A stretch of 40,809 nucleotides of DNA from Candidatus Altimarinota bacterium (GTDB lineage: Bacteria; Patescibacteriota; Gracilibacteria; BD1-5; UBA2023). Location of the stretch: contig JACMPX010000022.1 of assembly GCA_014377245.1 (NCBI GenBank), positions 1 to 40,809 on the forward strand, read 5' to 3'. How positions within the stretch are numbered: position 1 is the stretch's first letter; the number at the start of each line of letters is the position of its first letter. The translations under genes and the position numbers were made by a program. This document shows positions 1-40,809 of the stretch, one piece after another. The notes under the pieces were generated by a model that saw nothing but the letters and a program-made list of their open reading frames with translations, was not told the origin of the DNA and did no database searches.

Positions 1-680
1 ACACGACCGATACCCATACGTCCGACATAGTTGTCATATGCAAGATTGGCGATCTGCATCTTGAGCGGCTTGGTGACGTCGTTTGGAGCTACTGCAACCT
101 GCTCAATAATCGTATCGAAGAGGGCGGAAATATCAGTTGCAGTATCAGACATATGACGCTTGGCGATACCGTCACGAGCAATCGCGTAGACAATACGACC
201 ATCCGTGATATCGAGTTGCTCATCTGTGGCACCGAGTTGCACAAAAAGGTCAAAGAGCATATCTACCACTACCTCTGGCTGAGCCGTAGGCTTGTCGATC
301 TTATTGATGACGATTATTGGCTTGAGACCGAGTTCGAGTGCCTTTTTGAGAACGAACTTCGTCTGTGGCATAGGACCCTCGTACGCATCAACTACGAGAC
401 ATACTGAGTCAACCATACGGAGCACTCGCTCGACCTCAGAACCGAAGTCCGCATGTCCTGGAGTATCTACAATATTGATCTTGTAGTCACCATATTGGAC
501 AGCAGTATTTTTGGCATAGATCGTGATTCCTCGCTCCTTCTCTTGATCATTGGAATCCATGATGGTAGTTCCGACAACCTCGTTCTCACGGAATGTATTT
601 GTCTGTTTGAGGAGGGCATCGACGAGAGTTGTTTTACCGTGGTCGACATGGGCGATGATCGCTACATTGATATATTTCAT
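1..680 (-). CDS. typA: GTP-binding protein TypA/BipA, N-terminal part (runs off the left edge)
   Basis: This is the N-terminal 226 residues of a translational GTPase of the TypA/BipA family, a ribosome-associated elongation-factor-like GTPase involved in stress adaptation and ribosome assembly. The G1 loop [10 protein letters not shown] lies near residues 9-18, the switch I RGITI motif near 50, the G3 motif DTPGHADFG near 73, and the G4 motif NKID near 127. The order and the early sequence ([16 protein letters not shown]) match TypA better than LepA or EF-Tu. The start ATG at 678-680 has no Shine-Dalgarno; the preceding bases are CT-rich. No in-frame TGA occurs in this part. A promoter lies about 60 bases upstream. 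Confidence 0.93.
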
Positions 681-713
681 TGGGGAAAAGAGAGAGAAAA
701 AATAGAAAAATGA

Positions 714-766
714 GCCAGAACTGGCCCGAATTCGCGTGAATTATACCAAAAAATAAAAATAAGCAA
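714..766 (-). promoter_or_regulatory. Predicted typA promoter with a leader hairpin
   Basis: On the minus strand a TATAAT box (740-745) follows a TTGCTT box (761-766) with 15 bases between them, slightly short of the optimum. The transcript would begin near 733 and carry a small perfect hairpin, GCCAGAACTGGC (714-725), before a CT-rich stretch and the typA ATG. Confidence 0.55.
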
Positions 767-787
767 GTTTATTTTTGAACGTAAATC

Positions 788-818
788 TGTGAATAAAAAG
801 AAACCCGCCAATTGGCGG
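788..818 (-). terminator. Rho-independent terminator after the 884-1294 gene
   Basis: The palindrome CCGCCAATTGGCGG (805-818) is followed on the minus strand by GTTTCTTTTTATT, a stem plus U-tract. It separates the 884-1294 unit from typA. Confidence 0.65.
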
Positions 819-832
819 ATTAGAAGGGTTTG

Positions 833-872
833 GAGAACTAAAGAGTTCTCATCTCTCGCATTGCACGAGAGA
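833..872 (-). other. Two adjacent hairpins in the 3' region of the 884-1294 transcript
   Basis: Two perfect inverted repeats stand side by side: GAGAACT/AGTTCTC (833-850) and TCTCTCG/CGAGAGA (852-872). With the terminator stem just downstream, the transcript end would fold into three stems in a row. Function unknown; 3' protection or a processed small RNA are possibilities. Confidence 0.4.
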
Positions 873-883
873 GGTATTGGCGA

Positions 884-1294
884 TTATGTATATTGGTATG
901 TTTCAGCTCATGGAGCCGTGATCACATGGTAGTTCTTGAGTGACAGAGATGTCAGAGTGCTTGCAGTATTGCTCCATGGGAGGAAATACTTTGAAATCAT
1001 TTGAGTGGCACCTGAGATACCTCCTACCGTTCTTGCTTTTTATTCTAGGTTTGCTTTCTTGAATTCAAGTTTCTGTAGAGGTTTATCTGCTTCTGTGAGT
1101 GGTTTCCCACTGCCAAAAGGTGACATTCTCAATCCAGTATTTAATTTTGAGACTGTTTTGAGTCGCTTGACTGTATCAGTTTCCACTCCTGTATCTGATT
1201 GGGATGGTGTATTGTTCTGTACTGCTAAGTACACGAAAATAGCAAGTACTGCTACTGCCGAGATAGCGATGATATGTTTTTGTGTGAGTTGCAT
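884..1294 (-). pseudogene. Small membrane-anchored protein with an in-frame TAA
   Basis: The frame starts at ATG 1292-1294 with a basic N-terminus and one membrane segment at about residues 8-25, giving a short cytoplasmic tail and an exported body. It meets TAA at 1040-1042 after 84 residues. The same frame then stays open for 51 more codons to TAA at 884-886, includes one TGA, and reads like real protein (segment VGGISGATQM). Glycine would fit at the TAA (LE-x-KARTVGG). Either a true 84-residue protein ends here by chance or, as I think more likely, this is a 136-residue protein with a nonsense mutation. A TATAAT box at 1339-1344 is the likely promoter. I do not recognise the family. Confidence 0.5.
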
Positions 1295-1468
1295 TGTTTG
1301 TTTCCTAGAGTTAGCAATGACGGTAGATATTAGTATAGATTATATCTGAAATACTCCATCGTATAAATACGAAGAGTGGGGTAAAGATATTGATTTCGAA
1401 ATCGTGTTCAGTATATGAAACTACCCCCCTCCAATGTCAAATCTATTTTGGAGAAATCTTCTATTTCC

Positions 1469-1497
1469 TTGCTCTTTTTGTCCATATCTGCTACACT
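1469..1497 (+). promoter_or_regulatory. Predicted promoter of the CYTH gene
   Basis: TTGCTC (1469-1474), 17 bases, TACACT (1492-1497). This promoter lies downstream of an in-frame ATG at 1434, so translation should start at the later ATG at 1521. Confidence 0.6.
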
Positions 1498-1520
1498 GCT
1501 TATATCCTAATACCGAGCAT

Positions 1521-2072
1521 ATGGCCAAAGAAATAGAACGACAATACATCATCGACACCGAGCATCCAGAATGGGCAACAATGAAAGCAAATCTCCCTCG
1601 AAAACACTATATCCAGTCGACCATCCATCGTGGTGAAGGAAACAAGCTCCGAGTCCGACTCATCGAGGATATGCAGACAGGTGAACGGAGTGCCGCATTC
1701 ACATTCAAGGTGAATAAAAACTCAAAAAAAGACGGACCCAATATCCGTGATGAATACGAGTGGGCGGTACCATATAGGGTAGCCCATTTTATCATGATCG
1801 GGCATGGCGAAGTCATCAAGACGAGATACGAATATATCCATACTGATGGGAAAAAGTGGGAACTCGATGAATACGAAGGTACTAATAGTGGTATCGTCCT
1901 CGCGGATATCGAACTCGAGAATGAGAATGAAAAATTCGAGCTCCCAGACTGGATCGGACAAGAGAGTACCAAGGAAAAACGGATCACAAATAACTCATTC
2001 ACTCTCCATCCATTTGCAAACTGGTCAGAGAAAGAAAAGTTGTGGTATTCGAGTCTCCGCAAGCGGAAATAG
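1521..2072 (+). CDS. CYTH-domain protein (triphosphate tunnel metalloenzyme-like)
   Basis: A 183-residue protein. The N-terminus MAKEIERQYI carries the ExExR/K signature of CYTH enzymes, which bind triphosphates in a beta-barrel tunnel with metal (class IV adenylate cyclase, thiamine triphosphatase or tripolyphosphatase). Later segments fit the barrel: KLRVRLI near 35-41, FTFKVNK near 56, the charged WELDEYEG near 114-121, and ADIELENENEKFELP near 130. The substrate cannot be assigned; inorganic tripolyphosphate is common for stand-alone bacterial CYTH proteins. An in-frame ATG at 1434 is rejected as the start because a promoter sits between it and 1521. No in-frame TGA. Confidence 0.8.
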   Translation: MAKEIERQYIIDTEHPEWATMKANLPRKHYIQSTIHRGEGNKLRVRLIEDMQTGERSAAFTFKVNKNSKKDGPNIRDEYEWAVPYRVAHFIMIGHGEVIKTRYEYIHTDGKKWELDEYEGTNSGIVLADIELENENEKFELPDWIGQESTKEKRITNNSFTLHPFANWSEKEKLWYSSLRKRK

Positions 2073-2074
2073 TT

Positions 2075-2102
2075 TTGACAAATCCTCACCTATCTATACT
2101 AT
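2075..2102 (+). promoter_or_regulatory. Near-consensus promoter giving a leaderless transcript
   Basis: TTGACA (2075-2080), 16 bases, TACTAT (2097-2102). The next ATG is at 2109, six bases after the -10 box, so the predicted first base of the RNA is the A of the start codon or within a base or two of it. Confidence 0.7.
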
Positions 2103-2108
2103 CATCAT

Positions 2109-2165
2109 ATGAATATCAGATTTTTGGCATACCTGCTCCCCGTACTCTTATCAACTCTCCGGTAG
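2109..2165 (+). CDS. 18-residue hydrophobic peptide in its own transcription unit
   Basis: The peptide MNIRFLAYLLPVLLSTLR ends at TAG. It has a basic patch followed by about 14 hydrophobic residues, enough for a short membrane insertion. It lies exactly between a near-consensus promoter (2075-2102) and a strong terminator (2193-2235), so the whole unit is about 120 bases. It could be a small membrane peptide, a type I toxin-like peptide, or a chance ORF inside a small non-coding RNA. No homologue is recognised. Confidence 0.4.
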   Translation: MNIRFLAYLLPVLLSTLR

Positions 2166-2192
2166 GTAATTTGTCATAGCCAAAATGAAATA

Positions 2193-2235
2193 TCCCCCTC
2201 TAGAGAGTCATATGCTAGGGGGGAATTTTTTTATT
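2193..2235 (+). terminator. Rho-independent terminator
   Basis: The arms CCCCC...TAG and CTAGGGGGG form a G/C-rich stem, followed by AATTTTTTTATTTTTTG. It ends the short unit at 2109-2165. Confidence 0.8.
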
Positions 2236-2251
2236 TTTTGAATTATTAGTT

Positions 2252-2512
2252 ATGTCTCAATATAATATCAAACATCTAGAAGCAAGGGATATCGAACTCT
2301 ATGAGGATATTTGTATCAGTAATGGTATGATTCCTTGTATGTCTCATCTTACAAAACGTCAGATCGAACTCCTCATATCTATACGAGGTAATATTGTTTC
2401 ATATACAGAGATAGGAACGAGGAAAAGACTATGGAAGGTGTTATGAAAAACGAAACAAGGTGGACATCTGACTCAGGCATTTTCTCGAACATTTTTTCTT
2501 GGTGAAAAATAA
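2252..2512 (+). CDS. Small protein, possible winged-helix DNA-binding domain
   Basis: An 86-residue protein with one in-frame TGA read as Gly (2444-2446); reading TGA as stop would cut it at 64. The middle part, LTKRQIELLISIRGNIVSYT followed by a LW pair, resembles the C-terminal winged helix of OmpR/PhoB regulators (LTxxExxLLxxLxxNxGxxVSxxxLxxxLW), but no receiver domain is present. The assignment rests on that pattern alone. The last codons overlap the -35 box of the proS promoter. Confidence 0.55.
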
Positions 2513-2526
2513 ATTTCTCCTATACT
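2499..2526 (+). promoter_or_regulatory. Predicted proS promoter
   Basis: TTGGTG (2499-2504), 16 bases, TATACT (2521-2526). The proS ATG follows 23 bases later, with no Shine-Dalgarno in between. Confidence 0.6.
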
Positions 2527-2549
2527 TATCTTATTAACTCATACATCAT

Positions 2550-3764
2550 ATGATTCTCCTCTCTACTCTCCCATTCAAAACGCAGAAATCCATCCCATCA
2601 GGATCAGATAATCGTGGTACTGGACTCCTGCTGCAAGCAGGATATATACGTATGACACTCGCTGGAGCCTATAACTATACTACTCTCGGACTCCGTACAC
2701 TTCGTAATATTGAGCAAATCGTACGAGAAGAGATGAATGCGATCGGATCTTCAGAGGTATTGCTCACTGCCCTGGGTGCAAAAGAAAACTGGGAAAAGAC
2801 GGATCGCTGGAACTCGGTGGATATCCTCTTCAAGCTACCAGGTGCCGAGTGAAAAGAATATGCTCTGAACCCGACTCACGAGGAAGTCGTCACACCACTT
2901 ATGGGGGAGTTCATACAATCATACAAGGATCTCGAGAACTGCTCTATGTACCAGATCCAGACCAAATTCCGCAATGAAAAAAGAGCTAAATCATGACTCA
3001 TGCGAGGTCGTGAATTCCTCATGAAGGATATGTACTCATTCCACCGTACACAAGAGGAACTCGATACTTATTTTGAAGTCGTACATGCAGCCTACGATCG
3101 AGTTTTTGAAAGACTCGGACTCGCAGACTCTACCCATTATACATTCGCGAGTGGTGGCGACTTCTCGAAATATTCATACGAGTTCCAGACAGAGATAGCG
3201 ATCGGAGAAGATGAGATATTTGTCTGCGAATCATGTGGTCAGGCTCATAACAAAGAGATCATCGATGAGAATAGTTTCGTTTGTGTTGAGTGTGCACATA
3301 CGATATGTGATCGTCGGATTGTATCTGAGTCAGCTAATATATTCAAACTCGGATCTCGATTTTCTGATGTATTCGGGCTAAAGTATCAGGACGCTGATGG
3401 TCAATCCAAAAATATTGTCATGGGTTGTTATGGTATCGGGATCTCTCGGCTGATGGGACTTATCGCTGAGAAATTCGCAGATGACAAAGGACTCGTCTGG
3501 CCAATCGAGGTATCACCAGCCAGTCATATCATCATCGTTATCGGAGATCACCTCGATCAGGCAAAAAGTATAGCAAAATTGCTCGAATCTTCAGGGCATG
3601 CCGCACTCATCGATGATCGCAAAACTGGATTCGGGCAAAAAGCCGGAGATGCAGACCTATTCGGTATTCCGAATCGTATCATCCTATCAGATAAAACGAT
3701 CGAGAAGTGAGGATATGAACTCAAAAAGAGAACAGAAAGTGAGGGTATAATTATTGCAATATAA
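2550..3764 (+). CDS. proS: Prolyl-tRNA synthetase, short form
   Basis: A 404-residue class II synthetase that charges tRNA-Pro with proline. Motif 2 reads FRNEKRAKS-Gly-LMRGREF, and the glycine is TGA at 2994-2996. Two more TGA codons lie at 2850-2852 (codon 101) and 3708-3710 (codon 387). Motif 3 is in [10 protein letters not shown], and the C-terminal anticodon-binding domain has WPIEVSP and [10 protein letters not shown]. The protein is about 170 residues shorter than E. coli ProRS: the editing insertion between motifs 2 and 3 is replaced by a short segment with two CxxC pairs (CESC and CVEC), as in short alphaproteobacterial and mitochondrial forms. Editing of Ala-tRNA-Pro would then need a separate protein. 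Its own promoter is at 2499-2526. Confidence 0.95.
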
Positions 3765-3880
3765 TTGCCTTCTCTGATATCTTTTAGGGGAAATGGATTC
3801 TGTAATATAGATTCCTGCATATATAGGAATGAAAAATGACAGAAACAAAACTCCAATATTCAAGGTGACCAAAAAATACT

Positions 3881-4501
3881 ATGCGTAAACTCCTCCTCTT
3901 CATACTCGTTTCAGGCATAATTCTCATGACTCCATGGACGATTGTCTCTGTATCTGTATGAGATAGAGTCTATCGAAATATTGATACGATCCCCACTCGC
4001 GAGGTCGGAGTCGTACTCGGGACGACGCCTGGAGTCTGATGATCGAATCTGTTTTTCACGACTCGTATTGAAGCAGCGAAGGAGCTCTACGAACGAGGGA
4101 AAATCAGAAAAATCATCGTTTCAGGAGACAACAGTGACACAAGCTACAATGAGCCCGAATATATGAAACGAGCCCTCATGAAGTCAGGAATCCCTGAGAG
4201 TATAATCACGATGGACTATGCAGGATTCCGTACACTCGACTCGGTCGTGAGAGCGAGCAAGGTCTTCTCTCTCACAGGAGGATTCACGATTATATCTCAG
4301 CCGTTCCATATAGAACGGGCTCTCTACTTAGCGAAAGCCAATGATATTGATGCGATCGGATATGGAGCCGCCAATGTATCTCTCGAATATGGATTTTACG
4401 CATATCTCCGTGAGATCCCTGCTCGCTGGCTCGCCCTCTATGACGCATGGTTCCAAACTCAGGCAACGGTACTAGGTGAGAAAGAGATGGTTAGAAACTA
4501 A
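3881..4501 (+). CDS. SanA/YdcF-like (DUF218) envelope protein
   Basis: A 206-residue protein with an N-terminal membrane segment (about residues 2-25) and a DUF218 fold outside. The family includes SanA (vancomycin resistance at high temperature), ElyC and YdcF, which act in envelope or polysaccharide metabolism. Seen here: VGVVLGTTPGVGGSN near 44-58, where the last two glycines are TGA TGA, followed by RIEAAKELYERGKI, IIVSGDNS, EPEYMK, and FTIISQPFHIERA near 146. A further TGA follows SVSV near residue 27. It lies downstream of proS, probably with its own start of transcription in the 116-base gap; a weak hairpin (ATTCCT/AGGAAT, 3809-3828) sits there. Confidence 0.85.
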
Positions 4502-4648
4502 TGAAATATCGATGTTCCCGATTGAAAAATATATTGATCTATACGATGCATACAAGAATCTATGGGCTATCTTCCTCCATATTAGTAATCACTGATTTAT
4601 GAAATGTAGCATCAAAAATATATGATGGATCATCAGATACAAATTAAA
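4501..4648 (+). CDS. Possible small ORF coupled to the SanA-like gene
   Basis: A 48-codon frame starts in the TAATG overlap with the preceding stop, the same coupling seen in the operon at 5761 and 6378. It includes one TGA. The product has no recognisable features and the codon choice is unlike the neighbours, so it may be chance. The rest of the gap to 4735 holds an imperfect inverted repeat at about 4650-4692 (AATACTCAA against TTTGAGGTATT) that could end mnmA transcription. Confidence 0.2.
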
Positions 4649-4735
4649 ATACTCAAGCTTTTCTATAAGATCCAACTATTTGAGGTATTAGATTTATCTG
4701 TTTATCATATTAGTATAGGTACTGTTTTGATTATT

Positions 4736-5760
<1,025 letters not shown>

Positions 5761-5761
<1 letters not shown>

Positions 5762-6378
5762 TATGTAGATGAGAGATTATCGATTATTTCTTGCCAGTCT
5801 CGGACACGATGGATCAGTGGATGATTGGCTTCATCCTTGCGATTCCATGGCTTATCGAGGAGGATGCATTCGATACCATGTTTTACGAGATCGAGAGCAT
5901 TGTGGAGTCCATCATCGATCATGAGGGTGATCCCGAGTGACTTGCAGATGGTAGATTTCGCATGATTATACTTTGAGAGATGATTGGCAAAGTGGATATT
6001 GCTCGGATGTATTTCAGGGAAATATATATTGAGCCACCTTTCACTATCACTACGATGATCATGTTCATTTCGAGCTGTGACGATATGGAGCAGTTTATTT
6101 TTCTGGAAAAGCCCAGCAACACCAATTATCGAGTCCTGAATTGGAATACTATCCTCCAGATTATGAGTTTTCCAGAATTCTATGAGTTCCTCTCTAGTCA
6201 TATCACACTCAGGGAACTCTGTCCAATCAAACGAAGTAATATGTTCAAAATCTTTTATACATCTCATGTGCTGTGTGGCGTGGAGTTTTGTGAGTCCATC
6301 CATCACACTCTGTGCGAGTGTCTCATCGAGATCGAGTCCGATACTATTATGTTGGGTGAATATATCCTTTGGGAGCAT
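5761..6378 (-). CDS. HAD-superfamily hydrolase, 5'-nucleotidase-like
   Basis: A 205-residue protein. The nucleophile motif LDLDETLA lies near residues 15-22 (DxDxT/E type), motif II is probably IVTARNEHDH near 100-109, and the acidic motif IV is MIDDGLHNA near 155. The size and the VTAR motif resemble deoxynucleotidases and YqfW/YorS-type phosphatases (NT5C-like). The substrate is uncertain. The start ATG overlaps the stop of the ABC gene (TAATG) and the stop overlaps the mnmA ATG, so all three should be co-translated. No in-frame TGA. Confidence 0.75.
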
Positions 6379-7106
6379 TATCCGAGGTGGTTACGAGTAC
6401 TATTTTCGGCTATTTTTTGCATAAAAAAATCCTCCAGGGGTATATCGAGATCTCCTATCTTCATATTGGCGACGAGTCGCCCCTCACAAATAATACCAAA
6501 ACTATCACAAATTGTCTCAACATCGGAGAGAATATGTGTATTGAAAAATATGGTTTTTCGAGCTGCCTTAAGCTCGAGCATGAGATCCTTCACGAGTTTG
6601 CGACCGATCGGATCAAGTCCACTCATTGGCTCATCGAGAAAAATAATATCTGGATCATGGAGAATCGCCTGAGCGAGTCCGATACGCTGGAGCATTCATT
6701 TTGAGTAGGTATTGAGACGTTTTCATCGAGCCTCTGTGAGTCCTACTTTTTCGAGTGCCCAGATTTTCTTCTCTTCGAGTTTTTCACTCAAGAGTCCATA
6801 AAAATTCCCATTGAAATCAAGAAACTCATCCCCCGTGAGATACTTGTAGAGATAGGTATTTTCTGGCATGAATCCGATCTTTTGCTGTACTCTCGTATCT
6901 CGTGGTGACTTGCCGAGGATCTCTACCACTCCACTCGTTGGTTCTATGATACCTAGGATCGCTTTCATCGTCGTAGTTTTACCGGCACCATTGGGACCGA
7001 GAAAACCGAACACCTCTCCAGAATGGAGAGCTAAGGAAATATCCTTTAGGATATCAGATTTCCCGATTTTTTTCGAAAGATGTTGGAGGGAAATGACGGA
7101 TTGCAT
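6378..7106 (-). CDS. ABC transporter ATP-binding protein
   Basis: A 242-residue ATPase of the CcmA/NatA/DRA type. Walker [10 protein letters not shown] is near 38-46, the Q-loop is in [12 protein letters not shown], the signature is [12 protein letters not shown] near 135-146 with the Gly coded by TGA, Walker B is [13 protein letters not shown], and the switch His is in [10 protein letters not shown] second TGA precedes the signature (EAR-Gly-KRLN). No permease gene is adjacent, so the membrane partner must be elsewhere. It starts one base after the Fur-like gene ends. Confidence 0.9.
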
Positions 7107-7107
7107 A

Positions 7108-7446
7108 CTATTGTTTGCGGATTTGAATACGGATCTCGGCTACCTCATAGCCAGCTGGAATACCTGAAACTGATATATTCGTCATAGGAAAATCACAGAA
7201 GATTCCAGTAGTATCGTCCACGAGATGAGCATGCGTCGCATCATTGCACTCATAGTATGTTTTACCATTGATCCCTGGAAACCGACGAAGTACTCACTCT
7301 TCAGCCATTGCTTCGATATTGCGATATACGGTAGCTCGTCCAATTTTTGGTTCTTTTTGTCGCACCTCGTCGAAAATATCATCCGCCGAGAGATGTCGAC
7401 AAGTGCAGGTGGTAGAGATGATATCACGATATTGGTGGGTTCTCAT
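7108..7446 (-). CDS. Fur-family transcriptional regulator lacking the CxxC zinc site
   Basis: A 112-residue protein. The winged helix has the family helix pattern: LSADDIFDEVRQKEPKIGRA near 20-39, then TVYRNIEAMAEEGVLRRF with the Gly as TGA. The dimerisation part has THAHLVDDTTGIFCDFP, where typical Fur proteins have HHH(L)VCxxCG, so the structural Cys4 zinc site is missing while the His region remains. It heads the operon Fur-like/ABC/HAD/mnmA. The promoter overlaps the end of the upstream damaged gene, and the -10 box is six bases from the ATG, which predicts a leaderless mRNA. The signal it senses is unknown. Confidence 0.82.
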
Positions 7447-7452
7447 ATATCG

Positions 7453-7481
7453 TATTATGAGAAAAAGTCTCAGAAAAGCAA
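7453..7481 (-). promoter_or_regulatory. Promoter of the Fur-like operon, predicted leaderless
   Basis: On the minus strand TTGCTT (7476-7481), 17 bases, ATAATA (7453-7458). The ATG begins at 7446, six bases past the -10 box. An inverted repeat CGCAATAT...ATATTGCG (7519-7526 and 7540-7547) lies just upstream and could be an operator, though it falls inside the neighbouring damaged frame. Confidence 0.65.
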
Positions 7482-8126
7482 CTAGAGTTTTGTCACTTTT
7501 TTTGTTTTCTTGTCTATACGCAATATTGCTGAGCCTCTGATATTGCGTTCGCTATAATCAGTAAAATATCAAGGTTGAGCAAAATACAGATACCATGCTC
7601 ATTTTCAATCCGAAAATCCTGTAACAGTTGTATGATAAAATTTATTAACAGTATTTTCATAGTAAACAGTACTCTGTTTACTTTGGTCGAAAATACGGAA
7701 ACATCACTTGCGCCTCACTCATTTGCAGCAGACTCGAATCGTCTCAATATTATAATCCTGAATTACTTGATCAATACAATGACATTCTCATGGTGAATCT
7801 ATTGCATAGGATGCTAAGAGTTTTGGTTGCTTTGTTTTATAATTATAAGAATACAACTCTACTCTCTGTATACTTTCACATAAAAGTATCTTTTTTTGTA
7901 TTTGATAATACATTCATCACATAGTATAGAATAGGATATCATTTGGCTGTATGTTCTTTGCGAAAATCTTGTACTGACACCTCGTTTGTTGGATATACAA
8001 CAGTTATATACTTATTGGTTGGTCAACTTAGCTAGGATCTGCATATATCGCATCCGTATCGGCACCGGCAAAAATATGAGGAAAAATCGAGAGAAATAAG
8101 AAAATTGAAAAAATAAATTTTTTTAT
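7482..8126 (-). pseudogene. Secreted protein gene with two in-frame TAA codons and an ATA in place of the start
   Basis: A 215-codon frame fills the gap between two genes. It opens with ATA AAA AAA, then a clear signal peptide (KKFIFSIFLFLSIFPHIFAG, cleavage likely near AGA), with ATA where ATG is expected. In-frame TAA codons occur at codon 33 (8028-8030) and codon 41 (8004-8006); after that the frame is open to TAG at 7482-7484 and holds about seven TGA codons. The body is rich in Tyr, Lys and Cys. There is no frameshift. A G-to-A change at the start codon and at two TGA codons would explain all three defects. The family is not recognised. The inverted repeats at 7519-7547 and 7651-7696 lie inside this frame. 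Confidence 0.6.
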
Positions 8127-8153
8127 AGAGTTATAGTATTTTGATACGTAAAT

Positions 8154-8771
8154 CTATTTACTCGATACCTGATCACCAAAAGAATCAATGAACATCGTAT
8201 CATCATGTATCATCTTCTCATGCCACTCATCAGGATCACCATAGTCAGCGAAATCACGATACCACCCATGAGCAAATCGAGGCTTATGAGCTGATTTGAG
8301 TGGACACCAATACCTCTCAGTACGAGCACCTATCTCGACCGCATAGGCAAATACTCCATTGACATAGCTACAATAGAGACAATTGATTTTTTCGAGGAGA
8401 TTCAGATAGTCAAGGAATCTGCGATCATAGGTAATATATTCTGATCGCCGAACATGAGGAATCCGATAGAGGGAAAAAGCAACGAGCTGATAGATACTGA
8501 GGCAAATATCGAGAAGGAGCGTCGGGATGACAATCGCATAAATAAACGGTATCGAGAGAATATAGCGAACATGAATCCACTTGGTAGGGACAAGATACTT
8601 GTAGAGGGGAGTTCTCTTGGCCTTATTTTTACTCGCAAACATTTTGAGGAATATGATTTTTTTTTGTTGCAGGATGAATCCATATTTCTCCGAGAGTCGA
8701 TCATATTCTCATTTGAGGTCATTGTTGAGGGATTCGATTGTGAGGAGAATTTCTCGGATCTTTGGTTGCAT
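8154..8771 (-). CDS. Membrane protein of unknown function with CxxC, next to grpE
   Basis: A 205-residue protein. Starting at the ATG at 8769-8771 gives an N-terminal helix of about 43 residues with coiled-coil character and one TGA (LNNDLKGEYDRL); a later ATG at 8640-8642 would drop it. One or two membrane segments lie near residues 70-100. The conserved-looking part follows: KINCLYCSYVNGVFAYAVEI, then ERYWCPLKSAHKPRF and GDPDEWHEKM. The CxxC pair plus a third Cys may bind metal or heme. Its ATG lies 24 bases after the grpE stop, in the same frame, with no Shine-Dalgarno, so the two are probably one operon. I know similar uncharacterised proteins in Proteobacteria and CPR but no function. 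Confidence 0.75.
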
Positions 8772-8795
8772 GGGGATATTTGGATTTAGGAGTTG

Positions 8796-9338
8796 CTACT
8801 GATTACCGGAGCCAACGATCACCTTTGCATGTCGGAGTACACGATCTCGGAGCATATATCCTCGTTCGAATTCTTGGATGATCTTCCCGCTCTCACCTGG
8901 CATCTCCGTCATCACATCATGACGATCTGGATCTACCTCTTGTCCAATCGAGGCGAATACCATAACTCATTGTGATTCGAGGAACTTTTGTAATCCCGAT
9001 AAGACAGATCGAATCCCATCGACGAATGTATCTCATTCGACTCCTGTCTTGAGTACGACAGCTCGTTCTAGATTATCAATCTGAGTGAGGAGTGGCATGA
9101 GGAGTTTGGCCGAAAGGAAAAATGCCATATCAGCCTTATCACGTTCAACTCGCATCAACAGATTCGCATAGTCAGCCTGAGACCTAGCGAGTGATGACTG
9201 GATTTGAGATATTTGCTCAACTATATCTACTGGAGTATCTTTGCCAATATTAGTAGTATCATCCTCTGCTGTGATATCTATAATATCGAGTTCATCTATG
9301 ATGGATGCATCTTGGTCCTTGGGATCGTGTGTTGTCAT
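8796..9338 (-). CDS. grpE: Nucleotide exchange factor GrpE
   Basis: A 180-residue co-chaperone that releases ADP from DnaK. It has an acidic N-terminal tail, a long helix (SQADYANLLMRVERDKADMA near 55-74) and the C-terminal beta domain with the family pattern: DPDRHDVMTEMPGESG, then EFERGYMLRDRVLRHAKVIV. Two TGA codons code Gly, at the VEGDTF junction and in SQGVMVF. dnaK and dnaJ are not adjacent. A terminator sits just upstream, so transcription starts in the short gap before the ATG; a TAATAC -10-like box lies about 10 bases from the ATG. Confidence 0.93.
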
Positions 9339-9362
9339 GGGATATATGTATTAGGATTATGA

Positions 9363-9393
9363 GAGAAAAAATACCGATTTCGGTATTTTTCTC
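9363..9393 (-). terminator. Terminator between the YtxH-like gene and grpE
   Basis: A long stem, GAGAAAAAATACCG against CGGTATTTTTCTC, with a short loop. The T-rich arm serves either direction; here it ends the minus-strand gene at 9417-9989. Confidence 0.75.
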
Positions 9394-9416
9394 AGTTGGA
9401 TGAATGATAGAATTTA

Positions 9417-9989
9417 TTAGCTCTTTGTATTTTTAGCGTGCATTGTCTTTGTTTCCTTAGTTGATTTTTTGACTAGTCATTTCGTTGGTGTAGTACTGTC
9501 TAAGAATGTAGACTGTACTCGATCGTATGCATTCGATAGTTCTGTATGTACGGTTGCAATCCAAGAGTCTATCGTGGATTCTGATATACCTGTGAACAGG
9601 GCAGCTCGAGACTTCGCTGATTCAAGAGTCGATTCATTTTTGCTGTAGAATGCTTTTGCCACCTTCATGAGTTCATTTTTTTTGGTGATTCCAGCTTTTT
9701 TTGCATTTTCGATATGTCATTCGAGAGTGCTTGAGAATTCTCCGACTATATTCGAGACTCTTTTCTGGAGATCGTCGAAGTTGTCGACATCGTCGAAGTT
9801 ATCTTTCGTGAATTCTTTTACATCTGATAATACTGTCCGATGGATATCGACTACTTCATCAATAAAAGTATCAAGTTTTGACTTCAATGGGTTGAGTGAG
9901 TCGAGTTTTGATGTTCCATTATCTTTGCGATATTTCATTGCTATTGCCAGACCAGCAATATACCCAGCGACAAGTGTGAACAGTTTCAT
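9417..9989 (-). CDS. YtxH-like membrane-anchored helical protein
   Basis: A 190-residue protein with one N-terminal membrane segment (FTLVAGYIAGLAIAMKYR, residues 4-21) containing the small Gly/Ala pattern of the YtxH/general-stress family. A long, mostly helical, charged region follows that may form a coiled coil, and a Lys/Thr-rich tail ends it. Two in-frame TGA codons (9717-9719 and 9477-9479) join three segments in the same frame. It likely lies at the inner face of the membrane. It has a strong promoter at 10019-10046 and a terminator at 9363-9393, so it is monocistronic. Confidence 0.72.
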
Positions 9990-10018
9990 AATTTGATATA
10001 TTAGAGAATAAGATAGTG

Positions 10019-10046
10019 ATTATATTGATATACGTGTTTTTTTCAA
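10019..10046 (-). promoter_or_regulatory. Strong promoter of the YtxH-like gene
   Basis: On the minus strand TTGAAA (10041-10046), 16 bases, TATAAT (10019-10024). The ATG at 9987-9989 follows about 29 bases after the -10 box. Confidence 0.72.
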
Positions 10047-10054
10047 TATTTTTT

Positions 10055-11128
10055 CTATGAAAGTCGCTCGCAACCACTCTTCGTGATCAGATAATCATCC
10101 TCTATACGGACTCCTATTTGTTCATCAGTTACATATATCCCAGGTTCGATCGTGACCACCATACCGGGGCTGAGGATAAGATCACGAGAACCAACATCAT
10201 GGACATCGAGTCCGAGAAAGTGGGAGGTACGATGTGGATAGTATTTTTTCGAGAGGAGTATGACTTCATCTTTATTTGCGTGCTGAGGGATGAGTCAGAG
10301 CTCATAGAGTTCTCTATTCATCGCTATTCTCATGATAGCCTCATATTCTGTGAGAGATATTCCTGGCTTGAGAGTGTTTTCAGCAATTTTTTTGACACGC
10401 TCTACAGCATCATAGACAGCGAGCTGTCGAGGAGAAAAACCCGAGACAGCAAATGTCCGAGTCATGTCACTCGCATATCCCATATACTCAGCTCCTGCAT
10501 CAATGAGGATGAGATCACCCAACTGGAGTTGTCTTGTATGAGCCGTATAATGGAGAATACAAGCATTGGGTCCTGACGCCACGATACTCGGGTATGCCTC
10601 AGTCAGATGATGAGAGCGAAAAACCCGAGCGATCTCCGCCTCAATCTCATATTCGTATATTCATGGTCGCATCATCGAGTGGATAGAGGTAAACGCCTCT
10701 TGAGAAACACTGATACCTTTTCGGATTTTATCTATTTCATAGGGGGTTTTGATAAGACGAAGTGAGTGGATGAAGGATTTCCAAGTTTGGTATCCTATCT
10801 CTTTTTTGCCTGATTGATATTGCTCTACTTCACTAATATCTCGAATATACTCTACACCTGATATATCTCTGAGCTCTGTATCTGAGAGCTTATCTGATCC
10901 CCAAATAATATCTATATCAGTTATAGGCTCTCGCCAGAGGATGACAGCATCTGAGAATATAGTCAAAACCAAACCAGGAACTGAGAGTCCTGTCAGGTAG
11001 AGAAAATCGGAATCTTGTCGAAACGGATAGTGAACATCTCCATTGCGGAGTTGTGCCGTGGCTCCAGTGATCGTAGTGAGCTGATCTGCTGGGAGATGAG
11101 AAATGAGGGTCGTGAGGTGAGGGTTCAT
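10055..11128 (-). CDS. pepP: Xaa-Pro aminopeptidase (M24B)
   Basis: A 357-residue metallopeptidase that removes an N-terminal residue before proline. The five metal ligands of the pita-bread fold can be seen: Asp in LILIDAGAEY, Asp in SDMTRTF, His in SHFLGLDVHD, Glu in TIEPGIYV and Glu in VRIEDDYL. The N-terminal domain has RQDSDFLYLTG, as in PepP. Two TGA codons code Gly (MMRP-Gly-IYEYE and YEL-Gly-LIPQH). The ATG at 11126-11128 gives the best-matching N-terminus; ATGs at 11147-11149 and 11171-11173 would add 7 or 15 residues of less typical sequence. Confidence 0.92.
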
Positions 11129-11223
11129 AAGAGTTATGATATGGATCATAGGATTTTTGCAAATTTTTTGCAAAGCAAAAAATATATATTGCTTTTAAGT
11201 ATCAAAAAAATAGACTCAGCGGT

Positions 11224-12210
11224 ATGCGTCAGACTCTATTTTTTATACTCTGCCTGTTTTTGACTTCTTGTAATCCATTTCAACACGTGGATACTAATAT
11301 AACAAATACTTCAATGAAAGAAATTCCTAAAAATGAAAGGCGAGAGTGGTAAATACGCAATATTCTGGGTAACTTCTGAATTGAAGATTATACACCGAAT
11401 ACAGAGTCACAGGGTATTTATGATTTCCTTTCGTCCAGTATTATGTCTTGTGAATGAAAAGAATATAGCGAATATCGCAGCTGTCTGATATGAAAACTGG
11501 AAACCTGGCGAACTCAAAAAATATATACATCTAAAACGGATGATCTAGTTCTTAGATTAATACAATCACTCAAATAAGAAATAGAACTAAGAGATATCTA
11601 TAGTATTGTAGATAGTGCTCCATATCTCCCTATGTAATAAACTGGTGAGTCGAATGCATGCAATATTATTGCGTCAAGAGATATAAGAAAACCATAATCC
11701 GAATATGGAGAATGGATAATTTTATCGTATTTGGATGCATATTCATCAATTATTATACCATTGAAGGAACCTGAAATTGTATATCTGCCTCAGGGAGATC
11801 TCCTCAAAAATAATGGCTGAACAGAGGAATTCCGATGACATGAGAATCCTTGTATTGGTGCTACATTTGGTCCAGATACTGGTAATATTTTCTATACTTG
11901 GCGTACTGATACGCTACAATTTTTTTGGGTCAAAGATGCAGATGGAGGAGGAAGTGGGGATTTTTCGTATACTATATTTTCCCACCCAATTGGTTCACGA
12001 GAATTCATACCTATTGGTCAGTTTTTTGCATGGAATGGCATTGTCCCATTTGTGCAAGATATCAATACTGGAGGTGGAGCATCGCAAATATGACATAGTA
12101 TTATTGAGGCTAAAAAAAATGAATTATTTCTCTACACTAAGTATACTGAAAATAAACGAACTGGTTCTATCAATACAATCAAAGAGATATTAACTATATA
12201 TATCCATTAA
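11224..12210 (+). pseudogene. Lipoprotein gene with five in-frame TAA codons
   Basis: The frame opens with a clean lipoprotein signal: MRQTLFFILCLFLTSC, lipobox LTSC with Cys16. It then meets TAA at 11350-11352, 11575-11577, 11635-11637, 11638-11640 and 11695-11697 before a final TAA at 12208-12210. Between them all 329 codons stay in one frame, with no TAG, and with about six TGA codons. The translation is protein-like throughout, for example FGPDTGNIFYTWRTDTLQFF and SHPIGSREFIPIGQFFAWNG late in the frame. Glycine would fit at each TAA (such as PM-x-x-TGES and RKP-x-SEYG). I read it as a secreted lipoprotein gene inactivated by TGA-to-TAA changes. The family is not recognised. It converges on the RlmD-like gene with a 3-base gap. 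Confidence 0.7.
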
Positions 12211-12213
12211 CTT

Positions 12214-13719
12214 TTATAATCGCTCGAGTCTCACGACTGTCTCGATATGATGCGTATGTGGGAACATATCCATCGGGGTGATATCAGAGATGCGATAGAG
12301 CGGGAGGATTTTGGTTTCTTTTTTGTCCTGAGGAGGAGTCTCACCCCCTGTCATCTCAGTAGCATCTATATCTATTGTCTGATGACTCATATCTCGGCCC
12401 AACATGATCGAGATATCTCGTACGAGAGTCGCTGGATTGCAGGAGACATAGATGATCTCACGAGCGCCAAATGCGAGAATATGTGGGATCGCATTCGCAT
12501 GGAGTCAGTCTCGTGGAGGATCAAGGACGATTATATCAGCTTTTCCATGCTCAGATGCGAATGCTTTGGCAAAGTCTTCGACTTTTGCATTCACGAATTC
12601 AACATTTGTAATACTATTTCTGTCCGAATTTTTATGCCCATCTTCACTCGAAGATGCCACCAGCTCTACAGAATACACTTTGGAAAATTGATGAGCGAGT
12701 AGTATCCCGATCGTACCTGTCCCTGCATAGAGATCGAGAAGTACTCCACCCTTATACTGGATGGAGTCGATCACTCTCTGATAGAGTTTCTCCGCTCCGA
12801 GCGTATTGACCTGAAAAAACGACTTCGGCTGTATCTCGAATGTGAGACCCAAGAGTTCGTCTGTGATCGTCGGCGATCCGTAGAGGAGGACCTGATTCCC
12901 TTGTACCACATCGGCTCGACTCGTGTTCTCGAGGAAGTAGACACTCGATATGCTCTCATATTTTTCGGACAGTTGTTGTACCATTTCTGTGAAAAATTGT
13001 TCTTTTGTTCCAATTATTCCCACTTTCTCTGATTCCCAGTTTCCATTTACTGAGAAGATGAGCATCGTCTCTCCAGTCTTCTTGGCCCTGCGAACCACAA
13101 GATGTCGCCAGAACCCGATCCCTGTCTTGGGATCATAAGTGGGAAGATCTGATCCACGAGCAAATATATCAATATCTCGAAATATCTGATTAGTCAACTC
13201 ATCTGCGAGCACACAATACCAACAATCCTCGATCCGATCGAATTGCCCCTGTACATGGAATCCAAAACGGTAGTTATCATGCATCCCCTCTCGTTCTGAG
13301 ATATACTTGCCCCATGAGAACTCCACCTTGTTTCGATAGTTCTCTGAGTCAGGAGACCTGATGATCGAATGCCAATTCGTCTCAGCAGTTTCAGTTTTGA
13401 GTGAGTGGAACGCCTCTATGATCTGTTGTTGCTTGATACCCAATTGTTTGTCATATGGTATCGGGAGCCACTTGCACCCACCATAGAGCTGCCACTCCGC
13501 TGGGATAGCTTTTTCGAGTGGAGATTTTTTCACGGTTCGATATATTTGAGCCTCAAGATGATTTTTTTTGGACTTGGTGATTCTCAGATCGACGATCGCA
13601 TCTGGGATGGCTCCACCTGAGATGATGATCTTGCGACCATCTGATGCTATTGCGAGTCCTGATCCTCCGAATATGAGCTTCTCGATCTTAATATTAGTGA
13701 TGATATCATGTTTTTTCAT
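12214..13719 (-). CDS. rlmD: 23S rRNA/tRNA (uracil-5-) methyltransferase, RlmD/TrmA family
   Basis: A 501-residue SAM-dependent methyltransferase. Residues about 1-60 form a TRAM domain. The SAM motif is LLDLYAGTGTIGI near 325, then IIVLDPPRDGL, with the Gly as TGA, and the catalytic Cys is in IIYVSCNPATL. The C-terminus has the usual ...MDMFPHTHHIETVVRLER. Only one Cys (LYGGCKW) is left of the N-terminal 4Fe-4S motif CxxxxxCGGC, and about 35 extra residues (around HQTIDIDATEMTGG) separate the catalytic Cys from the end. Whether the target is U1939, U747 or tRNA U54 cannot be decided from this sequence. The leader is structured (13742-13803). Confidence 0.9.
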
Positions 13720-13741
13720 AATTCAAATGGAGTGAAGTTAA

Positions 13742-13803
13742 GAAAGCTCGCTCGAGCTTTCGAGTGGAATGTAGAACTAAGAGGCCTAGCCTCATAATCC
13801 ACT
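13742..13803 (-). other. Structured leader upstream of the RlmD-like gene
   Basis: On the minus strand an outer stem AGTGGA/TCCACT (13798-13803 with 13763-13768) encloses the hairpin GAGGC-TAG-GCCTC (13781-13793). A second perfect hairpin, GAAAGCTC/GAGCTTTC (13742-13761), follows just before the ATG. It lies between the upstream terminator and the start codon, so it would be the 5' untranslated RNA. It may control translation or bind a protein; no known riboswitch class is recognised. Confidence 0.4.
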
Positions 13804-13818
13804 ATAATTTCAGAAAAA

Positions 13819-13846
13819 TATAATCCCCAATTGCTTGGGGATTATA
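13819..13846 (-). terminator. Terminator of the 13871-14684 gene pair
   Basis: A perfect 12-base-pair stem, TATAATCCCCAA against TTGGGGATTATA with a 4-base loop, followed on the minus strand by TTTTTCTG. Confidence 0.75.
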
Positions 13847-13870
13847 GGAAAAAATCCGAAAAAAGGAAAT

Positions 13871-14158
13871 CTACTTTCAATTCAAAATATCAGCAACTGA
13901 TATAACTCTTTGATATATATCTTCTGGTATCTGATGGGAAGTACGTCAAGTCTGAAAAATATCAATTGTATTCATATGAAGTGCTAATTTATATATTGAT
14001 TCTCTTCATTGTGAACTTGGAATATCAATTTTTATTGATACACCATTATACTGTAAATAAGCTTCCTGAAATACTTTTTTCCACTTTTTAAATGCTTTCA
14101 CACTAAACGTATAGCTTTCCCCTGTTTCAGATATTCGCAGTGTTCAGCTAATTTGCAT
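13871..14158 (-). CDS. Small protein of unknown function
   Basis: A 95-residue protein ending at TAG, with four TGA codons read as Gly (positions 5, 51, 71 and 94). Lys- and Tyr-rich, with no membrane segment. The segment SVKAFKKWKKVFQEAYLQYN near 20-39 is an amphipathic helix. The start ATG lies 4 bases after the stop of the larger upstream gene, so the two should be translated together. A terminator follows. Because TGA makes up more than 4 percent of its codons, an ordinary gene caller would miss it entirely. No family recognised. Confidence 0.6.
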
Positions 14159-14162
14159 ATTA

Positions 14163-14684
14163 CTATTCTCACTTATTACTCATACTATACCTCTGTCCAC
14201 CACTCACGAACTGTGTATCCGCAATAACTAGAACTGCACCAGTATCCATGTGAGCTATGAGGCTCGCAACCTGAGTACCAGCTACTATATCTCGACCATG
14301 CATATCGATTGAGATATGATAGACTCCCATCTCTGTCTGACTAATGACTCGGATATCGGGACTCATGGCAGTGAGTGAGTGCAATCTCGCAGGATCTCAG
14401 AGAAGTGTGAGATCTATAGTCTCGACAGAATTTGCTCGAGAACCAATCATGAAGTCGAGTCTACTATCCTCTCGAGTCATGATGAGATCAGCATCATAAT
14501 GGGGTGTTTCTGAAATATTAGAGACGCTCGCCATCAGTCATCTTGTATCGATATCCGAGTTGATGAGTGAAATAAATGAAAATGCTACGAATATAGCGAT
14601 ACCTCCTGAGAACGCATATTTTCGGAATTGAGATGAACGATACATAGAGAAAAAATCCGTAGTTTTTAGGTGAGTTTTTTTCAT
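14163..14684 (-). CDS. Membrane-anchored protein with a possible cohesin-like domain
   Basis: A 173-residue protein with one membrane segment near residues 22-42 (AFSGGIAIFVAFSFISLIN) and the rest outside. The exterior part has beta-strand alternation resembling cohesin or type IV pilin-like carriers, for example SVETIDLTLLGDPARLHSLT near 88-107 and AVLVIADTQFVSGG near the end. The TGA codons at DTRGLMA, LLGDPA and NKGE read as Gly. The family assignment is a weak impression. It has its own good promoter (14727-14755) and heads a two-gene operon. Confidence 0.65.
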
Positions 14685-14726
14685 AGGAAACTTGATAATA
14701 GAGTGAAAATGAATATCTTGAAGATC

Positions 14727-14755
14727 AGTCTACTCTGATTTCATTTTTTTGTCAA
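14727..14755 (-). promoter_or_regulatory. Promoter of the 14684-13871 operon
   Basis: On the minus strand TTGACA (14750-14755), 17 bases, TAGACT (14727-14732). A dyad ATCAG-N6-CTGAT (14724-14739) covers the -10 box and could be an operator. Confidence 0.65.
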
Positions 14756-14761
14756 CTATTC

Positions 14762-15133
14762 ATGCCACTTCGAGCTTATTTCTTCATCTTATTTCTCATA
14801 TTTACAGCCAGTGGTGCTTCGATGGCAATGCTCTATTTTTATATGGATCCGACCACTGCACCGATGATGGGATTCTCCCTGATGAGTATGGGTGGATTCT
14901 TGGCTACGAGTAGTGCACTCTCACTTATTTTATTTTTTGTGAAAAAAATCTACTATCGAGGTGACGTCAATCTCACGACGATCCATGCGAGTATACGACA
15001 AGCCATACTCCTCTCTGTAGGCGGAATACTCATGATAGCACTTTACTCATTCCATATCTATGAGCCACGACTCATCGTTACTGTCTGGCTGACACTAGGA
15101 TGTATCGAGGTGATGGCACAAGCAATAGAATAA
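14762..15133 (+). CDS. Small integral membrane protein
   Basis: A 123-residue protein with about four hydrophobic segments: LRAYFFILFLIFTASGASMA, the MMGFSLMSMGGFLATSSALS region, AILLSVGGILMIALYSF, and LIVTVWLTLGCIEVMA. A short cytoplasmic loop (KKIYYRGDVN) lies between segments 2 and 3. No conserved catalytic residues are seen. Proteins of this size and layout are common in CPR genomes and have no known role. The next gene starts 17 bases later, so both probably form one unit with the exported protein at 15151. Confidence 0.72.
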   Translation: MPLRAYFFILFLIFTASGASMAMLYFYMDPTTAPMMGFSLMSMGGFLATSSALSLILFFVKKIYYRGDVNLTTIHASIRQAILLSVGGILMIALYSFHIYEPRLIVTVWLTLGCIEVMAQAIE

Positions 15134-15150
15134 CATAACTCCTATCTCAT

Positions 15151-15762
15151 ATGTGAAAATATTTTCTCGTTCTCCTATTGATTATCCTGAGTATTATAAC
15201 AACTTATATATTCACTCCACGACCATTCATTGCACATCATCATGCGAATTTTGCGGTGTATACCAATGGGGAAAAGTGGGATTTTTCTCCTGCAACTTAT
15301 ATGGAAGAAGTGTCTCGTTGCAATGTCACTGAGTGAGTCACTCCACAAGATCGTATCCACCTCCATGATGGCAAGTGATGACTCATCCATGTCCACATGG
15401 CTGCGAGCACTTGGGGTGATCTCTTTGCCAATATTGGCTGGGGAATAGGGACAGATTATGTCAATAGTGGATATAATAATATGCGTCTTACCGATAATAT
15501 GCATAGTCTCTACTATATTATCAATGGAGCTATCGTGCTCAATCCAGCAAATATACCAGTAGAGAGTACTGATCGTCTCGTTGTCTGGTATGGGACGGGC
15601 ACATCTAAAGAGATACTTGCCAAGTGGGATACCCTCGTCGACCGGGACGCTATGGAATACAATCAGAAGTCTGATCCAGCAAGCTGTAGTGCCAATACTT
15701 ATGGCTGGCTCTCACCGATTGTAACTCCAATCATGGAGTGGGTAGAGCACAATATAGAATAA
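15151..15762 (+). CDS. Membrane-anchored exported protein with His-rich motifs
   Basis: A 203-residue protein. Translation starts ATG TGA (Met-Gly), then one hydrophobic segment (YFLVLLLIILSIITTYIF) anchors it and the rest is outside. HHH lies near 29-31, HLHDGKGGLIHVH near 72-84 has two TGA-coded glycines in a row, and TWGDLFANIGWGIG follows. The repeated His residues suggest metal binding. There are only two Cys, far apart. With TGA read as stop it would appear to begin inside. It follows the small membrane protein closely. I recall similar uncharacterised proteins in CPR genomes; no function is known to me. Confidence 0.72.
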
Positions 15763-15820
15763 TCCTCAATATGCTAGAGTGGTTTACGTGAAATTGGCGA
15801 GAAAAAAAAGGGAGACCCCT

Positions 15821-15849
15821 TTGCATAAAAATCTGAAATATACTATACT
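15821..15849 (+). promoter_or_regulatory. Promoter predicted to give a leaderless mRNA
   Basis: TTGCAT (15821-15826), 17 bases, TATACT (15844-15849), then CATCT and the ATG at 15855. The start codon lies where transcription should begin. Confidence 0.7.
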
Positions 15850-15854
15850 CATCT

Positions 15855-16358
15855 ATGCTCCTGATACATATCCTATATAGCATGTACCCAAACTTCAAAA
15901 CCCTCATATCGTCACCTCGTCGTCTAATTTCCTATCTCATTCTGGTCATATTTGCTACTCTTCTCTGGTGGTACTCGACGGATATACGTATCATGTTCGG
16001 AAACTACGGCAATCTCCATACCTACACTGATATAATACTATCCGTTGTCATGATTCTCACTTTCCCACTCTTTCTCATTGCTCTATTCTACAAGAGCTAT
16101 AAATATGGTAAACGAGCAGATATAGGCTGAAAAACGGGCACATGAATCATCGGTGGAATCATCGGTACTATCCTCTCAGGATGCTCATGCTGCGGACTCA
16201 CGCTCGCTGCCTCATTTTGACTTCTCCCTCTGATGTCGTTGCTCCCATATGATGGTCTCGAGGTGAAGGTACTCGGTGCAGTAGGACTCCTCTACGCCCT
16301 CTGGGATATCCTCAAGAATCTCGAAAGCTGCAAGATACAATCAAAACAATCCAAATAA
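15855..16358 (+). CDS. Four-helix membrane protein with a CSCC motif
   Basis: A 167-residue integral membrane protein with hydrophobic segments near residues 25-42, 58-78, 98-130 and 138-150. Between segments lies SGCSCCGLTLAASFGL, with three Cys in four residues, preceded by the Gly-rich GGKTGTGIIGGIIGTIL; three of these glycines are TGA. A Cys cluster within a membrane segment recalls families that handle metals or thiol redox, but no substrate can be named. The ATG at 15855 fits the promoter exactly; a later ATG at 15882 is possible. Confidence 0.7.
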
Positions 16359-16363
16359 TAGTT

Positions 16364-17215
16364 ATGAAGCAACTCCTTCCATTCGAATATCCTCGAGATT
16401 TTTACTACCATCGTACTAGTGCTGAGATCTACCGTCCGTATATCGAGTCGTGTGGCAATATCCATACATTCGATATCGGCAATTATCCGCAATACGCCTG
16501 GAAAAAGTGACTCCTCGGGGATAGGGTCCATGTCGTTAAATACGAGCGAACGGACATAGAACCAGATATCGAGAGACTGAAACAAGATTGAGTCAAACAT
16601 GCAATGGTGACCTGGATCCCATATTCGAGACAAGACATCCCAGAAGGATGGAAGCGTCTCTGGCTCACAGATCACTTCCAGGAGACGAGTGTCAATGAGC
16701 TTACTCAGGATTATAAAACAAAGTGGAATGACAGAGCCCGACGAGCTCTCAAAAAATACGAAAGATCAGGAGCCGAAGTGAAATATGTCGATTCGGATAC
16801 ATTTATCGAGGCATTCAAAAAATCCCATGTGAAAAGCTGGAACTACAAGCTGATAAAAAATGACTACATCCGCAACTATAAACGGATCAGGGCATTTGCT
16901 CCTGACAAGGTGAGACAATGGCTCGTATATCAGGACTGAGAAGCTGTCGCAGGGCTTGCCTGTCTCGACTATATCAACAATCATTCTGTGCACTTCGTCG
17001 CGTTTACGGATACAGCATCATACCCAATCCAGTGAGGTACAGCTCTTATCGATGAGTGGTTCCGATCGAGTGCAGAGAAGGGTATCAAATATATCACCTT
17101 CGATCAGCTCCGCAATCCTCATGGGCCATCAGATCAGCGGGGATATACTGAGTTCAAGGAGAACTTCGTGGAACACAGGCTCTCATTCCCAAAAGCATAC
17201 TTCAAAATATTCTAA
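16364..17215 (+). CDS. FemAB/GNAT-like acyltransferase
   Basis: A 283-residue protein. The C-terminal half has the GNAT-fold pattern seen in FemABX and related peptidoglycan or lipid acyltransferases: WLVYQDGEAVAGLACLDYIN, HSVHFVAFTDTASYPIQGGT and TALIDEWFRSSAEKGIKYIT. The N-terminal half includes KWNDRARRALKKYERSGAEV, like the RNxxRKALKxG segment of FemAB proteins. TGA codes Gly at five places, including QDGEAV and PIQGGT. FemABX proteins use aminoacyl-tRNA to add residues to the peptidoglycan cross-bridge; that role is plausible but unproven. The ATG lies 5 bases after the previous stop, so it belongs to that operon. A terminator follows. Confidence 0.75.
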
Positions 17216-17218
17216 AAT

Positions 17219-17255
17219 ATAATCCCTCTCAAAAACTCGAGAGGGATTATTTGTT
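17219..17255 (+). terminator. Terminator after the FemAB-like gene
   Basis: The stem AATCCCTCTC/GAGAGGGATT (17221-17230 with 17239-17248) is followed by ATTTGTTG. Confidence 0.75.
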
Positions 17256-17602
17256 GTAAGCATTATTTATCTATCTCCCTTGAGCTCAATCGTTCTTTTA
17301 CTGACAGTATATGATAATATGCAGAAGTGATACATTCTATATCAATACATTGATATATTCTTACTCATGTATAATGGTAATGACAAGTGGAGATGAGATA
17401 ATATGGTCCTGTTCGAATTTAATCAAGGATGTCAGTTTTAGTGGATTCTCAAAAAAATATCTGTCCACTTGATTTCGACGACAGTTGCTGGCATGAGCTC
17501 TGAACATCAGTAATTCGATACAGGCTCGGAAAAATCTCGTAGGAGTACATATTCTACTATATTTTATTTGATGAATCTTTGGGGGTTTTGTTGTATTACA
17601 TA
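17256..17602. other. Gene-poor stretch with a 20-base palindrome and open frames on both strands
   Basis: Between two convergent terminators nothing is clearly identified. A perfect palindrome, TATATCAATACATTGATATA (17337-17356), lies just before a TATAAT box (17371-17376), which looks like an operator-promoter arrangement on the plus strand. A plus frame from about 17310 runs for over 100 codons if TGA is Gly. A minus frame (about 17545 to 17270) also reads protein-like in its first part (SELMPATVVEIKWTDIFLRI), with one in-frame TAA. Codon choice in the minus frame is more like the neighbours. It may be a gene remnant. Confidence 0.3.
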
Positions 17603-17630
17603 TAAAAAATCCCCCATTTGCGTGGGAGAT
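17603..17630 (-). terminator. Terminator of the ribosomal protein operon
   Basis: On the minus strand ATCTCCC...GGGGGAT with a short loop is followed by TTTTTTATATG, about 20 bases after the rplO stop. Confidence 0.7.
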
Positions 17631-17647
17631 ATTCTTTTGATATATGA

Positions 17648-18121
17648 TTACTCGGCAGCTGGAGCCTCAGCAACAGTAACAGTACCACCAGCCTTCTCGA
17701 TAGCAGCACGAGCACCTACAGATACAGCGTCGGCGGTGATAGTCATTGCTGACTTGATCTCACCACGACCGAGTACCTTGAGGAACTTACCCTTTTCTCG
17801 GATGATACGACGTTCGTAGAGCACAGCGTAATCTATAGTCGTGACTCCGTCGAGTGCGAGAGCCTCGATCTGATCGAGATTGACGATGACGAACTCCTCT
17901 GGCTTGTAAGCCGTGAATCCTCGTTTCTTCGGAGTACGACGAAATAGTGGAGTCTGTCCTCCCTCGAATGTAGGATAGCGTTTACCAGTACCCGTACGAG
18001 AATTCTGTCCGTTCATACCGCGACCACATGTACCACCTACTCAGCTCCCTCGACCTCGTGCGAGGCGAGTTTTGCGAGTTTGAGAACCTGGAGATGGACT
18101 CAGTGTTGTGAGATTTGACAT
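17648..18121 (-). CDS. rplO: Ribosomal protein L15
   Basis: A 157-residue large-subunit protein. The N-terminal RLARGRGSGVGGTCGRGMNGQ-like segment is the conserved glycine-rich loop that enters the rRNA, with one Gly coded by TGA. The body has FEGGQTPLFRRTPKKRGF, as in L15, and the C-terminal GVTTIDYAVLYERRIIREKG and Ala-rich tail fit. It is the last gene of the operon. In most bacteria secY and adk follow; here a terminator does. No Shine-Dalgarno precedes the ATG. Confidence 0.95.
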
Positions 18122-18155
18122 AATATTGAGAGTTTAGTTTTTTTGGGGTTTTGGA

Positions 18156-18968
18156 TTATTTAGCTGCTTTTGGAGTTGTTACCTTCTTCGCAGCAGGCGT
18201 TTTTACTACTGTTTTAGCTAGGGTCTTTTTTGCCTCCTCTACTGGAATTGCAACGTTTTCTTTTTTAGCTACTGGAGATTTCGTTGTTGGGGTAGATGGA
18301 ATCTCTGTAGTTGTAGCTGGAGCCTTGGCAAAAGAGCGAATCTGAGATACTGGTTTGAGAGCAGAGAATGCCTTCATAGCAACACGAGCATTGGTAATAG
18401 GATTTGATGATCCATGTTGTTTCGCGATGACATCCTTGAGTCCAGAGACTGAACAGATTTTGCGGACGGCACCACCAGCGATGATACCAGTACCTGGATG
18501 AGCAGGATGGAGAAATAGTGAGCTTGATTTGAAATTGATAGACACATCATGAGCAATTGTACCATTGACTATATTGAATGAGACAAGATTTTTCTTCGCA
18601 TCACGGATTGCCTTCTCGATGGCACCCTGGACTTCTCCAGACTTACCGATACCGAGACCAACACGGCCCTTGCCATCACCGATCACGATCGATGCACGGA
18701 ATCTGAGTTGTCGGCCTCAAGCCGTCACACGAGTTACACGAGCGATCTCGAGCATCTCTTCTTTGAATTCTTTTGCCTCCTCACGAATTCCACCACGACC
18801 ATTATCACGGCGTGGTCCACCCTTGCGATCACCTGGGCGAGCTCCACGATCTCCTCTCGGAGCATCGATAGTAGCAGATGGTATAGCATCTACGGGAGTC
18901 TCGACTGTGGCGGTATCGATAGTTTTAGTGATTGCCTCTGTTTCTGGAGTAGCTTGAGTATCTGACAT
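18156..18968 (-). CDS. rpsE: Ribosomal protein S5 with long N- and C-terminal extensions
   Basis: A 270-residue protein, against about 165 in E. coli. The core S5 double-stranded RNA-binding domain starts near residue 65: RVTRVTAGGRQLRFRA with the first Gly as TGA, VIGDGKGRVGLGIGK, AIEKAIRDAKKNL, HPGTGIIAGGAVRKI and KQHGSSNPITNARVAMKAF. Before it lie about 60 residues: an acidic Thr/Ala stretch, then a basic RGDRGARPGDRKGGPRRD stretch. After it come about 60 residues rich in Ala, Lys, Pro and Thr. Such tails probably lie on the ribosome surface; their role is unknown. Confidence 0.95.
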
Positions 18969-18992
18969 AGGGAAAAATATGAGAAAGAAATA

Positions 18993-19334
18993 TTAAAATT
19001 GAACTCCTGCAGCACGGGCTGCCTCAGCAAGAGCCTTCACACGACCATGATAGAGAGATCCTCCACGATCGAACACACAGAGCTTGATACCCTTGGCGAT
19101 CATCGCCTTACCGATAGCTTCACCAACAGTCGTTGCTCGTTCTGTCTTGGTACCAGCCTTGACAGTGATATCATTCGCTGCACAGAGAGTTGTTCATGTG
19201 ACATCATCGATCACCTGGGCAGTAATATAGAGATTGCTACGAACTACGGAGAGACGAGGCTTATCAGCGGTACCAGTCATACGGGCTCGTACGCGAGTAG
19301 CTCGTGAGAGACGATTTTGGATCTTTTTTAACAT
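18993..19334 (-). CDS. rplR: Ribosomal protein L18
   Basis: A 113-residue protein that binds 5S rRNA together with L5. Typical features are [20 protein letters not shown] near the start, [17 protein letters not shown], and the C-terminal [20 protein letters not shown], where the RGG-YHGRV pattern is diagnostic. One TGA codes Gly in DVTGTTL. L30 is not found between S5 and L15 as in other bacteria. No Shine-Dalgarno; the ATG is preceded by CTCTATT. Confidence 0.95.
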
Positions 19335-19374
19335 AATAGAGAATTAACAGTGTATAATAGATGATTTTTTGATA

Positions 19375-19926
19375 TTATTTACCAGCGGTCTTACCAGCCT
19401 TGCGACGAACATGCTCACCAACATAGCGGATTCCCTTTCCTTTATATGGTTCTGGTTTTTTGAGTGATCGAATATATGCAGCGAAATATCCGAGGAGTTG
19501 CTTGTCATGAGAGGCAATATGGATACGATTTTTCTCAGTTGCATCAGCAGTAATTGTGACTCCCGCTGGAGCATCGACGAGTACCTTGTGAGAAAAACCA
19601 ATTGCGAGCTCCATCTTGGTAGGCGACTTGATATCAAATTTGTATCCAACACCGATTATCTCAAGTGCCTTCGTATATCCACTAGATACACCGATGATCA
19701 TATTCGCTATCATAGCACGAGTAAGACCCCAGAAGGCTTTCTGTTGTTTGTTTGCGATATCTGTTATAGAAATAGTTAATATACCAGCATCTTGCGATAC
19801 GACAACTCCTTCGAGTATGTTGAAGTTAAGTGTTCACTTAGGTCCTCGAGTCGTGACGAAATCTGGAGTGATCTCGACAGTGACTCCTGTTGGGATGGTG
19901 ATAGGCTGTTTTCCGATTCGTGACAT
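19375..19926 (-). CDS. rplF: Ribosomal protein L6
   Basis: A 183-residue protein of the large subunit near the GTPase centre. The N-terminal MSRIGKQPITIPTGVTVEI and GPKGTL, with the Gly of PKG coded by TGA, are characteristic. The C-terminal domain has KALEIIGVGYKFDIKSPTKM, GFSHKVLVDAPAGVTI and the ending PEPYKGKGIRYVGEHVRRKA, which is the L6 signature. If TGA were a stop it would begin falsely at an internal Met at 19713. Confidence 0.96.
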
Positions 19927-19970
19927 AATATAGTGAAATTAGATTTTGGATTGGGTAGGACAGGAAGAAA

Positions 19971-20357
19971 CTAGTAAATTTCACAGAGGAGCTCTCCACC
20001 GACTCCGAGAGCGTGTGCCTCGTATCCAGTGATGACCCCTTTTGGCGTCGAGAGAATAAAAATACCAACTCCGTTTCGAGACTTACGGATATCGCCTGAC
20101 TTGATATAAATACGCTGACCTGGTGTAGATATTCTTCGAAATGAAGGAATATACTTTGATTTGCGAACATCTTGGAGCTCTACGATGAATGAACGCTTAT
20201 CTTCAGATACTACAAAGTCTAGAATATATCCATTCTTTTTAAATATTCGGAGGATTTCAGCTTTCATATTCGAGCAAGGCACAGCTACCTCGTGGAGACG
20301 AGCCATATATCCGTTTCGGATACGAGTGAGGAGATCTGCTATTGGATCGTGAGTCAT
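19971..20357 (-). CDS. rpsH: Ribosomal protein S8
   Basis: A 128-residue 16S rRNA-binding protein. It begins MTHDPIADLLTRIRNGYMAR, the usual S8 start, and ends with SRNGVGIFILSTPKGVITG...GGELLCEIY, close to the conserved STSKGIMTDxxARxxxVGGEVLCxVW. No in-frame TGA. In other bacteria S8 represses this operon by binding its mRNA; whether that happens here is not visible. Confidence 0.96.
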   Translation of the reverse strand: MTHDPIADLLTRIRNGYMARLHEVAVPCSNMKAEILRIFKKNGYILDFVVSEDKRSFIVELQDVRKSKYIPSFRRISTPGQRIYIKSGDIRKSRNGVGIFILSTPKGVITGYEAHALGVGGELLCEIY

Positions 20358-20452
20358 AGAATTGGAGAATTAGATTTTAGATTGTGAGTGTTTCTGTCAT
20401 TGCGATCTCTCAGGAGAACGGCGATGATGAGTTATGAAACGAATTCGCTATA

Positions 20453-20677
20453 CTACCAGCTTGATTTGCGAACTCCCATGAGCTCACCTGCATTTGCTTT
20501 TTCTCGTATACAGATACGGCAGAGATTGAATCTCCCAATATATCAACCAACACGACCACAATGAGAACATCGGTGATAGAGTCGAGTAGAGAATTCTGGT
20601 TTCTTACCGAGTAATCGAGAACGCTCCGCCTTTTTTTGAGCTTCCTGACACTTGTGTACGATTGCTGTTCGAGCCAT
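20453..20677 (-). CDS. rpsN: Ribosomal protein S14, zinc-binding type
   Basis: A 74-residue protein with a zinc ribbon: Cys37, Cys40, Cys53 and Cys56 (CSHC and CRIC). The sequence between reads GRVGGYIGRFNL, where the second Gly of VGG is TGA. The C-terminus GELMGVRKSSW matches the conserved GxIPGVRKASW. It is a little longer at the N-terminus than the usual 61-residue zinc form. Confidence 0.94.
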
Positions 20678-20719
20678 AGGAGAGAAATTATATTGTAGTT
20701 GAAACTGAAGAAAGATAGC

Positions 20720-21259
20720 TTATTTTGAGAATGGGAATCCTAGTTTATCGAGAAGTGCCTTTGAGTGATCTTTTGAGGTCGTTCTCATCTTGATAGTGAC
20801 TTGCATTCCATGAGATTTCACGACATCTAGTTGAGGAACCTCTGGAAAGATAGTATGTTCCTTGATACCAAAATGATAGTTACCTTCGTTATCGAATGAA
20901 CGAGCCGAGACACCACGGAAATCACGAACGCGGGGTAGGACTATAGAGATAAGTTTCTCAAGAAAATCATACATACGCTGACCTCGAAGTGTGACCATCA
21001 TACCAACAGGCATACCTTCACGGAGCTTGAAGTTGGAGATTGCCTTGCGAGCATGGTTGATGCGAGGGAGTTGACCTGCTATGAGAGCAAAATCATTTTT
21101 GAGACTTGAGTAGTCCTTGTTTCCTGATGCAACATAGGTACCGATACCCATATTGAGAACGATTTTCTCGATATGAGGAACTTGCATAGGATTCTCAATA
21201 CCAAGCTCTTTAGCGAGTTCGATGAGTATCTTTTTGTTATATTGTTCTTTGAAAGTCAT
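20720..21259 (-). CDS. rplE: Ribosomal protein L5
   Basis: A 179-residue protein that binds 5S rRNA and contacts S13 at the subunit bridge. Typical segments: KEQYNKKILIELAKELGIEN, IEKIVLNMGIG near 31-41, RKAISNFKLREGMPVGMMVT near 72-91, RVRDFRGVS, NEGNYHFGIKEHTIFPE and the ending GFPFSK. No in-frame TGA. Confidence 0.96.
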   Translation of the reverse strand: MTFKEQYNKKILIELAKELGIENPMQVPHIEKIVLNMGIGTYVASGNKDYSSLKNDFALIAGQLPRINHARKAISNFKLREGMPVGMMVTLRGQRMYDFLEKLISIVLPRVRDFRGVSARSFDNEGNYHFGIKEHTIFPEVPQLDVVKSHGMQVTIKMRTTSKDHSKALLDKLGFPFSK

Positions 21260-21328
21260 GGGTAGAAAGGGTTAACTTATTTGGCACTCTAGATAGATAG
21301 TACGTAGGGTGTTAGTGTAAGTGAGAGA

Positions 21329-21631
21329 TTATATTACTGTACCTGATTTTTTAGCAATTCTGACTTTTTTACCATTTTCAATCTTATATCCAACTCGTGT
21401 TGGTTTACTTGTTTTTGGATCGATGAGCATCACATTCGAAACATCAATAGGTTTTTCGAATACTACCTTCTGACCAGGAGTAGATCCTTGGCGTTTCATA
21501 TGGCGTGTTACCATATTGATACCTTCGAGGAGAACCTTCTTTTCAGTCGGGAATGCTCGAGTTACTTTAGCAGTCTTGCCTTTATCTTTGCCGGCAATGA
21601 CGATGACTTGGTCATCTGTGTGGATTTTCAT
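21329..21631 (-). CDS. rplX: Ribosomal protein L24
   Basis: A 100-residue assembly-initiator protein with an N-terminal KOW motif: DDQVIVIAGKDKGKTAKVTR near 6-25, then VLLEGINMVTRHMKR, and the C-terminal RVGYKIENGKKVRIAKKSG. No in-frame TGA. Confidence 0.95.
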   Translation of the reverse strand: MKIHTDDQVIVIAGKDKGKTAKVTRAFPTEKKVLLEGINMVTRHMKRQGSTPGQKVVFEKPIDVSNVMLIDPKTSKPTRVGYKIENGKKVRIAKKSGTVI

Positions 21632-21670
21632 AGCAATGAGTTTTTTAGATTTTAGAGAGAATTGAGATAT

Positions 21671-22039
21671 TTATACGACTTCTGGAGCAAGTGAGATAAT
21701 CTTTTGATATCCTCTAGCCTTCAGCTCACGAAATACAGGGCCAAATATACGAGTTCCCTTTGGCTCTCCCTTATCATCGATTATGACACAAGCATTATCA
21801 TCAGAACGGACATACGAACCATCTGGACGACGTACCTCTTTTGATACACGTACAACAACAGCTTTACATACTGATTTTTTTTTGATATTTCCTGTTGGAA
21901 GTGCTCGCTTGACAGCAATTACGATAATATCTCCGACGCTTGCATATCGTCGTTTTGATCATCAGAGTACTTTGATACAGAGAGCTTCTTTGGCTCCTGT
22001 ATTATCAACAATGGCGAGTCTTGTTTCTGTCTGGATCAT
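21671..22039 (-). CDS. rplN: Ribosomal protein L14
   Basis: A 122-residue protein of the large-subunit interface. It starts [20 protein letters not shown]. The invariant CIKVLGGS has both glycines coded by TGA TGA. It continues [19 protein letters not shown] and ends [20 protein letters not shown], all L14 signatures. This pair of recoded glycines is one of the clearest signs of the genetic code in the window. Confidence 0.97.
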
Positions 22040-22104
22040 AGGGTTGAGTGTTTATATTTTAGAGCTTAGATTTGTTAGGTCGGATAGATTTCGTCTCGGA
22101 GAAA

Positions 22105-22347
22105 TTATTTCGCAGAGACAATAGAGTCCTCAATGAGCATCCAGCGCTTGAGAGCTGAGAGAGGTCGAGTCTCTGAAACTGTGACAGTATCTCCGAGCTT
22201 TGCGAGTCCGTTTTCATCGTGGGCATAGAATTTTGATGTTGATACATAACGTTTCTTATACTTTGGATGAGTTTTTGATGTCTCTACCGAGATAACGATA
22301 GTTTTTTGCATCTTGGTGCTAGTGACGATTCCAGTTTTTGTACGCAT
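22105..22347 (-). CDS. rpsQ: Ribosomal protein S17
   Basis: An 80-residue OB-fold protein. It starts MRTKTGIVTSTKMQKTIVIS, as S17 usually does (GxVxSxKMxKTxVV), with HPKYKKRYVSTSKFYAHDE and SETRPLSALKRWMLIE following. An upstream in-frame ATG at 22420-22422 falls inside rpmC and is not used. The ATG lies 20 bases after the L29 stop, preceded by CTCAGCCCTC. Confidence 0.95.
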   Translation of the reverse strand: MRTKTGIVTSTKMQKTIVISVETSKTHPKYKKRYVSTSKFYAHDENGLAKLGDTVTVSETRPLSALKRWMLIEDSIVSAK

Positions 22348-22367
22348 GAGGGCTGAGGGTGATAGAA

Positions 22368-22601
22368 TTAGATAGAGCTCGTGAGAAAAGTAGAAATCTG
22401 AGCAATATAGCGACGTTGTCACTTGAGAACATGAGGCTGCTTGAGTTCTCCAAGATTTTTTTTCATCGTGAGGATATAGAGTTCTCGGCGAGCAGATTCG
22501 AGCTCACGAGCGAGCTCAATACGGTCGAGTGATTTGAGATCTGTGAGACTCTTGAGCTCTGTTGTAGCAGCAGCTTTTGATGTTGTTTTCTTTGGTGCCA
22601 T
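22368..22601 (-). CDS. rpmC: Ribosomal protein L29
   Basis: A 77-residue protein at the exit tunnel. The helical hairpin is seen in LDRIELARELESARRELYIL and MKKNLGELKQPHVLKG, then RRYIAQISTFL. The Gly after HVLK is TGA (22419-22421); stopping there would remove the second helix. The N-terminal 20 residues are Lys/Ala/Thr-rich and are an addition relative to E. coli (63 residues). Confidence 0.92.
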
Positions 22602-22682
22602 AATAGGTGGAATTTAGTTTTTTGCTTTGATATCTTAGATAGATTACTCAGTACTTACGGTCTAGATAGTAAGTTCTAATTT

Positions 22683-23099
22683 TTAGAAGTCATTTCGAGA
22701 AAGGACGACTTTCATCTTGAGAGGAAGTTTGTAGGCAGCTTTCTCGAGGGCCTCACGAGCGATCTCAGGAGAGATATCTCCAAGTTCAAAGATGATACGA
22801 CCTGGCTTGACCGGTGCTCGATACATCTCTACACTACCTTTTCCTCAACCCATCGGAGCCTCAGCAGCATGAGTAGTATATGGTTTATCAGGAAATACTC
22901 GAATCCAGAGTTTTCATCCTTTTTTTAGGAATCTGACAATCGTCTTACGAGCACTCTCAATCTGTCGAGAAGTTAAGTATCCTGACTCAGTTGTTTTGAT
23001 AGCATATTCACCAAAATTGATTTCTGATCCTCGCATAGCGAGACCTTTTATGACACCACGATGGGCTTTACGATATTTGGTTCGACTCGGTTGTAACAT
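22683..23099 (-). CDS. rplP: Ribosomal protein L16
   Basis: A 138-residue protein near the A-site tRNA. It starts [20 protein letters not shown]. Two TGA codons lie on conserved glycines: [19 protein letters not shown] (second Gly) and [20 protein letters not shown] (one of the GGGKG). The C-terminus is [20 protein letters not shown]. All are typical of L16. Confidence 0.97.
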
Positions 23100-23144
23100 A
23101 CGAAAATCGTTAGAATTATAAATAAAATTTTAGAGACGCAAGTT

Positions 23145-23783
23145 TTATTTTTTGAAGACATCACCCTTATAGATCCATACCTTGAGACCAAGAGTTCCCG
23201 ATGGAGTCTCAGCTCGCTCATAGGCAAAATCAACATCAGCTCGAATTGTCTGAGATGGAATTGACCCATCTTTGAATGTTTCACGACGAGCAATCTCTGC
23301 TCCATTGAGACGACCTCATAGTTTTACCTTGATTCCGAGTCCTCCCTTTTCGAGAGTTTTAGCGATGGCATTTTTGATAACTCTACGATATGGCATCTTT
23401 TTCTCGAGTTGACGAGCGATAGAATCAGCAACTATAGGTGCAGAGAGTTCTGGTTTTTTGACTTCTTTGACTTCGAGAGTGAATTTGTAGTCAGAGAATG
23501 TGGACTCAAGGTTGACTCTGAGAGCGTTAATATTTTCATCGTTATTTCCGAGAATCAGTGCAGTACGAGATGTATACACAGTAATGGTAATTTCTCCATT
23601 AGTCGAGTGATTGATGAATAGATTTCCAATAGGAAGATTCTTGAAATGTTTGGTCGCCATAGAGCGGATAGCAACATCTTGAGAAACATTTTGACCGTAC
23701 GACTTACGATCATAGTATCCATTGGATCTCCATGTTTTGATGTATCCGATACGGAATGCGATAGGACTAACTTTGTGTCACAT
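23145..23783 (-). CDS. rpsC: Ribosomal protein S3
   Basis: A 212-residue protein at the mRNA entry. Translation starts ATG TGA: [20 protein letters not shown], matching the universal MGQKVNPxGFRLG, so even codon 2 is recoded. A KH domain follows, and the C-terminal domain has [20 protein letters not shown], then [19 protein letters not shown] with the first Gly of LGG as TGA. The ending [13 protein letters not shown] is the usual S3 end. Confidence 0.97.
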
Positions 23784-23812
23784 AGGGTGAGAAGTTTATA
23801 TTTGAGAAGTAA

Positions 23813-24136
23813 TTATGCAGAGAGGGTAAGATCGACATGACTTGTCCGCTTGAGTATACGATGAGCTCGACCACGAGAAATAGGATTGATACGTCGGTGA
23901 ACAAGACCCTGAGTGACACAAATAGAGGCGATCTTGAGTCCTTCGGCATTCTGATTATCATTGTGTTCTGCATTATGTACAGCACTCTTAATAACATCAT
24001 GGATTATGATAGCACCTTTTTTTGGCATAAACCGAAGTGTATCAAGAGCTTCCTTGGCTGTCATATTGCGAACAATATAGGCGATTACATTGAGTTTTTT
24101 TGGAGAGATACGGATATTTCGTACAGAAGCTTTCAT
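23813..24136 (-). CDS. rplV: Ribosomal protein L22
   Basis: A 107-residue protein lining the exit tunnel. It shows VRNIRISPKKLNVIAYIVRN near 5-24, SAVHNAEHNDNQNAEGLKI and RINPISRGRAHRILKRTSHV, the last being the tunnel hairpin region with the GRAxRIxKRTSHI signature. No in-frame TGA. Confidence 0.95.
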   Translation of the reverse strand: MKASVRNIRISPKKLNVIAYIVRNMTAKEALDTLRFMPKKGAIIIHDVIKSAVHNAEHNDNQNAEGLKIASICVTQGLVHRRINPISRGRAHRILKRTSHVDLTLSA

Positions 24137-24205
24137 AGAAATAGTGATTAGTGGAATAGTTATGGGCTGTGACTAGTTATTAGTCACCAACCTACGAAAC
24201 TCATA

Positions 24206-24469
24206 TTATTTGTTACCAGAATGAGAAGTGAATCTACGAGTGAATGAAAATTCTCCGAGCTTATGTCCAACCATATCTTCTGTTACGAAGACTGGAATAT
24301 GAGTTTTACCATTGTGTACACCGAATGTATGTCCGACAAACTCTGGAGCAACAGTACATGCACGAGACCAAGTCTTGATAATAGACTTACGACCTGTTGT
24401 ATTGAGTGTTTCAACTTTTTTCATCACACGGAGGTCGATGTATGGTCACTTTTTTAGACTACGAGTCAT
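24206..24469 (-). CDS. rpsS: Ribosomal protein S19
   Basis: An 87-residue small-subunit head protein. It starts [20 protein letters not shown], where the Gly of KKGP is [23 protein letters not shown] and [20 protein letters not shown] follow, with GEFSFTRRF near the end. Without recoding it would start falsely at the internal Met at 24427. Confidence 0.97.
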
Positions 24470-24510
24470 AGAGAGAGAAATTAATTTTTAGATTTGAGGT
24501 TGTAGGATTA

Positions 24511-25353
24511 TTAGCCCTGAAGTTTTCCAGCACGAGTGCGGAGAATCCAACGATCCGTTGTCTTGCGAGAGCGAGTTTTGACACCTCGAGCGAGACGACC
24601 CCATGGAGTTTTTGGTCCTTTTCGTTGTCCGACTGATTGATGTCCTTCACCTCCTCCATGTGGATGATCGACAGGATTCATAGACGACCCGAGAACAGTA
24701 GGACGTTTTCCCATCCAACGACTACGACCAGCCTTACCGATAGTGACCTGATCCCAATCTGCATTTGAAACTGTACCAATAGTAGCTCAACACTTCTTGT
24801 GAATAAGACGGATCTCACCAGATGACATCTTGAGTTGCGTATACTCACCTTCCTGAGACAGGACGAGAGCACAAGCACCAGCTGAACGTACTGCGATGGC
24901 TCCTTGTCCAACAATCATCTCAATGTTGTGTACCATGAGTCCAGTAGGAATACATCCTATTTCCATACGATTTCCTGGAATTGGCTTCGCAGTATTCGAC
25001 GTGATAATCTGATCACCGACAGTAGTAGTTGCGTGAGCGAGGACGTATCGTCTCTCACCATCAGCATAACATACAAGAGCAATAAATCCTGTTCTGTATG
25101 GATCGTATTCTACTGATTCAACTGTTGCTGGGATATCGAATTTATTGAGCTTAAAGTCTATTTGACGATAGAGCTTTTTGTGTCCAGAACCCTGATGACG
25201 AACTGATATACGACCAGCACTATTACGTCCTGCATGTCTCTGAATAGAGGCTGTAAGAGCCTTGTGTGGCGTACTCGTTGTGATTTCCTCATAAGTGAGG
25301 CCTGTCATAAAACGACGAGAGGGGGTATATGGCTTGTACTTCTTGATTGGCAT
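24511..25353 (-). CDS. rplB: Ribosomal protein L2
   Basis: A 280-residue protein next to the peptidyl transferase centre. It shows [20 protein letters not shown] near 43-62, then [20 protein letters not shown] and [17 protein letters not shown], which contains the key histidine loop. One TGA codes Gly at KKC-Gly-ATIG (24787-24789). The end is TPWG...[15 protein letters not shown]. The ATG lies 51 bases after the L23 stop. Confidence 0.97.
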
Positions 25354-25404
25354 GATCTAGTGATTAGTAATTGGTGGGGTAGTAGGATAGTTGAATTGAT
25401 CAAT

Positions 25405-25698
25405 CTACTGTATAACTTCAAAGTTCTCAATTCTGTTTCAGGGCTTCATAGTGATCATTGCTTTTTTCTCAACTCATTTTTTCTTCTGAATTCCAGTTTT
25501 TGTGTTATGGAATTTTTCCCTAGTGTAGTTAATATTTACTTTTGCTACTTCTTTACCATAGAGCTTGCGGATAGCTGCCTTGATATCAATTTTGGTAGCT
25601 GCCATATCCACCATAGCAGTATAGACTCACTTGAGTTCTCCGTCAGTACTTTTACTCGTAACGACGAAATTTTTGATGACTGAATAGAGGGAATTCAT
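25405..25698 (-). CDS. rplW: Ribosomal protein L23
   Basis: A 97-residue protein at the exit tunnel, the docking site for trigger factor and SRP. VDMAATKIDIKAAIRKLYGK and the VAKVNINYTREK that follows match the family pattern VxxxATKxxIKxAIExLFxVKV. Three TGA codons code Gly (ELKGVYT, KKKGVEK and MKPGNRI); the KKKG position falls in the exposed loop. Reading TGA as stop leaves no ORF at all here. Confidence 0.93.
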
Positions 25699-25735
25699 AG
25701 GGAAAGAAATTAGATTATATATCTTCAATTAGAGA

Positions 25736-26359
25736 TTATTTTGAGAAATGAGCGTACATATGTTTGAGAGATGCTTCTGTAAATATCAAATCTGAATACT
25801 TGAGGAGATCATGTGGGTTGAGATATTCAACATTCACGATTCGTGACTCTGGGATATTCATGGCTCCATTGACTGCAGTTTTCTCTTCACGAGTGATAGC
25901 AAAAAGTGGTTTGCGAGCAGTGATAGTTGTGAGATATTCTGTCATTGATTTAGTTTTTTCTCCGAATCCAGCGAATCCTGCTACTACTTTAATTTGTTCA
26001 GCTGATGCTTTGGTCGAGAGGAGCGAAACGAGAGCAAGGCGACGTTCCTGCTTATTCATACAGAGAGAATAATTACGATCATTGCGAGGGCCGAATACAA
26101 CACCTCCACCACGTCGCATAGGAGATCGACGATCACCCATACGAGCATTACCAGTTCCCTTTTGCTTAAACATCTTGCGAGTCGATCCTGCAACCTCACC
26201 TCGATGCTTGGTATGAGCAATATTAATACGAGCATTTGCCTGCTGGAGTACGAGTAGACGGTGCATGAGAGAAGCATTCGGAGTGATACCAAAGTATGAT
26301 ACCTCAAGATCGACAGTACCAGACTGTTTACCAAGATTATCGTAGAGAGGAGCTTTCAT
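25736..26359 (-). CDS. rplD: Ribosomal protein L4
   Basis: A 207-residue protein that lines the exit tunnel. RGEVAGSTRKMFKQKGTGNA and RMGDRRSPMRRGGGVVFGP form the conserved tunnel loop. The C-terminus has RIVNVEYLNPHDLLKYSDLI. No in-frame TGA. In some bacteria L4 represses its own operon through the leader and by attenuation; hairpins in the leader upstream of rplC would be candidate sites. Confidence 0.96.
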   Translation of the reverse strand: MKAPLYDNLGKQSGTVDLEVSYFGITPNASLMHRLLVLQQANARINIAHTKHRGEVAGSTRKMFKQKGTGNARMGDRRSPMRRGGGVVFGPRNDRNYSLCMNKQERRLALVSLLSTKASAEQIKVVAGFAGFGEKTKSMTEYLTTITARKPLFAITREEKTAVNGAMNIPESRIVNVEYLNPHDLLKYSDLIFTEASLKHMYAHFSK

Positions 26360-26409
26360 AGAATTTGAGTTTTAGGATTTGGAGTAAATCTGAACCGATA
26401 AGATATCTG

Positions 26410-26964
26410 CTAGAATGTAATTGTCACGAGTGAGTTGCGAGCTCCTGGAACTGGTCCCTTAATAGCAAGAACTGATAGTTCTTTATTCACGAGAACGAGT
26501 GGAACATGCTTGAGTGTGATACCATCGAGACCCATATGTCCGTGCATTTTTTGACCTGGCTTAGTTCGACGAGGTTTTCGTTTACCGATAGATCCGAGTG
26601 CTCGGTGGAATTTGGATCCATGAGAGGCAGGACCTCCTGAGAAATTCCAACGCTTCATAGCACCCTGGAAACCCTTTCCTTTTGATATACCTGATACTGT
26701 CACTAAAGTAATAGAGTCAAATATATCGAGCGAGAGAACTTGCCCCTTGGTGACGTTTGCGAGTACACCATCGAGATCAAATTCTCGCATAGTTACTTTC
26801 TTGCCATCAGTCATACGTATCACAACTGCAGAGTATCCGTCAGTCTCGATAGTCTTCACTTGAGCAACATCAAGAGTGGGAATGCGGACGAGCGTCACAG
26901 GAACAAAAACTCCATTATGAATCACACGAGTCATTTCGATTTTTTTACCGAGTATTCCAGCCAT
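26410..26964 (-). CDS. rplC: Ribosomal protein L3
   Basis: A 184-residue protein, first in the operon. It starts MAGILGKKIEMTRVI and has the central loop KGKGFQGAMKRWNFSGGPAS, HGSKFHRALGSIGKRKPRRT and KPGQKMHGHMG, all L3 signatures. Upstream in-frame codons up to 27048 are rejected because they have no L3 similarity. No TGA. The usual first gene rpsJ (S10) is absent from this position. Confidence 0.96.
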   Translation of the reverse strand: MAGILGKKIEMTRVIHNGVFVPVTLVRIPTLDVAQVKTIETDGYSAVVIRMTDGKKVTMREFDLDGVLANVTKGQVLSLDIFDSITLVTVSGISKGKGFQGAMKRWNFSGGPASHGSKFHRALGSIGKRKPRRTKPGQKMHGHMGLDGITLKHVPLVLVNKELSVLAIKGPVPGARNSLVTITF

Positions 26965-27008
26965 AGGATAGAGGGGATATATAAATAATGAGAGGTTGTT
27001 CGGATACT

Positions 27009-27056
27009 CTGTATGTACAGGTATTGGACGAGCAACATCAATTCGCAAGAGCGAAT
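27009..27056 (-). other. Two hairpins in the leader of the ribosomal operon
   Basis: The roughly 115-base untranslated leader contains CTGTATGTACAG (27009-27020) and ATTCGCAAGAGCGAAT (27041-27056), two small perfect stems. They may serve feedback control by a ribosomal protein. Known L4 or S8 binding motifs are not recognisable. Confidence 0.4.
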
Positions 27057-27083
27057 ACTTCCAAAGATAGTAAAAGTAAGGGC

Positions 27084-27111
27084 ATCATATGAAATGTTGG
27101 GCATTTGTCAA
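27084..27111 (-). promoter_or_regulatory. Promoter of the ribosomal protein operon
   Basis: On the minus strand TTGACA (27106-27111, perfect), 16 bases, TATGAT (27084-27089). The rplC ATG is about 120 bases downstream. Confidence 0.78.
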
Positions 27112-27395
27112 AAGAAAATACGAAAAAAGTAGAATATAGCTCTAGATGATTATTCTCGTAGAATTGTTGAAAATAGACCTACCATCCAGATGGGAGTACG
27201 AGTCATACATGCATAGTATCTTGACTACTGTATGCTGTGGGTAGACAATCGATAGTGACGATACTCGATATTGTGATAATTGGTTCTTGAAATATAGGCG
27301 TAAAAAGAATATAAAGAATTAAAATTATTATACTGATAGTATTATATATTAACTACAAAATATGATCATAACTCTATATTCTGATACAAATATAA
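27112..27395. other. Intergenic stretch between the FecR gene and the ribosomal promoter
   Basis: No clear gene. A minus-strand frame at about 27350-27195 has no ATG but reads like the start of an exported protein (hydrophobic stretch IILILYILFTPIF, then a body with MHVGLVLPSG) before an in-frame TAG. It could be a gene remnant or chance. The left end of the stretch is AT-rich. Confidence 0.25.
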
Positions 27396-28553
27396 CTATC
27401 TCACCAATCTCTCATATATAGCTCGTCCTCACTCTGAGAGTGAACCAGAATCGATTTTTTTCACTACTCAAATGAGCTGGTCGAGAGTAGTTCCAGTATC
27501 CTGAGCATAAGTATCAAGGAGTTGTTTAGTATACTGTAGTGTCATACCGGAAGACGAGACAATATCCCACATTGCTCCACGTGTCAGACTCTCTATGATC
27601 TGATCTCCGTTGATTATATTATCACGTAGTGATATAATCACTCATCGCAACTGATCGCGCTCTTGTACAAAATCTGTACTCTGAAACGACTGATACCAAC
27701 GAGTTACCAGGGTAGTAGGCAGATTTGCTATATCTGAAATATTCCCTGAGGCGATTGCCGAGAACAAGCTAATCGAGTCAAACCCTGAGAAAAATGAGAG
27801 TATCCATCTTACGAATTGATCCCATATATTGGACATATCCGATTTGCCTGTGAGGAGTGTATAGGCGTCTCTCATCGATGTATCACGTAGAGCTATATAT
27901 GCAGTATCTTTTGTAGTATTGAGTCTGACCCAAGCCATATCGAGTCAGAATCAGATTTTTGAAAAGATATTATCCGCCGCAACAACGTCTCCAGGGAGGA
28001 GTGTTACAAGTTGACCAAGAGAATTCTGCAGCGTCACACTATGGGTAACTGAATGGATGTAGTTATTGTCAATATTTATCTCGAATACCGTACCACGTAC
28101 ACCTGCAACTGTACCATACTTGGGAATATTGAATTCAATACGTGAATCAGGATAGAGGGTTCGGACAATATTTGACCATACTTTGCCACTCTCAAGTGAG
28201 GCAACGAGCTCAATACGCGAATAATCTGCTGCCACTCGCATCCGTTCTATAATGAGTTGTGATGATGGACCGAGACGAGTCGTCGAGTGATCAGGCCAAG
28301 TGATCACAGACTGAGAATCTGCTCGCGTGAAGATAATATCTCACTCCTGTATCTCATAGGAATCAGGTATAGTCATATCGATCGCAAGTTTACCTCGACT
28401 GATCGTCACATTTCATTGTTCAACTTGAATGTAGGGATCAATAGGATCATCACTATGGATCGCCCTATAGTATCGGTATGTTGTCATGGTAAATGCAATA
28501 ACTACAATCGAGATAACTATCAGAATTATAGAAAGGAGAATGTTTTTATTCAT
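27396..28553 (-). CDS. FecR-domain membrane protein
   Basis: A 385-residue protein with one N-terminal membrane segment (about residues 5-24) and an exported body. The FecR domain is seen at about 68-175: EGDIIFTRADSQSVITWPDH, then TRLGPSSQLIIERM and FNIPKYGTVAGVRGTVFEIN, where AGVRGTxFEI is the family signature. About 200 largely helical residues of unknown fold follow. Seven or so TGA codons code Gly. FecR proteins in other bacteria are sigma-factor regulators or, in many cases, surface proteins with a FecR beta domain; no sigma factor lies nearby, so a structural role fits better. It is downstream of the ParB-like gene by 8 bases and so shares its promoter. Confidence 0.8.
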
Positions 28554-28561
28554 ATGAGGTT

Positions 28562-28936
28562 TTAGTCGGTAATCTGGCAGGGTATCATCGCATCTTCATC
28601 AAGTGAATATATAGCACAAAGGCGATGGTATCCATCTGCTATGATAACTCGTGATGTTCTCGGATCACGAACAAGAAGGAGTGGAGAGAGGAGAATTCAT
28701 TTTTTAATTTTTTTCTGGTCTCTTTTTACATGCATATTACTCACTCCGAGGAGACTGAGACATGAGGCACGGAATATATCCTTGGCCTTGAACATAGAGA
28801 TATCTGCTCACTGAAGTCGTCAGATATATCACTCAATAATATCATTTGGAAACAAGAGCCTCAAATAGTCTCAAGCTGCTGGATAGTCATGTTCCTCAGG
28901 GAAATCGAGCCAGAGAATTTGAGTGAGTGCTTTCAT
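28562..28936 (-). CDS. Small ParB-like nuclease-domain protein
   Basis: A 124-residue protein. The C-terminal part SRVIIADGYHRLCAIYSLDE resembles the ParB/sulfiredoxin-fold motif (xxIxDGxHRxxAxxxL), followed by MIPCQITD. Five TGA codons are read as Gly, including three in 11 residues (near codons 37-46). The full ParB HTH is absent, so this is not a partition protein in the classic sense; small proteins with this fold act as phosphotransferases or nucleases. It is the first gene of a two-gene unit with the FecR gene. Confidence 0.65.
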
Positions 28937-28977
28937 AGTTTTAGTTGGGAAACTGTATATGGAGAGAGTATATAGAA

Positions 28978-29006
28978 ATAGTATAGTATGTCTATATTGA
29001 TTTCAA
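28978..29006 (-). promoter_or_regulatory. Promoter of the ParB-like/FecR unit
   Basis: On the minus strand TTGAAA (29001-29006), 17 bases, TACTAT (28978-28983). It overlaps the divergent promoter of the GH18-NodB-GT2 gene. Confidence 0.6.
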
Positions 29007-29024
29007 GGGGATTCTGACTACACT
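28997..29024 (+). promoter_or_regulatory. Promoter of the GH18-NodB-GT2 gene
   Basis: TTGATT (28997-29002), 16 bases, TACACT (29019-29024). The ATG lies 27 bases downstream. The two divergent -35 boxes overlap, so the two units may be regulated together. Confidence 0.55.
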
Positions 29025-29051
29025 ACTCACTAATATAACACAAAGTTCCAC

Positions 29052-32000
29052 ATGCCAAATCCTATTTTTTTTGACCCAACTATGAAACGTGTGTCTCGTG
29101 CCAAACGTATGATATTTTTTATAGTTACACTGTTTATTTTCGCCATATTTGTTTTTGGTTTGAGTCTCTTTCTCCATCCGATCCTGCCACTTCCACAGGT
29201 ATTGAGAGATATTACTACCCAACATGGATTGCATAGATCTCTTGTGCCTCCGATGATCTCAAAACAACCCATATATAGGAGAACTGCGTTACTAAATGGA
29301 ACTGGCAATAGTTCTCCAGAAAATAGAAATGTCTACATGTTTTGAGTGGAGTGGGACGATGCGAGCTTTGCATCACTCGAACAAAACAAAGCACAAATTG
29401 ATACATTGATTATGGAAGAATTGACCCTCTCAAACAGTGGAATGGCCATGATCTCTCCAGATAAGTTCAAACGGACCCAAGAGTATCTGACAAGTAATGA
29501 CCCTGATCTTCCCATACATGCTCTCATCAACAACTATAACTCTGTCAAAAATATCTGGGATACTGCTCTACTCTATATGACACTGAGTGATGAAACAAAA
29601 AGAAAGAATCTCGAAAAAGAACTTATAGATTTTGCAGTACTCCATAATTTGAGTGGGATAAATATCGACTTTGAGGAACTCGATAGTAAGACAATTCCAT
29701 ATTATCTGACATTTCTTGGAGAATTATGATCCCTACTCCATGCTGAAGGGAAGATTATATCAGTCAATGTACCACTTTCAAACGATAGCTTTGATTTACC
29801 TGAGATTGCCAATCGTGTAGACTTGATATTTCTCATGGCATATGATGAACACTGGTCGAGTGCCACACCAGGACCGATCGCTTCGCAGAACTGGATCATC
29901 GATGGAGTGATGACAGCAATGAGTAAGGTACCAAAAGAGAAACTGGTAGTCACTCTCGGAAACTATGGATACGACTGGACAATAGGACAAAAACAATCCA
30001 CCGCCCTAACTTTTCAAGAGGCTCACACTATTATGAGAGAATCGAGTGGGTCAATCGTATTTGATTCTGGAAGCCTCAATCCGATGTATTCATACACGGA
30101 TGAACAAAATAAAGAACACGAAGTCTGGTATCTCGATGCGGTTACAGCTTATAATACACTATCCAGTCTCGAGTCACTCGGAATCGAGAATATTTCACTC
30201 TGGCGTATGGGATCCGAGGATCCCAGTATATGGAAAATATTCAAAAAACCGGCAACGCAAGAAAATGCGAAAAACCTCGAAAATTTTGGCTATGGATATG
30301 AGATCGATTATGCTGGTAATGGTGAGTTCTACAAGCTGCAGAGTGAGCCAATATCCTGAAAAAGAAAACTCTCTTTCTCAGGAACCCTGATCACAGATGA
30401 AGTGATCACTACATTTCCTTTTCCATATACGATCGCTCGCTATGGAGAGGCTAAAAACAAGAAAATTGCACTTACCTTTGATGATGGTCCTGATGCCAAT
30501 TTTACACCGAAAATACTCGATGTTTTGAAACAAGAAAATATTCTAGGAACATTTTTTGTGATTGGAGAAAATGCTGAAAAATACCCACAAATCATACAAC
30601 GCATCTATACAGAATGACATACGCTTGGAAACCATAGTTTTTCTCATCCTGATCTATCCAAAGTTGGTCCCTTTCGTACTGACTTTGAGCTCGTATCTAC
30701 AGAACGTATCATTGAGAGTATTACTGGACACAAGACTATACTGTGGCGTCCACCATATGGTGTAGATATAGAACCAGAAACCCCGAATCAAGTACAACCA
30801 CTCATCAATTCCAGAAGTCTGGGATATATTACGGTAGGTATGAAAATCGATCCAAACGACTGGGCAAATCCTGGAGTAGACACGATCGTCGATAGAGTCA
30901 TCGAACAACTCCAGTCAGGACGGGGGAATATTGTACTCCTCCACGATGCTGGGGGTGATAGGAGCGAGACTATAGAGGCACTGCCAATACTGATAAAAAA
31001 ACTCAAAAATCTCGGGTATGAATTCATTGAATCAAGTGCACTACTATGAACTTCTCGCGACGATATTATGCCAATAGTTCAAGGAAATGATGCCTTATTT
31101 AAAGATATAAACCACACTTCTTTTTCTTTTATTATATTCATCCTCTGGTGTATATACTATATTTTCATGGCAACCTTAATTTTTGGGATCATACGACTCA
31201 TAGTTATTATGTTCTTTGCTTTTGCAGAGACGTACCATTTCACTCCTCGTCGTACTTATGATACTAGTGGGAAAATTTCAGTATCAGTAATTGTTCCTGC
31301 ATATAATGAAGCAAAGGTAATACAAAAAACTATTGATTCGCTCCTCCTGAACAATTACCCAAAATTTGATATCATCGTGGTGGACGATTGATCTACCGAT
31401 TTGACGAGCCACATAGTACAACAGGAATATGGAAACAATCAAAATATACGACTCTTTACACGAATGAATACCTGAAAAGGTGAGAGCATAAACTACGGCG
31501 TACAGCATACAAATGCTGATGTGGTTATCGTCATCGATGCTGATACGATCTTTGCGCCAGATACGATTCAGAAGCTCGCTCGACACTTTATAAATCCATC
31601 AGTCGGTGCCGTATCTGGAAATGTAGTAGTCTGAAATCGAGAGAATATCCTCACACATCTCCAAGCACTCGAATACAATACGAGTCAGAATCTAGATAGA
31701 CGGGCATATGATGCCATGAATACTATTACTGTAGTGCCTGGTGCTGTCTGAGCATGGAGAAGAAAGATACTTCTACAGCTCGGATGATTCTCAAAAGACA
31801 CCCTTGCCGAGGATAGTGATATGACCGTGAGCATTCTTCGTGCTGGATACTTGATCCAGCACGAAGAATATGCCTATGCTTATACCGAGGCACCCACAAA
31901 CTGGAGAGCTTTTGCGAAACAACGGTTTAGATGGGCATTCTGAGTTCTCCAAGTCACCTGGAAGCATATTGATGTCCTCTTCACTCCAAACACTCCAGTT

Positions 32001-32390
32001 GCACTCAGATTTTTTATATTTCCGAGTTTTATTATTTATCAGATTATAGTTCCTATTATTGCTCCTCTTTTTGATATCTTCACTATCATTATGCTCATAC
32101 TCAATACTCTGAGTTATTTCTTATATGGCTCAGGGATATACTTCGAAACACTCCTGCATGTTCTCTCTTACTCACTCATATTTCTCACACTTGATTTTAT
32201 TATCGCTTGTACCGCACTTACTTTTGAGAAAAATGAGAGCTGGAAGCTCCTTATCTATTTTTTACCGCAACGAGTATTATATCGATTTTTTATGTACTAT
32301 ATCAATCTTCGGGCCCTTTGGAGTGGAGTCAAATGAGGTATCATCGGGTGGGGAAAGCTCGAACGCAGTGGAACAGTGAATAGGAAATAA
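29052..32390 (+). CDS. Trifunctional GH18 hydrolase / NodB deacetylase / GT2 glycosyltransferase
   Basis: An unbroken 1112-residue frame with about 12 TGA codons read as Gly; reading them as stops breaks it into many pieces. A membrane segment lies at about 22-45. GH18 module, about 95-410: GINIDFEEL near 201-209 is the DxxDxDxE-type active site with the catalytic Glu, and LIFLMAYDEHW is typical. NodB deacetylase, about 470-665: TFDDGPD near 476, EGHTLGNHSFSH with the first Gly as TGA, RPPYG and LLHDAGG. Membrane segments follow near 690-730, then GT2, about 742-1000: SVIVPAYNEA, DADT, AEDSD and QRFRW. C-terminal membrane helices end it. It probably makes, deacetylates and trims a beta-linked GlcNAc-type polysaccharide and exports it. 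Confidence 0.9.
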
Positions 32391-32487
32391 TATCTATAAA
32401 AAATAATCCTTCTCCATCAATTGCAATAGTCTCAAAAATAAATATAATTATAAGTCTTTTTAGAGTAAATTTATATTATATTATAAT

Positions 32488-33657
32488 ATGAGCCATAGTA
32501 GTTTTTTTGGAACATCTGATAAGGCAATATGAGTAAAAAGAATCGCAGTTTATTTGCTACTATTAGTAGTGTATGTCGTTATAGTCTCACTCACCATTAA
32601 GCAGGTATATGAGAATATTATCACACAATATGGTGCCTATACTCCTCTGAGTCCAGTATTGATAGTAAATCCTATATCGAGAAGAGCTACACCCACCACA
32701 ACGAATACTGTTGTAAACATATCGAATCGCGTCTACGCTTTCTGAGTAGAGTGGGATAACTCGACTCTGGAGTCTCTCACCCTCCATCTCGACCATATCG
32801 ATGAACTCATTATGGAAGAGCTCACTCTGAACCCTTCTGGCGTATCTCTCGTGAATCCTATCAAGTTCAAAAGGACGCAGGCATACCTCAGAAAAAATGC
32901 TCCAAATTTACCACTCCATGTTCTAATCAACAACCATAACCTGACGAATAATACCTGGGATACGAGTCTCCTCTACAGTAACTTGAGTGATACTACAAAG
33001 CGTAGAGATATCAAACTATGGCTATTGAACTTTGCTATCATAAATAATCTAGCAGGCATCAACATAGATTTTGAAGAGATTGATAAAAAGACGTATCCAT
33101 ACTATCTTATGTTTCTCAAAGAGCTCACTCTATCACTCAACGCATTATGAAAAAAGCTCACTGTAGATATTCCTATTTCTAATAGTCTATTTAACTTGCC
33201 TGAAATCGCAAAACGCGTCAATCTCATATTCCTAATGGCATATGATGAGCACTGGTCAGGGTCAACCTCAGGATCGATAGCATCTCATCTCTGGTTCGAC
33301 CATGGAATTCGATCTGCGGTCAATAGGGTCTCTCGAGATAAGCTCGTCGTGATACTAGGTAACTATTGATATGATTGGATAATCTGAGATAATACGGCAA
33401 AACCTCTCACAAATAGACAGGTGCAATCGATTATACAAAAGACAGGTGCAACACCCAGAATAGACCCAAAGACCTCAAATCCATTTTACTACTATCTCGA
33501 TGAGGCTCGTAGAGACCATGTAGTATGGTACCTCGATAATAGTACTATATATAAGTCACTCAACATTCTCAAAAATCTCGGTATAAAAAATGTTGCCCTA
33601 TGGAGACTCGGATCAGAGGATAGAGGCACATGGGAAATATTAAAGAATATAAAATAA
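32488..33657 (+). CDS. GH18-like hydrolase, paralogue of the preceding GH18 module
   Basis: A 389-residue protein with an N-terminal membrane segment (about 22-42) and a GH18 module. It is closely similar to the module in the gene just upstream: the pairs YAFGVEWD/YMFGVEWD, ELIMEELTLNPSGVSLVNP, GINIDFEEI and LIFLMAYDEHWSGST are shared. The catalytic Glu in DFEE is kept. It has no NodB or GT2 part, so this looks like a duplication of the first module. TGA codons code Gly in GNYGYDWIIGDN and elsewhere. It may cut or bind the same polysaccharide on the cell surface. An AT-rich stretch with TATAAT-like boxes directly precedes the ATG. Confidence 0.85.
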
Positions 33658-33666
33658 TTATTTTCA

Positions 33667-33694
33667 TTGCTCAACTCTAAAATATAGATATACT
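33667..33694 (+). promoter_or_regulatory. Promoter of the 33710 gene
   Basis: TTGCTC (33667-33672), 16 bases, TATACT (33689-33694). The ATG is 15 bases further on, so the leader would be about 9 bases. Confidence 0.6.
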
Positions 33695-33709
33695 TATGTT
33701 ATATTTTCT

Positions 33710-34111
33710 ATGTATTCTCGTTTTCACTACATTCTCATTATATTGATTATAACAAGCGTCTATTTGATATACCTGATTGGCTACTATACTTTGCAACAGT
33801 TCCAGACAAGTAATTTCATGGAAGGCGTGCAAATGGCTAATACTAAAACCACAAAAAGAAATCAACAAAAAGAATTCTTGGCACAATATATCCATACTCG
33901 AGCATACCAAACACAAATAGCGAAGGCAACTCAGAATAAAAGATTGCCCTGAGAAGAAGCAATCAATATCATACGTCCCAATGAGATCGAAGGAAATCGT
34001 GATATAGACTCTGAGATAGTAATTGCTCAAGCCAGAAAAAAAGAAGATGACCCAATGAAAAATATGACCAATCCAGAGAAGTGGTGGTATCTGATAGGTA
34101 AATGAATATAA
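33710..34111 (+). CDS. Small single-pass membrane protein, possibly divisome-related
   Basis: A 133-residue protein with one N-terminal membrane segment (ILIILIITSVYLIYLIGYYT, residues 8-27) and a charged, helical exterior. Two TGA codons: one after KRLP (33950-33952) and one near the end. The C-terminal NPEKWWYLIGKG resembles the end of FtsL/DivIC-like septum proteins (NPEYWWE...), and the size and topology fit, but the coiled-coil pattern is weak. A bidirectional terminator follows. Confidence 0.6.
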
Positions 34112-34144
34112 AAAATATCTCCCAATACTTGGGAGATATTTTTT
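34111..34144. terminator. Bidirectional terminator between convergent genes
   Basis: A long perfect stem, AAAAATATCTCCC/GGGAGATATTTTTT, with a 7-base loop. It has T-runs in both directions and lies between the stops at 34111 (+) and 34151 (-). Confidence 0.85.
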
Positions 34145-34150
34145 GGAGAA

Positions 34151-36187
34151 CTATTGAGCACTAGGCACTGCACTTAGGAGTGATTTTTTGACCCAACCAG
34201 TTACTCTGGCAAGTTTGAACTCTATCCATCCATCTTGTTCTCGAGTTACTACAACTTTCATATCTTTTACCAAATATCCGAGGATTTTCGAATTTGCATT
34301 TGCACTGAGCCGTATATTTGCTTTGTTTGCGACTACTCGGAATGTAACACCGATATCATTTTTTACTTGTACTTGAGGACTTTTGAAATCTGATATATTA
34401 GTTGCAGAATTTTTGTTACTTTTGGTGACTGCATTTATCTTCAGTAGTTTTCGGATTATTTTCTGCTTGAGAAATGGTACTACCGTTGTAGTATTATTCG
34501 TGAGTGAGAGAGAGATTCCAGAGTTGGTAACGATAGAGACAGGTAACGCAACTGATGAAGCTGAAGAATACGAGCCACCTCCTCCTCCGCCTCCGCCTCC
34601 GCCAGAGTATACAGGAGGAACATATGGGGCCGTTATATAGATTGTACGTACTACTGTACTACTGCCATTTCCAGCTACATCTGTATGAGTATATTGCAGT
34701 GTATAGGTTCCGACTACTGCCGTATTGACTGATCCAGAGCTTGCAGGATTGATGGTACCAGTTCCATCGATATTATCAGTCCAAGTGGCACCGAGCTCTG
34801 TATATGATGAACCTTGAGCTATAGACTGACTCGCAGATCCAACGAGTGTGACTACTGGAGGAGTAGTGTCTATTGGTGAATAAGTAACTCCGAGTTGTGT
34901 GGCAACATTACTCGAGTTACCAGCTGCATCAAGTGCTGCTGCAGTTGGCATATTTATAGTTAGTGGTCATGCTGCAGCAGGCGTCACTGTAACTCTATAT
35001 ATAGTAGAACTGAGTGCCGTGAACGCGGATGTATTTCCGTTGGTTACTACGAAATCAGCTATATCTGCTCAGGTTACTGGTTCGGAGAATGTTGCTCGAA
35101 CATTGAACGATCCAGTTACTGTAGAAAGTGGAGTAGAGAGAACTACGGAAGGAGAAACTATATCATACAAAATAGAGAGTTGTATAGCTGCGTTGCTATC
35201 ATTACCAGATGGATCGACTGCAGCTTGTGTAGGCATATCGATAGTGACTACCCCATTCGTTGTAGGAGTCACGAGTACACTATATACAGAGGAACTCATA
35301 GCTACGAATCCTGTAGATGTACCATTGCTGATAACAAAATCCGAAATAGTAACACCCGTCACTGGTTCTGTGAATGTTGCCGTGACTGTAAATGGACCAT
35401 TGGTAGGACTCGCTACACTCGATGTGAGTGTCGGTACTGGTGCTGTAATATCGATAGAGGAAGCTGTAGTTGCGAATGATGTTCCTGCAGTATTTGCTGT
35501 ACAGGTTACTTTGGTGGTATTATCGACACATGTTACGACTGTGGAAGTACTCATCACGGCTTGTATCGCAGTGACGGATTGTGCTACTGTCTCAGTACTG
35601 ATAACTGCGTGATCATATATCGTTGGATTAATAGTAGCACGGAATGTCTCACCTACAGTCGGGGAAGTTGGTATAAAGTCTACTACTTGTGCTACTGCTG
35701 TAGCCACACCAGGTGTGGTATTAACCTCAGATACTGAGACAGTACCAACCTTCGATGAAGCTAGATTACCGTTTGTAGGAGTACCTATATGTGTCAATAC
35801 AAATTTACCAACAGATCCTGCTGTAGCTGAATAATTGGTAAATATGAATCCAGCAAGAGCCGTAGCCTGTTGATCTATAGAGCTATTTAATATAGAATCA
35901 ATCCTTCCGAATCCATCACTACAGTTAGTATCACTAATACCAAAATCAATGAAAGAAATAGTACAGCCATCGAGTGTCAGAGTATCAGTATCGATTCCTG
36001 CTACACCTACGGTGAATGTTGTTACGGATTGTGTGGCAGGTATATTTGCCTGTGTTTCTACAGCCGTGAATGTGGAAGTCAATGCAAATAACTGAGTAAG
36101 ACCAAGTGAACTCAGTTGAGTTGCCACCATAACTATAAGAGTCAATGCAGATACTTGTTTACGTGAACGGGAATAATTCGATTTCAT
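34151..36187 (-). CDS. Surface protein with Ig-like repeats, polyglycine linker and SH3b domain
   Basis: A 678-residue exported protein. The N-terminus MKSNYSRSRKQVSALTLIVM with a hydrophobic stretch to about residue 35 is a signal peptide or anchor. A beta-rich region follows (about 40-235), then two Ig-like repeats of about 92 residues each that share the pattern VTATFTEPVTG...DFVISNG...VTPTTNG...DPSGNDSN (about 240-430); the Gly after the second EPVT is TGA. Next is a DUF5011/HYR-type Ig domain (PPVVTLVGSASQSIAQGSSY, about 435-515), a run of ten glycines, none coded by TGA, and a C-terminal SH3b domain (ANIRLSANANSKILGYLV and WIEFKLARVTGWVKKS). SH3b domains bind cell-wall peptides. It probably acts in adhesion to a host or matrix. 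Confidence 0.82.
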
Positions 36188-36215
36188 AATGGAAGATTTA
36201 AAAATATATCCAAAT

Positions 36216-36244
36216 AACTTTATCCTATATTTTCTTTGATTGCA
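36216..36244 (-). promoter_or_regulatory. Promoter of the Ig-repeat surface protein
   Basis: On the minus strand TTGCAA (36239-36244), 17 bases, TAAAGT (36216-36221). The ATG at 36185-36187 follows about 28 bases later. Confidence 0.55.
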
Positions 36245-36300
36245 AATTATTGATATAAAAATCTAGAATGACTGTATTGACATAATTATTAAATAATATA

Positions 36301-36332
36301 AAAAACTTCTCAGATTTCACTGAGAAGTTTTT
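36301..36332 (-). terminator. Terminator of secF
   Basis: A perfect stem, AAAAACTTCTCAG/CTGAGAAGTTTTT, 16 bases past the secF stop. Confidence 0.8.
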
Positions 36333-36348
36333 GTCATTGCTCGTTATA

Positions 36349-37341
36349 TTATCTCTTACCTGTGAGGTCTACGAGGAGTGGAGACGCGACACAAACAGAT
36401 GAATAGGTACCGACGATCGTACCAAATATGAGAGCGAGTACAAATCCGCGTAGACTCTCAGGACCAAAGAAAAATAGAGCTATGAGTACCATCATCACAG
36501 TTGAGGAGACGAAGAGTGATCGACGCATAGTGTCCCAAATAGATTTGTCGATGAGATTGGCAAATGAGCTTTTATTTGATTTTGCGCTCGCCAGATTGGA
36601 CCTGATACGATCCATAACAACAATAGTATCATTGATTGAGTAACCTAGGACTGTCAGCATCGCCGTGATGAAAAATGTATCAATCTTGAACTCTGGGAAA
36701 AAATGAGAAGTAATAACATAAAGCCCAAATGCAATCACCACATCATGTGCGAGTGATACAGCAGTTACAATAGCAAATGGCCAACTTGCCATACCAGCTA
36801 TAGAGCCACGGAATGCATACTGGATATAGAGAGAGATTGCGAGGATCGCGAGTGCAAGAGTGAGATATCCTGACGACTTGATGTAGTCACCGAATGAAGC
36901 TCCAACATTGCGATACTGTACCTCAGTGACCGTCGCTCACTGGATATTGTCGAGCTCTTTTTTAATAGCTGTACTGAACGCTGTCTTCCCCGCCTCTATA
37001 CGAGCGAGATCCGTCCTACCTGCCACTTGAGCCACACTCTCATTGATACCTGCTTCAACTACTATATGATTTGTTCCACTAATCTGGTAGACAAGTGTAT
37101 CAGTAATAATATCTTTTTGAGCATCAGTGAGTCACTCTTTGGTTTTAGGAATAATAGTCGACTTGAGTCGCTCTATAGTTGCAGTCGGTGTAGGTCACTC
37201 AATACTATACTCAATCTGTATACCACCAGTCATATCTATGCCTTGATTGAGGGTAAAAATCCAAGGGGTAGCAAGAGAAAATAGAAATAATCCGAATGCA
37301 ATTGCATAAAAGTAGAAACGGTTCTGAACAAAAGAAAACAT
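36349..37341 (-). CDS. secF: Protein translocase subunit SecF
   Basis: A 330-residue six-helix membrane protein that uses the proton motive force with SecD to help proteins leave the Sec channel. The first helix is AIAFGLFLFSLATPWIF, followed by the Sec signature QGIDMTGGIQIEY. After the exported domain come ALAILAISLYIQYAFRGSIA, SLAHDVVIAFGLY and TVLGYSINDTIVVMDRIRSN, the last two being conserved SecF motifs. Three TGA codons code Gly (SIEGPTP, TKEGLTD and IQGATV). secD is not adjacent, which is unusual since secD and secF are normally paired. A terminator lies after it. Confidence 0.95.
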
Positions 37342-37442
37342 ATGAGTATGATTATCAATTACTAATTAACAATTGTTAACTAAATTGCATCCATTTATAC
37401 GATGATGGGTAAAAAAGTCAAAAGAAATATAGATAATCTCCT

Positions 37443-37471
37443 TGCAGTTTCACGAGCCATAGGATATACTC
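37443..37471 (+). promoter_or_regulatory. Promoter of the prgI unit, predicted leaderless
   Basis: TTGCAG (37443-37448), 17 bases, TATACT (37466-37471), then CATCTCGT-adjacent ATG at 37479. The start codon lies 7 bases past the -10 box. A palindrome TTAACAATTGTTAA (37368-37381) lies further upstream, in the region shared with secF. Confidence 0.65.
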
Positions 37472-37478
37472 ATCTCGT

Positions 37479-37895
37479 ATGCAGTATAAAATCCCCATCC
37501 AAATCGAAAATGAAGATGTCATAGTTGCATGACTCTCACTCCGTCAACTCATAATCATGATGATCTGGGGATGAGTTGGATATGGGTTGTTCAAATATAC
37601 AGAACCTCGACTCGGAGCGACTTTGGGACTCTGGTTTGGTTCTCCCTTTGTTATTATTGGCTTTATTATTGCACTCTTTCGAATGTATGAGATGACTTTT
37701 CTCCCTGCGGCTCTGAATTTCTTTAGATTATCACTCAATGCTAGATCTCGTATGTGGTCACAATGAGCTGATAGCTATAGTGAGATGGATATAGGGTATA
37801 TCACTCCGAGTAATCCTATGAAAGAAGCTAAGGCCAACAAAAGCTATGAACAAGTAACGAGTGATGAATTCGAAAATAATATTGGCAAACTCTAA
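37479..37895 (+). CDS. PrgI-family membrane protein
   Basis: A 138-residue protein with a short basic N-terminus typical of PrgI (MQYKIPIQIENEDVIVAGLS, the Gly being TGA), two membrane segments near 25-38 and 49-66 (LGLWFGSPFVIIGFIIALFR), and a soluble tail. PrgI proteins are VirB3-like inner-membrane parts of type IV secretion systems. In CPR they are often followed by TraC-like and VirB4 genes; here a TraC-like gene starts 11 bases later. Four TGA codons in all. The likely role is DNA uptake, conjugation or pilus assembly. Confidence 0.78.
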
Positions 37896-37906
37896 AATCT
37901 CTCCCC

Positions 37907-38626
37907 ATGACTCCAAACAATTCCGTCAAAACATGAAAAAAACCCTCTAAAGATGCGAGTACTCAACGTTATTTGCCATTTTCTGAGATTCGAGAAAATA
38001 TGATAATGATGAAAGATGGCTCGTCTCGTATGGTGCTCAGGGTTCATGCAGTGAATTTTAATCTCAAGAGTACTGATGAACAAGATGCTATACTTATAAG
38101 TTACCAGCGGTTTCTTAATGCTCTCTCATTCCCAATACAGATAATGATACGCTCACTTAAGGTAGATATCGAGACCTACATTAATCGACTCAAGAATCTC
38201 GCACTCAAGCAAGAGAATCCACTCCTCCAAGAACAAACTTACAAGTATGTAGACTTCCTCATTACTCTCATTGATCTCGCTCAGATTATGAAAAAAGAAT
38301 TCTATATCGTAGTACCATTCGACCTCGAGAATAACGAGAGTGTGAGAAAAACTGATATATTCTGAGTATTCAAGTCATTTTGGTCAGCTCTATCTCAAGA
38401 AGAATCTGTTGCAGATATCAGGAATAATCGTATCCGTATGACGAGACTAAGAAAAGGAAACTATGAAAGGCTCTCACAAATAAAGATGAGTCTTGAGTCT
38501 ATCGGACTCAAGGCAAATGAGGTAGAAAAAACTGATCTCGTCAAACTGATTTATAACTACTATAATCCTCGAATCAAAAATGAGATGCTCTTGAAGTGAG
38601 ATGTCGAAAATATGGATCTAGGATAA
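37907..38626 (+). CDS. TraC/VirB4 N-terminal-domain-like protein
   Basis: A 239-residue protein with no membrane segment and no Walker motifs. The start TQRYLPFSEIRENMIMMKDG and FLNALSFPIQIMIRSLKVDI match the N-terminal domain of TraC/VirB4-like type IV secretion ATPases, which here stands alone. Three TGA codons (codon 10, in DIFGVF, and near the C-terminus). The helical C-terminal part is of unknown fold. It forms an operon with PrgI; the ATPase itself is not downstream, where a Nudix gene lies instead, so it must be encoded elsewhere. Confidence 0.75.
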
Positions 38627-38644
38627 TTATCAATACAATCAACT

Positions 38645-39082
38645 ATGTCTCGCACTCTCATTCCAGCGGCCGCCAATCTCATCATCCAACATGGATCTCA
38701 TATCCTTCTCATGAAACGATCAGACAAAACTGAGGTATGGCCCAACCACTGGGCATTTCCTGGTGGTAAGGTCGATAATGGTGAGCTCTTTCGAGAGGCT
38801 GCTTTGCGTGAGGCAAGAGAAGAGATTGGGATCAATGCAGTTCCAGCCTCTATCAACGCTGAGGCGATCGTGATGTTTCGGACGATACAATGAACAAAGG
38901 TAGGATATTTTGGTCGGTTAGAACACTATGAAAATGCTCCAGAAATACTCGAATCTGATCTCGCCTCTGATCTCGCCTGGTTTCAAGTCACAGATCTCCC
39001 AGAACCTATGGTTCCCCAACATCGAGCAGGACTCGATGCAATACTCAACTGAATCTGATATGTGGAGATAAATATGTGCTAA
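38645..39082 (+). CDS. Nudix hydrolase, MutT-like
   Basis: A 145-residue enzyme. The Nudix box GKVDNGELFREAALREAREE followed by IGI (about 40-62) has all consensus residues (Gx5Ex7REUxEExGU). It starts with PAAANLIIQHGSHILLMKR, typical of pyrophosphohydrolases that act on nucleoside diphosphate derivatives. The C-terminal half, after a TGA-coded Gly (TIQ-Gly-TKVGYF), has SDLAWFQVTDLPEPMVPQHR, close to the ADP-ribose/mutT type. Three TGA codons in all. The exact substrate is unknown. It lies 18 bases after the TraC-like stop and may be co-transcribed. Confidence 0.88.
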
Positions 39083-39198
39083 TTCTTGATAAATATTGAT
39101 TTTCTCCTACAATAAGAGCTATACAAGTCTCTGAAAGACTACATACCTGTTATCTATTTTTTCTGAGTTTTATTTATTATATACTAAATTCTCAAACC

Positions 39199-40809
39199 GT
39201 GTCTCGCTCTCATCTCTTCATCACTGGTAATCTCAGATATACCCCACGCAAGATCACCCTCACGTCAGGAGATGTATCATATTTTGTCAAGCCATATCAG
39301 GTACAGTCGGGATATGTCCATGGTGATCGAGTTCGGGCTCGCATCACGAAGCAGTGAGATGGTGGGCGTATGGCAGAAGTGGAGATTATTTCACTCGTGA
39401 GTCGCTCTCGAGATCCACTCATTGCGAGGATCATATCGAAAAAGTGAAAGCAATACCTAAAAATCATCCCAGAACAAGGAAATCTTGAGATTTTATTTTT
39501 ATCGTGAAATAAAAAATATGACGATAATAGTATCATATCTGTCCAATTCAGTACGAATGATCGAGTAGAGATTGTATGAGTATTTGCCCATGAGGATGAT
39601 GTCGATCTCGATGAGCGACTCATTCTCTGGCTCTCTTGAGCTCGGACTGAGTTCCCAGAATCAGTGATACGAGAGAGTGATGAAGTCAAACAATATACAA
39701 AGAAAACAAATCTCAAAAATAGAGTCGACTTCAGAAATTGGTATACACTCACCATCGACGGATCTGATGCAAAGGATCTCGATGATGCGATCTCTATCAA
39801 AAAAGAGGAAAATGGTAATTATATTCTTGCTGTACATATTGCAGATGTTGCTGAGTATGTAACCGAAAATTCTCAACTCGATCGGGAAGCACTGTTGCGA
39901 GCTACAAGTATCTATACGCCGGGCAAGGTTATACCTATGCTTCCAGAAGTACTCTCGAATGATCTCTGCAGCTTGCATCCTGGAACTCCCAAGCTCAGTC
40001 TCTCGGCTGTTATGACTATTGATCCAAGATGAAATGTTCGGCATACTGAAATCGTAGAGGGCATTATCGAGAGTCGGCATCGTGGTGTCTATGATGATAT
40101 ATATCGGCGTCACAGTGAAGCAATATGAGAAAAAACAGAACTTGATGATATCTTGGATATTGCTTTTGCACTGTATTATATTTTAGAAAAAAGACGCCGT
40201 AAAGAAGGAAAGATTACGTTTGAATCTACGGAAATCTATTTTGATTTTGGTACTACTCATGAAAATGACGACAAAAACTGAGAGAAACAAGCGAAAACTC
40301 CAAAACATATCAAAAAGCGAGAACGAAATGATGCACATAAACTCATTGAGGAATTCATGGTACTCGCAAATGAGGAAGTTGCAAAGTGGTGTCAGCGACA
40401 TGGACTCCCATTTCTCTCACGAGTTCATGGACTCCCAGGTAATGAACAAACAGAAATAATACAGGCAATACTTCGTAGTAGCAAATCTCCAATCTTCGAG
40501 GATAGTACACGCTGAGAACTAATTCTCACAAAGCCTAAATGAACTCCTGTACTAGAACCAACTCATATCCGAGAATTTCTCGAGAATATAAAAGATCCTA
40601 CTGAGTTATATAGATATTCACGACTTCTCCTCCCAAAGATGGCAAAGGCAACCTATTCTGATACACCGTTTCGCCACTTTGGGCTGGCACTCGAGTATTA
40701 CTCTCATTTTACTTCACCAATTCGTCGCTATCCAGACCTTCAGGTACATCGCATTATCAAGGAGCAAATTCGGGGTATACTCACGCCTGTGAGAGTGGCT
40801 CACTATAAG
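39199..40809 (+). CDS. rnr: Ribonuclease R (RNase II family), N-terminal part (runs off the right edge)
   Basis: The first 537 codons of a 3'-5' exoribonuclease that degrades structured RNA. The start GTG at 39199 lies 13 bases after a TATACT box (39180-39185). Cold-shock/OB-like domains cover about 1-165, then the catalytic RNB domain: TIDGSDAKDLDDAIS near 184-198 holds the metal-binding aspartates. AVHIADVAEYV, GVYDDIYRR and LALEYYSHFTSPIRRYPDL near the end are family signatures. About a dozen TGA codons code Gly, for example KKGKQYL, DPRGNV and TRGELIL. The end, including any S1 domain, lies outside the window. Confidence 0.94.

Follow-up and report, generated by a model that had tools for sequence, protein, structure and literature searches.

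Five in-frame TAA codons in a code-25 bacterium: an AT-rich insertion that probably carries the remnant of an orphan gene

How should one read a frame that runs from an ATG to a final TAA, has the look of a lipoprotein gene at its start, and is interrupted on the way by five further TAA codons? This is the question raised by one locus in our window (by which we mean the whole stretch of DNA that was analysed, 40,809 nucleotides in length) from a Gracilibacteria-type genome. The initial annotation, made from the letters alone, saw here an otherwise perfect frame, either lost very recently through G-to-A changes or still read through at some level, and the elements of the frame that it named are indeed in the sequence: the ATG, the lipobox-like start, the five TAA (one tandem pair), the six TGA and the final TAA at 12208-12210, with no TAG in the frame. 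It was silent on the weak coding evidence in half of the frame, and on the segment as an apparently lineage-specific insertion. Our own answer, which we hold with reasonable confidence, is that an AT-rich insert in a code-25 lineage carries the remnant of an orphan gene, and that the TAA codons in it are genuine stops. An alternative within this reading is that a 3' piece of a gene has become attached to degenerate sequence; read-through is unsupported. The features on which the argument turns are collected in Table 1.

Table 1. Features of the locus, in coordinates of the window.
Feature	Position	Strand	Remarks
Xaa-Pro aminopeptidase type (PF00557 + PF05195; pepP)	10055..11173	-	flanking gene
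Promoter-like match TTGCAA-17-TATGAT	11145..11173	-	upstream of the aminopeptidase gene; consensus match only
Terminator-like inverted repeat (AAAAAATAGACTC / GACTCTATTTTTT)	11205..11244	both strands fold	arms 11205-11217 and 11232-11244; spans ATG 11224
Probable remnant of an orphan gene	11224..12210	+	328 codons plus stop; five internal TAA, six TGA (Gly); no homologue found
5' part with five TAA	11224..11697	+	TAA at 11350, 11575, 11635, 11638 (tandem with 11635) and 11695; signal-peptide-like start; weak coding signal
Clean 3' part	11698..12210	+	open over 170 codons, with strong coding signal; lacks an in-frame ATG, TTG at 11731 only
RNA (uracil-5-)-methyltransferase family (PF05958; trmA)	12214..13719	-	converges with the remnant, the two stop codons being 3 bases apart

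The source genome is a fragmented metagenome bin (54 contigs, 80% complete), of which about 228 kb, including the window, was sampled together with 246 kb of the congener G002. Codon models were trained on the 429 genes called in these 474 kb, with a separate AT-rich model, and in the coding tests each region was set against its dinucleotide shuffles. Comparison of the same locus in close relatives, which the initial annotation had proposed as a check, is informative: in three of the four congeners the two flanking genes adjoin and the segment is absent, with trmA and pepP separated by 58 bases in G002, by about 120 in G001 and by none in G003, where they abut, against about 1.04 kb in the source genome. 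The absence of the gene from the congeners rests on four genomes, in one of which (G004) the trmA/pepP locus is rearranged. The GC content of the insert is 34%, where most of the window has about 41%. To judge from this comparison, the segment looks like an AT-rich, species-specific insertion, and its gain in the source lineage is the simplest reading.

A code-25 genome can mislead its reader, in that TGA is a sense codon and TAA lies a single transition from a glycine codon. The reading of UGA as glycine has been published for Gracilibacteria and Absconditabacteria as genetic code 25 (PMC4032931, PMC8629427), and in the source genome, too, TGA lies inside conserved coding frames: the aminopeptidase and RNA methyltransferase genes of the window open at full length only with TGA read as a residue, and the same-genus orthologues of both also carry internal TGA. 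A glycine tRNA with anticodon UCA is absent among the tRNAs found in the bin, itself 80% complete, which holds one weak tRNA match near a contig end that was not called by ARAGORN. Each of the four congeners has one RF-1 domain match and the source bin none, a match that does not distinguish RF1 from RF2. Because the genome uses code 25, the six TGA of our frame encode residues, and the TAA are the only codons at issue. The likeness to code 25 as described for these groups, which takes in the in-frame TGA of conserved genes and the single RF-1-family release factor of the congeners, accounts for the TGA codons alone, however, and TAA is not reassigned. As an observation in its own right, TGA is the commonest glycine codon (194 of 538) in the AT-rich genes of the sampled stretches (GC below 37.5%), and makes up about 17% in all called genes.

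Is the frame coding sequence at all? Taken whole, it holds 5 stops versus 15.7 in the shuffles (p 0.003) and scores well by codon usage (p<0.001, mostly owed to the 3' half), so that the disabling changes sit inside a frame with coding signal, as they would in a pseudogene. The description of an otherwise perfect frame stands for its last 170 codons, which are clearly coding by three tests (codon score, periodicity and absence of stops, with 0 against 7.0 expected), each at p<0.001. It does not stand for the first 158, where the five stops are near chance (8.4-9.4 expected, p 0.07-0.14), no significant period-3 signal is seen (p 0.08-0.27) and the codon score is weak, at p 0.007-0.021 by segment. 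The reading frame is still the best of six there, and the score itself (0.10-0.14) falls short of that of real AT-rich genes (0.193, sd 0.089) by no more than roughly one standard deviation. The 5' part may thus have decayed from coding sequence, or it may have had no coding role in this frame at any time. The TGA codons in the clean 3' part suggest a source that likewise reads TGA as a residue; an AlphaFold model of this half from the single sequence was useless (mean pLDDT 38).

The beginning of the frame deserves a closer look. Its N-terminus is hydrophobic and signal-peptide-like, ending in a lipobox-like LTSC, and the candidate signal peptide with its lipobox cysteine, MRQTLFFILCLFLTSC, derives in part from a terminator-like T tract. 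The hairpin in question folds at -12.0 and -10.8 kcal/mol on the two strands (z about -3), and is omitted by a simple terminator scan whose loop limit it exceeds; in G002 and G001, hairpins of comparable or higher strength lie between the same two flanking genes. The sequence ahead of ATG 11224 is unremarkable, at the 14th percentile of real starts and the 69th of random ATGs, and promoter-like matches in the region are no more numerous than chance. Arguments from a Shine-Dalgarno sequence were dropped, the genus being without Shine-Dalgarno enrichment.

Searches for relatives of the frame, its stops masked by X, found none in 353 genomes of the class, 380 of the phylum, the genus or the genome itself, and none in GTDB contigs, viral contigs, phages and plasmids (tblastn), or Pfam. 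Weak matches from the class search (E 0.005-0.09) were discarded as shadow frames or unrelated genes on translation of eight of them, and matches to PDB sequences (E 0.05-0.65) were taken as chance. With no intact homologue in the collections searched, we therefore speak of a remnant-like frame, and not of a proven pseudogene of a known family.

Could it be, then, that the gene is confined to the 3' part, as a short orphan of 159 amino acids that is still live and starts at TTG 11731, with a noncoding 5' frame that is in frame by chance and a 'signal peptide' that comes from the terminator's T-rich arm? We think this unlikely, if well worth bearing in mind. The codon-model gene caller does call a gene at 11731-12210, and the near-chance stop numbers and non-significant periodicity of the 5' part, like the position of its ATG inside a terminator-like hairpin, are what one would expect on such an account; TTG, moreover, is the first codon in 54 of 428 called frames (counted by first-in-frame start), and the sequence ahead of TTG 11731 is at the 22nd percentile of real starts. 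Against this, the 3' part has no in-frame ATG, there is no + strand promoter match within 10900-12500, and the 5' part has its best codon score in exactly the frame that continues into the 3' part (p about 0.01). We regard the locus as an ordinary orphan-gene remnant, although we are not quite sure that its 3' part is no longer alive as a short gene.

If the frame is indeed the remnant of an orphan gene, an AT-rich segment of about 1 kb would have been inserted between the methyltransferase and aminopeptidase genes of a code-25 Gracilibacteria-type lineage, bringing with it, on the + strand, what is left of that gene, perhaps one for a lipoprotein. Its 3' 170 codons would remain intact, its 5' 158 codons would have degenerated around five genuine TAA stops, or would in part never have been coding, and the full-length protein would not be made. 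The stops themselves, the code in which TGA is glycine, the extra segment in comparison with the congeners, the coding character of the 3' half and the use of TAA as a stop elsewhere are directly shown; that the 5' half once coded, that the gene is dead and how its stops came about by mutation is inferred. Pseudogenes tend to acquire their in-frame stops through single transitions (PMC8629427), and in code 25 a TAA can be reached by one transition from TGA (Gly) as well as from CAA (Gln), the former being an extra route to nonsense mutation in this code; it is possible that the loss of the gene was in part driven by G-to-A changes of this kind (TGA Gly to TAA), as had been suggested.

The same annotation doubted that an old, uniformly decayed pseudogene of 329 codons would look like this, and the doubt was fair. 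In simulations with simple rates, five nonsense changes came without a frameshift with a probability of 0.095 at an indel:substitution ratio of 0.03, of 0.023 at 0.05 and of 0.003 at 0.1, where frameshifts in the real frame are unrecognisable without a homologue, and all five stops fell within the first 159 codons with a probability of about 0.03. The remnant reading has to live with these points: under uniform neutral decay one would expect frameshifts, and stops in the 3' half too; the 3' half retains the look of a working gene; the ancestral codons are not given by any homologue, and the 5' half may have been noncoding in this frame from the outset. The pattern of stops fits better if the 5' half lost constraint earlier than the 3' half, or was never fully coding. 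Lack of TAG among the stops was considered as a signal and set aside as not significant (all-TAA probability 0.11-0.17). Bacterial pseudogenes of lineage-specific genes are similar in having no homologue, a low GC content, several nonsense codons and a place between conserved genes; unlike them, our frame has stops in its 5' half only and no recognisable frameshift, and it belongs to a genome in which TGA is sense and one transition from TAA.

The possibility that the TAA codons stem from errors of consensus or assembly, the gene being intact in the cell, strikes us as very unlikely: the assembly is certainly fragmented and incomplete, and a single genome represents the species, but five separate errors in one gene would be needed where the conserved flanking genes are clean.

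Is TAA, then, a stop in this genome? Among the 35 genes of the window, 27 end in TAA and 8 in TAG, which makes TAA the main stop. Across 93 non-overlapping alignments (23,644 amino acids) of G002 frames with the sampled source stretches, no convincing internal TAA was found in conserved genes; 15 of the alignments hold a stop, placed by context and position, and not gene by gene, at gene ends, in the leaders that precede gene starts or in apparent antisense shadow frames. A scan for other interrupted frames returned mostly what look like neighbouring genes sharing a frame, and no tRNA with anticodon UUA is among those found in the 80% complete bin. The gene for RF1, prfA, was not found in the bin either, and we considered its absence as a sign of UAA recoding and rejected it. 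All four congeners have RF1, as do 23 of 27 genomes of the family (those without it are 78-80% complete), and the surroundings of prfA in G002 (5.5 kb searched either side, 7 kb in all) have only short scattered matches in the source bin, so that the whole prfA stretch seems absent and RF1 is missing because the bin is incomplete. We can be almost certain that the five TAA codons of our frame are true stops.

Continued reading of the gene, by suppression or context-dependent recoding at TAA, is consequently the proposal of the initial annotation that fares worst, and we give it hardly any credence, for although the frame goes on past its stops, as in programmed read-through or UAA reassignment, and prfA was not found in the bin, there are here five stops and not one, and the 80% complete bin yielded no suppressor tRNA and no other convincing gene with an internal TAA. 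A wider form of the idea, in which the source species, besides reading UGA as glycine, translates UAA in a context-dependent manner in some of its AT-rich orphan genes at the least, would mean that the lineage had altered the reading of a second stop codon; the evidence is against this, and we consider it extremely improbable.

Some smaller observations may be of use to others. At 338 called ATG starts (window plus sampled stretches), some of which may be miscalled as the longest frame was taken, there is no Shine-Dalgarno enrichment; G is scarce in the 18 bases ahead of them (2-11% per position), and 69% of the genes have T at position -1. The aminopeptidase gene of the congener G003 (G003:C35) has an in-frame TAA where the source species has a sense codon, about 20 bases from the contig end and likely an assembly error. 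Elsewhere in the window, the neighbouring genes at 29052-32390 and 32488-33657 have similar products, one congener protein matching the two of them, with 42% over about 420 residues for the second, and the longer gene may resemble a glycosidase-deacetylase-glycosyltransferase fusion.
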